Origin: Arcobacter sp.
Lineage (GTDB): Bacteria; Campylobacterota; Campylobacteria; Campylobacterales; Arcobacteraceae
NCBI GenBank assembly: GCA_002869565.1
Contig: PKUJ01000027.1
Span: forward strand, 98,368 to 162,367
Reading direction: 5' to 3'
Length of the DNA: 64,000 nucleotides
Shown here piece after piece: positions 1 to 64,000 of the stretch. The position numbers and the translations under genes are program-made. How positions within the stretch are numbered: position 1 is the stretch's first letter; every line of letters starts with the position of its first letter. The notes under the pieces are model-generated. The model was not told where the DNA came from. It worked only from the letters and a program-made list of their open reading frames with translations, and searched no databases.

Positions 1-765
1 GTGATCTTTTTCTTCTGGAGTAAGTAATGCAATATGTCTATTTATAACTTTCAATAATTCAGGATAATCTTTTCTAATCATAAAAGATATTTCTATATTA
101 TCTCTACTTGTACCCGCAATTTTAAGATTTGCATATCCATTAATTGATATAAGATGTGCAATCACTGGCAAAATATCAACTACGGCATCAACTTCCCTTG
201 CACTTAAAAGTTTTAAGGCTTCTTCTGTATTTTTTACTTCAACAAAATTTATTTTTGGGTATAACTTTTTCATTACTAAAAAAGAACTATAGTTTTCTCC
301 TACTGCAACTTTCATGCCTTCTAAAAATGAACCATCAGGGATAAATCTTTTGTCAAAGAGCGTAGCAAAAGCTATAGGAAAGGATATATAAGGAGTAGAA
401 AAAAGTGCATAATTTGTTTTTTTCATATCAAAAGTTGTACCAAGTGTAATATCTGACTGTTTAGTTTGGATTTCATCTAATACTTCATTCCAATCTTTTG
501 AGATTTTTGTATTAGTACTTAAATTAGCTCTTGTTTTAATTAAGTTCCAAAAATCAATTGCTATGCCAGAGATTTTTTCATCATCGTCAAACATATTAAT
601 TGGTGCCCAAGTTTTTGACGTGATAACATTAATTTTAGTTTTCTTTATAAATTCTGCTTCTTGAGGAGTTAATTTAACATATTCATTTTGAATCAGATCA
701 TTATTTTTGGCATTTAGAATAGTTATTAAAAATGATATTAATATTAATGTAATCTTTACTTTCAA
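1..765 (-). CDS. N-terminal part of a membrane-bound solute-sensing protein with an SBP_bac_3 (PBPb) domain; runs off left edge
   Basis: The reverse strand is open from a TTG at 765 to the window edge (255 codons). A short hydrophobic signal or anchor segment (about residues 4-16) is followed by one periplasmic solute-binding domain (about 35-250), with features such as SKTWAPINMF, GIAIDFWNLI and VVDILPVIAHL. It is clearly similar to the second binding domain of the histidine kinase at 25513, so the missing part is probably a transmembrane segment plus a signalling domain (kinase or GGDEF). That is inference, as only the sensor is visible. TTG is the only plausible start I see near the signal peptide, and the ribosome-binding site is weak. 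It lies 39 bp downstream of the DUF309 gene on the same strand. Confidence 0.8.
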   Translation of the reverse strand, partial: MKVKITLILISFLITILNAKNNDLIQNEYVKLTPQEAEFIKKTKINVITSKTWAPINMFDDDEKISGIAIDFWNLIKTRANLSTNTKISKDWNEVLDEIQTKQSDITLGTTFDMKKTNYALFSTPYISFPIAFATLFDKRFIPDGSFLEGMKVAVGENYSSFLVMKKLYPKINFVEVKNTEEALKLLSAREVDAVVDILPVIAHLISINGYANLKIAGTSRDNIEISFMIRKDYPELLKVINRHIALLTPEEKDH

Positions 766-804
766 TTTTTTGCCTTTTTGGCATTAATAATATCTAAAAA
801 TAAC

Positions 805-1146
805 TTATTTTATATTATGATTTTTTTTAATAAGTAAATCCCTCGCAATATGATATTTACCAAGATTATCAAGATTAACACTATCAAGTAGGGGTTTATA
901 TTTTTTGAATACAGGCCATACTTTTTTATATGCATTAGGTTTATTTTTTATAAAATATAAAGCTAAAGCAGTAGCTCCATTTATTAATCCTTGTAATGCT
1001 TTTGCTTTATCTTTTTCTCCATTTTTTTTAAAGTTTTTCCAATCTTCTTCTAATAGTTCATGGGCTTCGATATAAAGTTCATTTTCTACTGCATAAATAA
1101 ATCGATCAATTGCTAAAGGTTGAGAAAAAATTGTTTTATCATACAT
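805..1146 (-). CDS. DUF309 family protein
   Basis: A 113-residue soluble helical protein. It carries the DUF309 hallmarks HELLEEDWK (about residues 29-37) and the alanine/glycine-rich helix KALQGLINGATALALY (about 48-63). The biochemical role of the family is not established. The gene begins 4 bp after the uvrA stop on the same strand, so it is probably co-transcribed and may be translationally coupled to uvrA. No signal peptide or membrane segment is present. The family call is good and the function is unknown. Confidence 0.75.
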   Translation of the reverse strand: MYDKTIFSQPLAIDRFIYAVENELYIEAHELLEEDWKNFKKNGEKDKAKALQGLINGATALALYFIKNKPNAYKKVWPVFKKYKPLLDSVNLDNLGKYHIARDLLIKKNHNIK

Positions 1147-1150
1147 ATTT

Positions 1151-3961
1151 TTATGCTAATTCTTTTTCCAAATAATAACCTGTATATGAACCAGTTTCTT
1201 TGTGAGTTTTAGCTAATTGTTCAGGTGTGCCTTCTGCAACAATTTGTCCACCTTTATTACCACCTTCTGGACCCATGTCAATTACCCAATCAGAGTTTTT
1301 AACAATATCAAGGTTATGTTCAATTACAAGTACAGAGTTTCCTACTTCTACTAAGTGGTGAAGAACTTTTGTAAGTCTATCAACATCTGCAAAATGCAAT
1401 CCTGTTGTTGGTTCATCTAAAATATATAAGGTATTCCCTGTATCTTTTTTACTAAGTTCTTTTGATAATTTAATTCTTTGAGCTTCTCCACCTGAAAGGG
1501 TAACTGCATTTTGTCCAAGTGTAATATATCCTAAACCTACATCTGAAAGTGTTTGAAGTTTTGCATGTAATTTAGGAACTTTCATAAAAAATTGTAAAGC
1601 TTCATCAACACTCATATTTAATACATCAGAAATACTTTTCCCTTTGTATAAAATCTCTAGAGTTTGAGCATTATATCTTTTACCTTGACAATCATCACAT
1701 TTAACCATAATATCTGGTAAGAAGTGCATTTCTATTTTAATTTCACCTTCTCCCTGACATTTTTCACATCTTCCACCTTTTACATTAAAAGAGAATCGAC
1801 CTATTTTATAACCTCTAAGACTAGCTTCTTTAGTTTTAGAAAATATTAATCTAAGTTCATCCATTAGTCCTGTGTATGTTGCTGGATTTGAACGAGGTGT
1901 TCTTCCAATTGGTGATTGATCTAAATAAATTACTTTATCAAGTTTTTCTAATCCTTCAATTTCTACGCCATCTACTTTTTTAACTTTTCTTGCATGGTTA
2001 AGTAATTCTTTTGCTACAGGAAGTAGGGTTTGTAAAATAAGTGAAGATTTACCACTTCCTGATACACCTGTTATTGCACAAAGATTTTTAAGTGGAATCT
2101 GTACATCAAGATTTTCAATATTATTGATATTTACATTTTTAATTTTTATGAAATCTTCTTGAGGGCGATTGTGTACATATTCGATTTTCTTCTCACCATT
2201 TAAATATTTAGCAGTTAGAGTTTTAGCTTTATGCATTTTTGCTAATGTTCCTGCAAATACAATCTCTCCACCATATTTACCAGCATTTGGACCAATATCA
2301 ACAATAAAATCAGCCGCTTCAATGGTCTCTTTATAATGTTCTACAACAATAACTGAGTTTCCTTTTTCTTGTAAAGCTCTTAATGTTTTGATTAGTTTAC
2401 TTGTATCTCTTTCATGAAGACCAATTGATGGCTCGTCAAGTACATACATAACTCCTGTAAGTCCTGAACCAATTTGTGAAGCTACTCTAATTCTTTGAGC
2501 TTCTCCACCTGAAATACTTCTTGCATCACGTCCTAATGTTATGTATCCAAGACCTACATCATTTAAAAAGAAAATTCTTTCACGTATTTCTTTTAATATT
2601 GGAGCGGAAATCATTTTATATTGATCATTTAAATAATCAAAGTTTTTTTCATCTTGGAAAAATGCATGCGCATCTTCAATTGGTTTATTAATTATTTCAG
2701 AAATGGTTTTTTGTGCCACAAAAACATTTTGAGAAGAGGGTTTAAGTCTATTCCCTCCACAATCTGAACATGTTTTTTCAGTCATATATTCAGCCATTTC
2801 TTTTTCATCTTTTATCATATCATAGGCGATTTTTACAATACCTTCCCATTTTCTTGTAAGTCTATGTCTTTTCCAAGTGAATTTTGCTTCTTCAACACCA
2901 CCATGTAAAATTCCTTTTTGCAGATGCTGTGGTAACTCTTTAAATGGGATAGTAATATCAATACCAGCCGCTTCACAGTAGGCTATAAGCATTTTAAAGT
3001 AATATCCTTTATTGAACCCATATATAACTTTTATGGCACCTTCTTCAAGTGGTAACTCTTCATTTATTACTTTTTTCATGTCAAGAGCATATCTAATTCC
3101 CAATCCATCACATGAAGAACATGCTCCTTTTGGAGAGTTAAATGAGAAAGATAGGGGTTCTAAAGGTTCAAATGAAATTTTACAATCAAAACAAGCCATG
3201 TGTTCTGAATAGTGAATGTGTTTAGGCGTGTCAACTTCTTCATGGTTTAAAATTTCAATTTCAAGTTCTCCAAAACTCTCTTTAAGACCCTTTTCAACGT
3301 CTTGTGCAATCCTTTCTTTGTTGTCACTTTTAATAACCACTCTATCGATAACCACTTTAATTGTATGCATTTGTGTCTTTGCAAGCTCTACATCTTCATC
3401 AAGTCTTACCATTACACCGTCAACCATAGCTCTTACATAACCTTTTCCTCTAAGACTTTCAAGTAAGTCTGCAAAGGTACCTTTTTTTCTGTTAATTAAA
3501 GGTGCTAACATTACAATTTTAGAATTTTCTGGAAGTTTTAATACTTGATCAATAACGTCAGATGCGCTCATTTGAGAAATTGGTTTTCCACATTTATGAC
3601 AATGTTGTTTTCCAATTCTTGCATATAAAAGTCTAAAATAATCATAAACTTCTGTAATGGTACCCACAGTTGAACGTGGATTTTTTGAAGTTGTTTTTTG
3701 ATCAATTGCAATTGCTGGAGTTAAACCTTCTATTCTTTCAACGTCAGGTTTACCCACTTTATCTAAGAATTGTCTTGCATATGCTGATAATGATTCGATA
3801 TATCTTCTTTGACCTTCTGCATAAAGTGTGTCAAATGCTAGTGTTGATTTACCCGAGCCTGATAGTCCTGTAAATACAACAAGTTTATTTTTTGGTATCT
3901 CTAAATTGATGTTCTTTAAGTTGTTCTCTTTTGCATTAAATATCTTGATTTTGTCTTGCAT
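1151..3961 (-). CDS. uvrA: UvrABC excision nuclease subunit A
   Basis: DNA damage-recognition ATPase of nucleotide excision repair, which loads UvrB onto lesions. The 936 residues match the usual UvrA length. Two ABC ATPase modules are visible: Walker A GLSGSGKST near residue 32 and GVSGSGKSS near 637, with LSGGEAQRI signatures in each half. Paired CxxC zinc sites include CHKCG near 121 and CEKCQGEGE in the second half. The start ATG gives the canonical N-terminus with the first Walker loop about 30 residues in. It is followed 4 bp later by the DUF309 gene. Upstream, a divergent aconitase-like gene starts about 110 bp away. No anomaly seen. Confidence 0.97.
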   Translation of the reverse strand: MQDKIKIFNAKENNLKNINLEIPKNKLVVFTGLSGSGKSTLAFDTLYAEGQRRYIESLSAYARQFLDKVGKPDVERIEGLTPAIAIDQKTTSKNPRSTVGTITEVYDYFRLLYARIGKQHCHKCGKPISQMSASDVIDQVLKLPENSKIVMLAPLINRKKGTFADLLESLRGKGYVRAMVDGVMVRLDEDVELAKTQMHTIKVVIDRVVIKSDNKERIAQDVEKGLKESFGELEIEILNHEEVDTPKHIHYSEHMACFDCKISFEPLEPLSFSFNSPKGACSSCDGLGIRYALDMKKVINEELPLEEGAIKVIYGFNKGYYFKMLIAYCEAAGIDITIPFKELPQHLQKGILHGGVEEAKFTWKRHRLTRKWEGIVKIAYDMIKDEKEMAEYMTEKTCSDCGGNRLKPSSQNVFVAQKTISEIINKPIEDAHAFFQDEKNFDYLNDQYKMISAPILKEIRERIFFLNDVGLGYITLGRDARSISGGEAQRIRVASQIGSGLTGVMYVLDEPSIGLHERDTSKLIKTLRALQEKGNSVIVVEHYKETIEAADFIVDIGPNAGKYGGEIVFAGTLAKMHKAKTLTAKYLNGEKKIEYVHNRPQEDFIKIKNVNINNIENLDVQIPLKNLCAITGVSGSGKSSLILQTLLPVAKELLNHARKVKKVDGVEIEGLEKLDKVIYLDQSPIGRTPRSNPATYTGLMDELRLIFSKTKEASLRGYKIGRFSFNVKGGRCEKCQGEGEIKIEMHFLPDIMVKCDDCQGKRYNAQTLEILYKGKSISDVLNMSVDEALQFFMKVPKLHAKLQTLSDVGLGYITLGQNAVTLSGGEAQRIKLSKELSKKDTGNTLYILDEPTTGLHFADVDRLTKVLHHLVEVGNSVLVIEHNLDIVKNSDWVIDMGPEGGNKGGQIVAEGTPEQLAKTHKETGSYTGYYLEKELA

Positions 3962-4074
3962 AATAATAAAGCCTTTGAATTTTTGAAGCTGGTATTATAT
4001 CATAATAAAATATTAAAGAATGATTTGCTATCTTACTAACAATTTAAATTTGGATTTTCTAAAGGTTTTATGTT

Positions 4075-6564
4075 TTGAATATAATAAATAGTTTTGAAAT
4101 AGAGAATGAAACATTCTATTTCTATGATATAAATAAGGTTATAGATACTAACCAAAAATTAAAAAAATTGCCAATAATTTTAAAAATATTATTAGAATCA
4201 AATCTTAGATATTCAAAAGATGAAATAGAATTTAACAAAATATTGAATATTTTTACCCATAGAATGAATTCACAAATTAATTTTTATCCTTCTCGTATTG
4301 TTATGCAAAATATTACTGGAATATCAAATCTTGTGGATTTAGCGTCTATTCGAGATATAGTTAAATCAGAAAATGGAAATGTAGATAATATAAACCCACA
4401 GATTATAGTTGATTTGATAATAGATCAATCTTTACAAGAAAATGTTTCTGAATATGACACAGAAGTTTATGAGTTTGTGAAATGGGCTAAAAATGCTTTT
4501 TCTAAGTTAAGAGTTATTCCTCCTGGTTCGGGAGTTTATAATAGAATAAATTTTGAATATTTATCAACAATTTTACATTTAGAGAAAAAAGATGAAAAAT
4601 TCATTTTATACCCAGAAACTATAATTTCAGCAGATTCTAATACTAATATGTCTAATTCATTTGGAGTGCTTGGACTTCCTTTGGATGGTATTGATATTTT
4701 GTCAACTATTCTTGGTCATCCGATAACTTTGACTCTTCCTAAAGTTCTTGGGGTAAATATTTATGGAGATTTAAAAGAAGGGCTTACATCATCTGATTTA
4801 GTATGGGCTTTAATAAATAAATTAAAAGAGTATGGATTAAAAGGGGAGCTTGTAGAATTTTATGGAGAAGGATTAAAATATATTACTTTGGAAGATAGGT
4901 CACTAATCTCTAATATGGCGCCAGAATATGGTTCTAGATGCTCTTTTTTTACAATAGATGATAAAACTATCTCATATTTTAATAAAACAAGAGATACAGA
5001 GGATTATGGAAAATTAATTAAAGTTTATTTAGAAAAACAGTCTTTGTATAATAGTAATGATGAATTAGATTATGACGAGACTTTAGATTTTGATTTATTA
5101 ATACTAAGCCCAAAAATAAATGGTCCCAAAAAAGTACAAGATATTGTTGATATAAATAGTTTAAAAGAGTTATCTATTATAAATAAAACAAGTAGCTTAA
5201 AAGATATGGATATTGTATTGTCAGAAATTAATTCTTCTAAGACTACTTCAAGTCTATATTTGTTGATACATGCGGCATTAGTTGCTAAAAAAGCTTTGGA
5301 GTTTGGACTTAAGTTTAATAGAAATATTAAAGCTTCTTTTTGTTTGGATTCTTCTTTTATTAAAGACTATTTAGAAAGGTTTGACTTATTAAAATATTTT
5401 GAATCTTTAGGATTTAATATTTTATCTTGTAAGAATTTATTAGATTTAGATCCAGATATTGAATCTCAAATAAAAAATTTTAATTTAAATGTATCTTCTG
5501 TTACTTCTGAAGACAATAACTTTGAGAAAAAGAAACATTCCTTAGTTAAATCCAATTATTTAATGTCTCCTTCTCTTGTAATAACTTATTCCTTAGTTGG
5601 AACAATGAAGTTTGATATTTATTCAGACGTAATTGGTGTTATTGATGATAAAGATATTCATTTATCTGACTTATGGCCTAGTCAATTGGAAATAGGTAAT
5701 TATTTACAAGAAATAAATAACACTTTATATAAAGAAGTATATAAAGATATTTTTAGAGGAAAAGAATTTTGGCAGAAGTTAATTGTTTCAAAAAATAATA
5801 CTTTTGATTGGAATAATAATTCAACATATATTCAAGGTTCAAAATTTATTGAAGATACAAATCTGGAAAGAATCGAGATAAAAAATGCAGGAATTTTAGC
5901 TTTATTATCAGATTCAATTTCAACTAATGACATTTCTACTTTTGGACAAATATCTTTATACTCTTCATCTTCAAAATATTTAGAAAATAAAGGAGTGAAA
6001 TCTTTTGAGTATAAATCTTTTGAGAGCAGAAGAGCTAATGCTGAAGTTATGGTACGTGGAATTTTTGATAGTAGTAATCTTCAAAATCAAATGGTCTCAA
6101 AAGAGGGCGGTTATACTATGGATTACGAAAGCGGTGAAATTGTATCTATATATGATAAAGCACAAAAATTCAAAGAAATAAATAGACCTCTTGTAATATT
6201 TGCAGGTTCTGATTATGGAAAAGGAAAACCTAAAGATTGGGCAGTAAAAGGAATAAAACTTTTAGGAGTTAGGGCAATTATTGCAAAATCATTTGATGAA
6301 ATTCACAAATCAAATTTAATCTCACTTGGGATTTTACCTTTAGAATTTATTGATGATGATATAGAAAGCTTGAAATTAAAAGGTTATGAAGGTATTACTA
6401 TAAAATCAGATGGATTAAAAGCCGATTCTAAAATTAATATGATAATACATAAGAAAGATAGAGATATTGAACTTGAATTAAAATGTAGGCTAGATAATGA
6501 TACTGAAGTTATATATTACAAAAATGGAGGGACTCTCTCTTTTTTATTAAAAAGTATCAGATAG
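4075..6564 (+). CDS. Aconitase-family (AcnA/IRP-like) protein lacking Fe-S ligands and catalytic residues
   Basis: The 829 residues follow AcnA/IRP aconitases end to end: FYPSRIVMQNITG (70-82), VIPPGSGVYNRINFEYL (147-163), GVLGLPLDGID (197-207), VEFYGEGL, MAPEYG, SRRANAEVM (651-659) and SNLISLGILPLEF (746-758). The catalytic apparatus is eroded. The IDHS motif reads IDQS (116-119) and GTDSHT reads SADSNT (185-190). The SCTNTSNPS loop has no cysteine (382-393), and the GCTTCIGN loop is deleted, leaving one Cys near 452. TDHISP reads TNDIST (617-622) and GSSRDWAAKG reads GKPKDWAVKG (717-726). A 4Fe-4S cluster and hydratase activity are therefore unlikely. A structural, regulatory or RNA-binding role is only a guess. 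The TTG start has AAAGG 9 nt upstream and gives the expected N-terminus. Confidence 0.85.
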   Translation: MNIINSFEIENETFYFYDINKVIDTNQKLKKLPIILKILLESNLRYSKDEIEFNKILNIFTHRMNSQINFYPSRIVMQNITGISNLVDLASIRDIVKSENGNVDNINPQIIVDLIIDQSLQENVSEYDTEVYEFVKWAKNAFSKLRVIPPGSGVYNRINFEYLSTILHLEKKDEKFILYPETIISADSNTNMSNSFGVLGLPLDGIDILSTILGHPITLTLPKVLGVNIYGDLKEGLTSSDLVWALINKLKEYGLKGELVEFYGEGLKYITLEDRSLISNMAPEYGSRCSFFTIDDKTISYFNKTRDTEDYGKLIKVYLEKQSLYNSNDELDYDETLDFDLLILSPKINGPKKVQDIVDINSLKELSIINKTSSLKDMDIVLSEINSSKTTSSLYLLIHAALVAKKALEFGLKFNRNIKASFCLDSSFIKDYLERFDLLKYFESLGFNILSCKNLLDLDPDIESQIKNFNLNVSSVTSEDNNFEKKKHSLVKSNYLMSPSLVITYSLVGTMKFDIYSDVIGVIDDKDIHLSDLWPSQLEIGNYLQEINNTLYKEVYKDIFRGKEFWQKLIVSKNNTFDWNNNSTYIQGSKFIEDTNLERIEIKNAGILALLSDSISTNDISTFGQISLYSSSSKYLENKGVKSFEYKSFESRRANAEVMVRGIFDSSNLQNQMVSKEGGYTMDYESGEIVSIYDKAQKFKEINRPLVIFAGSDYGKGKPKDWAVKGIKLLGVRAIIAKSFDEIHKSNLISLGILPLEFIDDDIESLKLKGYEGITIKSDGLKADSKINMIIHKKDRDIELELKCRLDNDTEVIYYKNGGTLSFLLKSIR

Positions 6565-7288
6565 TTTTATATAACATTGTTCCTAATATTAAAAAATTTA
6601 ATATTAAGATTGATTGTTTATAAGATACAGAAGGAGTTACATTTTTAGTTTTAATTCCAAAATATACACCAATTAAAGATGCAAATCCAACATTTAAACC
6701 TTGACTTAGTAACATCTCTCCACTAGCTGATAGCGATATAAATCCTGCTACTGATGAAAATATTACAAAAAATAGACTAAGACTTGTAGCTATCTTAATA
6801 TGATATTTCATAAAACCTACAAGTATTGGTATGAGCATAACTGCACCACCAACACCAATACTCATTGCAATAACTCCAACAATAAAACCTACTATAAAGA
6901 GTACAAACTTACTATGTTTTTTTACATCTTCTTTTGATTCAGCAGGGGATATGAATATTTTTATAATGGATAGGATGATTATAAGTATAAATAAATATTG
7001 TAAAAATTCATTTGATACCATAGAGTGAACAAAACTATTTTGAAGTCCACCTACAAAACCACCAAGACCTAAAACAAATCCATCTTTAAAAAGACCTGAT
7101 GTTTTTTTTGAGTTTAAAAAAGAACCATAAATAGAACTAAATACCATTTGTACAATTGAAATTGCAATGGCTTCTTTCATTACATATCCAGCTGTTACTA
7201 GCATTGGAACAAGGACCATTCCTCCTCCAAGCCCAAAAAAACCAGATACAAATCCAGTAATTATTCCAAATATGATTAGTTCTGTCAT
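6557..7288 (-). CDS. TSUP family (TauE/SafE) membrane permease
   Basis: A 243-residue integral membrane protein with about eight hydrophobic segments in two homologous halves. Each half opens with the glycine-rich TSUP signature (GFVSGFFGLGGGMVLVPML near residue 12; GVIAMSIGVGGAVMLIPIL near 138). Family members move sulfite, sulfoacetate, taurine or other small organosulfur anions across the inner membrane; the substrate cannot be read here. It is the last gene of the ubiX-to-cysE series, 7 bp after cysE, and its 3' end overlaps the convergent aconitase-like gene by 8 bp. Position next to cysE fits sulfur metabolism but does not prove it. Confidence 0.85.
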   Translation of the reverse strand: MTELIIFGIITGFVSGFFGLGGGMVLVPMLVTAGYVMKEAIAISIVQMVFSSIYGSFLNSKKTSGLFKDGFVLGLGGFVGGLQNSFVHSMVSNEFLQYLFILIIILSIIKIFISPAESKEDVKKHSKFVLFIVGFIVGVIAMSIGVGGAVMLIPILVGFMKYHIKIATSLSLFFVIFSSVAGFISLSASGEMLLSQGLNVGFASLIGVYFGIKTKNVTPSVSYKQSILILNFLILGTMLYKTI

Positions 7289-7295
7289 ATAATTA

Positions 7296-8078
7296 TTATT
7301 TTATTGAATTCATTGCACCAATAAATTTTTTATAGATACATTCTAAATCTTGATCTTCATTGCTTAAATCAATACCATCATGATCTTTTATTGCATGTTC
7401 TAATAAGGCAACCCTTTTTAATAAATATTCAAACATCTCTTTATTAATATCTGGTAGATCCCCATGATTTAGTCTTCCATTTTTATTATCTCTTTTAAGA
7501 ACTTTTGCGGGAACTCCAACTGCTGTAGAATTTTTTGGAACATCACAAATAACCACGGAGTTCGCACCAACTTTTCCATTTTTACCTACTGTAATATTCC
7601 CTAAAACTTTTGCACCACTTCCTATAACAGAATTAGCTTTTATTGTAGGATGTCGTTTCCCTTTATTTAAACTAACTCCACCTAAAGTAACACCTTGGTA
7701 AATTAAAACATCCTCTTCAATAATAGCTGTTTCACCAATAACTACACCAATTCCATGGTCAATAAATACTCTACGACCTATAGTTGCAGCAGGGTGAATA
7801 TCCATATTACATAGAAATTGAGTAAGACCCATAATTATTCTTGAAGTTATTTTGAAATTCTTTTTATAAAGCCTATGTGCCACTCTATGATTAATAATTG
7901 CCCAAACTCCTGGGTAGTTAAAAAATAACTCAAGATTTGAATTTAGAGCAGGGTCATTTAGTTTTGGAACTGAAAAATCTTCTTTGATTTGATTCCAAAG
8001 ACCTAATTTTCTATTCTCTTCTTCAATTGCTTCTATTTGTTCTTCAACCGTTTTTTCTTCTATTTTTGTTTCGCCCAT
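7296..8078 (-). CDS. cysE: Serine O-acetyltransferase
   Basis: Makes O-acetylserine from serine and acetyl-CoA, the first step of cysteine synthesis. An N-terminal helical region is followed by a left-handed beta-helix of hexapeptide repeats with the CysE signature DIHPAATIGRRVFIDHG and VVIGETA. The C-terminal part contains the typical GVPAKVLK. I place the start at the ATG at 8078, not the in-frame GTG at 8090. GGAG lies at a good distance before the ATG, and this start falls 2 bp after the speA stop. The longer C-terminal tail after the beta-helix (about 50 residues) is helical and acidic. Part of the ubiX-coaD-tmk-hisS-speA-cysE-TSUP series. Confidence 0.93.
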   Translation of the reverse strand: MGETKIEEKTVEEQIEAIEEENRKLGLWNQIKEDFSVPKLNDPALNSNLELFFNYPGVWAIINHRVAHRLYKKNFKITSRIIMGLTQFLCNMDIHPAATIGRRVFIDHGIGVVIGETAIIEEDVLIYQGVTLGGVSLNKGKRHPTIKANSVIGSGAKVLGNITVGKNGKVGANSVVICDVPKNSTAVGVPAKVLKRDNKNGRLNHGDLPDINKEMFEYLLKRVALLEHAIKDHDGIDLSNEDQDLECIYKKFIGAMNSIK

Positions 8079-8080
8079 TC

Positions 8081-9877
8081 TTAACTCCACGATGTTTTAA
8101 GATAACTATTTTCATTTAAATATTTTTTCAATATTTTATATGTATTATCATCTAAATTATTTTTTAGTATATTTTTAATTTCTTTTGTATCATAATCGAT
8201 ATCTTCTAATATATCAATAATAGTTTGAGTTTCTAAAATTTTCTCTAGTTTTAGTTCATTCTCTTCAAATACTACATTAACTTCTGTTGGGTGTGAAAAC
8301 AGATTATGTCTCATACCTAAGATATCCTGGTATGCCCCAACATGAAAAAATCCAATAAAATAATCTTCTTTTTCTAAATCTACATCATGTAAATAAAGAG
8401 GTTTTTCTGGATTAAATTCTATTTCTCCATCACTATCACAAGTTATATCCCAAAGGCTAGCACTTCTTGTTGGCTTTTTATCAAGATGTGTAATTGGCAT
8501 TATTGGAAATTCTTGTTGTATTCCCCAAAAATCAGGGAGTGATTGAAAAATAGAGAAGTTTAGTAAATATTTTTCTTGTATCTTATTATCAATTCTTTTT
8601 AGCTCTTCATAATCCTCAACTTCAAGAAGCCATATAGCTTTTTTGATGATTAAATTTGTAAGGATCTCTGCATTACTTCTATCTTCTAAATCAATATATC
8701 CCAAATCAAAAAGTTTTAAAAGTGATTCTAAGTGGTCAATACTATCATGCATAAACTCCAAAGCAGTTTTAGAATTTATATCATTGTATAACTCTCTTAA
8801 TTCTTCTATTAAAGGAGGATTTTTTTCTTTTAACCTTAAATTCTCAGCTTCATATTCAGCAGAAAATAGTTCTAAAACAGGTGTTATTAATATTGTTGAA
8901 GCAGCAGATATAAATCTTCCAGATTCTGTAAAAATATCTGGTTCATCTACGCCTTTTTGACGAGCAATATTTTTTAGTGTAAAGACAACATCATTTGCAA
9001 ATTCTTGTAGATGATATTGAGTACTTCTTTGGAATTGTGAATATTCAACAGCTAATCCCCCTCCAATATTAATGGCACTTAAATTATGTGCTCCTAAGTT
9101 TTTAAGCTCAGCATAGATGTGTCCTGATTCTTTTAGGGCATTTTTTAAAGGTTTGATTGTACTCATAGCTGAACCAATATGGAAATGAATCATCTTTAAA
9201 ATACCTGTTAAATTGTTTTTCTTAAGCATTTCAAAGGCTTCAAGAATTTCTGTTGAACTTAATCCAAATTTTGAATCAATACCCCCAGATTTTGCCCAAA
9301 CTCCACTACCACTATTGAAAAGTCTAACTCTAAGTCCTACATTTGGAGTTGGAAGAGAGGTTTCTTTTTCAACTTCTAGTATCATTTCTAGTTCATTTAA
9401 TCCTTCAATAATAACTGTGATATCATGACCCATCTTTTTTGCTATGAAAGCTAAATGAATCATCTCTTTATCTTTGAAACCATTTACTGTAATAGGTGCA
9501 CCCATTTTATTATAAGTCATTGCTAAAAATAGTTCAGCTTTACTTCCTGCTTCTAAACCATAATTATATTTTTCACCAGATTTAATTAATGGAAGTAAAA
9601 AGTTTGGAAGTTGATTCACTTTTAAAGGGAAAACTGCATTAAATTTCCCTTTATATTCATACTCATTAATTGCATTTCCAAAGAGAGTATATAACTTATC
9701 TATCTGTTTTTGCGTTATGTGAGGAAATCTAAAAAGTAAAGGACCTTTAAAATCTTGATCTCTAATTTCATTTACCATATTTATAAGAGCAGGCTTTGAG
9801 GCATGATTTAATTTTACTACTCCATCTTCAATAATAAAATTATCATCTGCCCAAATATCTATACCATAATTTTCCAA
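8081..9877 (-). CDS. speA: Biosynthetic arginine decarboxylase
   Basis: PLP-dependent fold-III decarboxylase converting arginine to agmatine for polyamine synthesis. The 598 residues are slightly short of the ~630-660 of enterobacterial SpeA. The PLP lysine lies in FPLKVNQ (about residue 85), with MIHFHIGS (about 233), INIGGGLAVEYS (about 270) and FTESGR (about 315) as cofactor and phosphate-binding segments. The helical insertion between the barrel and the C-terminal beta domain is present (about 345-430). It sits 2 bp after hisS and 2 bp before cysE, so it is co-transcribed with both. No lesion seen. Confidence 0.95.
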   Translation of the reverse strand: MENYGIDIWADDNFIIEDGVVKLNHASKPALINMVNEIRDQDFKGPLLFRFPHITQKQIDKLYTLFGNAINEYEYKGKFNAVFPLKVNQLPNFLLPLIKSGEKYNYGLEAGSKAELFLAMTYNKMGAPITVNGFKDKEMIHLAFIAKKMGHDITVIIEGLNELEMILEVEKETSLPTPNVGLRVRLFNSGSGVWAKSGGIDSKFGLSSTEILEAFEMLKKNNLTGILKMIHFHIGSAMSTIKPLKNALKESGHIYAELKNLGAHNLSAINIGGGLAVEYSQFQRSTQYHLQEFANDVVFTLKNIARQKGVDEPDIFTESGRFISAASTILITPVLELFSAEYEAENLRLKEKNPPLIEELRELYNDINSKTALEFMHDSIDHLESLLKLFDLGYIDLEDRSNAEILTNLIIKKAIWLLEVEDYEELKRIDNKIQEKYLLNFSIFQSLPDFWGIQQEFPIMPITHLDKKPTRSASLWDITCDSDGEIEFNPEKPLYLHDVDLEKEDYFIGFFHVGAYQDILGMRHNLFSHPTEVNVVFEENELKLEKILETQTIIDILEDIDYDTKEIKNILKNNLDDNTYKILKKYLNENSYLKTSWS

Positions 9878-9879
9878 TA

Positions 9880-11103
9880 TTAAAATTCCTCTATCTTAAA
9901 TGTACTTTCTTCACCTGTTTTAAGGTTTTTTGTGTAAATTGTTCCATCTTTTAATTCATTTTCTCCAACAAGTGCAACTATTGTAGCCCCTTGTTTTTCT
10001 GCAATCTTAAAATGCTTTCCAAATCCCCTTGGTGTATATTCTATTAAAGTCTTAGTTGTCTTTCTTTTAGAACTTGCAATTTTTGTTAAAGTATTTAAAG
10101 CTTCATCACTCATTGCACCTAAATAAATAACATCTTCATTTGCTTCGTTCATTTTAACTAATTCAAGTAACCGTTCGATTCCAATTGCAAATCCTATTCC
10201 AGGAGTTGCCCTTCCACCTAAAAATTCAACTAATCTATCATATCTTCCACCACCAGCAATTGCACTTTGAGCTCCAATTTCATCTGATGTGAATTCAAAA
10301 GCTGTTTGAGAATAGTAATCTAATCCTCTAACTAAATTTGTGTCAATCTCATATTTTATACCGTTGAAGTCTAAAATTTCTTTTAGTTTTTCAAAATCAC
10401 TATCACATTTTTCACATAAATTATTTGTAATTTTTGGAGCATTGTATAAGAGTTTTTGACAGTTTTCATTTTTACAGTCTAAAACTCTAATTGGATTAGT
10501 CTCAATACGTCTATTACAGTCTTCACATAGTTGGGCTCTTAAGTTTGTTAAATGCTTAACTAGGTTTTCTCTATACGGAGGCATGCACACTGGACATCCA
10601 AGTGAATTTAGTTGAAGTTTGAAACCAATTTTGAAAAAATCTAAAATATCTTTTAACATCATAATGATATTTGCATCTTCATAAACTGAACTTATTCCAA
10701 ATACTTCTGCTCCAAATTGATGGAATTCTCTTAGCCTTCCTTTTTGTGGTCTTTCATATCTAAACATTGGTCCATGGTAGTACCATCTGTAAGTTCCACC
10801 AGCTCTATCAAACTTGTTTTGTACGAAACTTCTTACAACACCAGCTGTTCCTTCAGGTCTTAGACATACATCATTTTCACCTTTATCAATAAATTGATAC
10901 ATCTCTTTATTTACAATATCTGAACTCTCTCCAACACTTCTTTTAAATAGTGCAGTTTCTTCTAATATAGGAGTTTCTAGATAGCTAAAACCGTAGTTCT
11001 TAGCAATTCTAGAAGCATTATCAACAAAATATGTAAATAATTCGCTATCACTTCCTAAAATGTCATTCATCCCTCTAAGGCTTTGAATATTTTGTTTACT
11101 CAT
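9880..11103 (-). CDS. hisS: Histidyl-tRNA synthetase
   Basis: Class II aminoacyl-tRNA synthetase of 407 residues. Motif 1 region includes LRPEGTAGVVR, motif 2 includes FRYERPQKGR, and the histidine-specific loop is RGLDYYSQTAFEF. The C-terminal anticodon-binding domain begins near residue 325. A cysteine cluster (GCPVC, CEDCNRR, CKNENC, CEKC) between residues 170 and 235 could bind zinc, as in some bacterial HisRS lineages. The start ATG overlaps the end of tmk by 8 bp, indicating translational coupling within the minus-strand operon. Confidence 0.96.
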   Translation of the reverse strand: MSKQNIQSLRGMNDILGSDSELFTYFVDNASRIAKNYGFSYLETPILEETALFKRSVGESSDIVNKEMYQFIDKGENDVCLRPEGTAGVVRSFVQNKFDRAGGTYRWYYHGPMFRYERPQKGRLREFHQFGAEVFGISSVYEDANIIMMLKDILDFFKIGFKLQLNSLGCPVCMPPYRENLVKHLTNLRAQLCEDCNRRIETNPIRVLDCKNENCQKLLYNAPKITNNLCEKCDSDFEKLKEILDFNGIKYEIDTNLVRGLDYYSQTAFEFTSDEIGAQSAIAGGGRYDRLVEFLGGRATPGIGFAIGIERLLELVKMNEANEDVIYLGAMSDEALNTLTKIASSKRKTTKTLIEYTPRGFGKHFKIAEKQGATIVALVGENELKDGTIYTKNLKTGEESTFKIEEF

Positions 11104-11662
11104 TTAAAAAATCCTCAATTTTTTGTGCAATTTCTTCGATGCTTAAACTAGCATCAATAAATATATGATTTAAATTTAATATTTCTACAGTTTTTTTCAT
11201 TCTATTTTGAATATCAATTAGATAATCAATTCCCCTAGATTCGATAGAGTCATTTGATTTTTCTGCTAATCTTTTTGTTAATTCTTCACTTGTCAATTCT
11301 AGTAAAATTACGTGTGAAGGTAAAATATTACTTGTAGCAATTAAATTAAGAGTGGTAACAATCTCTAAAGGCATATTTGAAGCATATGAAATACCACTAA
11401 TTATACTTCTATCACTAATTACCATTTTTTCTTTATTAGGTTTAATAACTTCTTCAATATGTTCAGCTCTATCGGCTAAAAATAAGAACATTTCTGCTAC
11501 TTTACTTTTTGCTTCGCCATTTAAAGCCATTTGACGGAGTTTTAAACCAATTTCAGTACCCCCTGGCTCTTTTGTAAAAATAGCTTCGTGATATTTTTCT
11601 TTTAAGATATCAAGTTGTGTTGATTTTCCTGCTGTATCAATTCCTTCAATTACGACATACAT
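11096..11662 (-). CDS. tmk: Thymidylate kinase
   Basis: Phosphorylates dTMP to dTDP. The P-loop GIDTAGKST is at residues 7-15 of the chosen protein, with SDRSIISGISYA near residue 83 and the LID region near 140. I start at the ATG at 11662, because AGAGG precedes it by about 7 nt and it yields the canonical MYVVIEGIDTAGKS N-terminus. An in-frame upstream start at 11692 would add ten non-homologous residues inside coaD. The protein is 188 residues. It overlaps coaD by 13 bp upstream and hisS by 8 bp downstream. Confidence 0.95.
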   Translation of the reverse strand: MYVVIEGIDTAGKSTQLDILKEKYHEAIFTKEPGGTEIGLKLRQMALNGEAKSKVAEMFLFLADRAEHIEEVIKPNKEKMVISDRSIISGISYASNMPLEIVTTLNLIATSNILPSHVILLELTSEELTKRLAEKSNDSIESRGIDYLIDIQNRMKKTVEILNLNHIFIDASLSIEEIAQKIEDFLNE

Positions 11663-12153
11663 TTTAAAACCTCTTTTGGTACAAGATGACAAAATTTACC
11701 GTTATATAGAATAATTTCTCTTACAATAGTTGACGATACAAAAGCATTTTCAAGGGTAGGCATTAAGTAAAGAGTCTCTAGATTTTTATCAATTGAAGAG
11801 TTTGCATATCCCACTTGTAATTCATATTCGAAATCTGAAACAGCTCTTAATCCCCTAATAATTGTATTTATTTTAAGATCACTAGCTAAATCAACTAATA
11901 AAGTATCAAATCCAATAACTGTAACACATTCTAAATGCTTTGTTGCAGCTTTTGCATATTCTACTCTTTGTTCGTGCGTGAACATAGGATTTTTTCTTTC
12001 ACTTTTAGCAACAGCTATAATAACTTCATCAAAAATTTTTGCTGCTCTTGTAATAATATCCATGTGCCCGTTAGTAATGGGATCAAATGTACCACTGTAT
12101 ATTGCTTTTTGATATGAAGCAATTAGTTTTTTATCTTTTTTATCTTTTGCCAT
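11650..12153 (-). CDS. coaD: Phosphopantetheine adenylyltransferase
   Basis: Penultimate step of coenzyme A synthesis (4'-phosphopantetheine to dephospho-CoA). The nucleotidyltransferase signature is YSGTFDPITNGH with the T/NGH version of the HIGH motif. IIRGLRAVSDFEYE and the C-terminal SSTIVREI segment are typical. The ATG at 12153 begins one base after the ubiX stop and has a GGA upstream; an ATG 33 bp earlier lies inside ubiX and is less likely. The 167 residues fit the family. A short lysine-rich N-terminal extension precedes the fold. Confidence 0.95.
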   Translation of the reverse strand: MAKDKKDKKLIASYQKAIYSGTFDPITNGHMDIITRAAKIFDEVIIAVAKSERKNPMFTHEQRVEYAKAATKHLECVTVIGFDTLLVDLASDLKINTIIRGLRAVSDFEYELQVGYANSSIDKNLETLYLMPTLENAFVSSTIVREIILYNGKFCHLVPKEVLKCMS

Positions 12154-12154
12154 T

Positions 12155-12709
12155 TTATTTCCATCTTTTATATAAATTATGTTCAATTTTTAATAAATCG
12201 TACCACTTACCAATTAAAAAATCTTCCATTTGTTCTAAAGAACTTTGTTCTGAATAATAAGCTAATGTAGGAGGTGCAATTATAATACCTAAATTTGAAA
12301 GCTTTAACATATTTTCTAAAGCAATGCTTGATAAAGGCATCTCTCTTGGAGCTAGAACTACTTCTCTTTTTTCTTTAAGCATGACTGTAAAAGCTCTTGT
12401 TATAAGATTATCTGAAATACCAACTGCACATTTTGCTAATGTATTCATTGAACAAGGTAGGATTATCATTTTATCAGTTTTAAAAGAACCTGATGCAATA
12501 GGTGCCTCAATTTTAGTCTCATTGAAAATATGAGTATTTGGCCTTTTTTTTAGTTCATCTTTAATATTAATATTTTCTTCTAGTTTTAGTGATTTAATAG
12601 CACTCTTAGAAATCACTACGAATGTTTCAATTTCTTGAGGTAAATATTGAACAAACTTTAATCCAAGTTTAGCACCACTAGCACCGGTAATAGCAACAAC
12701 TAATTTCAA
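12155..12709 (-). CDS. ubiX: Flavin prenyltransferase UbiX family
   Basis: Makes prenylated FMN for UbiD-type decarboxylases. The 184 residues contain the N-terminal VAITGASGA loop, the PCSMNTLAKCAVGI segment and the VLAPREMPLS motif of the UbiX/Pad1 family. It is the first gene of the minus-strand ubiX-coaD-tmk-hisS-speA-cysE-TSUP series, with the coaD ATG one base after its stop. The 236-bp AT-rich region upstream (12710-12945) separates it from a divergent resolvase-like gene and presumably holds promoters for both. I could not pick the exact boxes with confidence. Confidence 0.93.
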   Translation of the reverse strand: MKLVVAITGASGAKLGLKFVQYLPQEIETFVVISKSAIKSLKLEENINIKDELKKRPNTHIFNETKIEAPIASGSFKTDKMIILPCSMNTLAKCAVGISDNLITRAFTVMLKEKREVVLAPREMPLSSIALENMLKLSNLGIIIAPPTLAYYSEQSSLEQMEDFLIGKWYDLLKIEHNLYKRWK

Positions 12710-12945
12710 TTTTAAAACCTTTTATGATCTTTAATAAGAATTAGATATTACCTAAAAATCACTTTATTTACAAAGTAGAATCAAATAATATTAAAAGAGT
12801 TGCGAAAAAAGCCCTTTATTACTCTTGTTTTAAGTTAAAATTAAGTTAAAGTTTATTATCATTTTGTATAACAATTATATAATATAAATTAAACAATATG
12901 ACTTATTTATATTATATAATTTAACTTTTTGTTAAAGGAATAAAG

Positions 12946-13587
12946 ATGTCTAAGATTTTTAGTTTTACAAGAATAAACAATAATAATGAGAGCTATACAT
13001 CGGAGCAAAAAAAAGGTTTAGATTCATATATAAAAAAGAATAATCTTTCAATTTATCAGGCAATTGAAATTGCAATTGATACTCCTGATGATGAAAAAAA
13101 TATGCTAGATTTTTTAAAAAGTTGCCAAGCTTCATCAACTTTACTTGTATATAATTTAAATGCTTTTGGTCGAACAATTGAAACAATTTTAGAGATTGTA
13201 AAATTCTTACTTTCTAACAAAATTAGAATTCTTGTTATCAAACAAAATTTAGATTTAGTTGATGATAAAGATATGTTAACTCAAATGATTTTGGGTGTAA
13301 TTTCTATGACTATTGGTTTAGAAAAAGATTTAATGAGTCTTAGAACAAAAGAAGCTTTAACTGCTAAAAAACTAAAAGGTGAAGTTTTAGGAAAACCAAA
13401 AGGAACTATACAAAAATCTAAGTTTGACAAACAAAGAGATAAGATTGAAGAGCTTTTAGCTGTTGGTTTATCTGTAAGAAAAATTGCAAAACTACTTGGG
13501 TACAACAATCATATTGGATTAAACAATTATGTTAAAAAGAGAAATATAAGACATAATTTACCAAATACTTTGGATATTGCAAGCTAA
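12946..13587 (+). CDS. Resolvase/invertase-family protein without the catalytic serine
   Basis: 213 residues with the layout of a small serine recombinase. There is a catalytic-like N-terminal domain (1-135), the long E helix region around residues 120-140 (GLEKDLMSLRTKEAL), the linker LGKPKG, and a C-terminal helix-turn-helix (about 170-205, LSVRKIAKLLGYN). The nucleophile motif YARVS appears as FTRINNNNES at residues 7-16, so the serine is not at its expected place. The DRLGR segment reads NAFGR. Strand-exchange activity is doubtful, and a DNA-binding or regulatory role is possible. It borders a pocket of decayed and accessory genes. Strong start: AAAGGA about 7 nt before the ATG. Confidence 0.7.
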   Translation: MSKIFSFTRINNNNESYTSEQKKGLDSYIKKNNLSIYQAIEIAIDTPDDEKNMLDFLKSCQASSTLLVYNLNAFGRTIETILEIVKFLLSNKIRILVIKQNLDLVDDKDMLTQMILGVISMTIGLEKDLMSLRTKEALTAKKLKGEVLGKPKGTIQKSKFDKQRDKIEELLAVGLSVRKIAKLLGYNNHIGLNNYVKKRNIRHNLPNTLDIAS

Positions 13588-13714
13588 AAATAAAATATTT
13601 GCTATTGTTCAGTTTTAATTTAAGGATTAAAAATGAACAATAAAATTATTAGACACTTTTTTATTTTTTAGAATGAATGAAATAATAAGTGATACTATTA
13701 CTGGCCTTATGTAG

Positions 13715-13920
13715 TAGTGAAAATCAACTTGAGATAAAGCACTTGATTATGCTAGATCTTCAAAATTTGAGCCTTTAGTGATTGAAGAATACCTACAATT
13801 AAAGAACTTTATTCATTAATTGATTTTTTTGCTAAAACAGAAACTGTAATGCATGAATTAAAAACTACAACTCTAAAAGAAAGATTAGTTTCAGAGTTAG
13901 TTGAAGATAAAAATATTTTT
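13715..13920 (+). pseudogene. Unidentified frameshifted gene remnant
   Basis: Between the resolvase-like gene and the SGNH-like gene, two adjoining plus-strand reading frames look like pieces of one protein: ALDYARSSKFEPLVIEEYLQL in one frame (about 13730-13793), continued in another frame as KELYSLIDFFAKTETVMHELK and onward to about 13920. Neither piece has a start codon with a ribosome site, and several stops lie upstream. I do not recognise the parent family. The rest of 13588-13714 shows nothing I can name. Confidence 0.4.
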
Positions 13921-13924
13921 AGGA

Positions 13925-14995
13925 TTATCTTTTTAGCTCTTTTTTTAAATTATAATTTTTAATTTGTTTATCTAGTTCTCTTAAGTTTTTGTCTATATTT
14001 TCCTCTGTAATCAAATACTTGTCATTTTTAATTTGTTCTACTATCCAAGTATTAAACTTTTGATGATAATGTATTAAATCTCTGTAATTAGCCAAATTAT
14101 GTGTTAATTTTTTGTTTATTTGAAAATCATACATTTTTATGTTAGGATAATTTTTCAATTGATTAAAAATATATCTTTCAAATTTGAAAGTATCATCAAG
14201 TGAATTTCTTTCTTCAATCCCTTTAAAATGCAAAATGCTATATGGTGGAAAAAATATTTTAAATTCAATTTGTTTATTATTTTTTATGATGGGCATAAAA
14301 TTTATATCAAAACTATTTTTTAAATAAGAAAATGATTGTTTATCTAATTCTTCATCAAGATCAAGGTCTCTATTCTCCCAAGCTTCAATTATTTTTTCAA
14401 ATGTAAAATCATTTTCAAGTTGATGTTGCCATTGATACATTTTATTATAATCATAAACTGATTTATCTTTTTTTAAATAAGGTCTTGATACTGATTTAAA
14501 AGAATCTAACAATGTGTCGATTGATAGAAGATATTTATAATCATTTAATATATTGCTATCATATAAATATTCAGGAAAAGTTCCAGGTCCTGATTTTAAT
14601 CTATTAGCTTCACCTATAAAAACAAAACTATCTAATCCCCATAAAACATGTTTTAAATTTTTATTATTTTTTATAGCTGTTTTTAAAGTAATACTTTGTT
14701 CTCTAGCACTTCCACCTTTGACACTAAGCTTTAGTGCTTTTTTGCAATTTAAATTATCTTCAACTTCATTAAGTATAAAATTTTCACTAGTTGATGTTCC
14801 AAGAACTACAGAGTCATAATCAAGATTTTTTGATAATCCAGCATTTTGATAACGCTCTTTTAAAAAAGCAATAGGATAAAATGTTTTTGCTCTGTATTGC
14901 TGAAATGGATCAACAATATAGTTAATTATACCTACTGCTGAAACTCCTAAAATTGAAAGTGCCATAAATATTTTTATCCATTTTTTACCATTCAT
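13925..14995 (-). CDS. SGNH-hydrolase-like periplasmic protein, partner of the MBOAT acyltransferase
   Basis: 356 residues with one N-terminal membrane anchor (about 6-26) and the rest periplasmic. It has a GTSTSEN segment near residue 66, resembling the serine block of AlgJ/AlgX-like SGNH O-acetyltransferase proteins. A C-terminal NYRDLIHYH (near 305) fits the Asp-x-x-His block. It starts 9 bp after the MBOAT gene on the same strand. Such pairs O-acylate an extracellular or cell-wall polysaccharide: the MBOAT moves the acyl group across the membrane and the SGNH protein transfers it. The acceptor is unknown. Alternative: a DHHW-family protein of similar role. Confidence 0.6.
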   Translation of the reverse strand: MNGKKWIKIFMALSILGVSAVGIINYIVDPFQQYRAKTFYPIAFLKERYQNAGLSKNLDYDSVVLGTSTSENFILNEVEDNLNCKKALKLSVKGGSAREQSITLKTAIKNNKNLKHVLWGLDSFVFIGEANRLKSGPGTFPEYLYDSNILNDYKYLLSIDTLLDSFKSVSRPYLKKDKSVYDYNKMYQWQHQLENDFTFEKIIEAWENRDLDLDEELDKQSFSYLKNSFDINFMPIIKNNKQIEFKIFFPPYSILHFKGIEERNSLDDTFKFERYIFNQLKNYPNIKMYDFQINKKLTHNLANYRDLIHYHQKFNTWIVEQIKNDKYLITEENIDKNLRELDKQIKNYNLKKELKR

Positions 14996-15004
14996 AACAC
15001 TCTC

Positions 15005-16492
15005 CTAAAAGTTAAAGTATAAAAATTCTGATATTTTATTTAAAGATAAAATACCACCAATAAATAAAACTACAGCTAGCAGAACAGTTTTATAATTCAA
15101 TTTAAATGTATCTTTCATTTCCATAGAGTTTTTGAAACATAAAATTAATATGAAAGCAAATATAAGCCATAGGATTGTCCAATCACTACCCTGTATTGTA
15201 TCTGCCCATTTTCCAAATTCAACATTATATGATCTTAAAAAAGCTAATTTACTTTGCAGTACTTGAGGTAAAACCACATGATCTAAACTAAACATAGAAG
15301 ATAAAACTTTTATTGCGTCATCCCACTCTTTTGCTCTAAAAAAAATCATTGATATGTTAATAAAATTGAAAGTTAAAATCCAACCTATAAAACCAGGAAT
15401 TGGAATTTTTATTTTCTTTTTCCATAAATGATTTATTATAAGACCAACTCCATGCATTGCCCCAAACATAACAAACATCCAGCTTGCTCCATGCCATAAT
15501 CCAATAATTACCATACTTAAAAACAGTGTAAATAAGCCTTTCCCAAAAGTGTATTTTTTATATGATTTAACAATAGTATTAAATATATATTTATTTACAA
15601 AATTTGATAAAGTAATATGCCATCTTTTCCATACATCTACAAGAGATTGTGATTTATATGGGCTATTAAAGTTAATAGGAAGCTTTATATTAAAAAGTAG
15701 AGCTAAACCTATTGCCATATCAGTATAACCTGAAAAATCAAAGTAGAGTTGAAAACTATAAGATAAAGATGTTGCCCACGCTTCTAATAGATTTAAATTT
15801 TTTGCAATATCAAACCCTGTTGTTGCCCAAACTGCAAAAGTATCAGCAATAACTACTTTTTTAAATAATCCAATTGAAAATATGAAAATACCAAGAGAAA
15901 TATTTTTATAGTTTCTAACTTTATTTTTTACTTCTGCAAATTGAGGCATCATTTCTTTGTGATGTACAATAGGTCCAGCTATTAGTTGTGGAAAAAATGT
16001 TACAAATAATGAATAATTTAAAAAATCATACTCTTTTGTTTCATTTCTATAGGAGTCTACTAAATATGCAATTTGTTGAAAAGTGAAAAATGATATAGCT
16101 AAAGGTAGTAATAAATGTAATAAATTTACATTTGTGTTTGTTATAAAATTAAAATTCTCTATTAAAAAGTCTGCATATTTGTAATATGCTAATAATGCAA
16201 TATTACAAACAATTCCAAATATTAAAATAGATTTTCTTGAGAATGTTTTTTTTAAACCTTTTTTTTTCTCAGTGTCATTTTTTGATAAGATTTTCCCAAT
16301 AATAAAATTAAATAAAATTGAAATAAGTATTAATGGTAAATAAGCAATATTCCACCAGGAATAAAAGAATAGTGAACTTAGGACTAAAAAGGCTTTAGAT
16401 GCTTCTGTAAGTCTTTTCTTATTTAAGTAAAAATATATAAAAAATGTTAGAGGGAGAAATACAAATATAAATTCATAAGAGTTAAATAACAA
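15005..16492 (-). CDS. MBOAT family O-acyltransferase
   Basis: 495-residue polytopic inner-membrane protein with roughly ten hydrophobic segments. MBOAT hallmarks are present: FFPQLIAGPIVHHKEM (about 168-183), the YFDFSGYTDMAIGL segment (about 253-266), WKRWHITLSNF (about 288-298), and the catalytic-histidine motif GLWHGASWMF (about 331-340). This is the AlgI/PatA-like group that moves acyl groups for O-acetylation of polysaccharide or peptidoglycan. It is followed 9 bp later by an SGNH-like partner. Both lie beside a resolvase-like gene and a gene remnant, which suggests an accessory module. Confidence 0.88.
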   Translation of the reverse strand: MLFNSYEFIFVFLPLTFFIYFYLNKKRLTEASKAFLVLSSLFFYSWWNIAYLPLILISILFNFIIGKILSKNDTEKKKGLKKTFSRKSILIFGIVCNIALLAYYKYADFLIENFNFITNTNVNLLHLLLPLAISFFTFQQIAYLVDSYRNETKEYDFLNYSLFVTFFPQLIAGPIVHHKEMMPQFAEVKNKVRNYKNISLGIFIFSIGLFKKVVIADTFAVWATTGFDIAKNLNLLEAWATSLSYSFQLYFDFSGYTDMAIGLALLFNIKLPINFNSPYKSQSLVDVWKRWHITLSNFVNKYIFNTIVKSYKKYTFGKGLFTLFLSMVIIGLWHGASWMFVMFGAMHGVGLIINHLWKKKIKIPIPGFIGWILTFNFINISMIFFRAKEWDDAIKVLSSMFSLDHVVLPQVLQSKLAFLRSYNVEFGKWADTIQGSDWTILWLIFAFILILCFKNSMEMKDTFKLNYKTVLLAVVLFIGGILSLNKISEFLYFNF

Positions 16493-16686
16493 TAGATTGA
16501 CCTTTGTGTAATAATAAAATTTTGGGATTATATCATAAAAAAAATTATTTAAAAATATTTATTATTTAAAAAGAGTGCAAGAGTAGAAATTTATTAGAAC
16601 ATTGAATTACATATAAGTAGATGTATTAATGCTGACTTTAAACAACTTATAGTAAAATATCCGAATTTTAAAGAATTGGAGATATT

Positions 16687-17133
16687 ATGAAAGTATTATT
16701 ATTAAAAGATGTAAGCGGAACTGGTAAAGCTGGTGAAGTAAAAGAAGTAAAAGATGGATATGGTAAAAATTTCCTTATAGGAAAAGGTTTAGCTTTACAC
16801 GCAACAAATGATGTATTAGCAAAATATAAAGCAGAACAAAAAAGAAAAGCTGAAAATGAAGCTAAAGAAATTGCAGAAGCTAAAGAATTATCTGAAACTC
16901 TAAATTCAACAAAATTAACTATAAGACATAAAATTGGTGCAAATGGTCACTTAATTGGGTCAGTTACAAATAAAGAGATTAGTGAAGCATTAAAAGAACA
17001 ATTTGATATTGAAGTTGATAAAAAAGCTATTTCACTTGAATCTAAAATTAAAGCAGAAGGTACTTTTGAGGCTGATTGTAAATTAGGACATGCCATTCAT
17101 GCTACTTTATCTGTAGTGATTATTGGAGAATAA
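16687..17133 (+). CDS. rplI: 50S ribosomal protein L9
   Basis: 148 residues, the usual L9 length. The N-terminal rRNA-binding lobe starts [21 protein letters not shown]-like and contains [12 protein letters not shown] long connecting helix (about 43-75) leads to a C-terminal lobe. GGAG lies 7-8 nt before the ATG. It is the first gene of rplI-hslV-hslU, with hslV 3 bp downstream. The 194-bp upstream region lies between divergent genes and must contain its promoter. Confidence 0.96.
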
Positions 17134-17136
17134 TTA

Positions 17137-17676
17137 ATGTTTGATGCTACAACCATACTTGCTTATAAAGGTCAAGGTCAAGCTGTAATTGGTGGAGATG
17201 GACAAGTTACTTTTGGGAATACAGTTTTAAAAGGTAATGCAACAAAAATTAGAAGATTATATAAAGATCAGATTTTATCTGGTTTTGCGGGAAGTACTGC
17301 TGATGCATTTAATCTTTATGATATGTTTGAAGGACATTTAGAGTCTACAAAAGGTGATTTATTAAAAGCTGTTATCGCTTTTTCAAAAGAGTGGAGAAAA
17401 GATAAAGTTCTTAGACGACTTGAAGCTATGATGATAGTTTTAAACAAAGAGCATATTTTTATTCTTTCAGGAAATGGTGATGTTGTAGAGCCAGAAGACG
17501 GAAGTATTGCTTCTATTGGTTCTGGTGGAAATTTTGCAATTTCAGCAGCTAGGGCTTTATCTAAACACTCAGACCTTAAACCGGTTGATTTAGTAAAAGA
17601 ATCACTAATGATTGCAGGGGAACTTTGTATTTATACAAATCAAAATATTAAAATATTAGAAATAGAGGATAAATAG
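17137..17676 (+). CDS. hslV: ATP-dependent protease proteolytic subunit HslV
   Basis: Threonine peptidase subunit of the HslUV (ClpQY) cytoplasmic protease. The 179-residue protein starts MFDATTIL, so the active threonine (residue 5 or 6) needs removal of a short propeptide rather than only the methionine. Helicobacter-type HslV, as I recall it, has the same arrangement. [21 protein letters not shown] and [14 protein letters not shown] are family signatures. It is placed between rplI (3 bp) and hslU (4 bp). Confidence 0.95.
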
Positions 17677-17680
17677 ACAT

Positions 17681-19009
17681 ATGGATATGACACCTAAACA
17701 GATTGTTCATTATCTTGATGATTATATTATTGGACAAAATGATGCTAAAAAAACTATTGCTTTAGCATTAAGAAATAGATATAGAAGAATGAGAGTTGAA
17801 CCAGAACTTCAAGAAGAGATTATGCCAAAAAATATTCTTATGATTGGTAGTACAGGAGTTGGTAAAACAGAAATAGCAAGAAGACTTGCAAAAATGATGG
17901 GATTACCTTTTATAAAAGTTGAGGCTTCAAAATTTACAGAAGTTGGATATGTTGGACGTGATGTTGAGTCAATGATTAGGGATCTAGTTTATGAATCAAT
18001 TAATTTAGTTACAAGAGAGTTTGAAGAAAAAATAAAAGATAAACTAGATGATGAAATAAATAGACAAATTATTGAGAAACTTCTTCCTCCTTTACCTGAA
18101 GGAGCAACAGAAAGTGCAAGAGAATCTTTTATTAAAACATATAATAAAATGGAAAATAGACTTTTAAACGGTGAACTTGATGATAAAAAAATTGAACTAG
18201 AACTTCCTAAAAAAGCTCATGTAGAAATTCTTGATTCTTCGATGCCAATGGATATGACTTCTATGCAAGAGAGTTTAAATAAAATGCTTGGTGGTCTTAA
18301 TAAAGAGACTATTAAAAAAGAAGTAACTATAAAAGATGCAAGAATTCTTTTAAGAGATGTTGCTAGTGATAAATTACTTGATCAAGAAGCAATAAAAATT
18401 GAAGCAGTAAAAAGAACTGAGAATGGTGGTATCATTTTTCTTGATGAAATAGATAAAATTGCTACTGGTTCAAAAAATCAAAATCAAGACCCATCAAAAG
18501 AGGGTGTTCAAAGAGATTTACTTCCTATTGTTGAAGGAAGTTCTGTTCATACTAAATTTGGACAAATAAAAACAGATCATATTTTATTTATAGCAGCAGG
18601 AGCATTTCATGTTTCTAAACCAAGTGATTTATTACCTGAACTTCAAGGACGGTTCCCTTTAAGAGTAGAGTTAGATAATCTTGATGAAGATGCCTTATAT
18701 AAAATCTTGACGAATACTAAAAATTCGCTTCTTAGACAATATCAAGCACTTTTAAAAGTTGAAGATGTTGATTTAGAATTTGACGATGAAGCTATTCATG
18801 CATTTGCAAAATATTCTGTTACAGCAAATGAAAAAACAGAGGATATAGGAGCAAGAAGACTTCATACAGTTATAGAGAAAGTAATAGAAGATATATCTTA
18901 TGAAGCTGATGAAAAAAGTGGTGAAAAAATTATTATTACAAAAGAACTTGTTGAAGATAAGTTAGATAAGATTATAGAAGATGAAGATACTGCAAGATAT
19001 ATCTTGTAG
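17681..19009 (+). CDS. hslU: ATP-dependent protease ATPase subunit HslU
   Basis: AAA+ unfoldase of the HslUV protease, 442 residues. Walker A is GSTGVGKTEIARR (about 58-70), the pore loop is GYVGRD (about 90), Walker B is GGIIFLDEIDKIA, and the sensor region includes LQGRFPLRVEL. The C-terminus ends EDEDTARYIL, the tail that docks into HslV. The I domain (about 110-235) is shorter and acidic, as usual in this phylum. It starts 4 bp after hslV. Confidence 0.96.
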   Translation: MDMTPKQIVHYLDDYIIGQNDAKKTIALALRNRYRRMRVEPELQEEIMPKNILMIGSTGVGKTEIARRLAKMMGLPFIKVEASKFTEVGYVGRDVESMIRDLVYESINLVTREFEEKIKDKLDDEINRQIIEKLLPPLPEGATESARESFIKTYNKMENRLLNGELDDKKIELELPKKAHVEILDSSMPMDMTSMQESLNKMLGGLNKETIKKEVTIKDARILLRDVASDKLLDQEAIKIEAVKRTENGGIIFLDEIDKIATGSKNQNQDPSKEGVQRDLLPIVEGSSVHTKFGQIKTDHILFIAAGAFHVSKPSDLLPELQGRFPLRVELDNLDEDALYKILTNTKNSLLRQYQALLKVEDVDLEFDDEAIHAFAKYSVTANEKTEDIGARRLHTVIEKVIEDISYEADEKSGEKIIITKELVEDKLDKIIEDEDTARYIL

Positions 19010-19062
19010 TATTTTAATTATTTTTTTGATAGAATTAATTAAATTCCAATTGGGAGTAGTAA

Positions 19063-19368
19063 ATGAAGATAGTAACTTTTAATGAGCTTGATGCATCTTT
19101 TATAGATGATAAACATACGGTTGAACATTTTCAAAGTGGTTGTTCTGGTGATGCACAAGTAGTAATTATGGATATTGATACCATTTTTGATTTTGAAGAA
19201 AATAAAGGAACTGTGTGTGCTGATAAGTACATTTCAGTTGCAGTTATTGATGACGATGGTGATTATGAAGCTTTTAAAAACTTTGGAATTGATGCTTGGG
19301 TAAAAGCAGAAGATTTAAAAGATTTAAATTCTTTGTTAAATTTGATTGAAAAAAGGTCTTTATCATAA
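19063..19368 (+). CDS. Conserved-looking small acidic protein of unknown function
   Basis: 101 residues, acidic, with no signal peptide or membrane segment. I do not recognise a domain. The pattern of alternating strands and helices and the phrase AFKNFGIDAWVKAEDLKDLN suggest a small alpha/beta fold. GGGAG lies about 8 nt before the ATG. Its stop codon (TAA at 19366-19368) overlaps the apparent AUA start of tatD, so the two are probably translationally coupled. Function unknown. Confidence 0.65.
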   Translation: MKIVTFNELDASFIDDKHTVEHFQSGCSGDAQVVIMDIDTIFDFEENKGTVCADKYISVAVIDDDGDYEAFKNFGIDAWVKAEDLKDLNSLLNLIEKRSLS

Positions 19369-20153
19369 TTATTGATACTCATATTCATCTAGATAATAAA
19401 CAATATTATGAAGATATTGATTTAGTAATAGAACGTGCACTTGAAAATGGAGTCAAAGGTTTTTTGATTCCTGGTGCAGATTTTAATGACTTACCACAAG
19501 CTATAAATTTAGCGGAAAAATATGATGAAGTTTTTTTTGCTGTTGGTATTCATCCTTATGACATAGAACAGTATGATGAAACTATTATGGAAAAATATGT
19601 AAATCATCCAAAATGCATAGCTATTGGCGAATGCGGTTTGGATTATTTTAGACTTCCAGAAGATGAAAAAGAAAAAAAAGAAAATATTGCTAAACAAAAA
19701 GAGGTTTTTATCTCTCAGATAGAGTTTGCAAAAAAAGTAAAAAAACCTTTGATTGTACATATTCGTGATGCTTCTAATGATTCTAGGCAAATTCTTATGG
19801 ATTATAATGCAAAAGAAGTTGGTGGAGTATTGCACTGTTATAATGCAAGTGAGCATTTATTAGTTTTAGCTGAGCACAATTTTTATTTTGGAATTGGTGG
19901 AGTTATTACTTTTAAAAATGCAAAAAAACTTGTAGAAGTCTTAGCAAAAATTCCGAAAGAAAAACTACTTATAGAAACAGATGGACCTTATTTAACTCCT
20001 CATCCTTTTAGAGGGAAAAGGAATGAACCCTTATATACAAACAATGTAGCTGAAAAAATTGCAGAATTATTGGATTTATCTAAGGAAGAAATAGAAAAAA
20101 TTACTACTACTAATGCAGTCACCTTATTTAAGCAGTTTTCTACAATTATTTAG
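19365..20153 (+). CDS. tatD: TatD family metal-dependent hydrolase, apparent AUA start
   Basis: Metal-dependent DNase/hydrolase of the TatD family. The first ATG/GTG/TTG start that keeps most of the gene is a TTG at 19464. That start would remove the N-terminal metal-binding DTHIHLD motif and begin inside the first beta-alpha unit. In-frame codons upstream are open back to a stop at 19347 and read ATA ATT ATT GAT ACT CAT, matching the family start (MIIDTH). AAAAGG lies 8 nt before the ATA at 19365. I therefore place the start there, giving 262 residues. Later metal and active-site segments are GIHPYD, GECGLDYF, PLIVHIRDA, LHCYN and IETDGPYL. The ATA overlaps the preceding TAA stop. Confidence 0.8.
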   Translation: MIIDTHIHLDNKQYYEDIDLVIERALENGVKGFLIPGADFNDLPQAINLAEKYDEVFFAVGIHPYDIEQYDETIMEKYVNHPKCIAIGECGLDYFRLPEDEKEKKENIAKQKEVFISQIEFAKKVKKPLIVHIRDASNDSRQILMDYNAKEVGGVLHCYNASEHLLVLAEHNFYFGIGGVITFKNAKKLVEVLAKIPKEKLLIETDGPYLTPHPFRGKRNEPLYTNNVAEKIAELLDLSKEEIEKITTTNAVTLFKQFSTII

Positions 20154-20189
20154 ATAAAATATTACCTATTTCAAAAAATAGGATTGTAT

Positions 20190-21593
20190 TTGAAAAGACT
20201 AATTTTATTAATTATAACTTTTTCTGTCTATTCTTATGCTTCACTTATAGGGTCAAACTTTTCTCAAAGAGATTTACAAATATTAGAAGATTTAGATATC
20301 AAATCATCATTTATTACTGACTATAAGTTACAAGAAGTATATGAAAAATTTCAAAATAGTAGAAATTCTCGTCATTATGTTACTAAATTAAATGAAGCAT
20401 CTTTATTTGTACCTAGAGTAAAAGATGTTCTAAAACAAGAAGGTATTCCTTCTGTTTTTATTTATATGGCAATGGCTGAATCAAATTTCTCTATTGATGC
20501 AAAGTCAAGTGCAAGAGCAACTGGTCTTTGGCAATTTATGGATAGAACAGCCAACAGGTATGGATTAAAAATAGATATGTATGTTGATGAAAGAATGGAT
20601 TTAGTTAAATCTACATATGCAGCATCTAAATATTTAAATAGATTACATAAAATATTTGGAAAGTGGTACTTAGCTGCAATTTCATATAACTGTGGAGAAG
20701 GAAGAGTAATTGAAGCACTTACACGGGCAACTCTTGATTTATATGTAGAAAAATATCCAGAACAACAAAATAGCAAGAAAATCCGATCTTTTAGAAAAAT
20801 AATAAAAGGATACCAAGATAGAAAAGTTCCTTTTTATGAATTAAGAAAAGTCTACAGAGAAGTCTCAAAATGGAATATAAATCCTGATGTTGAAGATTTG
20901 TTAGTTGTGCAAGATAATATTGATAGACAATATCTACCAAAAGAGAGTAGAGTATATATTAGAAAGATTATTTCTTTAGCGATGATGAATACATTAAATT
21001 TTATTAAAAAAGATGAAAATTCTCATCTTCTTAATATGGGAATATCTGCAACTATTGCTACAGTTCCTGTAAAAGGTGGATTACACTTAAAAAATATTGC
21101 AAAATCTATGGGGATGACTTATACTGATTTACTGAATTTAAATAAACATATAAAACAATCTATTGTTCCTCCTACAAGTAAATATTATACAATCAATATT
21201 CCATATAGTAGACTTACTAGATTTAATCAAAATAGAGATAATATTGAAGATACTAAATTTGCTATACACATAGTTAAAAGAGGGGATACTTTATCTCAAA
21301 TTGCTGAAAAATATAAAGTGCCTGTGAGATTGATAAAAGATTACAATAATTTTAAATCAAGTAGATTATCTTTAAAACAAAAAATTGTTTTACCAATTCC
21401 TAGTGATATGATTGGAAAAATAAATTTATTTAAAATGAATAATAAAAAAATAGTTAAAAAGTATACTGTCAAAAGTGGAGATTCTTTATATTCAATTGCA
21501 AGAAAATACAAAATGGATGTAAAAAAACTTATGAAAGATAATAAAATGAAAAATACATTATTAAAAATTGGAGATAGTCTTGTTCTCAAATAA
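20190..21593 (+). CDS. mltD: Membrane-bound lytic murein transglycosylase D-like, with LysM repeats
   Basis: Cleaves peptidoglycan glycan strands in the periplasm. An N-terminal signal peptide (about residues 1-17) is followed by a lysozyme-like SLT domain (about 85-215) with catalytic glutamate in MAMAESNFSIDAKS and ATGLWQFMDRTANRYGL, SYNCGEGRV. Two LysM domains lie near the C-terminus (IVKRGDTLSQIAEKYKV and TVKSGDSLYSIARKYKM). I prefer the TTG at 20190, with AGGA six bases upstream, over the TTG at 20184. The 3' end overlaps rlpA by 14 bp, so the two wall-active proteins are coupled. Confidence 0.88.
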   Translation: MKRLILLIITFSVYSYASLIGSNFSQRDLQILEDLDIKSSFITDYKLQEVYEKFQNSRNSRHYVTKLNEASLFVPRVKDVLKQEGIPSVFIYMAMAESNFSIDAKSSARATGLWQFMDRTANRYGLKIDMYVDERMDLVKSTYAASKYLNRLHKIFGKWYLAAISYNCGEGRVIEALTRATLDLYVEKYPEQQNSKKIRSFRKIIKGYQDRKVPFYELRKVYREVSKWNINPDVEDLLVVQDNIDRQYLPKESRVYIRKIISLAMMNTLNFIKKDENSHLLNMGISATIATVPVKGGLHLKNIAKSMGMTYTDLLNLNKHIKQSIVPPTSKYYTINIPYSRLTRFNQNRDNIEDTKFAIHIVKRGDTLSQIAEKYKVPVRLIKDYNNFKSSRLSLKQKIVLPIPSDMIGKINLFKMNNKKIVKKYTVKSGDSLYSIARKYKMDVKKLMKDNKMKNTLLKIGDSLVLK

Positions 21594-22368
21594 TAAATTA
21601 ATCAAATTTTCTATTTTAATATTTGTTGGAGCCAGTTTTATTTTTAGTGGTTGTTCTTCGAAATATAGTTCTGAACCATATTCTGGAAATAGAGTTTATA
21701 AAACAATTCCAAAAGAAAAAATAAGAAACTCAAAAGCAATGCATAGAGCAACAATGAGACCTTATTCAATTGCAGGTAAAAGATATTATCCAACATTGGC
21801 AAAAGTTGGTGATGTTCAGAATGGTATTGCTTCTTGGTATGGACCAAATTTTCATTCAAAGAAGACTTCAAATGGAGAAATTTATAATATGTATGCAGAT
21901 ACAGCTGCACATAAAACTCTTCCAATGAATACTATGGTTAGAGTTGATAACAAAGATAATGGTAAATCTGTAATTGTTAGAATTAATGACAGAGGACCTT
22001 TTGTTAGTGGTCGAATAATTGATCTTTCAAACAAAGCAGCTCATGACATTGGAATGGTAAAAAAAGGAACAGCTAGAGTTAATGTTACTGTTTTAGGTTT
22101 CCATGCAAAAATTGCAGAAACTATAGCAGAAAAAGCAGAAACAGCAACTGTTGGAAAATATTTTGTTCAAGTTGGAGCATTTAGAAGATTAGAAGGTGCA
22201 AAAATTACAAAAAGAAAATTTGAAATTGCCCTTGAAAATAGATATAGTGTTGTTATTAAAAGTACAGATTTAAATAGAGTTTGGGTTGCAGGATTTAGAT
22301 CAGAAGATGAGGCTAGAGATTTCAAAGCTAAAAATGGTTTAAATAGTGCAATGATAATTGCTGAATAG
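21580..22368 (+). CDS. rlpA: RlpA-family septal ring lytic transglycosylase, lipoprotein
   Basis: The signal peptide ends in a lipobox (FIFSGC), so the mature protein is a lipoprotein. A double-psi beta-barrel domain (about residues 80-170) contains GIASWYGPNFHSKKTSNGE, RVNDRGPF-like RINDRGPFVSGRIIDLS and the catalytic-type acids. A C-terminal SPOR domain (about 190-262, KYFVQVGAF) binds denuded glycans at the septum. The TTG at 21580 has GGAG six bases upstream and is preferred over the TTG at 21568. It overlaps the mltD end and is followed by hisB 9 bp later. Confidence 0.9.
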   Translation: MFSNNKLIKFSILIFVGASFIFSGCSSKYSSEPYSGNRVYKTIPKEKIRNSKAMHRATMRPYSIAGKRYYPTLAKVGDVQNGIASWYGPNFHSKKTSNGEIYNMYADTAAHKTLPMNTMVRVDNKDNGKSVIVRINDRGPFVSGRIIDLSNKAAHDIGMVKKGTARVNVTVLGFHAKIAETIAEKAETATVGKYFVQVGAFRRLEGAKITKRKFEIALENRYSVVIKSTDLNRVWVAGFRSEDEARDFKAKNGLNSAMIIAE

Positions 22369-22377
22369 GATAATAAA

Positions 22378-22950
22378 ATGACAGAATTTAATAGAAAAAC
22401 AAAAGAAACAGATATTAAATGTAGACTTGATATAAAAGGAAATGGAACTTGTAATATAAATACTGGCGTTGGTTTCTTTGATCATATGTTAGAGGCTTTA
22501 TCTAAACATAGTGGAATTAATATTGACTTAACTTGTAATGGCGACTTACATATTGATGCACATCACACAGTTGAAGATTGTGGTATTGTTCTAGGGAAAG
22601 CATTAAAAGATGAAATTTTTCCAATTGAAAATGTAGAAAGATATGGAAATGCAACTGTTGTTATGGATGAAGCAGCAACTACTTGTGCTCTAGATTTATC
22701 AAATAGACCTTTTTTAGTTTATGAAGTTAATGTTACTGGAAAAGTAGGGGAATTTGATGTTGAGCTAGCAGAAGAGTTTTTCCATGCTTTAGTAATGAAT
22801 GCAGGACTTACTTGTCATATTATTCAAGATAGAGGAAGAAATAAACATCATATTTTAGAAGCTAGTTTTAAAGCTTTTGCAGTAGCGTTAAGAAGAGCAA
22901 TGGCAAAAAATGAAAAGTTAGGAATTCCTAGTACAAAAGGTGTTTTATGA
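22378..22950 (+). CDS. hisB: Imidazoleglycerol-phosphate dehydratase
   Basis: Histidine biosynthesis enzyme, 190 residues, the monofunctional form without a histidinol-phosphatase domain. Metal-binding motifs GVGFFDHMLE, DAHHTVEDCGIVLG, AEEFFHAL and DRGRNKHHILEASFKA are all present. AGGA lies upstream of the ATG. The last bases overlap the start of kdsC (ATGA-type overlap), so histidine and KDO genes share a transcript here. Confidence 0.96.
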   Translation: MTEFNRKTKETDIKCRLDIKGNGTCNINTGVGFFDHMLEALSKHSGINIDLTCNGDLHIDAHHTVEDCGIVLGKALKDEIFPIENVERYGNATVVMDEAATTCALDLSNRPFLVYEVNVTGKVGEFDVELAEEFFHALVMNAGLTCHIIQDRGRNKHHILEASFKAFAVALRRAMAKNEKLGIPSTKGVL

Positions 22951-23444
22951 TTGAGTTAATTGTACTTGATGTTGATGGAACCTTAACTGATGGTGGAATT
23001 ACTTATACAAATAGTGGTGATGAGTTAAAAACATTTGATGTATCAGATGGTTTAGCAATTGCAACTTGGACTAAAAAACTTGGAAAGAAAGCCGCAATAA
23101 TTACTGGACGAACTTCTTTAATAGTAGAGAGACGGGCAAAAGATTTAAAAATAGGACATCTTTATCAAGGTGTTCATAACAAAGATGAAGTCTTAGAAAA
23201 TATTTTGAAAGAAGAAGGTCTTTCTTGGAATCAAGTTGCTGCTATTGGTGATGATTTAAATGATTTCAAAATGCTTAAAAAAGCAGGTATATCATTTACT
23301 CCAGCAAATGGTTCAAAATATATAAAAGAGATTGTAAATGTACAGTGTCAGGCCAAAGGTGGAAGTGGAGCTGTAAGAGAAATGATAGAATATATAGTTA
23401 AAGAAGATGGAATAGAAGAGGATTTTATTAACTCATGGTTATAA
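22947..23444 (+). CDS. kdsC: 3-deoxy-D-manno-octulosonate 8-phosphate phosphatase
   Basis: HAD-family phosphatase producing KDO for the LPS core. The 165 residues contain DVDGTLTDGGI (motif I with nucleophile Asp), ITGRTS, and the motif III/IV region AAIGDDLNDFKML. Small C0-type HAD proteins with this layout are KdsC. Placement directly before lptC and lptA supports an LPS role. It overlaps hisB by 4 bp and lptC by 10 bp. Confidence 0.92.
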   Translation: MIELIVLDVDGTLTDGGITYTNSGDELKTFDVSDGLAIATWTKKLGKKAAIITGRTSLIVERRAKDLKIGHLYQGVHNKDEVLENILKEEGLSWNQVAAIGDDLNDFKMLKKAGISFTPANGSKYIKEIVNVQCQAKGGSGAVREMIEYIVKEDGIEEDFINSWL

Positions 23445-23965
23445 GAAGTTTTGTATTCATTCTTTTAGGAATTGCTTTAGTCAGTTATTTTATTCCTGTT
23501 CAAACTAATAAAAAAAATGATAAAGATGAAGATATTGTATTATTAAGTTTTAATGATTCTACAATGTATACACTAACACCTGATAGTATGAATAGAATTA
23601 TTTATTCGAAAAAAGTTTTAAGATATAAAAATAGAGATGTTATGATTGAGGGTGCCTTGACATTAAAAGGAAAAGATAAAGATAATAAAGAAATTACCGA
23701 TATTCTTTATGCTGATATTATCATCAAAAGAGATGATATTTTTAACTTTTTTAATAATGTAAGATATAGAAGAGATGAAACAATTACTTTAAATACAGAT
23801 GAATTATTTTATAATTCAAAGAGTAAAATTGCAACAAATACTTTGCCATTTGATGGTACGTATTTTAATAATTATATAAAAGGTGAACAAATTTATTTAG
23901 ATATGAATAAATATTATATGAAAGCGAATGATACTCATTTTGAAGTAGAAATTCAAAAAAATTAA
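23435..23965 (+). CDS. lptC: LPS export system protein LptC
   Basis: 176 residues. A single N-terminal membrane anchor (about 3-20) is followed by a periplasmic beta-jellyroll domain. Such proteins pass LPS from LptBFG to LptA. Sequence motifs are weak, but length, anchor, overlap with kdsC by 10 bp and the lptA gene 12 bp downstream make the assignment good. Confidence 0.85.
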   Translation: MVIRSFVFILLGIALVSYFIPVQTNKKNDKDEDIVLLSFNDSTMYTLTPDSMNRIIYSKKVLRYKNRDVMIEGALTLKGKDKDNKEITDILYADIIIKRDDIFNFFNNVRYRRDETITLNTDELFYNSKSKIATNTLPFDGTYFNNYIKGEQIYLDMNKYYMKANDTHFEVEIQKN

Positions 23966-23977
23966 AGGAGATATATT

Positions 23978-24460
23978 ATGAAATTATTAATCGGATTATT
24001 TATAACAACTACATTACTTTTTTCGCAAACAGACAAGTTAATAATAGATGCTAAAAACTTTGAAACTAACGATGCTACAGGATTATCTATTTTTACAGGT
24101 GATGTAAAACTTAAAAAAAATAAAGATAGATTAAATTCTAATAAATTAGAGGTTTATGTAAAAGCAAATAGTAAAGGAAAAGCAAAACAACCTTTAAAAT
24201 ATATTGCAACGGGAAATGTTAGTTTTGAATTATATTCAAATGAAAAACATTACACTGGGAAAGGTGATAAAATCATCTTTAATCCAAATACAAATGAATA
24301 TACAGTAATAGGAAATGGTTATTTAAAAGAAATCACTGAAGATAAAGAATTATTTGGTGAGAAAATTTTTATTAATCAAATTACAGGAAATGCAAGAGTA
24401 AGTGGAACAGAAAATAAACCAGTAAGATTTATTTTAAATATTGATAATGGAAATAAATAA
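23978..24460 (+). CDS. lptA: LPS transport periplasmic protein LptA
   Basis: 160 residues with a signal peptide (about 1-17, cleaved near FSQT) and an OstA-type beta-jellyroll. Segments such as SIFTGDVKLKKNKDRLNSNKL and YIATGNVSFEL are typical. It forms the periplasmic bridge for LPS. AAAGGAG precedes the ATG. It lies in kdsC-lptC-lptA-engB order, with engB 2 bp downstream. Confidence 0.9.
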   Translation: MKLLIGLFITTTLLFSQTDKLIIDAKNFETNDATGLSIFTGDVKLKKNKDRLNSNKLEVYVKANSKGKAKQPLKYIATGNVSFELYSNEKHYTGKGDKIIFNPNTNEYTVIGNGYLKEITEDKELFGEKIFINQITGNARVSGTENKPVRFILNIDNGNK

Positions 24461-24462
24461 TA

Positions 24463-25065
24463 ATGAAAATAGTTGAAGCATCATTTTTAACATCGGCTCA
24501 AAGTATAAGTGATTCTCCTAGTCCTGATAAAGCAGAAGTTGCTTTTTTAGGTAGAAGTAATGTAGGAAAATCTTCTTTATTAAATACTCTTGTAAATAGA
24601 AAAGGTTTAGCAAAATCATCTTCTACTCCGGGTAAAACACAGTTGATAAATTACTTTGATATTAAGTTTAAAACTGAAAATGAAGAGTTACCTTATCTAT
24701 TTGCTAGATTTGTAGATCTTCCAGGTTTTGGATATGCAAGAGTATCTAAAAGTTTAAAAAAAGAGTGGAATAAGAATTTGACAGGTTATTTAGAACAAAG
24801 ACCTTGCCTTCAAATATTTGTTCATCTTATTGATTCAAGACATCCAGATTTGGATATTGATAAAAATGTTGATGAATTTTTAAAAGAACATAAACGTGGT
24901 GATCAAATTATCATAAATGCTTTTACAAAAATTGATAAGTTAAAGCAAAGTGATTTACAAAAATTAAAAAGAGCATATCCTGAAGGTATTTTTATTTCAA
25001 ACCTAAAGAAAAAAGGTATGCTTGATTTACAAAATGCTATTACAGGATATTTATTTGGAAATTGA
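24463..25065 (+). CDS. engB: Ribosome biogenesis GTP-binding protein YihA/YsxC
   Basis: EngB-type GTPase for 50S assembly, 200 residues. G1 is GRSNVGKSSL, G2 includes SSTPGKTQLINYF, G3 is DLPGFGYA, and G4 is TKIDK. The length is normal. The start is 2 bp after lptA. The 3' end overlaps the next gene's preferred TTG start by 11 bp. Confidence 0.95.
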   Translation: MKIVEASFLTSAQSISDSPSPDKAEVAFLGRSNVGKSSLLNTLVNRKGLAKSSSTPGKTQLINYFDIKFKTENEELPYLFARFVDLPGFGYARVSKSLKKEWNKNLTGYLEQRPCLQIFVHLIDSRHPDLDIDKNVDEFLKEHKRGDQIIINAFTKIDKLKQSDLQKLKRAYPEGIFISNLKKKGMLDLQNAITGYLFGN

Positions 25066-25516
25066 ATTTTTTAAACCTACTGTTGAACATATAGGTAAAA
25101 TGCAAGAGCTTGTAAAAGAAGAAGTAGATAATGGAACAATTCTTTTACGAACTGAAGATGAAATGGCTAATACTATTAGATCTTATACTGTAGTTAAAGT
25201 TGATGGTAAAATTGCTGGATTTACAGCTTTACATATACATTCTGCAAGACTTTCAGAGGTTAGAAGTTTAGTTGTTGCGAAAAATTTTAGAGGTCTTAAA
25301 TTAGGTAAAAAGTTGGTTGAAGCATGTATTGAAGAAGGTATAAAATTAGGTCTTAAGCAGATTTTGTCTTTAACATATCAAAAAGGTTTTTTTGAAGCCT
25401 TAGGTTTTGATGAAATTGAAAAAGATCAAATTCCTGAACATAAAATTTGGGCTGATTGTATTAGATGTAAACATTTCCCTAAATGTGATGAGATAGCTAT
25501 GGTTTACGATTTATGA
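25055..25516 (+). CDS. GNAT N-acetyltransferase, probably N-acetylglutamate synthase-like
   Basis: A stand-alone GNAT fold: acetyl-CoA loop VVAKNFRGLKLGKKLVEAC, and a C-terminal CIRCKHFPKCDEIAMVYDL-type end with three cysteines. Campylobacterota use short GNAT proteins of this kind for the first step of arginine synthesis, so an ArgA-like role is likely but not shown. I chose the TTG at 25055, with AGGA about 7 nt upstream, giving 153 residues. An upstream TTG at 25022 adds residues buried in engB. It overlaps the following kinase gene by 4 bp. Confidence 0.75.
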   Translation: MEIEFFKPTVEHIGKMQELVKEEVDNGTILLRTEDEMANTIRSYTVVKVDGKIAGFTALHIHSARLSEVRSLVVAKNFRGLKLGKKLVEACIEEGIKLGLKQILSLTYQKGFFEALGFDEIEKDQIPEHKIWADCIRCKHFPKCDEIAMVYDL

Positions 25517-28365
25517 AACAATTGCTTAAGTTTTTATTCTTAGGCTATTTCTTAACAATAAATGCTTTTGCACAATTACATCTTACAAAAAAAGAATACG
25601 AATATATAAAAAATAATGATGTTAAAGTTGCAATGTTGCCAGACTTTCCTCCTTTTAGTATATATGAAGATGGAGTCTTGTCTGGCTACTCTTTCGATAT
25701 TTTACAACTTATTTCAAATAAAACTGGTTTAAAGTTTCAATACGAAATTGGAAAATGGCCAGTTAATATAAAAAAATTTAAAGAAAAAAAAATTGATATT
25801 ATAGATGCAATCTCTTTTAGAGAGAGTAGATTAGAGTTTACAAATTATATAGATCCTTATTATGAAGTTCCTTTAGTGGTTTTTTCAAGAAAGGAATTGA
25901 AAAATTATACAAATATAGAGTCTTTAAAAGGTAAGAAACTAGGTATTACAAAAAATATTTTTTATAAAAAACAAGTAGAAGATTTAGGAATTTTCAAAAT
26001 CGTTGAATATGAAAGTTTTGAAGATAAATTAAAAGCACTTGCTTTTGGTGAAGTTGATGTTATTTTTGGTCATCTTCTAAGCACTCAGATTGCTATTCAT
26101 AAAAGCCAATATACTAATATGAAAGTTTTAGATGAGTTAGATTTACCTAATCTAAAAAAAACTGATTTACGATTTGGAATAAAAAAAGAAAATGATATTT
26201 TATTATCAATTGTAAATAAAGCATTTACTGACATTTCAATGGAAGAATGGAATGACTTATATAAAAAATGGATTAGTATTTACACTCATCCAACTAAACC
26301 TTTTGTAAAAATCAACGATGGCAAAGTATCATTAACTAATGAAGAAAGAATTTTTTTAAATAAAAAAATTTTTGATTGTGTAATCACTGGAAGTTGGCCC
26401 CCTTTTAATTTTTATGAAGATGGAGAAATTCAAGGTATTTCTTATGATTATTGGAATTTAATAAAAGAAAAAACTTCAATAGATTCAGAGTGTAAAATAG
26501 TAGATTCTTTTGAGAAAGTTTTAAGTTTAATAAAAGAAAAAAAAGCTGATTTTACTATATCTTCTGCAATTACTGAAGATAAAAAAAAGTATGGAAAATT
26601 TTCAGTACCTTTTGTGTCTTATCCTATTGCTATAGCTACTACCATAGATAAAAGATATCTTTCAGAAACATCAACTTTAAATGGTAAAAAAGTTGCAGTT
26701 GGCAAAGGATATAGTGCTTATTATATATTAAAAAAGAAATATCCAAAAATCAATTTTGTACTTGTAAAAAATAATCTTGAGGCCTTTAGATTATTATCCA
26801 AAGGTGATGTTTATGCTGTTGTTGATATATTGCCAGTTTTATCCCAGATGATTGGAGATTATGGGTTTAAAAATTTAAAAATTTCAGGGACAACAGAATT
26901 TAATTTTGATGTTAGAATTATGGTTAGAGATGATTATGAAGAATTAATTCCAATTATAAATAAAGGTATTAATGGAATATCAAAAAAAGAAGCTCAAGAT
27001 ATAAAGAATAAATGGCTATCTGTAAAAGTTGAAAATATTATTGATTATTCGAAACTTTGGCAGGTAGGATTAATTTTGACATTGATTCTTTTAGTTCTTT
27101 TTTATCTACAATATATTTTAAATAGACACAATAGAAGGCTTCAAGAAGCTAATAATGAAATCGAAATAAAAACATTAGAACTACAAAGAAAAACCAAACA
27201 ATTGGCAAAGCAAAAAGAGTTGTTTGAAAAAATATATTATGAGTCTTCAGATGGAATATTTTTAGTAAAAATAAAAAATATGAAGATTATTGATTCAAAT
27301 GATGTTTCTTTGAAACTATTAGGATATGAAAATAAAGAAGATTTTTTTAATCTTAGATATAAAGATTTTTTTCCTGAGAAACAGCCAAATGGTTCAGATT
27401 CTTTAAATATTATCAAAAAAATGATTGATGTAGTACTAGATAAAGGGAATGTAACTTTTGAATTACTACATAAAAAAGCTGATAACTCTACTATTTGGTT
27501 AGAAGTTGTTTTAACATTTATTACAATCGATGATGAAGATATTATTCATATAGTTTGGAGAGATATAGAAAAAAGAAAGAATATGGAAAAAAAATTAAGT
27601 ATTCTTACTCATAATCTTGAAGAGCAAGTAATAGAAGAAGTAAAGAAAAATGAAGAAAAAACAAAGCAGCTGATTCAACAAAATAGACTTGCACAAATGG
27701 GTGAAATGATATCAATGATTGCACATCAATGGAGACAACCTTTGACAGCAATTTCTGCTACAACTAATAATTTAGCACTTAAAATGATGCTTGATAAAAA
27801 GATAGAAAAAAAAGAGTTAGAAAATGAAATAAATCTAATATCTGAATATGCACAATATTTATCTTTAACAATTGATGATTTTAGAAATTTTTTCAAATCA
27901 GATAAGGAAAAAACTAGTATAAAACTTGAGACAATTCTTGATAATTCTGTATCTATTGTAACAAGTTCTTTATCTGCATATTTTATTACACTTACAACAG
28001 ATTTTAAATGTAATAAAGCAGTCAATATTTATTCAACAGAGTTAAATCAAGTTATTTTGAATTTGATTAAAAATGCTCAAGATGCTTTAGTCGAAAGTAA
28101 TATAGAAGATGCAGAAATAAAAATCAAGACTTATTCAGAAAATTTAAATGCAGTAATTGAAATCAGCGATAATGCAGGTGGAATTCCTGAAAATATTTTA
28201 GAAAAAATATTTGATCCATATTTTTCAACAAAAAAATCTAAAGATGGTACGGGACTTGGTCTTTATATGAGTAAGATTATTGTCAATGAGCATTGTGATG
28301 GAGTTTTAAGTGTATCAAATGGTAAATTAGGGGCAGTATTTAAGATAGAAATACCTTTTGAATAG
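25513..28365 (+). CDS. Hybrid-sensor histidine kinase with tandem PBPb domains and PAS
   Basis: 950 residues. Signal peptide (1-20), two consecutive SBP_bac_3 domains (about 28-255 and 275-505), a membrane segment (about 515-537), a coiled linker, a PAS domain (about 570-690), a coiled coil, then the kinase core. The H-box is MIAHQWRQPL (about 736), the N-box is LNLIKNAQDAL, and the G boxes are DNAGGIPENI and GTGLGLYMSK. There is no receiver domain and no response regulator next to it. The second binding domain resembles the protein at the left edge of the window. It likely senses a small polar ligand such as an amino acid. It overlaps the GNAT gene by 4 bp. Confidence 0.9.
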   Translation: MKQLLKFLFLGYFLTINAFAQLHLTKKEYEYIKNNDVKVAMLPDFPPFSIYEDGVLSGYSFDILQLISNKTGLKFQYEIGKWPVNIKKFKEKKIDIIDAISFRESRLEFTNYIDPYYEVPLVVFSRKELKNYTNIESLKGKKLGITKNIFYKKQVEDLGIFKIVEYESFEDKLKALAFGEVDVIFGHLLSTQIAIHKSQYTNMKVLDELDLPNLKKTDLRFGIKKENDILLSIVNKAFTDISMEEWNDLYKKWISIYTHPTKPFVKINDGKVSLTNEERIFLNKKIFDCVITGSWPPFNFYEDGEIQGISYDYWNLIKEKTSIDSECKIVDSFEKVLSLIKEKKADFTISSAITEDKKKYGKFSVPFVSYPIAIATTIDKRYLSETSTLNGKKVAVGKGYSAYYILKKKYPKINFVLVKNNLEAFRLLSKGDVYAVVDILPVLSQMIGDYGFKNLKISGTTEFNFDVRIMVRDDYEELIPIINKGINGISKKEAQDIKNKWLSVKVENIIDYSKLWQVGLILTLILLVLFYLQYILNRHNRRLQEANNEIEIKTLELQRKTKQLAKQKELFEKIYYESSDGIFLVKIKNMKIIDSNDVSLKLLGYENKEDFFNLRYKDFFPEKQPNGSDSLNIIKKMIDVVLDKGNVTFELLHKKADNSTIWLEVVLTFITIDDEDIIHIVWRDIEKRKNMEKKLSILTHNLEEQVIEEVKKNEEKTKQLIQQNRLAQMGEMISMIAHQWRQPLTAISATTNNLALKMMLDKKIEKKELENEINLISEYAQYLSLTIDDFRNFFKSDKEKTSIKLETILDNSVSIVTSSLSAYFITLTTDFKCNKAVNIYSTELNQVILNLIKNAQDALVESNIEDAEIKIKTYSENLNAVIEISDNAGGIPENILEKIFDPYFSTKKSKDGTGLGLYMSKIIVNEHCDGVLSVSNGKLGAVFKIEIPFE

Positions 28366-28429
28366 TTTTAGAAAGTATTTTAATATATTGTAGGCTAAGT
28401 TATTGTTTCTTCTGATTTAGTATAGGCTC

Positions 28430-28636
28430 TTACTGGCGAATTTCAATTGGTGTATTTTTGTCTACGGCATTCCATATCTCATCCATTTCAGGATTTGTAA
28501 CAGCAATACAGCCATTTGTCCAGTTGAATTTTTGTGTGATAAAAGAAAATAAGCCAAAGCCATTTTTTTGTCCATGTATCATAATCATTCCACCTGCATT
28601 ATCTCTGATAGAGATAGATTGACATATAAATAGATT
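28430..28636 (-). pseudogene. C-terminal fragment of an L,D-transpeptidase (YkuD)
   Basis: Reverse-strand reading frame with GGMIMIHG, NWTNGCIAVTNPEMDEIW and a stop at 28430. The HG and the catalytic NGCI cysteine motif are those of YkuD L,D-transpeptidases. The first half of the domain and any signal peptide are absent: in-frame stops lie upstream near 28636, and there is no start with a ribosome site. It appears to be a decayed gene remnant. The remaining bases between the kinase stop and here show nothing else. Confidence 0.7.
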
Positions 28637-28649
28637 TTGTCACCTTTTT

Positions 28650-29063
28650 TTATTTGACTCCACATTTACTATCAAGTATTTTAGCCAAGCTATCTCTTTT
28701 TTTATCTACTTTCATCAGTCTTTGATACTCTGCTTCATTATTACTTTTTTTAGCTTCAACTTTTGCCATAAAAGATTGATATGAATATAATGAATCATAC
28801 ATAAATAATTTTCCATCTATTTTATCTATCTCTTTTGCTGCGCATTTACAGTATTCTAACTCTTTTTCATTTTTGGCTTGTTTTTCGCAAGTGATTTTAA
28901 ACATCTGTTTTGATTTTTTAATTTGCCCATTTTTTAGCATCTGTTCATACATCTCTTGATTTGCTTTAATTTGATAAAACTCATCAATATTCAGAGATAA
29001 AATATTGTTAGCAAAACATTGTAATGATAAAAAAGATATAAAAATTAAATTTTTGAAGCCCAT
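28650..29063 (-). CDS. Small secreted protein of unknown function
   Basis: About 137 residues with a clear signal peptide (FKNLIFISFLSLQCFA, cleavage near residue 18). The mature part is lysine- and glutamate-rich and helical, with three cysteines (in ITCEKQ, EYCKCAA) and one near the C-terminus (SKCGVK), so disulfides are possible. I prefer the ATG at 29063 because AAAAGGA precedes it, rather than an upstream start at 29090 inside the neighbouring pseudogene. Family not recognised. Confidence 0.6.
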   Translation of the reverse strand: MGFKNLIFISFLSLQCFANNILSLNIDEFYQIKANQEMYEQMLKNGQIKKSKQMFKITCEKQAKNEKELEYCKCAAKEIDKIDGKLFMYDSLYSYQSFMAKVEAKKSNNEAEYQRLMKVDKKRDSLAKILDSKCGVK

Positions 29064-29073
29064 TGTTTTCCTT

Positions 29074-29626
29074 TTATTTTCTTCTATCAAGAATTCTTAA
29101 GATTCTTAAAAATAGATTGATAATATCCATATATAGTGCTGCTGCACTATCAATAGCATTATCTAATGTTTTGGGTATTTGATTTCCTCGTCCCCAATCA
29201 TAACCAATATATCCGCAAAAAATAACAGCAACAGCCCAATCTATCCAATTTTGATGAATTCCTAAGATAAATATTTGAAAAAGCTCAATTACAATCATAG
29301 CTAATAAGGCTATTGCCGTATCGTATTGGGATTCTACCATATTTACAATTAATCCAAAAGGAACAACAAAGTTGTAACCTATGAAACTAATAAATGCTTT
29401 ATCTGATTTGTTAAATAGATATACTCCAAAAAAACATGAAGAAAAATATCCTATTCAAAAGGCCCAAATATTTATACTTCGTAAATAATTTGGATCAACA
29501 TTAGTTACTAATAACCAATTTACAAAAAAACCAACATAAAACTATTCCTATTGCCAGATTATATTTAGCATCTGAAATAATTTCAGCAGTAGCTTTTGTT
29601 CTAGTAAAAACATCAGATTCAAGCAT
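29074..29626 (-). pseudogene. Bax inhibitor-1-like membrane protein, disrupted by a frameshift and an in-frame stop
   Basis: From an ATG at 29626 (good AAAGGAAG ribosome site) the reverse strand reads MLESDVFTRTKATAEIISDA and on to VLCWFF. A run of seven T's then shifts the frame. Reading one base fewer restores VNWLLVTNVDPNYLRSINIW-type sequence, which meets a TGA where a tryptophan would fit (after WAF). It then continues as GYFSSCFFGVYLFNKSDKAF and ends with the BI-1 C-terminus (NAIDSAAALYMDIINLFL, RILDRR). About seven hydrophobic segments are seen in total. Two lesions make it a pseudogene, unless they are sequencing errors. The final 88 codons (29074-29340) form an open frame but lack the first membrane segments. 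Confidence 0.75.
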
Positions 29627-29647
29627 ATTTTTTCTTCCTTTGATTTG

Positions 29648-29654
29648 TTAGCAG
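29648..29654 (-). repeat. Half attC-like site at the distal end of the cassette array
   Basis: Read on the minus strand, TGCTAAC followed by AAATC lies just after the stop of the last cassette ORF. It resembles the first (R'') half of the attC sites in the array. No paired second half follows; the sequence passes directly into the ribosome site of the Bax-inhibitor pseudogene. Suggests truncation of the last attC. Weak evidence on its own. Confidence 0.35.
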
Positions 29655-29656
29655 TT

Positions 29657-30115
29657 TCATTGAGTGACAAATGCTTTCGAATTGATTTTAAAATTATAGA
29701 TTTGCCATTTATCGTCACGTTGAATAAGAACAAGAATAATAGTAGCAGGTCCAGTTTCGAATTCTGTATTTATTTGATACTGAGCAGAAACAACTTTTCC
29801 TTTTTCTTGGCTATAGTTAATATTAGAACCTCCAACTACATCTCCCATTTGTTTATATTTTCCAAGTTTCCCATACCACTTAAATAGCTTATCGATTTCA
29901 TCTTTATTAGCTGAATCGATAAGTTCTGAACTGGAATATTTGAGTAATGTTGCTGGTCTGAGATCTGATAATATCTCTGGCACTACTTTTTCTACATAGG
30001 TTTTACTTTGTTCATCTAGGGCATCACCTTTTTTTGCTAGAAGTGTAAAGCCAATGATTCCGGCAATGACAAATACAAGAAAAATACCACCTAATACCAT
30101 TAATATTTTTTTCAT
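29657..30115 (-). CDS. Cassette ORF 4: anchored protein of unknown function
   Basis: 152 residues with one N-terminal membrane segment (about 5-27) and a periplasmic domain of alternating strands. I do not recognise the family. The C-terminal half (QYQINTEFETGPATIILVLI, DDKWQIYNFKINS) resembles small NTF2/DUF4019-like folds in pattern only. AGGAG precedes the ATG directly after the attC site at 30129-30200. It is the cassette furthest from the presumed promoter. Confidence 0.65.
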   Translation of the reverse strand: MKKILMVLGGIFLVFVIAGIIGFTLLAKKGDALDEQSKTYVEKVVPEILSDLRPATLLKYSSSELIDSANKDEIDKLFKWYGKLGKYKQMGDVVGGSNINYSQEKGKVVSAQYQINTEFETGPATIILVLIQRDDKWQIYNFKINSKAFVTQ

Positions 30116-30128
30116 AAATTAATTCTCC

Positions 30129-30200
30129 TGTTAACGTTTGAAATGACCAATCAAAAAGCCGCCCGCGGGTTTTTGATTGGTCTCCTTTGGTTTGTTATGT
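30129..30200 (-). repeat. attC-like recombination site between cassettes 3 and 4
   Basis: A 72-bp imperfect palindrome. The inner arms are CCAATCAAAAA and TTTTTGATTGG around a GC-rich centre (CCGCCCGCGGG). The minus-strand ends read ACATAAC and GTTAACA, approximate RYYYAAC and GTTRRRY cores. The stop codon of cassette ORF 3 lies within the outer arm, as often seen in integron cassettes. Confidence 0.65.
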
Positions 30201-30545
30201 TTTTTGCGTTCTAACTCGCCAATAAATTCCAATAAATGGACTAATAAATAGAAGTGCACATAAATAATATACACTGTTTATATAAAAGGTTCCAGCCTCT
30301 TTCAAAATAGCAGGGCCAACATATGGATCATTAATTTCACCGAATAATAGATAAAAGTAGAAAATAGTTACGGGGAGAGATACAATTAATAGCCTTGGCT
30401 TGTACCTAGCGGATAATATAACCAATATTGATCCACCTATTCCCCATACAAAGTTTTGTACTAATGATGGTTCTTTATCCATGACTTCAGCATGTAATAA
30501 TGATACGAAAATAAATATACATGTCATGAGTCTTATTAACCGCAA
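30195..30545 (-). CDS. Cassette ORF 3: small membrane protein of unknown function
   Basis: 116 residues with a signal-like N-terminus (MTCIFIFVSLLHA) and about three further hydrophobic segments. Family not recognised. GAGGG precedes a TTG at 30545; an ATG at 30527 is an alternative start. The frame lies between two attC-like sites and ends inside one, so it occupies nearly the whole cassette. Confidence 0.6.
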   Translation of the reverse strand: MRLIRLMTCIFIFVSLLHAEVMDKEPSLVQNFVWGIGGSILVILSARYKPRLLIVSLPVTIFYFYLLFGEINDPYVGPAILKEAGTFYINSVYYLCALLFISPFIGIYWRVRTQKT

Positions 30546-30560
30546 TTTTCCCTCTTTAGA

Positions 30561-30629
30561 ACATAACGTTTAAAATGAGCCGATGAATTGCCCGCAGGGT
30601 AATTTATTGGCTCCACTAATTTGTTAAAC
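30561..30629 (-). repeat. attC-like recombination site between cassettes 2 and 3
   Basis: A 69-bp palindromic site. On the minus strand it begins GTTTAAC (RYYYAAC) and ends GTTATGT (one mismatch to GTTRRRY). Inner arms GGAGCC/GGCTC and AAATTACCC/GGGCAATT pair around a small loop. It separates the stop of cassette ORF 2 from the ribosome site of ORF 3. Confidence 0.7.
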
Positions 30630-30632
30630 ACT

Positions 30633-31424
30633 TTAACATGGTGCAACACTGAATGCACTTCCAATGGCATTAGCCAAAACATTAATTATTTCTGTTGTGA
30701 TTCTAGCTTTATTGAAAATAATATCACAGAGAATTGTAAAGACTGCCAATAGATAAGCCAAGTAGCCAAAGCCTGTGTAATCGTTATATAGAATTGTATA
30801 AAACCAGTTTTGTTCGAAGATGTAAAAGTACGAGCTTATAGCAGTCGATAAGAATAATAATATGCCGGGAAGAAATAAATGTTCTGTAGCTTTTGGCTTC
30901 AAAAAAGAGGCTATGAATAAAAATATAAACACGATAGAGTTTATCCCTAAAAATATTCTGACATCCATTGTCAGCTTTTCTACAATTTCCATATATTTAG
31001 CTTGAGTAAAATTTATCAGTTTTTCTTTTGTCTTTTCTAGTGAAGCGATTTCGAATTTAATGGAAGCATTCAAACGTTCTTCCCATTTTTTTCTACATTC
31101 ACAATTAAGATTGCCCATTTTAGAAATTTGAGCAGCTATGATAGCTGGTATATCATCTTTGAGATGCTGTTTTAACTCTGCTAATTTGTCATCCGTTTTT
31201 TGGTGCAAGACTTTGGCTTTATCGCCAAGGAATCTTTTAAGTGTTTTTGATTGAGGCAATGTAATGGAGTCAATTTTCTCATTCATTTCGTTTTTAAGTT
31301 TCCACTCAATAAACCCTTTCGCAGATTTTTCCACAGTGTGCGGGTCTGAAAATGTCAATACGAACAGAGGAACAAATAGTATAATGCCAACCAAGCCAAA
31401 AGCACGAAGCAGATGTTTTTTCAA
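30633..31424 (-). CDS. Cassette ORF 2: membrane protein with a long periplasmic helical domain, function unknown
   Basis: 263 residues. One N-terminal membrane segment (about 7-26), a helical and highly charged region (about 35-150) with a single CEC motif, then about four membrane segments (155-245). I know no function. AGGA is about 7 nt before a TTG start at 31424, which itself lies 17 bases after the attC core at 31441. Codon use is less AT-biased than neighbouring chromosomal genes, consistent with recent acquisition. Confidence 0.65.
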   Translation of the reverse strand: MKKHLLRAFGLVGIILFVPLFVLTFSDPHTVEKSAKGFIEWKLKNEMNEKIDSITLPQSKTLKRFLGDKAKVLHQKTDDKLAELKQHLKDDIPAIIAAQISKMGNLNCECRKKWEERLNASIKFEIASLEKTKEKLINFTQAKYMEIVEKLTMDVRIFLGINSIVFIFLFIASFLKPKATEHLFLPGILLFLSTAISSYFYIFEQNWFYTILYNDYTGFGYLAYLLAVFTILCDIIFNKARITTEIINVLANAIGSAFSVAPC

Positions 31425-31440
31425 AAAAATTCCTTTATGT

Positions 31441-31515
31441 GTTTAACGCTTTGCACAGCGGCGCGAGGTACGAGCGTCCGGCACCGAAGGCGCGTACTGC
31501 TGCAACTTGTTAGAT
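31441..31515 (-). repeat. attC-like recombination site between cassettes 1 and 2
   Basis: The best of the sites. It is 75 bp and GC-rich in an AT-rich neighbourhood. On the minus strand it begins ATCTAAC (perfect RYYYAAC), continues AAGTTGCAGCAGTACGCGCC, and ends GCGTTAAAC (perfect GTTRRRY). The arms GCAGCAGTACGCGCC and GGCGC...TACGAGCGTCC pair imperfectly, with the unpaired bases expected of a folded attC. Confidence 0.8.
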
Positions 31516-31528
31516 TTTTTGCACGATT

Positions 31529-31792
31529 TCATTTTGAGAGCTTATCAACAAGCTTTTGAGCAGATTTTGTAGCTTTGGAAAATTTTATTTTCCCATCAGA
31601 AGAAATTTCAGTGATTTTATCTTTAGCATGATCAGGTAAGCGCTCCATATCTAGAATTTTGTATCCCGCACCTTTTTTTTCAAGAATGCCTTCTGCAACC
31701 AGAGCATCAAAATCAATTGGAGTAGCTAGACTTTTAGCTTTTTCCAACGCTTCTTCTTTAGACATCACGCCTTCCTTTCGATCGTTACTCAT
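31529..31792 (-). CDS. Cassette ORF 1: small soluble protein of unknown function
   Basis: 87 residues, soluble, lysine- and glutamate-rich, with a central LVAEGILEKKGAGYKILDMERLP segment that reads as a small beta-hairpin. Proteins of this sort occur in integron cassettes but have no known role that I can name. GGAG precedes the ATG at 31792; a TTG at 31804 is a weaker option. The start lies 20 bases after the GTTAGAT half-site at 31806-31812. First cassette, nearest to the presumed promoter. Confidence 0.65.
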   Translation of the reverse strand: MSNDRKEGVMSKEEALEKAKSLATPIDFDALVAEGILEKKGAGYKILDMERLPDHAKDKITEISSDGKIKFSKATKSAQKLVDKLSK

Positions 31793-31805
31793 ATTCTTCT
31801 CCAAA

Positions 31806-31812
31806 ATCTAAC
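31806..31812 (-). repeat. Recombination core half-site at the proximal end of the cassette array
   Basis: On the minus strand GTTAGAT, a perfect GTTRRRY core, sits just upstream of cassette ORF 1. It is the complement of the ATCTAAC that opens the attC downstream of the same ORF. This is where an attI x attC junction would be expected. Confidence 0.55.
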
Positions 31813-31828
31813 TATTTAATAGTAATAC

Positions 31829-31834
31829 ATTATA
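31829..31834 (-). promoter_or_regulatory. Possible -10 box for cassette transcription
   Basis: TATAAT on the minus strand about 17 bases before the GTTAGAT core and pointing into the array. No clear -35 box is seen. The -10 is a perfect match, but the region is so AT-rich that chance occurrence is easy. Confidence 0.3.
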
Positions 31835-32019
31835 TATAAATAATGTATAAAAACACCTAATAGGACTACACTTTTTATGATAAGATATTAAATTATGATA
31901 AAGCCCTTAAATAGCTTGGTTTTAGTAGGTTTTTAAATAATATATTACAATATGTAATATTTTTTAAGCTAACTTATATATTTGATATAATTTTCAATAT
32001 TAGATTATTAACGTATATC

Positions 32020-32082
32020 CGTAATAGCTTATCAAAATGTTATGCTATTGGTTAAAAATCGTAATAGTTTATCAAAATGCTA
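32020..32082 (+). repeat. Two 23-bp direct repeats in front of the integrase-like start (attI candidate)
   Basis: CGTAATAGCTTATCAAAATG plus TTA at 32020-32042 recurs at 32060-32082 with two mismatches, a 40-bp period. The repeats lie between the array and the truncated integrase-like ORF, where attI and its integrase-binding direct repeats are expected. They could instead be operator sites of an unknown regulator. The remainder of 31835-32019 is AT-rich; a TATAAT at 31986-31991 could serve the plus-strand ORF. Confidence 0.45.
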
Positions 32083-32101
32083 AGTATATCAGGAGCTAAA
32101 T

Positions 32102-32143
32102 ATGGGTAAAAAATTACTAGATATTATGAGAAGTAAGATTTAA
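32102..32143 (+). pseudogene. Truncated integrase-like start (13 codons), IntI-type N-terminus
   Basis: A strong ribosome site (AGGAG, about 8 nt upstream) leads an ATG reading MGKKLLDIMRSKI and then TAA. From memory, integron integrases commonly open with a KLLDxxRxxIR-type helix, so this looks like the extreme N-terminus of an IntI. It points away from the cassettes, as intI does. Homology to the dispersed repeat begins within a few bases of the stop codon, so the body of the gene seems to have been replaced. The short length keeps confidence moderate. Confidence 0.45.
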
Positions 32144-32147
32144 ATAT

Positions 32148-32680
32148 TCACTTTTTTATTGAAAAAAGTAAAATAAAAAGCAACCCTCAGAGTTTCGAAG
32201 GTGAAACTTCCCTCGCTTATTATTTATTGTTTCTGTTTTGTAAAACTCATATAAAAATATGCTCCCAGCATATTTGTTATATTCAAACAGTTACAAAACT
32301 TATCCGAAACAATAAATAAACACTTTGCTTCTCAAATGTGGGAATAGGGGATAATGACCTTTGCATTTTTAATACTATTTTATTTTAACTGGTGTGATAC
32401 TCAACATCTATCCAAAAAGTTCGTGGCTAAGATATTTTAGTTCAGACTTTGTTGAAGCCGAGTGCTTTACTATTTAAAGCGGAATAAACCGAAACTGTTT
32501 AAGGTAAAAATGTGACTTTAAGTCACGTTTTTATTGAGTTTTATTTGTAAACAAAATTATCATGCAGGCTAGCTTTAAAAAGTGAAGTGGGAGGGAACTT
32601 TAGCTTCAACAACTCGTCTGGTGGTTTTTGTTTTACCATTATAAAGTAAAGAAAGCGAAGAACTTGTTCTTCAAGAGAGA
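32148..32680 (+). repeat. Dispersed non-coding repeat, copy 1 (about 530 bp)
   Basis: Aligns in order with the reverse complement of 58978-59496. Shared blocks are GTTTCGAAG, TTCCCTC-CTTATTATTTAT, GCTTCT-CAAATGTGGG, CTTTGTTGAAGCCG, GTGACT-AGTCACGTTTTT-TTGAGTTT, and the longest, GGGAACTTTAGCTTCAACAA followed by CTCGTCTGGTGGTTTTTGTT. It ends in AAAGAAAGCGAAGAAC and TTGTTCTTCAAGAGA. No convincing gene lies inside. The stretch between it and the RND gene otherwise contains only the REP-like hairpin. Confidence 0.7.
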
Positions 32681-32729
32681 ATAAGTAAAATGTAATTAAT
32701 TATAAAGTTTATATTTCATTTATTTATAT

Positions 32730-32760
32730 GCATTCCCAACGAGGACGTTGGGAACAAGTA
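32730..32760. repeat. REP-like hairpin
   Basis: GCATTCCCAACGAGGACGTT then GGGAACAAG: a perfect 9-bp stem TTCCCAACG/CGTTGGGAA with an AGGA loop, preceded by GCA and followed by CAAG. This is the format of REP sequences associated with RAYT (TnpA-REP) transposases. It lies between the dispersed repeat and the end of the RND gene and could also act as a terminator for the latter. Confidence 0.55.
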
Positions 32761-32776
32761 GGTATAATGAGCATAT

Positions 32777-34429
32777 TTATAATATCTTTTTAATTTGATT
32801 CTTTATTATAACTGGCACAAAAAACATTGATACTACATAGGATATTAAAGTACCACCAATAAGTGCTACTCCTAAACCTCCAAATACTGCGTCAGTAGCC
32901 AAAAGTGATGAAGCGAATACCATTGTCAGTACTGTTAGAATAATTGGCTTAGAACGTGTTGCTGTGGCTTTTGCAATGGCTTGATTTATTGTTAATCCTT
33001 TTTCTTCAATTAACTGTTTTGTAAAGTCTATGATTAGAGTAGAATTTCTTGAGTTTATTCCAATTAGTCCTATAAATCCTATAAGTGATGTTGCAGTTAA
33101 ATAAAAAGTATCATTTGTAAATATATCCATGATAATATGAGCAATAATAACTCCGATGATTGATACAAAACTTGATAATACTATTCCACCTGATAAGGCA
33201 AAACTTTTATAATAAACTACCATCAAAAAGAAAATTAATACAAGTGCGATAATAAAAGCACCCCCAAGATCAATAAAAGTATCAATAGTTACTTTTAGTT
33301 CTCCATCCCAAACAAGTTTAAACTTTTCACCTGTTTTTTTATCTTTAAATTCTAAATTTAACATATTTGATTTAATTACTTCATAATCTTTTGTAAAAGT
33401 ATCTAAAAGCTCAGTTCTTGCATCAAGAAGAGGGTATATTTGACTATCTTTATTTGTTTCTGCAATTACATTTATCATAGGTGTTAGATTTTTTGAGGTA
33501 AGTGTTGGTTCTTTTAAAACTTTTTTTACATTTATTAATTCATTTAGCGGAATAGTAGAGCCGTTTTTATTTATTAGTTTTAGGGTTGATAGTTTATTTA
33601 CAATAGCATCTTTATTATTTGAGTCAAAAACTCTTTGATTATCAAGTCTTAGGAAAATTGGAATTTGACTTTGTGAATCTTTTTCATTTACTACTGATAA
33701 TACTAAACCTTCATAGGCAATATATATGATATTTTTTACTTGTTCTAGTGAAATTCCAGTTTTTATGATTTTATTATTATCTAGTGTTATTTCGAATTTT
33801 TCTTTTTCTTTATCTGCCATAACATCTACATCTACAAGTGTTTTTTGATTTTGTAATACCTTTGCTATTTTATTAGCAAAAACTCTTCTATTTTGAAAAT
33901 TGTTTCCTCCATAAATTTCAGCAACAATTGAAGCAAGAACTGGTGGCCCTGCTGGTAGTTCTATAAGTTTTATATTTGCTTCATATTTTGAACACTCTTG
34001 CAATTCTTCTCTTATATCACTTACAAAGTTATAACTTGAGATATCTCTATTGTTTGCTTTTTTTATATTTACCATTATTTCAGCTTGAGACTGTTTATCT
34101 TTTAAGGCACTTTGTTTTACTAAAGCTGCAAAATCAAGGGGTTGCCCTTCTCCTATGAAAACAGAAATATCTGTGACTAAATCTTTTGAGATAAGTTTTT
34201 TAGAGATGCAAGATGTGACTTCCTTTGTTTGAACTATTGAAGAACCTTCTTTTAAATCAACATATACTGAAAAAGTATCTGAGTCTTTACTTGGAAGCAT
34301 TTTTGCTTTTACAATTTCTGTAGGAAATGTCGCAATAGAAAATATAAAAAGTAGTAAGGTTATTGCATATACCAATAAAGATTTTCTTGGGCTTTGAATT
34401 ATGTTATAAATAAATTTTTCTAATTTCAT
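32777..34429 (-). CDS. RND efflux pump, C-terminal half (separate ORF)
   Basis: 550 residues corresponding to the second repeat of an AcrB-type pump: one membrane helix (about 18-36), a large periplasmic porter loop (about 40-385), then five membrane helices. In the central helix GLIGINSRNSTLIIDF, an arginine stands where AcrB has Lys940. The start ATG follows the stop of the N-terminal half by nine bases, in the same frame, with AAGG as ribosome site. The two halves may associate to make a working pump, or the stop may be a recent mutation. Last gene of the tolC-adaptor-RND operon. Confidence 0.85.
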   Translation of the reverse strand: MKLEKFIYNIIQSPRKSLLVYAITLLLFIFSIATFPTEIVKAKMLPSKDSDTFSVYVDLKEGSSIVQTKEVTSCISKKLISKDLVTDISVFIGEGQPLDFAALVKQSALKDKQSQAEIMVNIKKANNRDISSYNFVSDIREELQECSKYEANIKLIELPAGPPVLASIVAEIYGGNNFQNRRVFANKIAKVLQNQKTLVDVDVMADKEKEKFEITLDNNKIIKTGISLEQVKNIIYIAYEGLVLSVVNEKDSQSQIPIFLRLDNQRVFDSNNKDAIVNKLSTLKLINKNGSTIPLNELINVKKVLKEPTLTSKNLTPMINVIAETNKDSQIYPLLDARTELLDTFTKDYEVIKSNMLNLEFKDKKTGEKFKLVWDGELKVTIDTFIDLGGAFIIALVLIFFLMVVYYKSFALSGGIVLSSFVSIIGVIIAHIIMDIFTNDTFYLTATSLIGFIGLIGINSRNSTLIIDFTKQLIEEKGLTINQAIAKATATRSKPIILTVLTMVFASSLLATDAVFGGLGVALIGGTLISYVVSMFFVPVIIKNQIKKIL

Positions 34430-34438
34430 AATAAAACC

Positions 34439-35971
34439 TTACAGAAATTTTTTAACTAAATATGGCGTAAATACATATGCAACAAAAAGTGAAACTACAA
34501 GTGCAATAGGCACAAATACTGGAAGAGGGTGCATAAACTGACCCATCATACCACCTACAAAAAACATTGGAATAAATGTCATTATAATTGCGATTGTTGC
34601 AATGTTTGTTGCATTTCCTATCTCATTTGTAGCATTTATAGAAATAGTTTTTAAATCGTAGTTATTGGTATCCTCTTTTTTATGTCTTACAATATTTTCA
34701 ATCACAATAATAGCTGCATCAACTAACATACCAAGACTAACTATTAGTGCAAAAAGAGTTATACGGTTAATAGTTTCATCCATCATAAAACCTATAAAAA
34801 GAGTTAATGATAAAATCATTGGTACTAAAACTGAGACAATCATTGCTTCTTTAAATCCAAGTGAAAAGATAAGTAATATGGCAATAATTACAATAGAAAT
34901 AAGTAAATTCTGAACTAAAGAGTTTACTGCATTGTTTGCTGTATATCCATCATCTCTTGTAATTACAAATTTAATGTTTTTATTTTCAAGTTGTGGTTTT
35001 ATTGAATCTATGTATTTAAATATCTCTTCATTTATAGTTACAGAATTTGAACCTTTTAGTTTTGAAATAGTTAGAGTCGATTGTTCAAGTGCTTTTTCTT
35101 TTGTATCTTTTTTATAAACGTAAGCTTCTCTTTTATTTTGAATATCATATGATCTTGAAATTTTTGCAATATCTTTTAAATATATTGGAGTATTGAAATT
35201 ATATGAAATGATGATATTCTCCAAATCTTCTTTTGATTCAATTGCATTTTTTATACTAAGTATTGTCAAATCATTTGTATGGTTATCAGAGTTTATATTT
35301 GGTGTTGTAAGAGATAATGCTTTAATTTGTTTTGCAATTTGTCCTAAGGATAAGTTATAAGCAGATAGTTTACTTGAATTAACTTCTACATTATATTGCT
35401 CTTTTTTTTCACCTTTTAAATCCACAAGGGCTACATTTTTTATTTTATTTACTTCATATGCTATTTTACTTATTTCATTATATAGTTTTGTTTGAGAGGT
35501 TTTATTTTCATTTGCATAAAATGCAATAGTTGCAATAGGTATATCTGTATCTATATCCATTGTTTTAATTATAGGTTGCATTGCACCTTTTGGTAGTAAA
35601 TCCATATTTCTCATAACTTGGTCATAAAGTTTTAGATTTGATACTTCTTTGTCTTCCCCAATATAATATTGAACTTGTACAATAGCAACAGAATCTTTTG
35701 CAAAAGAGTAAATATGTTCAACACCTTTTATCTCTCTTATTTTTCTTTCCAAAGGTTCAATAATGACCTTTTTTATTTCGCTTGGACGTGCTCCTGGAAG
35801 TGCAACAATAACAGCCCCGCCACTTACTTTTATTTGAGGATTTTCTTCTCTTGGCATAAATTCTAAAGAGATAAATCCTAAACATAAGATAAAAAGACCT
35901 AATATAAAGGTTAGAGGATGGTCAATAAAAGTTTTAGCTAATCTTCCTGCTATATTTGTTTCATTGCTCAT
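34439..35971 (-). CDS. RND efflux pump, N-terminal half (separate ORF)
   Basis: 510 residues: first membrane helix (about 17-35), porter loop (about 40-345), then five helices ending TPYLVKKFL. The proton-relay helix 4 reads GMLVDAAIIVIENI, so the second aspartate of the AcrB GLLVDD pair is alanine, a variant I recall from other RND subgroups. A TAA ends the frame where a complete pump would continue. The remainder is encoded by the next ORF. The start overlaps the adaptor gene by 11 bp. Substrate unknown. Confidence 0.87.
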   Translation of the reverse strand: MSNETNIAGRLAKTFIDHPLTFILGLFILCLGFISLEFMPREENPQIKVSGGAVIVALPGARPSEIKKVIIEPLERKIREIKGVEHIYSFAKDSVAIVQVQYYIGEDKEVSNLKLYDQVMRNMDLLPKGAMQPIIKTMDIDTDIPIATIAFYANENKTSQTKLYNEISKIAYEVNKIKNVALVDLKGEKKEQYNVEVNSSKLSAYNLSLGQIAKQIKALSLTTPNINSDNHTNDLTILSIKNAIESKEDLENIIISYNFNTPIYLKDIAKISRSYDIQNKREAYVYKKDTKEKALEQSTLTISKLKGSNSVTINEEIFKYIDSIKPQLENKNIKFVITRDDGYTANNAVNSLVQNLLISIVIIAILLIFSLGFKEAMIVSVLVPMILSLTLFIGFMMDETINRITLFALIVSLGMLVDAAIIVIENIVRHKKEDTNNYDLKTISINATNEIGNATNIATIAIIMTFIPMFFVGGMMGQFMHPLPVFVPIALVVSLFVAYVFTPYLVKKFL

Positions 35972-36731
35972 TTTCGTCCAATTTTAGATTTATTTTAGTG
36001 TACATTCCAGGATATATGTTTTTACCCTTTGTATCAAATGAAAGTTTTATAACAAAAGAGTGTGTCATATCTTGCATATTAGGAATGATTGCACTTACTT
36101 TTCCTTTTGTAGTAAAGCCCATTGATTCGATTATTATTTCAGCTTCTTGTCCAATTTTTATTTTATTTAGGTTACTTTCACTAATATTTGTTTTTATTTT
36201 TAAACTATTTAAATCTGAAAGTACCATTGCTGGACTTGAAGGCATTGCCATTTCTCCACTCTTGATACTTTTCTTAATAATAAGTCCATTATTTGGCGCA
36301 ACAATTTCTAAATATCTATATTGATAATTTACCTCTTTAAGTTTTGCTTTTGCAATAGAAATCATACTTTTGATATTTTTTAGTTTTAATTCTAATTGTT
36401 CTACATCATATTTAGGTACTAAATCTTTTGCATATAATCTTTTATATCTTTCATAATTTATTTGCACGTTATTTAGATTGTTTTCTTGTATTTGTAAGTT
36501 TAAAGATGCTTCTTTTTTATTTGAATCAATATTTGAAGAGTCTATTTCATAAAGAAGTTGACCTTTTTTTACAAAGTCACCTTCACTTACATAAACTTTT
36601 TTGATAAAGCCCATATATCTACTAGTTATGATTTTTTCATTGTCTGAAATTACTGTTCCACTTAATTCTATTGCATTTAAATTTACTGCAAGTGATATAC
36701 TAATTAAAAAACCGATTATATATTTGATCAT
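35961..36731 (-). CDS. Periplasmic adaptor (membrane fusion protein) of the RND system
   Basis: 256 residues, shorter than the 350-400 usual for HlyD/AcrA adaptors. Signal peptide (about 1-20), a lipoyl half-motif (GFIKKVYVSEGDFVKKGQLLYEID), a coiled-coil hairpin (about 70-145), the second lipoyl half (LEIVAPNNGLIIKKSIKSGE), and a beta-barrel domain. The membrane-proximal domain is reduced. It overlaps tolC by 4 bp and the RND gene by 11 bp, so all are one operon. Confidence 0.88.
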   Translation of the reverse strand: MIKYIIGFLISISLAVNLNAIELSGTVISDNEKIITSRYMGFIKKVYVSEGDFVKKGQLLYEIDSSNIDSNKKEASLNLQIQENNLNNVQINYERYKRLYAKDLVPKYDVEQLELKLKNIKSMISIAKAKLKEVNYQYRYLEIVAPNNGLIIKKSIKSGEMAMPSSPAMVLSDLNSLKIKTNISESNLNKIKIGQEAEIIIESMGFTTKGKVSAIIPNMQDMTHSFVIKLSFDTKGKNIYPGMYTKINLKLDENEQ

Positions 36732-38089
36732 AATTTATTACCTTTTGTATCTTTTAAACTTTTTCCAATTGATAAACTTAATTCTGCTTGGGCAAGTGAT
36801 TTTTCATAATTTGCCATTATTAAAGAGGCTTCATTTTCTCTAAATATAGCTTCTTGTTTTAAAAGTTCAGTCATTGATATTAATTGATTTTTGTACATGA
36901 GTTTAGATTGTTCTAATACTTCAAAAGCTAATTCTTTAGCTTCTTGCTTTTCTTTAAAGACTTTTCTTTTTGCATTTAAATTTAAAATAGCTTTTTCTAC
37001 TTGTAGCTTAATTCCATCTTTTAGTTGGTTTAAGTTTAATGCAGTTTTATTGTATTCAAGTTGACTTTTTTGAGTATCATATTTTATAGTATTATCAAAT
37101 AGGGTATATTTAATACCAAGAGCAGCCATATAATAGTCTTTGTCAGAGTCTGGAGTGATATTATTATCATTTACTCCATACTCTAAATGTGAATATACGG
37201 AAGGGAAATAAGTAGATTTATTTAAATCAATATTTTTCTTCATTCCTTTTTTATTTTGTTCTAACATTTTTAAATCATCTCTGTTTTTTAAGGCATACTC
37301 GTATAGTTGCTCTAAATTTAAACTTTCCTGTCTAAAAATTTTTAAGCTTTTGACATCTTTTATATTGTTATTTGAAGTTAAAAATTTTAAGTAAGCAATT
37401 GCTAAATCAAATTTATTATTGGCTTCTGTAATTTTACTTTGTACATTTAAAGCATGAACTTTAGCTTGCTTTGTATCTATTTTTGTAACTAAACCTTCTT
37501 TATAAAATTCATTAGCAGATATAACAAAAAATGATATTGCTTTTTTTGCTTTTTTTGTAGCTTTTATAAACTCTTTTGCAACAACAGCTGCATTGTATGC
37601 GGATAGAACTTCATACTCTAAAGACTTTTTATCTAAATTTAGTTTTAATTCTTGAGCTTTTAATTGCAGTTTTACCATATCTTCTTGATTTGATAATTTA
37701 AAACCTGTAAAAAGTGGAATATCATATGTAATTTTTGTATTAAAATTATTTCTAGATTCTGGGTTGTTTAAATCATTTGGTACAGTATCTATACCTTCAC
37801 CCATTTGTGTAAATCCAAAATCTCTAAAAGTTGCTTCCCTTGAAGATAATTTAGAATTAAAAACATACCCTGCATGATTTGTTCTACTCATTTCATGGCT
37901 TAAATTTAATTTTCCATAAGAAAAAGATTTTACTTTTTCAATATCTAATTTTGAAGATTCAATATTTAGTTCTTGTGATTTTAGTTTTTTGTTATTTAAT
38001 AGTGTTGTTTTCAATGCATTCTCAAAATCAATTGTTTGTGAAAATGAATAAGAAAAAACTAATAAAAAATATAATATAAACTTATACAT
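36728..38089 (-). CDS. TolC-family outer membrane efflux protein
   Basis: 453 residues with a signal peptide (about 1-17) and two internally repeated OEP domains (about 20-210 and 225-445), rich in helical coiled coils. It forms the outer-membrane exit duct of the RND pump encoded after it. The first cistron of the three-component operon, 69 bp downstream of a small membrane ORF on the same strand. Confidence 0.9.
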   Translation of the reverse strand: MYKFILYFLLVFSYSFSQTIDFENALKTTLLNNKKLKSQELNIESSKLDIEKVKSFSYGKLNLSHEMSRTNHAGYVFNSKLSSREATFRDFGFTQMGEGIDTVPNDLNNPESRNNFNTKITYDIPLFTGFKLSNQEDMVKLQLKAQELKLNLDKKSLEYEVLSAYNAAVVAKEFIKATKKAKKAISFFVISANEFYKEGLVTKIDTKQAKVHALNVQSKITEANNKFDLAIAYLKFLTSNNNIKDVKSLKIFRQESLNLEQLYEYALKNRDDLKMLEQNKKGMKKNIDLNKSTYFPSVYSHLEYGVNDNNITPDSDKDYYMAALGIKYTLFDNTIKYDTQKSQLEYNKTALNLNQLKDGIKLQVEKAILNLNAKRKVFKEKQEAKELAFEVLEQSKLMYKNQLISMTELLKQEAIFRENEASLIMANYEKSLAQAELSLSIGKSLKDTKGNKL

Positions 38090-38158
38090 AGCCCCATCCT
38101 GTAGTAATAATATGGGGATTATACAAAAAAAAGTTAAATTTTTGTATAAAATTTATTA

Positions 38159-38260
38159 TTACTTATATTTATCTTCTGTTTTTTTAGAAAGATAGGCCAA
38201 TAAAAGTACTGCTATTGTAATTATAGCGAAACTTATTATTTCATTTTGGATATTTTCCAT
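38159..38260 (-). CDS. Possible 33-residue single-pass membrane protein
   Basis: A short reverse-strand frame: MENIQNEIISF, then the hydrophobic AIITIAVLLLAYL, then the charged tail SKKTEDKYK and stop. The topology (short N-terminus, one helix, lysine-rich C-terminus) looks like a genuine small membrane protein, but the ribosome site is weak (AAAGAA). It precedes the tolC gene on the same strand and could be a small partner of the efflux operon or an unrelated leader ORF. Confidence 0.45.
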   Translation of the reverse strand: MENIQNEIISFAIITIAVLLLAYLSKKTEDKYK

Positions 38261-38341
38261 ATTAATTCTTTGTATTATATTTTTATATTTTGTATTCTAG
38301 TAAAAAAAGTTATAATATTGCAATTATTTTAAAGGATACTT

Positions 38342-38695
38342 ATGTTTTGTAAAAATTCAATAGATTTTGAAGCAAATGAAATACCAAAAACTGTAAATGC
38401 AAAGATTGCAGTTTTAACACCTAGTGAAGATAAAGATTTTATAGTAAGAAAAGTAAGTTTAGAAAATGGTGGTTCCATGCCAAATCACATAAATGAAATT
38501 CAACATCAGCAATATGTTTTAAAAGGTGAAGCAAAAGTTATTATAGGTACTGAAGTGTATCATGCAAAAGAGGGTGATTTTTTATATATTCCTGCTGGTG
38601 TTTCTCATATGTACGAAGCTTGTTATAATAGTGAATACGAATTTTTGTGTATGATTACAACAAAAGATGATGAAATTAAACTAGTGACTGAATAA
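38342..38695 (+). CDS. Cupin-domain protein
   Basis: 117 residues forming one small beta-barrel. Cupin motif 1 is visible as the stretch around PNHINEIQHQQYVLKGEAKV, and motif 2 as GDFLYIPAGVSHMY. Two histidines and a glutamate of motif 1 plus the motif 2 histidine could hold a metal. The substrate or ligand is unknown. AAAGGA precedes the ATG. The end overlaps the convergent TSUP gene by 20 bp. Confidence 0.8.
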   Translation: MFCKNSIDFEANEIPKTVNAKIAVLTPSEDKDFIVRKVSLENGGSMPNHINEIQHQQYVLKGEAKVIIGTEVYHAKEGDFLYIPAGVSHMYEACYNSEYEFLCMITTKDDEIKLVTE

Positions 38696-39416
38696 TTAAA
38701 GATGAAGCTATGATTATAAGAAGATATTTAATTATTCTCTTATAATTATCAGCATCTATTTTATCTTTTATTTTTACACCTATTAAAAAAGCTATAAATA
38801 CTATTGGCAGCATTAAAGATGAATTTATCATATCATCATATATTAAAGCCCCGTTTGTATAAAAAATTGCAATTTGAATAAATTTTCCAAATAAAAAACA
38901 TAAATTTGATAATTGAATTAGTTCATTTTTACTATGTTTAGATTCTAAAGAGTATATTATCAAAAAGGGTGCCATTACATTTGTAAGACCACTTAATAGT
39001 CCTGCTCCTAAGCCAAAAGTAACTAAAGAGCTTTTAGGTTTTTTGTTTATCCAAGAATAATTTATATTTAACTTTTCAGAAAATAGATAAAAGAATATTA
39101 CAAAAGCTAGAAGTAATTTAAAAACTTCAGAAGGAAACTGTATTAGTATTTGTGTTCCAATTCCTGTTCCAATTGTTGTTAAAATTGCTAAGGGTAAAAA
39201 TTTCTTTATCACTAAAAAAATTTTCTCCCCATTATAAATACTTGCAATATTTATTAAAAGTGTTGGAATAAGAAGATATATAATTGCAGTTTGAATATCA
39301 GTAAAAAGTGCTATTAGTGGTGTTGCTATCATTAACAAACCAAAACCAATAGTTGCATGAACTATTGAAGCAAAGAATATAATTATCGCAAATAGAATTA
39401 ATATTTCAATAGACAT
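38676..39416 (-). CDS. Second TSUP family (TauE/SafE) permease
   Basis: 246 residues, about eight membrane segments in two halves. The N-terminal half contains ASIVHATIGFGLLMIATPLIA and the second half contains GLGAGLLSGLTNVMAPFLII. Only distantly similar to the TSUP protein at 6557, so probably a different subfamily and substrate. Starts 10 bp after the fliP stop on the same strand. Confidence 0.82.
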   Translation of the reverse strand: MSIEILILFAIIIFFASIVHATIGFGLLMIATPLIALFTDIQTAIIYLLIPTLLINIASIYNGEKIFLVIKKFLPLAILTTIGTGIGTQILIQFPSEVFKLLLAFVIFFYLFSEKLNINYSWINKKPKSSLVTFGLGAGLLSGLTNVMAPFLIIYSLESKHSKNELIQLSNLCFLFGKFIQIAIFYTNGALIYDDMINSSLMLPIVFIAFLIGVKIKDKIDADNYKRIIKYLLIIIASSLIIQSLV

Positions 39417-39426
39417 AAAAATTATG

Positions 39427-40158
39427 TCACTTAAAGGATTGGGCTAGATTTCCTATGATTAATGCCCATCCATCAATTACAATGAAGAAGATAATCTTTA
39501 TAGGTAAGGATATCATTACAGGAGGAAGCATCATCATCCCTAAGGACATTAGAATGGAGGCAACGATAATATCAATCACTAAGAAAGGTAAGAATATCAA
39601 AAATCCAATTTCAAAGGCTGTCTTTAATTCACTTACAATAAATGCAGGCATTAATAAAGTCATTGGAACATCATCAATATTTTTTGGATTTTCTTCTTTT
39701 TTTATTCTGTAAAATAGAGCTAAATCTTTCTCTCTTGTATTCTTTATCATAAACTCTTTAAAGGGTTTAATCCCTCTTTCAAAAGCTACTTGATATCCTA
39801 TTGTTTCATCCATGTATGGTTTTACACCATCTTCCCAAGATTTTTTTGCATATGGTTCCATAATAAAAATAGTTAATATCAATGAAAGGGAAATAATAAT
39901 TTGATTTGGAGGAGTTTGTTGTAATCCCATTGCTTGTCTTAGAAGTGAAAATACAATCATTAGCCTTGTAAAACTTGTAACCATTAAAAGTAATGTAGGT
40001 GCAAGTACAAGAAGCGTTAAAATTAACGCTATATTTATTGTTTTTACAAATTGTGCAGGTTCTTCAAGTGCTGAAACAGATAAGTTAATTACTGGTGCAG
40101 GTTCTTCAGCCGCAAAAAGTGCAATAGAAAAAATCAATAAACTAATAAGTAACTTCAA
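39427..40158 (-). CDS. fliP: Flagellar export apparatus protein FliP
   Basis: Core subunit of the flagellar type III export gate. 243 residues with a cleavable signal peptide (about 1-17), then the FliP signature LLMVTSFTRLMIVFSLLRQA, GLQQTPPNQIIISLSLILT, and the C-terminal membrane segments around DIIVASILMSLGMMMLPPV. Length and topology are normal. About 100 bp downstream of mrdA on the same strand. Confidence 0.96.
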   Translation of the reverse strand: MKLLISLLIFSIALFAAEEPAPVINLSVSALEEPAQFVKTINIALILTLLVLAPTLLLMVTSFTRLMIVFSLLRQAMGLQQTPPNQIIISLSLILTIFIMEPYAKKSWEDGVKPYMDETIGYQVAFERGIKPFKEFMIKNTREKDLALFYRIKKEENPKNIDDVPMTLLMPAFIVSELKTAFEIGFLIFLPFLVIDIIVASILMSLGMMMLPPVMISLPIKIIFFIVIDGWALIIGNLAQSFK

Positions 40159-40258
40159 ATAAAATTCCTAAGATAATAGATTCTAAAATTAGCAGATATA
40201 GTATCTAAAAAATTATTAATAGGATATAATATGAGCTTTTAAAAGTTCATGAAAAAAA

Positions 40259-42040
40259 TTATTTAGATTTTTTTATATAACCTATTTCTAAAAGTTTATT
40301 ATATATTTTACTAACAATCTCTCCAGCAGCTTGTCCTCCATGTCCTCCATGTTCAACTAAAACAGTAACAACATACTTTGTTTTTGCTTTATATGGCCCA
40401 TATGTTGTAAGCCAAGCATGTGATCTATGATAATATTCTAATTCACTCTCTTTCATTCTCTTTTTCTCTGATTGTGGTATTGTAATAACTTGTGCCGTAC
40501 CAGTTTTTGCAGCAAGAGAAACTTTGCTATTCTTTAGATATTTTGTTGCCGTACCTTTTTTATGATTAGCAACTTCATACATGCCTTCTCTAATTATATT
40601 CATATGTCTACTGCTAAACTCTATTTTTTCAGGTTCAATATAATTTTCTTCTGCAAAATGAGGTCTAGGCAGTTTTCCTGTTGCTAAAAATGAAGTATAT
40701 CTTGCTATTTGCATAGGAGTTACTAACATTTGACCTTGGCCAATTGAGGTAATAACTGTTTCTCCTATATACCAAGGTTGTTTAAATTTCTTTTGTTTCC
40801 AAGCTTTATTAGGATTTGTTCCAAAATGTTCATTGACTAAATCAATACCTGTTTTTTCTCCAATTCCGTATTTTGCAAGAGTCTTTGAGATTTTATTTAT
40901 GCCAATTTTTAAACTACCTTTATAGAAAAAATCATCACAACTCTCTCTGATAGCTTTTGTAAAACCAACTTCTCCATGTCCAGCAGTTTTCCAACATCTA
41001 AATTTTCTTTTTCCAAGTTTAATTGAACCACTATCATAAACTGTAAAACTCGGTTTTATATCATTTTCTAGAAATGATAGAGCTATTCCCATTTTTATTA
41101 CTGAACCAGGAGGATATTTACCATTTATAAGTTTATTTGTAAAAGGATGGTTAAAATCATTTCTCATTTCTTCCCATTCGTCAACAGAAATACCATCTAC
41201 AAAAATATTATTGTCAAATTCAGGATATGAACCAGCAGCTAATATCTCACCATTATTCGCATTCATAACAATAACCGCGCCACTATTCCCTTCAAAAATC
41301 TCCTGTACATATCTTTGTAACTCAATATCTAAAGAGACTTTTAAATCATTGTTTGTAGATATTTTTTTCTCTTTTAATACTTCTATTTCTTTATTTAAGG
41401 CATTAACTTTTATATCTTTAAAACCTAGTTCTCCTTGAAGTTTTTTATTATAAAATTTTTCTAAACCATTTTTACCAATAATTCCACTGTGTCTAGAGAA
41501 TTCATTTCCATCTATATCTATTTTTGTTGAATTTCCAACATACCCAATGACATGGGAGGCATTTCTTCCATAAGGATAAATTCTTTTTACTTCAGATTTA
41601 ATTTTTATATTCTCTTTAGTATTAAAAAGTGTATATTTAGAGAAAAAATTATCATAAGGAATATATTCTACAATTTTTACATAATCATGTTTATATGATG
41701 AATCAAGTTTTTTATATTTTTTATATAAATCTTCTTTTTTATATTCGGGAAAATGTTTATTTATAAGAGTAACCATTTCATCTAAAATATGTTTGTTTTT
41801 ATATGATCTTAAATGAGGTTTGATATTAATAGAAAAACCTAGTTTATTCATTGCTAAAGATTTGCCATTTCTATCACTGATAATACCTCTATTAGGTATT
41901 TCATAAACTCTTTTAATATAGTTTCTTTTTGATAACTCTTCATAATAAGTATTTGATTTAATACTTAAAAAATATACCCTAGAAAGTAGTGTTATTAAAA
42001 CAATTCCTATAAAAATTAATATTATATTTAGTCTTTTCAA
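40259..42040 (-). CDS. mrdA: Penicillin-binding protein 2 (elongasome transpeptidase)
   Basis: 593 residues. N-terminal membrane anchor (about 5-23), dimerisation domain, and a transpeptidase domain from about 240. The active-site serine lies in PPGSVIKMG, the second motif in RESCDDFF, and the third in AAKTGTAQV. Works with RodA/MreC in lateral wall growth. The start overlaps the preceding MreD-position gene by 4 bp. Confidence 0.94.
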   Translation of the reverse strand: MKRLNIILIFIGIVLITLLSRVYFLSIKSNTYYEELSKRNYIKRVYEIPNRGIISDRNGKSLAMNKLGFSINIKPHLRSYKNKHILDEMVTLINKHFPEYKKEDLYKKYKKLDSSYKHDYVKIVEYIPYDNFFSKYTLFNTKENIKIKSEVKRIYPYGRNASHVIGYVGNSTKIDIDGNEFSRHSGIIGKNGLEKFYNKKLQGELGFKDIKVNALNKEIEVLKEKKISTNNDLKVSLDIELQRYVQEIFEGNSGAVIVMNANNGEILAAGSYPEFDNNIFVDGISVDEWEEMRNDFNHPFTNKLINGKYPPGSVIKMGIALSFLENDIKPSFTVYDSGSIKLGKRKFRCWKTAGHGEVGFTKAIRESCDDFFYKGSLKIGINKISKTLAKYGIGEKTGIDLVNEHFGTNPNKAWKQKKFKQPWYIGETVITSIGQGQMLVTPMQIARYTSFLATGKLPRPHFAEENYIEPEKIEFSSRHMNIIREGMYEVANHKKGTATKYLKNSKVSLAAKTGTAQVITIPQSEKKRMKESELEYYHRSHAWLTTYGPYKAKTKYVVTVLVEHGGHGGQAAGEIVSKIYNKLLEIGYIKKSK

Positions 42041-42477
42041 ATTAATACTCCAAATATTATAAAATCAATAATTAAATTTATTAAAAGAGTATAGTTTAAT
42101 TGTGCTGTTATTTCATTATTTAGAACCCATAAAATATAAATACCTAAATAAAATATAGCAATATAAATAAAAGAATTAAGAGAATTAAAAGATAAAACCC
42201 TTTTTATATAAGGGGCAATAAAAACATAAATAAATATTACTAATAGTAGAACAGACAAAGGCTTAAATCCATTATTTAATTCAATTAATAAAATTGTCAA
42301 CATAACTAAACTAAGAGAATAATAATAAGCTTTCTTAAGGCAAACAAAAAAAGCTATAAAAAGTGAACCTAATAAAAAAATTGGAAAAAAATAGACAGAT
42401 GAAAGTGTATTTACAAATAATGCAAAAATACAGAATAAAAATATAAAAATAGGATTATCAAAATTATTGATTTTCAT
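42037..42477 (-). CDS. Small polytopic membrane protein at the MreD position
   Basis: 146 residues with about five hydrophobic segments. I see no unmistakable MreD signature, but size, topology and the 4-bp overlap with mrdA downstream fit an MreD-like or MrdA-associated protein. No other domain recognised. The gene upstream is flhX, 57 bp away. Confidence 0.6.
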   Translation of the reverse strand: MKINNFDNPIFIFLFCIFALFVNTLSSVYFFPIFLLGSLFIAFFVCLKKAYYYSLSLVMLTILLIELNNGFKPLSVLLLVIFIYVFIAPYIKRVLSFNSLNSFIYIAIFYLGIYILWVLNNEITAQLNYTLLINLIIDFIIFGVLI

Positions 42478-42534
42478 TAATAGTTAGTTCTTTACTTTTT
42501 TTTGGATTATAGTATAAATGAACTTACAATATTA

Positions 42535-42834
42535 TCAATGATTCTCAGATTCTAAATCTCTTTTTTTCCTTTGCAGTGTTGTTAAATCATAAATAAAAGA
42601 AAAAATTTCAGATACAGCCTTATACATGCTATCTGGTATTTCTTTATCTATATCAATTGCAGATAAAAGTTCAACTAAATCTTCATCTTTTTTAATAGGA
42701 ACATCATTGTCTTGAGCAATTTTAATTATGTTTGAGGCAAGTGCTCCTTTTCCTTTTGCAACGACTTTTGGCGCGTTATCAACATCTATGTCATAGTTTA
42801 AGGCAACTGCTTTTTTTATATCTTTCTCATTCAT
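42535..42834 (-). CDS. FlhB C-terminal homologue (FlhX-type)
   Basis: 99 residues corresponding to the cytosolic domain of FlhB: KKAVALNYDIDVDNAPKVVAKGKGALASNIIKIA. The cleavage motif NPTH of FlhB is absent and is replaced by NAPK, with no N-terminal membrane part. Campylobacterota and others carry such a stand-alone FlhX that can replace the cleaved FlhB fragment. One base separates it from the FliK-like gene. Confidence 0.85.
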   Translation of the reverse strand: MNEKDIKKAVALNYDIDVDNAPKVVAKGKGALASNIIKIAQDNDVPIKKDEDLVELLSAIDIDKEIPDSMYKAVSEIFSFIYDLTTLQRKKRDLESENH

Positions 42835-42835
42835 A

Positions 42836-45220
42836 CTATGCCTTTATATTTATTCCTAAGCCTAGGTTTGCATTTTGATTATATACATCTGCTTGTTGCT
42901 GTTCTTTTGGTTTTTCTTGCTCTTTTTTAAAATCTATAATTTTTATGTTTACTGGAATTAAATCAACAGAATTTAAAGCCTGTTTTAATTTTGCAGAATT
43001 TTCCCTAATAGATTGTTTGAAGCTATCTTTTGATGCATAAATTGTAAGATCGAGCTTGTTTGTATCATATAAAGCAAGTAAAAGTTGAGTTTGACCAAAC
43101 TCTTTTAGGGATAAATTTATTTCACAATAAAATTTCTCTTGCTCAAGTTTTTTCATTGAAATTGAGCCATCATCTAACATATCCCAAATAAATGGTATAT
43201 ATACACTATTGCTATTTGAAGCTATTGATAGAAGTTGATAATATTCAACTTGCATCAACATTTTATCCACTTGTTTGAAAGTTTCTGTAGATTTTATATC
43301 ACTTTTCCCAACTAGTTCTTCTTGCATTTGAAGTAAGACAGTTTTCATATCATTTTGCAATGGATTATTTTGTTGAGATATTCTTTCCTGTCCTATTTGT
43401 GCATTATGAGGAAAATTTTGAATAAAATTATTTACAATGGTTTCAAGTTTTTCAACTGTTTTCATTATATTTTGTTGAAAATTTAGATTATTTATATTTG
43501 TTGATAAATTTGTAATATTCTCTTTTAAAGTCAATAACAGATTATTTATATTTGAAGAAAAATTACTTTGAAAATTGTTTAGATTTGTTGTTTGATTTAA
43601 AGTATTTTGTTGAAAACCTCTAAGTTCTACTGGTAAATCTATTTTTGCAAAAAGATTTTGTATATTTAATAGTTTGTCTATTATTTGGTTTATTGCTTTT
43701 GTATCAATATTAGACACATTTGAAAGTGTATTTTTTAGACTTGTCAGTGTTTGATTTATATCTTGAGTTAATTGCAACTTTTCAGGTTGAATATTTTGAT
43801 TTTGTAGAACTTTACTTTCTAGGGTATTTATCGTTTCAATTTGATTCTTAAGATTTGTAATAAGTGAAGAAATATTACTATTTTGAGTAGAAATATTTTT
43901 TATTTCATTCAAATTTATCAATTGTGTTAAAAGATTTTTTGGTTCAATTTGTGATTGATTTTTAGAAAATAAATCATTTGATTGAAGAAGTGTATCAATT
44001 TGTTTTATTAGAGCTGGAGCATTAGGGATATTTTTACTCAGTATTAGTTCATTTTTTAACTGTAATAAAGTCTGTTGAGTACTTCCTTGAATGTTAGTTT
44101 GATTTGCAGTTTTAGATTCACCTAATTGGGCTTCTGCAGAAATATTTTTTAAGTTATCTGTTAGCTTACTTAAGTTTGATAATGTTTTATCTCTAACATT
44201 TTTAGATAAGTTTTCTAATAATCCTACAAGTGTTTTTAAATCAGGATTATTTTGTAAATTAGATGTTTGTGGAGTATTTACAATTGTGCTTGTATTTGTT
44301 AAGGTTGAAGTAGGGGGTGTTGTAGTTTTTGTATTATTCTGTAAAATCTTATCTATTAAACTTTCTATTTTTTTTGCATCAAGAGTGGGTATATCTTTTA
44401 ATGCAGTTTTAATTTGCCCTAAAATTGTTTCTAATTTTTCTGTCTGTTGGCTATTTCCTTGAATATTGACTTGATTAGTAATTTTTGATTCAATTAACTG
44501 CGCTTGAGTAGAAATATTTTTTAAATTATTTGTTAATATAGTTAAATTTGCTAATTGTTTATAGCCTGTATTTTTTGATAAATTTTGCAATAATCCTACA
44601 AGTGTTTTTAAATCAGAATTATTTTGTAGATTTGAAGTTTGTGAGGTATTAGATAAAGTTGAAGTAACGGTAGGTTTTATATTATTTTGAAAAATTCTGT
44701 CTATTAAATTTTCTATTTTTTTTGCATAAAGCGTAGGTATATCTTTCAATATAGTTTTAATTTGTCCTAAAATAGCTTCTAGGTTTTTTGGAAGGTTTGT
44801 AACTGCTTTTAACTGGTCTAGAGCTTTTGATTCTAAAAAAACTCCTGATTTAGCGATTAAATCTTTTAAAGATTTATTATCTAATGTTGAAATATCTTTT
44901 AGAAAACTCTCAAGTTGTGATTTATATTTCGAAAGATTGGAGTCTTGGTCAATTTGATTAATTAGAGTTGTTATAGATTTTGAAAAACTTCCTAAATCTT
45001 TAAAAAGATTAGAGTTTTTTAATAAGTTTTCAATAGTAGCTTTACTCTTGTCCCCTGTTTTTAAATCAGTGAAAAGGTTTTTTAAAATATCTCCAACTGT
45101 AGTATTTCCAGATTTTATATTATTTAAAGTTTTCACATCTGCTTCTTTTAATACATTGTTCAAAACTTTGTTATCATTAGGTAATAAAATATTTAATAAG
45201 CTATTATTAGAAATTAACAT
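42836..45220 (-). CDS. FliK-like flagellar hook-length control protein with internal duplication
   Basis: About 794 residues, rich in Asn, Gln, Leu, Lys, Ser and Thr, mostly helical. The C-terminal 150 residues carry the Flg_hook (FliK_C) features: LDDGSISMKKLEQEKFYCEI, FGQTQLLLALYDTNKLDLTI. The central region contains two tandem copies of about 120 residues (each opening LEx-ILGQIKT-LKDIPTL and containing SNLQNN-DLKTLVGLL). I take the ATG at 45220 because starts further upstream lie in the opposing fliW promoter; no clear ribosome site is seen. FliK sets hook length and switches export specificity. Confidence 0.75.
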   Translation of the reverse strand: MLISNNSLLNILLPNDNKVLNNVLKEADVKTLNNIKSGNTTVGDILKNLFTDLKTGDKSKATIENLLKNSNLFKDLGSFSKSITTLINQIDQDSNLSKYKSQLESFLKDISTLDNKSLKDLIAKSGVFLESKALDQLKAVTNLPKNLEAILGQIKTILKDIPTLYAKKIENLIDRIFQNNIKPTVTSTLSNTSQTSNLQNNSDLKTLVGLLQNLSKNTGYKQLANLTILTNNLKNISTQAQLIESKITNQVNIQGNSQQTEKLETILGQIKTALKDIPTLDAKKIESLIDKILQNNTKTTTPPTSTLTNTSTIVNTPQTSNLQNNPDLKTLVGLLENLSKNVRDKTLSNLSKLTDNLKNISAEAQLGESKTANQTNIQGSTQQTLLQLKNELILSKNIPNAPALIKQIDTLLQSNDLFSKNQSQIEPKNLLTQLINLNEIKNISTQNSNISSLITNLKNQIETINTLESKVLQNQNIQPEKLQLTQDINQTLTSLKNTLSNVSNIDTKAINQIIDKLLNIQNLFAKIDLPVELRGFQQNTLNQTTNLNNFQSNFSSNINNLLLTLKENITNLSTNINNLNFQQNIMKTVEKLETIVNNFIQNFPHNAQIGQERISQQNNPLQNDMKTVLLQMQEELVGKSDIKSTETFKQVDKMLMQVEYYQLLSIASNSNSVYIPFIWDMLDDGSISMKKLEQEKFYCEINLSLKEFGQTQLLLALYDTNKLDLTIYASKDSFKQSIRENSAKLKQALNSVDLIPVNIKIIDFKKEQEKPKEQQQADVYNQNANLGLGINIKA

Positions 45221-45252
45221 AATAAAGTATATCATAAAATGATAATATATAA

Positions 45253-45281
45253 TTGACATAAAAAGTAATTTTGAGTAAAAT
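45253..45281 (+). promoter_or_regulatory. Sigma-70-type promoter of fliW
   Basis: TTGACA at 45253-45258 and TAAAAT at 45276-45281 with a 17-bp spacer, about 24 bp before the fliW ATG. A near-consensus match in the only gap between the divergent FliK-like and fliW genes. Confidence 0.65.
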
Positions 45282-45305
45282 CTTTTCACAAATATAAGGG
45301 TGCAG

Positions 45306-45683
45306 ATGAAATTTAACGTGGTGATACCAATTAACGGTTGTGAATCAGAGACAGAGTTTGAATTGTCAAAACTTGATGATTTTTTTTCAGTTATTAAAGG
45401 TATTGATACTGGTGTTGCCTTAAGACTTATGAGTTTTGGAGCATTAAAAAATTTAGCTTTTGAACTTCCTGACGATTTTAAATCAAAATTAGAAATTGAA
45501 TCTTTTGAAGATATTTCAATTTTTTATATATTTGTACTTCAGTCCCAAGTAAATGAATCTTCAATGGATATTTTTTCACCTATAATTATGAATAATAAAA
45601 CTCTTAAAATGGGACAAATTCATTTAAATATACATGAATTAGGGCTTGAAAGTCTTAATGATATGTTACCTGGACTGAAATAG
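45306..45683 (+). CDS. fliW: Flagellar assembly factor FliW
   Basis: 125 residues. Begins MKFNVVIPINGCESETEFEL, close to the usual FliW N-terminus. The second half has the family segment DIFSPIIMNNKTLKMGQIHL. FliW binds flagellin and antagonises CsrA in this phylum. AAGGG precedes the ATG at 45306; the GTG at 45300 is a less likely start. The gene is transcribed away from the FliK-like gene from its own promoter. Confidence 0.85.
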   Translation: MKFNVVIPINGCESETEFELSKLDDFFSVIKGIDTGVALRLMSFGALKNLAFELPDDFKSKLEIESFEDISIFYIFVLQSQVNESSMDIFSPIIMNNKTLKMGQIHLNIHELGLESLNDMLPGLK

Positions 45684-45743
45684 TTACCTTTATAAATTTT
45701 TTGATATAATCTTTTAAATTTAAAATAAATAATAAGGTTTCAT

Positions 45744-46091
45744 ATGCAAAATATTACTGTTTGGCACAATCCAAGATGTTCAAAATCAAGAGATGCATTA
45801 GTATATTTAGATAAAAAAGGAATTATTCCAACTATTGTTAAATATTTAGATGAAACTCCTAGTTTCGATGAGATTAAAAATATTTTAAAACTTTTAGATA
45901 TGAATGCAAGAGATTTAATGAGAAAAAAAGAGGATATCTATAAAGAATTAAATTTAAAAGATGTTGCTTCAGAAGATGAATTAATAAAAGCAATGGTAGA
46001 AAATCCAAAACTTATTGAAAGACCAGTTGTTATAAATGAAAACAGAGCAGTTATTGCTAGGCCTTTAGAAAATATTGATAGAATTTTATAA
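45744..46091 (+). CDS. arsC: ArsC/Spx-family reductase (arsenate reductase-like)
   Basis: 115 residues, thioredoxin-like ArsC fold. The active-site segment is WHNPRCSKSRDAL with the single catalytic cysteine at residue 12, and the family segment ERPVVINENRAVIARP near the end supplies the arginines. Glutaredoxin-linked arsenate reduction is the family activity. No ars genes are adjacent, so the physiological role may differ. The next gene starts 2 bp downstream. Confidence 0.8.
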   Translation: MQNITVWHNPRCSKSRDALVYLDKKGIIPTIVKYLDETPSFDEIKNILKLLDMNARDLMRKKEDIYKELNLKDVASEDELIKAMVENPKLIERPVVINENRAVIARPLENIDRIL

Positions 46092-46093
46092 TA

Positions 46094-46462
46094 ATGGCTG
46101 AAAAAATAATACATGTAAAACAATTAAGAATAAGATATATTAGGGTTTTAGAAAAGTTTTTTACTAGAACTGTTTCTTTATTAAAACTTGAAAACTTTGA
46201 TACCGATATGTTTAAAGAAAGAACACTTAAAAATTACGAAGATATCAAAAGAGTTAAAGCTGTTGATTTAAATTCAAAATACTTAGTAGATTTAATAGCT
46301 TTTATTAATAAAACACTTTCATACATAGAAAATCATACAAAAGATTTTGAAGATGAAAGAAGCACTCTTTTAAAAGATGCAAATTTACTTCAAAAAGAGA
46401 GAAATAGTAATTCTTATAGTAAAGACAAACACAAAAAGTCTAAATTTGATGATGGATATTAA
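46094..46462 (+). CDS. Hypothetical helical protein
   Basis: 122 residues, highly charged and predicted helical, with a lysine/serine-rich tail (SYSKDKHKKSKFDDGY). No domain recognised. It sits 2 bp after the ArsC-like gene and its stop overlaps the recD2 start (TAATG), so it is probably translated from the same message and might be an accessory to RecD2. That is only positional inference. Confidence 0.6.
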   Translation: MAEKIIHVKQLRIRYIRVLEKFFTRTVSLLKLENFDTDMFKERTLKNYEDIKRVKAVDLNSKYLVDLIAFINKTLSYIENHTKDFEDERSTLLKDANLLQKERNSNSYSKDKHKKSKFDDGY

Positions 46463-48768
46463 TGGCTAAACAAGAAGTTTCAAATGAAGAACATCAAACT
46501 TTTAATCTTAGTGGGATTTTAAAAAAAGTTCTTTATAAAAATGACGAAACAAAATATACTATTGCTGTTTTAGAAAACAATCAAAAAATTTGTGGAACAT
46601 ATTTTGATACTGACATTGAAAAAATAGTTGGTGAAGAAGTAATATTAAGAGGAAATTGGACGACACATAAAAAATATGGGGTTCAATTTGAATTTGAAAC
46701 TTTAGAACTCAAAGAAGCAGAGATGTTCTTTTTTCTTACAAAAATTGTAAAAGGTATAGGAAAAAAGTTTGCCCATGAATTACTTGAAAAATATTCAGAA
46801 GAAGAATTAGTAGAGATATTAAATGAAAGGCCAGGAGAACTTTTACAATTTAAAGGAATAAAAGAAAAAAAGCTAGAGAAAATTGTTCAATCTTGGCAAA
46901 AGTTTAAACACCTAAGAGAACTTGGAGCATTTTTAGCTCAGTTTGGGGTTACTTCAAATTTAATCACAAAAATATATTCTCACTTTAGTGAAGTTAGTGA
47001 CTTGATTGATAAAATCAAAAAAAATCCATATATTCTTATAAATATAAAAGGAATTGGATTTAAAAGGGCTGATGAAATTGCAAAATCTTTAGGTATTGAT
47101 CCTAAATCTGAATTTAGAGTAAATGCTTGTGTAAATTATACTCTAAGAGAGTTTTGTGATAATAATGGAAACTCATCAATTGATAAATCCCACCTTTATA
47201 AACTACTTGATGAATCACTTCATTTTAGAAATGAAGAAGAGTTATATGAACAAGTTGTTACAAAAATGCTTGTGGAAGAAGATGTTTTTCAAACTAATCA
47301 ATATAGATTAGCCCCAGCTATGTTGTATTTTGCAGAGCGTCGAATCATGGAATTTTTCCAAAGACGAGAAGGTGAACAAAACAGAAAAATTATTTCAACT
47401 TTTGATGAATATTTAGAAAAAAAACAAAAAACATTAGGTTTTGAATTAAGCCCTGAACAGAAAAAAGCGGTTGAAATTATAAATGAAGGTCATAAAACAC
47501 TATTTTTAATTGGTTATGCAGGAACAGGTAAATCAACATCAAGTAGGGCAGTGCTTGAACTCCTCGAAGAGATTACTCCTTATGATGATATTATTACTAT
47601 AGCTTTAAGTGGAATCGCTTCTCAGCGTATTTCTGATACTACGGGTTATAACTCTTCTACAATTCAATCTCTTTTTGTAAAAAATGAAGATAAAGACTTT
47701 TTCCCTCATAAAGTGATACTTCTTGATGAAGCTTCCATGGTAAATTCTGTTATGTTTTATAATCTTATTAAGAAAATTGATGACGATACGATTTTTATTA
47801 TTGTTGGTGATGATGGACAGTTACCAGCTATTGGAGCTGGTAATATCTTAGCTGATGCAATTAAATTTGAACTTGCACCAATTTGTAAACTAACTAAAAT
47901 TTATAGACAAAGTGAAGACCAAGCAATTGCTGTAATTGCAAATGATATTAGACAAGGAAATATTCCTGAGTATAAACAAGAGTATAAAGATTTTAAATTT
48001 GTTGATGTATCTATTGATAATTATTATGCAGTTAAAAATACTATGAAACAAAATGAGTTCTCAAATGTTAGAGCTCAAATTAGTGAAAATATTTTAAATA
48101 ATATTTTAAATATATCTTCTCATTATATTCAAACTTATTATGATTTTATAAAAGAAAAAGATATATCAAAAGCACTTACTCTTTTTCAAGTAATCACTCC
48201 TATGAAAGCTGGCCCTTTAGGAGTTGAAAATATAAATATGCAACTTCAAACTTTATTTAATCATACTAAAGGAAAGGCTTATAAAAGTAAACTCTATGAG
48301 TATAAAATGAGTGATAAAGTAATTCATATAAAAAATGAAAATATGAAATCTCAAACTATGCAAATGTATAAAACTGGTTCAACAGAATTTTTAGAAAGAA
48401 GAGTTTTTAATGGGCAATTGGGACTTATAATAAAACTAGATTTTGAAGAAAATAGATGTATTGTTTTATATCCAAATGATGATATGGTTGTTTTTTATGA
48501 GTTTGATGAATTATCTTCACTTCTTTCTTTGGCATACTGTTTAACTATTCATAAAACACAAGGAATGGAGTACGAAAATGCACTAATTCCAATGACTTTT
48601 TCTCACTATATAATGCACAACACAAAGTTATTATACACTGCAATTACTAGAGCAAAGAAAATGTGTTTTATAGTTGGGGAAGAGGATGCTTTTAAAAGTG
48701 CTTGTAAAAGAATTGAAACTACTAAAAGAGAATCAGTAATCAACGATCTTTTATCCAAAAATATTTAA
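46462..48768 (+). CDS. recD2: RecD2-type SF1B DNA helicase
   Basis: 768 residues, 5'-3' helicase used in repair and replication. N-terminal OB-like and helix-hairpin-helix region (about 1-200; IVKGIGKKFAHELL, INIKGIGFKRADEIA), then helicase motifs: Walker A GYAGTGKSTSS (about 351), LLDEASMV, GDDGQLPAIGAGN, and C-terminal CLTIHKTQGMEYEN and LYTAITRAKKMC. This is RecD2 rather than RecBCD RecD, given the N-terminal extension and lack of recB/recC nearby. Start overlaps the previous stop. Confidence 0.92.
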   Translation: MAKQEVSNEEHQTFNLSGILKKVLYKNDETKYTIAVLENNQKICGTYFDTDIEKIVGEEVILRGNWTTHKKYGVQFEFETLELKEAEMFFFLTKIVKGIGKKFAHELLEKYSEEELVEILNERPGELLQFKGIKEKKLEKIVQSWQKFKHLRELGAFLAQFGVTSNLITKIYSHFSEVSDLIDKIKKNPYILINIKGIGFKRADEIAKSLGIDPKSEFRVNACVNYTLREFCDNNGNSSIDKSHLYKLLDESLHFRNEEELYEQVVTKMLVEEDVFQTNQYRLAPAMLYFAERRIMEFFQRREGEQNRKIISTFDEYLEKKQKTLGFELSPEQKKAVEIINEGHKTLFLIGYAGTGKSTSSRAVLELLEEITPYDDIITIALSGIASQRISDTTGYNSSTIQSLFVKNEDKDFFPHKVILLDEASMVNSVMFYNLIKKIDDDTIFIIVGDDGQLPAIGAGNILADAIKFELAPICKLTKIYRQSEDQAIAVIANDIRQGNIPEYKQEYKDFKFVDVSIDNYYAVKNTMKQNEFSNVRAQISENILNNILNISSHYIQTYYDFIKEKDISKALTLFQVITPMKAGPLGVENINMQLQTLFNHTKGKAYKSKLYEYKMSDKVIHIKNENMKSQTMQMYKTGSTEFLERRVFNGQLGLIIKLDFEENRCIVLYPNDDMVVFYEFDELSSLLSLAYCLTIHKTQGMEYENALIPMTFSHYIMHNTKLLYTAITRAKKMCFIVGEEDAFKSACKRIETTKRESVINDLLSKNI

Positions 48769-48849
48769 AAAAAGTATTTCTTTCTCCTTTAACTAATTAA
48801 AAGCAACATTTCTGTAATATATCTAAAATTTTTATGAGGATAATATTTA

Positions 48850-50313
48850 ATGATTACATGGATGCAAAGACACAAAAAGTGGCTTGTTATAACGATTTGG
48901 ATAAGTACAATAGCATTTATTGGAGCTGGCTTTGTTGGCTGGGGTTCTTACGACTTTGGTTCTAAGGGTGGAGCTGTAGCAGTTGTTGGAGACAGAGAAG
49001 TTTCTGTGAGTGAATATCAAAGAGAATATTCATCTATGTATGATCAGTACACAAAAATATTTGGTGAGCAATTTAATCAAGAGATTGCAGATAAGTTGAA
49101 CTTAAAAGATGCTGCTTATAAAATGATTATTCAAAAAAATCTTATATTATCTTTTGCTGATGAGTTAGGGCTTGATGTTACAAATGAAGAGATTGCAAAA
49201 CAATTAGTTGCAATTCCAGGATTTATTAAAGATGGAAAATTTGATAAAGAGACTTATATAAAAGTTTTAAGACAAAACAGAACTAATCCTACAGAATTTG
49301 AAGCAACACTAAAAAGAGATTTATTATTACAAAAAATTGAATCAATTTTCAAAATTAATGCAAATAAAAGTGAATTAGAAGATTTGAACAGACTTCTTTT
49401 TTCTCAAGATGATATCTCAATTGATATTTTAAATTCAAAAGATATAACTGTTGATATCAAAGATGAAGATATTAAAAAATATTGGGAATCAAATAAAAAC
49501 AACTATAAATCACAGCCTGCTGTTTCTTTAGAGTTTAGTGAAGTTGCTTTAGTTTCAGAAACTTTTACAGATGAAGATATTTTATATAACTATGAAAAGT
49601 TTAGAATTGATTATAAAAAAGAAGATGGAAAAATTAAAACTTTTGAAGAAGCCAAAGAAGATGTTATCAAAGCTCTAAATGTAAAAGCAACAAAAAAAGA
49701 AGCTCTTAAAAAATATCTAAAACTTAAAAAAGATGAAGAAAAATTTGAAAATAGTTTAATTCTTGATGAATCTAAACTAGCATATGGAGCAGAAAACAAT
49801 AAAAAAATTGCAGATACTGTTCCTGGTGATATACTTAAGCCTTTTCTAGTTGGTGATAAGTATATTATTGTAAAAGTATTAAATAAAATTGCACCAAAAG
49901 AATTATCATATGAAAAGGCAAAAGCTTTTGCACTAAATGATTATAAAAAAGTAGCAAAATCAATGCAATTAGAAAAAAATGCTACAGAAGCCTTGAAAAA
50001 ATTTAATGGAACTAATATTGGATTAGTTTCAAGAGACTCTTTTGATAAGATTAGTGGTTTGAATAAAGAAGAAGCATTATCATTCTTAAATAGATTATTT
50101 TCTTCTACAGAAAAGCAAGGAAAGATAACTGTTGGTGATAAAGTGGTATTATATAAGATAAATGATGCAAAATTAGCTACTTATGATAATACAAAAGAAG
50201 AAGCTGTAAAAACAACGATAAATAATTTGTTAAATCAAGAATTAATGACAAATTTTGTAAAAAATTTAGAAAAAAGATATGAAGTTAAATCTTCAATTAA
50301 TTTAGAGGAGTAG
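48850..50313 (+). CDS. PpiD/SurA-like membrane-anchored periplasmic chaperone
   Basis: 487 residues: an N-terminal membrane helix (about 11-30), the SurA_N/PpiD chaperone domain (about 40-190), and a C-terminal region. I cannot see a well-conserved parvulin active site there, so prolyl isomerase activity may be lost. Highly lysine/glutamate-rich. A role in folding of exported proteins is inferred from the family. It ends 3 bp before ftsA. Confidence 0.8.
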   Translation: MITWMQRHKKWLVITIWISTIAFIGAGFVGWGSYDFGSKGGAVAVVGDREVSVSEYQREYSSMYDQYTKIFGEQFNQEIADKLNLKDAAYKMIIQKNLILSFADELGLDVTNEEIAKQLVAIPGFIKDGKFDKETYIKVLRQNRTNPTEFEATLKRDLLLQKIESIFKINANKSELEDLNRLLFSQDDISIDILNSKDITVDIKDEDIKKYWESNKNNYKSQPAVSLEFSEVALVSETFTDEDILYNYEKFRIDYKKEDGKIKTFEEAKEDVIKALNVKATKKEALKKYLKLKKDEEKFENSLILDESKLAYGAENNKKIADTVPGDILKPFLVGDKYIIVKVLNKIAPKELSYEKAKAFALNDYKKVAKSMQLEKNATEALKKFNGTNIGLVSRDSFDKISGLNKEEALSFLNRLFSSTEKQGKITVGDKVVLYKINDAKLATYDNTKEEAVKTTINNLLNQELMTNFVKNLEKRYEVKSSINLEE

Positions 50314-50316
50314 TAG

Positions 50317-51720
50317 TTGAATAAAACTCTTTTAGCAATTGATATTGGGTCAGCAAACATTACGGCTGTTATTGCACGTAATAATCTGGATTACAAAATC
50401 AATATCTTAGGAACGGGTTCATATAAGAGTGATGGTATTAATAAAGGAGTAATTTCTAATATAGAAGTAGCTTCAAAATGCGTAAAAGAAGCTGTCCTAC
50501 TTGCAAAAAGAAATACAACAGAGCAGATTGATTCTACAGTAGTTTCAATCTCAGGCGCATATACAAAAGGGCTTAGAAGTTCAGGTAGTGTTAATATTCC
50601 AAATGGCTTGATTACTGAAAATGAAATTAATCAAGTATTACAGATGGCTTTATATAATGCAACAATAATTCCTGAATATGAAGTTGTTCATGTTATACCA
50701 ATTTTCTTTAAAATTGATGATTCTGCTGATGTTGAGAACCCACTTAATATGAATGGTTCAAGACTTGAAGTTTCAGTTTATGTTGTTACTGCAAAGAAAA
50801 CATCTCTTACAAATATAAAATCAGCACTTAAAATTGCAGGAATTACGGTGAATAACTTTGTTCTTGATGGGTATGCGACTGCAATTTCAATTTTGGATGA
50901 ACAACAAAAGAAATTTGGTGCAACTGTAATTAATATAGGTGCTACAACTACTGAATATGTATGCTATAAAGGTAGTTCTCTTATTTATGATGGTTTTATT
51001 CCTGTTGGTTCAAATCATATTACAAACGATCTTTCTGTGATGTTACATACTCCTCCTATTGCTGCTGAGAAAATTAAAACTGAGTATGGAGATTTACTTA
51101 AAACAAATGAAGAACTAGTAAATAAAAAAGTTAGAACTCCTAGAATTGGAGATGAAAAAAACTCTTCAGAAGTATCATTAGAACATGTACAAACAATTAT
51201 TCATGCGAGGGTTGAAGAAGTTTTAACACTAATTCGAAATAACCTTAAAAAAAGTGGTATTCACGAGAATTTAGGTACAGGGATAGTTATAACTGGTGGT
51301 ATGAGTAAGTTAATAGGTCTCAAAGAATTAGCTACACTTGTTTTTGATGGCTTACCAGTTAAAATATCAAATCCTATAAATATAAAAAATGGATATATAA
51401 GTTTTGAAGATGAAAAAATGGCTACAATTGTTGGTCTTTTATTATACTCTTTAGAACCAAATAGAAATTTTGAATTAGATTCAAATAAAAATTTAATTAA
51501 AAAAAGAAAAATACAAGAAAGAATTGAAAAAGTAGAAAATACTATTTCATCGCAAGATGATAGTGAAAAATTTGTTCAACAACAAAGAGAACAAAAACTA
51601 AAACAAGAAGAACATATAATTAAGGGTGACCATAATACAACAATATTACCTACAATATCGAAAGATAAAAAAGGTAGAGGAATGTCAAAATTCTGGAACG
51701 TTATTACGGAGTGGTTTTAA
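50317..51720 (+). CDS. ftsA: Cell division protein FtsA
   Basis: Actin-like membrane tether of the Z-ring, 467 residues. Nucleotide-binding blocks AIDIGSANITAVIA, the SHS2-containing region, INIGATTTEYVCYKG and GIVITGGMSKL are present. It ends in an amphipathic helix (SKFWNVITEWF), the membrane-targeting sequence. The start is TTG with GGAG about 8 nt upstream. The stop overlaps the ftsZ ATG (TAATG). Confidence 0.95.
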   Translation: MNKTLLAIDIGSANITAVIARNNLDYKINILGTGSYKSDGINKGVISNIEVASKCVKEAVLLAKRNTTEQIDSTVVSISGAYTKGLRSSGSVNIPNGLITENEINQVLQMALYNATIIPEYEVVHVIPIFFKIDDSADVENPLNMNGSRLEVSVYVVTAKKTSLTNIKSALKIAGITVNNFVLDGYATAISILDEQQKKFGATVINIGATTTEYVCYKGSSLIYDGFIPVGSNHITNDLSVMLHTPPIAAEKIKTEYGDLLKTNEELVNKKVRTPRIGDEKNSSEVSLEHVQTIIHARVEEVLTLIRNNLKKSGIHENLGTGIVITGGMSKLIGLKELATLVFDGLPVKISNPINIKNGYISFEDEKMATIVGLLLYSLEPNRNFELDSNKNLIKKRKIQERIEKVENTISSQDDSEKFVQQQREQKLKQEEHIIKGDHNTTILPTISKDKKGRGMSKFWNVITEWF

Positions 51721-52859
51721 TGAATGATAATCTATTTAAGGTGGACGATATAAAAGTGGAAATGCAAAATCAAACTCTATCAGATAACGTAGCTAAAATA
51801 GCAGTAATAGGTGTTGGTGGTGGTGGCTGTAATATGGTCAATCACATGATTAATGAAGGTTCTCATAAGATTGATTTAATTGCTGCAAATACTGATTTAC
51901 AAGTATTACATATTTCAAAAGCTCCTAAAAAAATTCAGTTGGGAATTAAACTTACGAAAGGTTTAGGTGCTGGAATGAAACCTGAAGTAGGTCGGGATTC
52001 AGCAGTTGAAAGTTATGAAGATATTAAAAACTCACTAAAAGGCGCAGATATTGTTTTTATCGCAGCTGGCTTAGGTGGAGGAACTGGAACTGGGGCTGCA
52101 GCTATTATTGCAAAAGCTGCAAAAGAGATTGGTGCTCTTACTGTCTCAGTTGTAACTAAACCTTTTACTTGGGAAGGTAAAAAAAGAGCAGGATTAGCAA
52201 ATCTTGGTCTTGAAGAGATTAAAAAAGTATCTGATTCAATTATTGTTGTGCCAAATGACAGATTATTAGAAATAATAGATGAAAATGTTGGTATGAAAGA
52301 TGCTTTTAGAATTATTGATAATATTTTATACCAAGCAGTAAATGGAATGACTGAAGTTATTTTAACTCCTGGTAATTCAGATATTAATACTGACTTTGCT
52401 GATGTTAAAACTATTATGCAGCATAAAGGTATGGCTTTAATGGGTATTGGTAAAGCAAAAGGTGAAAATGCATCTCAAAGAGCTTTAGAAGATGCTATTG
52501 ATTCACCTTTACTTGATAAAGTATCACTTGGTGGAGCAAAAGGTATTCTAATTCATTTTAACATTCACCCTCAAGTTTCATTATTTGCTATTAATGATGT
52601 TATGTCAAGTATTCATGATACGATTGATTCAAATGCTGAGATTATATTTGGTACAACTTCTGATAGTACTTTGGAAACTGATGAAGTTAAAATTACAATT
52701 GTAGCAACAGGTTTTGAATCTAAAAATGATGCTAATAATACAATTATTGAAAAAGATGTTACAGAAGAAAATGCTACGAAGCTTACATCAGATGATGAAA
52801 ATTACTTAGATATTCCACCATTAATGAGAGACTATAGAGTTCAGTACCAAATAGCTTAA
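51720..52859 (+). CDS. ftsZ: Cell division protein FtsZ
   Basis: Tubulin-like GTPase, 379 residues from the preferred ATG at 51720. GGAG lies about 10 nt upstream; a GTG at 51711 is an alternative that adds three residues. GTP-binding signature GGGTGTGAA, T-loops (GVGGGGCNMVNHM, VTKPFTWEG) and the C-terminal partner peptide DIPPLMRDYR are present. It overlaps ftsA by one base. A hairpin terminator follows directly. Confidence 0.97.
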   Translation: MNDNLFKVDDIKVEMQNQTLSDNVAKIAVIGVGGGGCNMVNHMINEGSHKIDLIAANTDLQVLHISKAPKKIQLGIKLTKGLGAGMKPEVGRDSAVESYEDIKNSLKGADIVFIAAGLGGGTGTGAAAIIAKAAKEIGALTVSVVTKPFTWEGKKRAGLANLGLEEIKKVSDSIIVVPNDRLLEIIDENVGMKDAFRIIDNILYQAVNGMTEVILTPGNSDINTDFADVKTIMQHKGMALMGIGKAKGENASQRALEDAIDSPLLDKVSLGGAKGILIHFNIHPQVSLFAINDVMSSIHDTIDSNAEIIFGTTSDSTLETDEVKITIVATGFESKNDANNTIIEKDVTEENATKLTSDDENYLDIPPLMRDYRVQYQIA

Positions 52860-52885
52860 AAAGAGTAGTATTTTTACTACTCTTT
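52860..52885. terminator. Bidirectional rho-independent terminator between ftsZ and hspR
   Basis: Perfect 11-bp stem AAAGAGTAGTA/TACTACTCTTT with a TTTT loop, followed by a pyrimidine-rich stretch (CTTATTCTTC). It lies between the convergent ends of ftsZ and hspR and can serve both. Confidence 0.75.
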
Positions 52886-52886
52886 C

Positions 52887-53267
52887 TTATTCTTCAAATA
52901 TTACAATATCATAAGAACTTTTTTTAATTACTAGTGCTTTAGAATTTGGCACTATGCCAAATTTATTAATATCCTTAAGTTTTACCTTATATGACTCAAT
53001 TTCAAGCTCTAGAGTGTTTATTTTAGTGTTTAATTGTAGTATTAAATCAACTCCAGCAAGATTTATTCCTAATTCTCTTGTTAAAGTCAAAACATATTTA
53101 ATATGATCTATGTCTTTTTGTGAATAAAGTCTAATCTTTCCATTTGTTCTTGAAGGCTTTATTAATCCTTCTCTTTCATATTGCCTTAGTGTTTGTGGAT
53201 GTATATTTAAAATCTCAGCAACTGCTGAAATTAAATATACAGGTTCATTATATGCATTTGTGTCCAT
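52887..53267 (-). CDS. hspR: MerR-family heat-shock regulator HspR
   Basis: 126 residues. Winged helix with the MerR-type start VYLISAVAEILNIHPQTLRQYEREGL and a short coiled-coil region (about 75-100). In Campylobacterota HspR represses chaperone genes by binding HAIR sequences. It lies 10 bp after cbpA on the same strand, and a HAIR-like site sits on the cbpA promoter, so autoregulation is likely. Confidence 0.9.
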   Translation of the reverse strand: MDTNAYNEPVYLISAVAEILNIHPQTLRQYEREGLIKPSRTNGKIRLYSQKDIDHIKYVLTLTRELGINLAGVDLILQLNTKINTLELEIESYKVKLKDINKFGIVPNSKALVIKKSSYDIVIFEE

Positions 53268-53277
53268 ATTAAACCTT

Positions 53278-54156
53278 TTAAATAGTTTCCGGTAACTTCT
53301 CTTGAAGCATTGAAACTAACTCTTCATCCAACTCATTTACTTTTGGTAAAATAATATTTGCTTTTAAATATAAATCACCTTTTACTCCAGCATTTCTATT
53401 TAAAACACCTAATTCTTTTACTCTAAACTTTTGATTTTGTTTGGTATTTTCTGGAACTTTTAGAGTAATATCTTTATGAATAGTTTTTATTTCAATTTTT
53501 CCACCAAATAGAGCTATTTTTAAAGGTATATCAAAAAACTTTGTAAGAGTAAATTCATCTCTTTCATATTCCGGACTATCTGAAATATTGACTTTTATAA
53601 TTAAATCTCCTCTTTGTCCTTGATAAGATTTTCCTTTTCCTTTTGCTCTAATTTTTTGACCATTTTTAATTCCTTCTGGAATCTTGATATCAAAAGAATC
53701 ATTATTTAAAGAGATATGTTGTTTCCCTCCGAGAATTGATACATCAAATGCAATTGTAATTTGTGCTTGTGTATCTAAATCTGGTTCACCAAAACCTTGT
53801 CCTCCAAAGCCTCCAAATCCACTTTGTGAAAATCCAGAAGAACCAAATCCTCCCCCTCCACCAAACATTTGTCTAAGAATATCATCCAAGTCTGCACTTT
53901 GTCCTTGACCACGTGCAAAGTCATGGAAGTTTTGACCACCAAACATAGAATCACCATATTGGTCATACTGCTGTTTCTTCTCTGCATCACTTAAAACTTC
54001 ATATGCTGCATTTATTTCTTTGAACTTTTCTTCAGCATCTTTGTCTTTATTTACATCAGGATGATATTTTCTTGCTAATTTTCTATATGCTTTTTTTATT
54101 TCATCTGCTGATGAGTTTTCACTTACTTCTAATGTTTCGTATAAACTTTTTGCCAT
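53278..54156 (-). CDS. cbpA: CbpA-type DnaJ co-chaperone
   Basis: 292 residues: J domain (about 1-70) with YHPDVN, a Gly/Phe-rich linker (about 75-130; [12 protein letters not shown]), then C-terminal substrate-binding domains. No CxxCxGxG zinc finger, so this is CbpA rather than DnaJ. The ATG at 54156 has TTAGGA 7 nt upstream; an earlier in-frame start at 54219 would lie in the promoter/HAIR region and is unlikely. Co-transcribed with hspR. Confidence 0.9.
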
Positions 54157-54190
54157 TTGTGTTCCTAATAATTTATTAATATGTAAGTAT

Positions 54191-54219
54191 ATTTTATCCA
54201 AAACTTGAGTCAATGTCAA
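54191..54219 (-). promoter_or_regulatory. Promoter of cbpA-hspR
   Basis: On the minus strand TTGACA (54214-54219) and TAAAAT (54191-54196) with a 17-bp spacer, a near-consensus sigma-70 promoter about 35 bp before the cbpA ATG. The -35 element lies inside the HAIR site. Confidence 0.65.
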
Positions 54220-54224
54220 TCAAG
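54204..54224. promoter_or_regulatory. HAIR-type operator for HspR
   Basis: CTTGAGT-N7-AATCAAG at 54204-54224; the known HAIR consensus is CTTGAGT-N7-ACTCAAG, so 13 of 14 arm bases match. It overlaps the -35 box of the cbpA promoter. Binding by the HspR encoded downstream would block transcription. Confidence 0.75.
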
Positions 54225-54315
54225 GTTATGTATAAATTTATTACAGTTGAGCTAAAGGTGCTAAATTGAAATCTATTTTAAGAGTTTTTAATCATTATTT
54301 TGCTACTTTTAAGCT

Positions 54316-54642
54316 ATGTTTGAAAAAGATGAATGGACCCAACAAGAACTCTATAAATATACTAAAGAGTTAGAAAAAGAGAATAGAAAAGTTATTCTAA
54401 TCGATACTATAATAAAACCTATAGAAAATATTGAAACAATGACTTATAACCCTTATGAAATGGCTGAAATGCCAGAAGGAACAGTCTTTGTATTTTACTG
54501 TGATACGGGTAAAACTACAAAAGAGAGATTAAATTATTATAGAAAAAAATTCCCAAAAAACAATTGTATTAGCTTAAGAGGTGGAAGAGGTTATTGGAGA
54601 CCAAACTATCAATTGTTAGATGAACTGGATAAAAATGTATAA
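54316..54642 (+). CDS. Rhodanese-like small protein
   Basis: 108 residues. The second half resembles a rhodanese active-site loop and following helix: VFVFYCDTGKTTKERL then NCISLRGGRGYWRPN. The cysteine in YCDTGKT is at the expected place for persulfide transfer. The domain is short at the N-terminus, so an incomplete or divergent rhodanese. It overlaps the following oxidoreductase gene. Confidence 0.6.
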   Translation: MFEKDEWTQQELYKYTKELEKENRKVILIDTIIKPIENIETMTYNPYEMAEMPEGTVFVFYCDTGKTTKERLNYYRKKFPKNNCISLRGGRGYWRPNYQLLDELDKNV

Positions 54643-55801
54643 AGAATATGAATATGTGATTATAGGAGCTGGAATAGCTGGATCTAGTACAGCTTATTTT
54701 CTATCAGAGTATTCTGATTCTATTTTATTGATAGACAGAAATTGTGATATTGCACAAGGTGCAAGTGGAGCTGCAGGAGCTTTTTTATCTCCACTTTTAG
54801 GAAAACCAAATAAGTTTAAAGAGCTTATAACTTCTGCTTTAAAATTTTCAACTTCCTTTTATAAAGATAATATCTTAAATGAAATTACAAATTGTGGAGT
54901 AGTGAGAATTCCAAAAAATAATGAAAATAGAGAGAAGTTTGAAAGCTATAAACCTTATATGGATTTTGAGTATGAAGAAGAAGGAGAGGGCTATTTTTTT
55001 AAAATAGGTTCACAAATAAATTCTTATGAAACTTGTAGATTTTTAGCAAAAGATGTAGAAAAACTTTTTAATTATGAAGCTGAACATATAAAAAAAGAGG
55101 GTGAATTTTGGCTTATTAATGATGAAATTAAAGCAAAAAAACTAATCTTAACTACTGGAGCTGACACCTCTTTAATAGATGAAAAATATTTTAATATTAG
55201 AGCAGTCTGGGGGCAGAAAATTGATATTTATACTACAACTTGTATAGATGTTAATTACCATAAAGAGTGTTCTTTATCAATATCTAGATTTGATGAAGAG
55301 AAAAAGAAATATAAAGTCTCTATTGGAGCAACACATCATCGATTTAATTGTGATATGAAAGTATGTAATCATTGTATTAAGACTTCTAATATAAATAAAA
55401 TGTTTTCCCATAGTTATGGTGAAAGTACTGTTAATAATGATACAAAAAAGCTTTTAAAACTTGCCAATGAGATAAAAAACTTAGAGGATGTGGAAATTTG
55501 TGATATTAAAATAGGACCTAGAGCTTCTAGTACAGATTACTTTCCGATGGTTGGAAAACTTATAAATTCTAAAACTACGATAAAAAAATTCCCACATTTA
55601 GTAAATGGTTCACATGTAAAAAATGAGATGTTATCTAGTTATGATAATCTATTTGTTTTAAATGGTGTGGGTGGTAGAGGTTTTGTATTGTCTCCATATT
55701 TAGCTAAGAATTTAGTTGAACATATTATAAAAAATAACAATTTAGAAGAGACTATTTTAACTCATAGATTATTTAAAAGATGGGTTAAAAAAAATAGTTA
55801 A
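54635..55801 (+). CDS. FAD-dependent oxidoreductase resembling the MnmC oxidase domain
   Basis: About 388 residues of the DAO family. N-terminal Rossmann motif IIGAGIAGSSTAYFLSEYS (from residue 9), the GASGAAGAFLSPLLG segment, IGPRASSTDYFPMVG, and GVGGRGFVLSPYLAKNL near the C-terminus. The last two are strongly reminiscent of the FAD domain of MnmC, which oxidises cmnm5-type tRNA intermediates. The methyltransferase domain is absent. I use the ATG at 54635; the one at 54620 adds five residues. It overlaps the rhodanese-like gene by 8 bp, which hints at a shared role in tRNA thiolation/modification. Confidence 0.65.
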   Translation: MYKEYEYVIIGAGIAGSSTAYFLSEYSDSILLIDRNCDIAQGASGAAGAFLSPLLGKPNKFKELITSALKFSTSFYKDNILNEITNCGVVRIPKNNENREKFESYKPYMDFEYEEEGEGYFFKIGSQINSYETCRFLAKDVEKLFNYEAEHIKKEGEFWLINDEIKAKKLILTTGADTSLIDEKYFNIRAVWGQKIDIYTTTCIDVNYHKECSLSISRFDEEKKKYKVSIGATHHRFNCDMKVCNHCIKTSNINKMFSHSYGESTVNNDTKKLLKLANEIKNLEDVEICDIKIGPRASSTDYFPMVGKLINSKTTIKKFPHLVNGSHVKNEMLSSYDNLFVLNGVGGRGFVLSPYLAKNLVEHIIKNNNLEETILTHRLFKRWVKKNS

Positions 55802-55858
55802 AGAAGAATTAATTTTTAAAAGATAGAATCTTCGCATCAAATTTATAAGAGGAAAATA

Positions 55859-56446
55859 ATGGCAAATTTATTTAAAGTGGTATTTTTAGGATTGGCAGGT
55901 TTTGCACTTTTAGTTTATCTAACAGCAGAGAAACCAAAAGCAATTGTTTCAAATGATAATACAGCTAATAGTGTAAAGTATGATACTTTACCACAGAGTT
56001 TTGAGTTAGTCGGTAAAGATGGTGTTGTAACAAAAGAGTCATTAATTAAAAAAGGTGAAAAGAGTTTGATTATTGTTGGAAATCATGATTCTTTATCAGT
56101 AGTTAAAGAATTACCAAAATATTTTAAACTTGAGCTTCCTTATATCATGGTTGCAAATATTTCAAGCGCTCCTTGGTTTGTAAAAAAGATGTTTATTCCT
56201 GGAAAACTTGAAGACTTAAACAAAGGAACTAATATTCCAATGATTTATGATTTTGAGGGAAATATGGTAAATGCTTTAAATCATACTGAGAATGAAAAGA
56301 CAAAGTATTCTGCGTATATTTTAAGTAAAGTGGGAACAATTTCTAAAATATATGATGGAAATGTAAAAGAGGGTGCACTTGATGGCACTATGAACGAAAC
56401 TGAAAAGAAAGAAGCTTTAGAGCCACTTTTTAAACTTCTAAAATAA
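55859..56446 (+). CDS. Membrane-anchored periplasmic protein, thioredoxin-fold-like pattern
   Basis: 195 residues with one N-terminal membrane helix (about 4-22) and a periplasmic domain. The order of segments (SFELVGKDG, SLIIVGNHD, PYIMVANISSAPW, NIPMIYDFEGN) resembles a thioredoxin-like domain, but no CxxC is present. Family not identified. AGAGG precedes the ATG. A hairpin follows the stop. Confidence 0.65.
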   Translation: MANLFKVVFLGLAGFALLVYLTAEKPKAIVSNDNTANSVKYDTLPQSFELVGKDGVVTKESLIKKGEKSLIIVGNHDSLSVVKELPKYFKLELPYIMVANISSAPWFVKKMFIPGKLEDLNKGTNIPMIYDFEGNMVNALNHTENEKTKYSAYILSKVGTISKIYDGNVKEGALDGTMNETEKKEALEPLFKLLK

Positions 56447-56454
56447 AACTAAAA

Positions 56455-56478
56455 AAGCAGATGAGTTTTCATCTGCTT
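56455..56478. terminator. Hairpin after the 55859 gene
   Basis: Perfect 10-bp stem AAGCAGATGA/TCATCTGCTT with a GTTT loop, nine bases after the stop. The T-run lies on the other strand (A-run before the stem), so its termination efficiency for the plus strand is uncertain. Confidence 0.5.
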
Positions 56479-56610
56479 AAAACACTCTTCCTAATATAGG
56501 ACAAAAATTGTCTTAAATTTAAAACTTAACATTATTTTATTAAAATTCTTTTAAGTATCTTGTGTATCATTATACTTGTTAAATAATAAATTTTTTAAAA
56601 GGATATATAA

Positions 56611-57186
56611 ATGAAACACGAATTAATGAAATTACCATATGAGCTAGACGCTTTAGAGCCTTTAATGTCAAAAGAGACTTTAGAATTCCATTATGGTAAG
56701 CATCATCAAACATATGTTACAAAATTAAATGGACTAATTGAAGGTACAGAATTTGAAAATCAATCTTTAGAAGAGATTATAAAAGGTTCTAAGGGTGGAT
56801 TATTTAATAATGCTGCTCAAGTGTTTAATCATGATTTCTTTTGGAATGGATTAACACCAGGTGGTTCAGAAATTACTGCAAAGGTAGAAAGTGCATTAAA
56901 TGAAGCTTTTGGTTCAGTAGATAACTTTAAAGAAGAGTTTACAAATGCAGCGGTTAATAATTTTGGTTCTGGTTGGACTTGGTTAGTTATAAATGGTGAA
57001 GGTAAACTTGAAATTGTTTCGACTTCAAATGCTGGAACACCAATAACTGATGGATTAGTGCCAGTTCTAACATGTGATGTATGGGAACATGCATATTATA
57101 TTGATACAAGAAATGCTAGACCTGTTTATTTAGGTAACTTTTGGAAATTAGTAAATTGGAATTTTGTAGAAAAAAACTTAGCATAA
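56611..57186 (+). CDS. sodB: Superoxide dismutase (Fe)
   Basis: 191 residues. Metal ligands appear as the histidine in LEFHYGKHH (residue 27), NHDFFW (near 73), and DVWEHAYY (Asp and His near 157-161). The AAQVFNHDFFW segment carries a glutamine typical of iron-dependent enzymes. Cytoplasmic, no signal peptide. Single-gene unit between hairpins, AAAGGA before the ATG. Confidence 0.96.
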   Translation: MKHELMKLPYELDALEPLMSKETLEFHYGKHHQTYVTKLNGLIEGTEFENQSLEEIIKGSKGGLFNNAAQVFNHDFFWNGLTPGGSEITAKVESALNEAFGSVDNFKEEFTNAAVNNFGSGWTWLVINGEGKLEIVSTSNAGTPITDGLVPVLTCDVWEHAYYIDTRNARPVYLGNFWKLVNWNFVEKNLA

Positions 57187-57192
57187 AATCAT

Positions 57193-57216
57193 AACTAGGA
57201 GTATGTTCTCCTAGTT
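57193..57216. terminator. Hairpin after sodB
   Basis: Perfect 9-bp stem AACTAGGAG/CTCCTAGTT with a TATGTT loop, six bases after the sodB stop. Followed by GTTAAAAC rather than a T-run, so only a probable terminator. Confidence 0.5.
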
Positions 57217-57336
57217 GTTAAAACTATTCTTCAAATTTTTATAAGTTTATAAATACAAATATTCTAAGTCTAAAATAATTTAAACAATCTAACTAAAAAC
57301 ATAGTTATAACAAAATAAGAAAATGGGTAACAAATC

Positions 57337-58398
57337 ATGAATGAAATATCAAAACAGAATTCTATAAAAGGCGCTTTTTTTAGCTCTATAGTTGCAGATG
57401 CTTTATGTTTAGGAAGTCATTACGAATATGATGCAAAAAAAATATATAAAGCTTATGGGGAAAAAGCAATTGAAAAGTTTATGAGCCCTGGAGAAATGAT
57501 GGGTGGTATGACTCATGGGATAGGTTGGGGTGAACAAAATTATCATCCTGGTAAAAAAGCAGGTGGTACAACTGACTATGGAGATTATAATATTTTAGTC
57601 TTAGAGCATTTAGCGACAATCGCAGAGCCTACAAGAGCTTTTGAAGTACAAAAGCTAATTCCACATTGGATGAATCGTTTAGAGAATAATTGGGGTTCAT
57701 GGATATGTACAATGACAAGAGAAACATATGCTCAAGTGAAACAAGGTGTCCCTACACAAAATCTTGGAGGATATTCAAATGCAACTGCGATAAGACATGT
57801 CGCAGCACATGCTTATTATGAAGATGAAGAAGAACTTGTAGATGTGGCAAAAAAAACTATGTTTACCCATAGGGAAACTCATGCTCTAGGTGGAGCAGAA
57901 TTCTTTGCAAGGGTTACAAATAGAGTAATAAATGGAAAAAAACCAAGAGATGCTATAGAAGAAGTAGCAATTTTAATGGGTGGATTCTTTGAAGATAAAG
58001 TAAGACAAGCTATTTCAAAATATGAAGAAGAATCAAATCCCCAGTCTGATTTATCAAAAGAGCAGTTTAGTGATGATTTAGCACTTACTTCAATGGCAAG
58101 ACTTTGGGATGTAGGAAGAAGTGAACCAATTAAAGTAGGAAAAGCTAGTCCAACAGAAGGAACACTACCTGGAAGTGTTTACTTTATACTAAAATATGCA
58201 GATAAAGAGGATGGTCTTAAAAAAGCTTTACAAGCTAATGCCATGGTTGGTGGAGATAATGCTTCAAGAGGAATTATGATTGGTATGGTTTTAGGTGCTT
58301 ATTTTGGTATAGACGCAATTCCAGTAGAGTGGAAAGACTCACTTGATCAGTGGGATTATTGTGAAAATTTATTAAATAAATTACCTCTTTTAAAATAG
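57337..58398 (+). CDS. ADP-ribosylglycohydrolase / crystallin J1-like family protein with altered metal motif
   Basis: 353 residues with the ADP-ribosylglycohydrolase fold. GAFFSSIVADALCLGSHYEY corresponds to the GDALG start, GTTDYGDYNILVLE to the TDDT segment, and GGDNASRGIMIGMVLGA to GGDTD near the C-terminus. In canonical DraG-type enzymes the two aspartates of GGDTD bind Mg2+; here the second is replaced, so hydrolase activity may differ or be absent. The GGDNASR form recalls the crystallin J1-like branch. No partner ADP-ribosyltransferase is nearby. Confidence 0.75.
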   Translation: MNEISKQNSIKGAFFSSIVADALCLGSHYEYDAKKIYKAYGEKAIEKFMSPGEMMGGMTHGIGWGEQNYHPGKKAGGTTDYGDYNILVLEHLATIAEPTRAFEVQKLIPHWMNRLENNWGSWICTMTRETYAQVKQGVPTQNLGGYSNATAIRHVAAHAYYEDEEELVDVAKKTMFTHRETHALGGAEFFARVTNRVINGKKPRDAIEEVAILMGGFFEDKVRQAISKYEEESNPQSDLSKEQFSDDLALTSMARLWDVGRSEPIKVGKASPTEGTLPGSVYFILKYADKEDGLKKALQANAMVGGDNASRGIMIGMVLGAYFGIDAIPVEWKDSLDQWDYCENLLNKLPLLK

Positions 58399-58413
58399 TT
58401 TGATTAAAAATAT

Positions 58414-58441
58414 TAAGTCCAAAATTATAGCTTTGGACTTA
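58414..58441. terminator. Terminator between convergent 57337 and RDD genes
   Basis: Perfect 10-bp stem TAAGTCCAAA/TTTGGACTTA with a short loop, between the stops of the two convergent genes. Flanked by T-rich sequence on one side and A-rich on the other, consistent with bidirectional use. Confidence 0.65.
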
Positions 58442-58448
58442 GTTTGGA

Positions 58449-58910
58449 TTATTTAAATTCAACTGCCTCTTTTTTTATTTTTTTAATTACTACAGTATTT
58501 GCTAATTTATCATGCCAACCTTGTTTTCTTTTATCCCAAGCAACCCAAAAAAGACCCAAAAATAGTGGTAGTGTTGCTGGTATATATGCAAAGTATCTGC
58601 CAATGCTCTGAGCAACTGAGAGTTTCCCTCCTGAAGTTGCATCAACAATGATAATGTTTAGAGCCATTTTCCCTGGCGTTGCACCTTTGTATAACCAAAA
58701 GATTATAATAGCAATACAAGGTAATACATAATTTATAAAAACATCTGCTGGACCTAATATGATAGATTCATTTAGTAAAAAATCTTCGTAAACTGTCATT
58801 GAAATAGGTATTGTAATCATTAGTATTAATATTGAATCTATCATTGTTGCCCAGAATCTATTCCAAAATCCTGCGTATTCGTAATCTTCTGTGTTTATTT
58901 CTTCTATCAT
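58449..58910 (-). CDS. RDD family membrane protein
   Basis: 153 residues, three hydrophobic segments. The RDD features are FWNRFWATMIDSIL at the N-terminus and GATPGKMALNIIIVDA in the middle, followed by SIGRYFAYIP. Function of RDD proteins is varied (some are ion antiporters). Single gene, separated from the dispersed repeat by about 70 bp. Confidence 0.82.
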   Translation of the reverse strand: MIEEINTEDYEYAGFWNRFWATMIDSILILMITIPISMTVYEDFLLNESIILGPADVFINYVLPCIAIIIFWLYKGATPGKMALNIIIVDATSGGKLSVAQSIGRYFAYIPATLPLFLGLFWVAWDKRKQGWHDKLANTVVIKKIKKEAVEFK

Positions 58911-58977
58911 ATAAATAATCCTTTTGTTTATTATTTGTATGATATTGGAAAATGTATTAATTTAGAATAAAGTCCTT

Positions 58978-59496
58978 TTCTCTTGAAGAACGAGTTCTTC
59001 GCTTTCTTTACTTTTGATGGCAAAAGTAAAACAAAAACCACCAGACGAGTTGTTGAAGCTAAAGTTCCCTACAGGTTCTTAATTATTTTTTGCCTTGCGA
59101 AACTCAACAAAAACGTGACATTTAGTCACCTTTTTATTTCAAACATTCTCAGGCTTTTCCAAAAATAATTAAAAACCTTCCGGCTTCAACAAAGCCTGGA
59201 CTATAAGAAAATTCAAACTATCATTTGTGAATTTAATATCTAAAATTTTGAACTACAGAAATCCCCACATTTGCAGAAGCCGAACGTTTATTTGTCTCTT
59301 TTCGAAACACGTGTTTAAACTGTTTGAGCGTTAATAAATGTGACTAAATGTCACATTTTAGCGAGTTTTTAAACGCAGAAAAGGGATAAATAATAAGAGA
59401 GGGAACCTTTGGCTTCGAAACACGTGGGTGGCTTTTTGTTTTACTTTTTGCCACCAAAAAGTGAGGAAGCGGAAAGCTTCAGCTTTTCAAGAGATG
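58978..59496 (-). repeat. Dispersed non-coding repeat, copy 2 (inverted relative to copy 1)
   Basis: The reverse complement aligns in order with 32148-32680. In addition, this copy's two ends are imperfect inverted copies of each other: about 95 bp at 58978-59075 against 59395-59496, both with the GCTTCA/GCTTCG, GTGGTTTTTGTTTTAC-like and CTTTC-CTTCTTCAAGAG-like blocks. GTGACATTTAGTCAC-type palindromes occur twice inside. The small frames in it look like repeat by-products. With the REP-like hairpin, this accounts for the gene-free stretch between the RDD and HMA genes. Confidence 0.7.
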
Positions 59497-59522
59497 CAAA
59501 ATGTTTAAAGTTGAAGTATTAA

Positions 59523-59544
59523 TTCCAAAGCTGGAGCTTAGGAA
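59523..59544. repeat. Degenerate REP-like hairpin
   Basis: TTCCAAAGCT-GG-AGCTTAGGAA: a 10-bp stem with one mismatch, followed by CTAG. Similar in format to the REP-like hairpin at 32730-32760 and to the common TTCCCAAGCT-type REP. Lies about 27 bp from the end of dispersed repeat copy 2. Confidence 0.4.
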
Positions 59545-59573
59545 CTAGTGATAACTTGCCCTTTTGAATACAT

Positions 59574-59864
59574 TTATTTAGAAGTCGCCACATTAAACTT
59601 ACCAACAGCACAACTCACAAAACTCTTAGCAGTAGTAGAAACTTTATCAAACCCACTCAATTCATCTGTTGTCAAAGGATAACCAAGCCCTCTTAGTTTC
59701 ACTTTAAGCTCTTCCATTTTTTCATCTTTTATATCTAAAGTAATTTGTCTAGGTTCTACTTCTAGGTTTACAGTAACTTCTCCAAATTCTTCTTTTAGTG
59801 CTGTTGTTAGTGTGTTCGCACAACCACCACATTTTACGTTGTATACTTCTAATGTTTTTGTCAT
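59574..59864 (-). CDS. Heavy-metal-associated (HMA) domain protein
   Basis: 96 residues. An HMA/CopZ-like domain covers about 1-66 with the metal-binding motif VKCGGCANTL. The C-terminal 30 residues contain another cysteine (FVSCAVGKF). Likely a copper or other soft-metal chaperone; no transporter is adjacent. AAAGGTC precedes the ATG. Confidence 0.85.
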   Translation of the reverse strand: MTKTLEVYNVKCGGCANTLTTALKEEFGEVTVNLEVEPRQITLDIKDEKMEELKVKLRGLGYPLTTDELSGFDKVSTTAKSFVSCAVGKFNVATSK

Positions 59865-59931
59865 GATATTTGACCTTTTATATTATTTGTTCTGATTATA
59901 TCTAATTTACGTGGAGCATTTGTTGAAGAAT

Positions 59932-59956
59932 AATAGTTAGGATTTACCTAACTATT
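59932..59956 (-). terminator. Hairpin at the end of mdh
   Basis: Perfect 10-bp stem AATAGTTAGG/CCTAACTATT with an ATTTA loop that includes part of the mdh stop codon. The following minus-strand bases are only moderately T-rich. Confidence 0.5.
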
Positions 59957-60899
59957 AATTAAAGAATTTTGTATTTAGTGTATCTGCAAGTTCTTGCACA
60001 GAGGCTACTGAGTTTTTAAATAGTGCTTCTTGCTCTTTATTTAATTTTAATTCAATGATTTTTTCAATACCATTACTTCCTAACATAATTGGAACTCCAC
60101 CTACAATATTTTCATATCCATATTCTCCATTTAGCATAACTGCACATGGATATATTCTTCTTTTATTGTGTAAAATTGCTTCTACCATTAGAGATGTTGC
60201 ATGGGCTGGTGCATAATATGCAGAACCTGTTTCAAGAAGTTTTACTATTTGTAATCCACCATTTTTTGTTTTTGTAACAATATCATCAATATCACTTTTA
60301 CTTAATAATTCAGGTAAAGCAACTCCTGCTACTGTTGAATAATTTGGAAGAGGAACCATATCATCGCCATGACCACCCATTACAGAAGATTCAATTTGTC
60401 CTGCTCCATAACCTACTTTTTCTAAAATAAAGTGAGACATTCTTGCGCTATCTAATATTCCAGCCATGCCAATTACTTGTTCTCTTGGAAATCCAGATAT
60501 TTTTAGTGCTGCATAAACCATTGCATCAAGAGGGTTTGATACTATTATTAGTTTTGCTTTTGGTGCATACATTTTTACATCTTCAAGAACACTTTTCATA
60601 ATTTTTGCATTTGTTAGAAGTAGATCATCTCTACTCATCCCTGGTTTTCTTGGAATTCCTGCTGTTACAACAATAACTTCACAACCTTTCAAATCAATTC
60701 CTGAGCTAGCAGCAGTTACAACTGTATGTGATTTTGCTGCATTTGCAGATTGAGAGATATCAAGTGCCATTGCCTGAACTATATTTTCTCTAATATCTTT
60801 TAATACAATATTTGAACAAATACCTTTATGTGCTAGTGTATAAGCTAATGTTGAACCGACATTTCCAACGCCAATAATTCCTACTTTTTTATTGTTCAC
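59955..60899 (-). CDS. mdh: Malate dehydrogenase
   Basis: 314 residues, the LDH-like MDH type. NAD-binding start VGIIGVGNVGST, substrate-binding GIPRKPGMSR (arginine in place of the LDH glutamine), and catalytic histidine in VMGGHGDDMVP. Oxidises malate to oxaloacetate. Downstream of icd on the same strand, with a terminator between them, so they are adjacent TCA genes but probably separate transcripts. Confidence 0.94.
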   Translation of the reverse strand: MNNKKVGIIGVGNVGSTLAYTLAHKGICSNIVLKDIRENIVQAMALDISQSANAAKSHTVVTAASSGIDLKGCEVIVVTAGIPRKPGMSRDDLLLTNAKIMKSVLEDVKMYAPKAKLIIVSNPLDAMVYAALKISGFPREQVIGMAGILDSARMSHFILEKVGYGAGQIESSVMGGHGDDMVPLPNYSTVAGVALPELLSKSDIDDIVTKTKNGGLQIVKLLETGSAYYAPAHATSLMVEAILHNKRRIYPCAVMLNGEYGYENIVGGVPIMLGSNGIEKIIELKLNKEQEALFKNSVASVQELADTLNTKFFN

Positions 60900-60986
60900 T
60901 ATAAAGCCTTTATTTTAATAATTTAATAACTTAATTATATCAAAAATGGTTTAAGACAATTAAACTATTTGTATATTTTATATAAA

Positions 60987-61016
60987 AAAAGGTAAGACTA
61001 AAAAGCCTTACCTTTT
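60987..61016 (-). terminator. Rho-independent terminator of icd
   Basis: On the minus strand AAAAGGTAAG/CTTACCTTTT forms a 10-bp stem, followed by a run of T's (TTTTTTTATA-like). It lies 22 bp after the icd stop. Confidence 0.75.
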
Positions 61017-61038
61017 GTATTATTCGATTATATGATAA

Positions 61039-63276
<2,238 letters not shown>

Positions 63277-63350
63277 TTAAATTTATGATAATTGAAACTT
63301 AGCTATATATACAGTTACACAAAAATGACTGTTTCAATTATTCACAATTA

Positions 63351-64000
63351 TTATTTGACATTACTCCATAAATCTTTGATAGAAGAGGGTTTTTGACTAG
63401 AAACATCAGTTTTCATGATCTTTTTGGCTTCTTTGTCTATTTTTGTTTCATTTTCATTTATTTTAGTGTAACTTTTTTTAACACCTTTATTTGCATTAAT
63501 ATTATTTACATGTGCTTTATAACTACTAGAAAATTTATGAAGACCTGTTTTATTATCTTTTACAAAATATAGATAATCACTTTTTACTGGAAAAATTGCA
63601 GCTTTTATTGCATTTAGACTAACAGCTGAAATTGGATTTGCAGGAAGTCCTTTATTCTTATATGTATTATATGAAGAGGTATCTTCTTTAATACGTTGGG
63701 CTGTTACTTTTACATGAGAGTATTTTCCATAGTTTAAAGTACCATCCATTTGTAGAGCCATACCTTTTCTTAGTCTATTATATATTACGCTAGATACAAG
63801 TGGCATTTCATCTACATTTGCAGCTTCTTTTTGGATAATTGATGCCATAGTTATATAGTAATACCATTTTTTCTTATCATAATATCCAAATATTTTTTTT
63901 GAGAATTCTTCATATTGTTTATTTGTATTTGAAAATAAATAAAATAAAAGATGGTCTTCTTTCATTCCATAAGGCAAAGAATAGGTCTCTGCTAGAATAT
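63351..64000 (-). CDS. mltG: Endolytic murein transglycosylase MltG, C-terminal part; runs off right edge
   Basis: The frame is open to the window edge: residues read ILAETYSLPYG, then ITMASIIQKEAANVDEMPLV with the catalytic glutamate, then VIYNRLRKGMALQMDGTLNY and GLPANPISAVSLNAIKAA. These are YceG/MltG signatures. A non-conserved lysine-rich tail (about 40 residues) follows the domain. The N-terminal membrane anchor lies outside the window. The enzyme cuts nascent glycan strands. Confidence 0.9.
   Translation of the reverse strand, partial: ILAETYSLPYGMKEDHLLFYLFSNTNKQYEEFSKKIFGYYDKKKWYYYITMASIIQKEAANVDEMPLVSSVIYNRLRKGMALQMDGTLNYGKYSHVKVTAQRIKEDTSSYNTYKNKGLPANPISAVSLNAIKAAIFPVKSDYLYFVKDNKTGLHKFSSSYKAHVNNINANKGVKKSYTKINENETKIDKEAKKIMKTDVSSQKPSSIKDLWSNVK

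Follow-up and report, generated by a model that had tools for sequence, protein, structure and literature searches.

The minus-strand gene array at 31812-29636 of the window (the whole 64,000-nucleotide stretch of Arcobacter sp. DNA that was analysed) is very probably a relic chromosomal integron. Its four cassettes hold one gene each, three of them ending in full attC sites and the fourth in a truncated one, and the array still joins an attI leader followed by the first codons of an integron integrase gene (intI). The initial annotation described the array as an attC cluster without integrase, and this was right in part: there is no functional intI in cis, as the gene stops after 13 codons, and TIGR02249 has no match inside the 64-kb window. 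However, the leader and the 13-codon stub are preserved, an intact IntI is encoded about 113 kb away, and other broken copies are present as well. The features of the locus are as follows.

25513-28365, plus strand: sensor histidine kinase gene, left flank; in 11 of 15 relatives a homologue sits next to the RND gene.
29074-29627, minus strand: broken Bax1-I family gene at the array edge, directly after the truncated attC.
29636-29653, minus strand: truncated attC of cassette 4, with R'' TGCTAAC plus AAATCAAAGGA; its start resembles the attC of locus L095.
29657-30115, minus strand: cassette 4 ORF, 152 aa; weak relatives only.
30129-30200, minus strand: attC of cassette 3, with R'' ACATAAC and R' GTTAACA; found by covariance model R1 (E 7.6e-9).
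30195-30545, minus strand: cassette 3 ORF, 116 aa; its stop (30195-30197) lies within its own attC.
30561-30629, minus strand: attC of cassette 2, native family type, with R'' GTTTAAC and R' GTTATGT; found by R1 (E 2.6e-14).
30633-31424, minus strand: cassette 2 ORF, 263 aa; a 93% identical protein occurs in genome G032 (dN/dS 0.14).
31441-31515, minus strand: attC of cassette 1, non-native type, with R'' ATCTAAC and R' GTTAAAC; GC-rich.
31529-31804, minus strand: cassette 1 ORF, 91 aa from a TTG; the ATG at 31792 is the likelier start.
31806-31812, minus strand: core GTTAGAT at the junction of attI and cassette 1; complementary to the cassette 1 R'' at 4 of 4 variable bases.
About 31806-32101, plus strand: attI leader, between the cassettes and intI; found by the leader profile and model R2.
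31943-31959, no strand assigned: near-palindrome TATTACAATATGTAATA, a block common to most aligned integron leaders.
32102-32143, plus strand: intI relic, its first 13 codons (MGKKLLDIMRSKI) and then a stop; tblastn of the intact IntI, 11 of 13 identical.
32148-32679, plus strand: MITE-like dispersed repeat whose ends are inverted, following immediately on the intI relic; repeat profile E 7.9e-111.
32777-34429, minus strand: RND transporter half, right flank.

Four features lie beyond what was reported initially: the truncated attC of cassette 4, the leader, the stub of intI and the dispersed repeat. The organisation into integron cassettes proposed at that time is borne out by the cassette ends, a covariance model, a cassette found again in G032 and the leader. 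All four are single-ORF cassettes with attC in one orientation, and their ORFs start 13-16 bp past GTT cores (counted for cassette 1 from the ATG at 31792), each with a purine-rich ribosome site ahead of it as judged by eye. The palindromic sites at 31441-31515, 30561-30629 and 30129-30200 are present where they had been placed, the last of them enclosing the stop of the third ORF.

The ends of the cassettes were compared by setting the starting core of each against its own R'' at the four variable bases. Three of the four cassettes in the array are perfectly complementary to their own starting core, and cassette 4 agrees at 3 of 4 bases. Across 11 loci the match was perfect in 24 of 28 pairs, with a mean of 2.6 and a maximum of 10 in 20,000 shuffles. 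These pairs consist of 10 read by hand at four loci of this genome (G000), the core order of which was verified by script, and 18 consecutive pairs at seven other loci, with cores taken from the stricter scan described below. As expected, a perfect match was rare for pairs within a site (2 of 25). Two of the 18 consecutive pairs are imperfect, agreeing at 3 and 2 of 4 bases, and at locus C25 the second site to be detected disagrees with its predecessor, where an intervening site may have been overlooked.

A first scan for attC with near-perfect boxes was noisy, and scans for motif plus hairpin were used instead. Over the whole window, the three full attC sites are the top three results of such a scan; a stricter version gave 7 matches when applied to neighbouring DNA (314,402 strand-bases), and some loci in it are duplicates, the identical sequence being present twice. 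R'' and R' boxes, R and L stems and an unpaired spacer are seen in the consensus structure and in the R1 alignments of 30561 and 30129. Covariance model R1, built from 24 attC of other loci with the window's own sites left out, recovers 30561-30629 and 30129-30200 from 205 kb; since close kin of the former are in the training set, its E-value stands for membership of a known type and not for an independent discovery. Among the other five matches up to E 10, three lie at other attC or on the strand opposite these, one lies opposite 30561 and one has an E of 8.2. Two of the three full sites are thus found by the model, and a complete lack of attC matches, the outcome named initially as contrary to an integron, did not occur. 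The same sites have kin elsewhere, 30561-30629 being 97% identical to L052 over 62 bp and 93% to L053 over 73 bp, and 30129-30200 being 95% identical to L095 over 74 bp.

The site at 31441-31515 is of another kind. R1, a model of native attC, does not recover it in the 205 kb, and its GC content is 59% (it had been singled out as GC-rich) against 38-42% at the other full sites. Folding of the bottom strand, suggested in the initial annotation as a check, favours the other two sites, which fold better than all 200 shuffles (z -4.2 for 30561-30629 and -5.1 for 30129-30200), whereas 31441-31515 has no energy advantage (z +0.5; 135 of 200 shuffles fold equally well or better), even though it forms an R stem, a 2-nt spacer and an L stem with one bulged base. 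That this site is an attC rests on its boxes, its cassette-end match and its position. With two attC by covariance model, a third by boxes and cassette-end match, and just the 13-codon scrap of intI in the window, the locus falls under the definition of a CALIN (two or more attC and no integron integrase close by).

At the other end of the array, a leader profile built from 22 other leaders, without the window's own, matches 31809-32141 (E 7.6e-53), and model R2, also made without the window, finds the leader at E 5.2e-20 in 309 kb. These models, with the core that matches the R'' of cassette 1, place a predicted attI beside the first cassette. The near-palindrome TATTACAATATGTAATA is possibly an operator, and a TATATAATGTAT-like block at the attI end of the aligned leaders is suggestive of the cassette promoter Pc. 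A leader copied from the genome's own intact integron was considered and rejected, as the similarity is 53-69% there and 92% for the leader of G060.

The intact IntI (G000:C16:15809-16771) is encoded on the same contig by the nearest intact intI. It scores 403.6-403.8 bits against TIGR02249 (cut-off 265; profile 1-313 of 315) and matches the Vibrio IntI structure 2a3v at E 5.4e-78 over residues 1-318 of 320. Eight attI leaders are found in this genome: one with the intact intI, two with N-terminal fragments and five with scraps or nothing. The initial expectation that integrons would be foreign to this group did not hold, since 16 of the 104 genomes of the family, and 34 of the 397 of the phylum, have intI above the curated cut-off, and 57 of the 104 have native attC; integrons are widespread in the family, with an attC type of their own. 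A review counts Campylobacterota among the integron phyla (PMC8618304), and a published table lists two CALINs in Sulfurovum sp. NBC37-1 and an In0 and a CALIN in Sulfurimonas autotrophica (PMC10295459). These elements are of the same phylum and kind as ours; the table, in the portion drawn on here, gives types only, while attI leaders and a family-wide attC type are described here. No description of sedentary integrons in Arcobacteraceae was found in listings from an open-access library. With integrons in Campylobacterota already published, the new part would be the many-platform, repeat-capped architecture considered below.

The surroundings of the array suggest that it was inserted here, to judge from relatives with a short gap between kinase and RND genes. 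This gap measures 10-1436 bp in 11 of 15 relatives (10-29 bp in six of the 15) against 4411 bp here, and in some of the short-gap relatives the kinase aligns over residues 270-949 only. In the remaining four, G054, G057, G067 and G068, the RND gene has no close homologue of the kinase next to it, and these are uninformative on insertion. None of the four cassette ORFs matches the kinase-RND gaps of the 11 relatives, and so the counter-evidence foreseen in the first reading, relatives sharing the four genes but not the palindromes, is absent among those that can be compared. The left part of the island (28366-29635) holds no cassette features, and its ORFs match only the window's own DNA among 207 sources searched. 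The Bax1-I gene there matches PF01027 (E 1.8e-14) on its C-terminal ORF, with a frame shift and a stop upstream.

It is conceivable, if rather doubtful, that the locus never decayed in place and that leader, cassettes and repeat relocate as a unit served by IntI in trans. The repeat that directly follows the intI relic lies downstream of 9 of 23 genus leaders (0.04 expected by chance), and the nearest repeat row has the same orientation in all nine; two of these also have a short opposite-strand row, which is an inner palindrome of the repeat. The 23 leaders were picked by leader similarity alone (E <= 1e-9) with the window's own row left out, and the count of nine came from 56 typed repeat rows and again from all 96 rows excluding the window's. 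More widely, a 314-bp repeat query matches 14 of 16 genus genomes; in several of these the matches are all short and partial. Relocation as a unit is also favoured by the five leaders of this one genome that bear scraps of intI or none, by the short-gap sites in relatives, and by a leader 92% identical to that of G060 where the neighbouring RND gene DNA is 81% identical. Similar junction sequences are found at different places in G057, G060 and G068, the truncation point of the relic is near-identical in G057, G067 and G068, and truncation at codon 12-13 recurs behind three leader types.

Against this stand several observations. A target duplication was not found, in a search without detail, and the far end of the array consists of non-cassette genes. 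A larger sample (36 leaders, drawn from 12 of the genus's 16 genomes) is biased, many of its loci having been picked for a repeat near attC. Within it, tblastn at E 1e-3 detects no intI fragment at 24 leaders; this threshold also misses the 13-codon relic of our array. Of these 24, 13 have a same-orientation repeat within 150 bp and one has it in the opposite orientation, but 10 have none in that distance; the 12 leaders with intact or broken intI all lack a repeat within 1500 bp in this biased sample. The junctions fall into at least two classes, and at C19 intI was seemingly lost by another route, so that repeated independent decay fits as well. Integrons flanked by MITEs, and integron mobilisation units, are known in Acinetobacter and Enterobacter. 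There too, a short inverted-repeat element adjoins an integron possibly lacking intI; here, in contrast, the repeat occupies the expected place of intI, at the integrase end, and mostly has one orientation. We offer only tentatively, as something that may well prove wrong, the broader picture of the genus integron as a dispersed many-platform system in which repeat-capped integrase-less platforms multiply as units, up to eight leaders per genome, with a single intact integrase, if any, acting in trans.

It is very unlikely that the distant IntI placed the cassettes singly at secondary sites where a platform was never present, even with an intact IntI in the genome and with off-target insertion being one of three published proposals for the origin of CALINs (PMC8618304). 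This is contradicted by the attI leader and the intI start, both at the proper end and correctly oriented, and by the first cassette, which joins a leader core complementary to its own R''. Leader and stub point to loss of intI, not off-target insertion, as the origin of the array. A chance resemblance to an integron, in an ordinary operon whose genes are separated by intrinsic terminators, would account for inverted repeats between co-oriented genes and can be dismissed in view of the covariance matches, the matched cassette ends, the leader, the stub and above all cassette 2, whose copy in G032, a member of another genus, is 94% identical in DNA with the GTT cores as limits and attC on either side; among the 104 family genomes, this is the one other genome with the cassette.

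If the locus is a relic integron that lost its integrase, the cassettes would have been inserted singly at attI by an integron integrase working on folded bottom-strand attC, and platform and array would have come to lie between two convergent genes. intI would then have been deleted to codon 13, where the dispersed repeat is now found, and the last attC cut. The leader may drive transcription of the cassette genes, or they may have promoters of their own. Related bacteria often carry such remnants, and the intact IntI some 113 kb off could still serve this one, removing or swapping cassettes in trans; one intact integrase and eight attI leaders in one genome make a natural test of service to remote platforms.

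The locus offers a worked case of an attC cluster losing its integrase with leader and stub preserved. It shares with CALINs (PMC9024848, PMC8618304) the presence of two or more attC and the lack of a usable intI close by, and differs in retaining an attI leader and 13 intI codons. The Xanthomonas sedentary integron has its home by ilvD, many inactivated intI, CALINs elsewhere and cassettes mostly of unknown function (PMC12444791). The integrons described here likewise have a home site beside one core gene, guaA (9 genomes among the loci compared), many inactivated intI, arrays at other loci and cassettes mostly of unknown function. A probable difference is that in our case recognisable attI leaders persist at the arrays outside the home site, with as many as eight in a genome, and that the dispersed repeat often stands in place of intI.

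The products of the four cassettes were initially taken to be of unknown function, which mostly stands; the product of cassette 1 has a short Pfam match to Ribosomal_L27A just above the cut-off (24.5 against 21.5 bits). Defence profiles gave nothing convincing among the cassette products (cassette 2 against LeoBC, E 0.0064). Rfam had no match at the gathering threshold within the window and one below it in 31700-32780 (AgrB, E 0.18). Relatives of cassettes 1 and 2 were searched for in a plasmid collection, and of cassette 2 in IMG/VR, and none were found. Cassette 4 has, besides itself, one 30% match in the 104 family genomes (G042) and one match in the plasmid collection, at 27%, from Pseudoalteromonas donghaensis.

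The array comprises four one-gene units on the minus strand (window 31812-29636), and the coordinates given in the initial annotation are correct. The locus, including the platform at its upstream end, contains the following features:

32148-32679: dispersed repeat with inverted ends, directly after the intI truncation
32143 (end of the stop codon): intI remnant of 13 codons, MGKKLLDIMRSKI, head to head with the array
31809-32101: attI leader (the stretch between the cassettes and intI), head to head with the array, the arrangement usual in integrons
31812-31806, minus: attI-side core GTTAGAT, starting cassette 1
31529-31804, minus: cassette 1, ORF of 91 aa, followed by attC 31515-31441
30629-30561, minus: attC following cassette 2, ORF of 263 aa
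30200-30129, minus: attC of cassette 3, ORF of 116 aa, whose stop falls within the attC
29653-29636, minus: start only of a fourth attC, following cassette 4, ORF of 152 aa

A broken gene of the Bax1-I family comes directly after the partial fourth attC. When the 64 kb were scanned for motif plus hairpin, the three full attC sites took the top ranks. A stricter version of the scan returned 7 matches across 314,402 strand-bases of adjacent sequence. It was also run on 39 intI or leader loci, a set that counts the window and has some loci twice; on their array side, 49 matches were in array orientation and 2 in the opposite one. The description of attC architecture follows PMC2727003.

Of the three palindromes initially annotated as attC, two were matched by R1, a covariance model built from 24 attC of other loci with the window sites excluded: attC 30561-30629 (77 bits, E 2.6e-14) and attC 30129-30200 (53 bits, E 7.6e-9). 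The GC-rich attC 31441 was missed in the same search of 205 kb of own-genome DNA. The R1 consensus folds into an R stem and an L stem and has unpaired spacers; double-sided compensatory change is seen at 6 of its 20 pairs. At E up to 10, the search gave five further matches, each being another attC (one a training site), the opposite strand of an attC, or a match at E 8.2.

IntI cuts inside R', and each cassette's starting core should therefore complement its own R''. In window cassettes 1-4, complementarity extends to 4/4, 4/4, 4/4 and 3/4 variable bases. Across 11 loci, 24 of 28 core/R'' pairs are perfect (shuffles: mean 2.6, maximum 10 in 20,000). The first cassettes at contig loci C19, C25 and C16:256k of the same genome fit this rule, as does the second of C19; the second site detected at C25 does not. 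Close counterparts of the window sites occur elsewhere. For attC 30561, identity is 97% (62 bp) with a site from an Arcobacteraceae bacterium (L052) and 93% (73 bp) with one from Arcobacter sp. CECT 8985 (L053). The L053 attC recurs at the intI locus of family member G081 (L031), on which ground the family is taken to be Arcobacteraceae. The counterpart of attC 30129 comes from a Sulfurospirillaceae bacterium (L095), at 95% identity over 74 bp.

The initial description of a cluster without integrase is right in that there is no working intI in cis, but 13 intI codons and the attI leader remain, and an intact intI lies on the same contig. A profile of 22 other leaders (three from this genome) finds the window leader at E 7.6e-53, and R2, a second, shorter leader model, at E 5.2e-20 in 309 kb. 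The intact gene (C16:15809-16771, 320 aa), in a genome of 42 contigs, scores 403.8 bits against TIGR02249 (cut-off 265), with Vibrio IntI 2a3v as best solved relative (E 5.4e-78). It has its own attI and cassettes, adjoins guaA and is about 113 kb from the window platform, which begins at C16 ~130.2 kb. PMC8618304 describes integrons as intI and attI with attC cassettes and CALINs as lacking intI, and gives three proposed CALIN origins: rearrangement, off-target insertion and loss of intI. Because there is no intI in cis, the window locus is by definition a CALIN with attI, not a complete integron. With its leader and intI codons head to head with the array, it is a relic integron rather than a cluster of cassettes inserted off-target. 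It appears to work, or to have worked, like an integron, and we put at close to even the chance that cassettes could be lost or exchanged via the distant IntI.

A near-palindrome in the window leader, TATTACAATATGTAATA (31943-31959), has a similar form in most aligned integron leaders and is a possible intI operator. In the intact integron, the second cassette (L009, 17722-18669) encodes a putAbiC-type protein (PF16872, E 1.2e-20; weak AbiP match), an annotation denoting phage abortive infection, so that this array may carry a phage-defence gene.

The list of integron phyla in PMC8618304 includes Campylobacterota, and a table in PMC10295459 has CALINs or In0 for Sulfurovum and Sulfurimonas. 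We found intI above cut-off in 16/104 family and 34/397 phylum genomes; below it, the profile also matches ordinary tyrosine recombinases (14/14 controls). Native attC (E <= 0.01) occur in 57/104 family genomes and 14/20 genera, a count that omits weak sites removed by strict filters and includes some genomes on the strength of one weak match. The nearest known pattern is that of Xanthomonas, for which PMC12444791 describes ilvD as the home site, cites an earlier survey in which most intI were inactivated, and reports CALINs elsewhere in about half of genomes.

Eight leaders of this genome match the leader profile, with one intact intI, one of 71 codons, one of 34 and five without a fragment at E 1e-3. 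Among these five, the window retains 13 codons and C25 none, while at C19 the start codon region is joined to an apparent internal intI piece. By eye, intI at C19:38500-43000 (L187) seems to miss the stretch between two ATGGGTAAAAAA repeats, one at the start codon and the other at a later MGKK motif; the dispersed repeat does not accompany this loss. The C30 leader locus has no recognised attC. In a partly biased genus sample of 36 leaders from 12/16 genomes, intI is intact at 4, broken at 8 and without detectable fragment at 24. Related genome G042 (L028, probably also L050 and L051) contains two partial intI matches and three full-length ones that score alike and all carry in-frame stops, a pattern resembling the copying of a dead integron.

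Four species (the window's, G057, G067 and G068) share an intI truncation at codon 12-13 and continue from there into almost identical sequence, the dispersed repeat (window 32148-32679). Their leaders nevertheless fall into three types, 57-66% alike between types: the window's resembles L033 at 92%, those of G057 and G067 resemble L012 at 85-87%, and that of G068 resembles L053 at 94%. A 314-bp repeat probe matches 14/16 genus genomes, some in short pieces only. Among 23 leaders chosen by leader similarity alone, the repeat lies within 400 bp downstream of nine (0.04 expected), the nearest repeat row being in the same orientation at all nine. At C4 the intI fragment stops, by eye, at an apparent IS end. 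Mobile elements therefore probably had a part in intI loss and may also move what remains of the unit. A second repeat copy lies at window 58978-59500, with no R1 attC match near.

G032, which belongs to a different genus of the family, has a copy of cassette 2 that matches along 889 bp with 94% DNA identity; the match runs from the GTTAAAC core to the next GTTAT core with both flanks unrelated, and the G032 copy sits within an array of many attC. With a dN/dS of 0.14 between the two, the protein is under purifying selection. Among 104 family genomes, it is found (E <= 0.001) only in G032 and the own genome, where a 45% paralogue (C25:286534-287476, L149) lies beside a weak leader-like match that may mark another eroded platform. 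Three cassette proteins look, by eye, membrane-bound or exported, and profile searches gave no good family match. The cassette 1 protein reaches Ribosomal_L27A (L15/L18e type) just above the Pfam cut-off, an odd cargo for a cassette. The array's present role is most likely that of a small accessory gene set with at least one gene under selection.

In 11/15 relatives, the kinase (25513-28365) and RND (32777-34429) genes that flank the array have adjacent homologues. The gap between them is 10-29 bp in six of these relatives and 555-1436 bp in the other five, versus 4411 bp in the window. Relatives with the same four genes in the same order but without the palindromes had been named as the case against a cassette array; these 11 gaps hold no match to any of the four cassette ORFs, to the Bax1-I fragment or to ORF 28650-29063. 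The longer inserts, in G055, G058, G059, G061 and G065 (L122, L127, L119, L124, L120), are other DNA, and the junction is a possible insertion hot spot. Between Bax1-I relic and kinase, window 28366-29073 holds a 138-146 aa protein of no known family and, by eye, a short piece resembling an L,D-transpeptidase end; it matches only the window's own DNA among 207 sources searched. Compared with G060, the window leader shows 92% identity (to the leader linked to guaA) whereas the neighbouring RND gene DNA shows 81%, which suggests horizontal arrival or strong constraint. In 9 genomes, guaA and an integron leader or attC array occur on one retrieved stretch, which looks like a home site. The RND transporter is split into two neighbouring ORFs (window 32777-35971), and all 16 genus genomes have its C-terminal half in an open frame of its own, 552-616 aa long.
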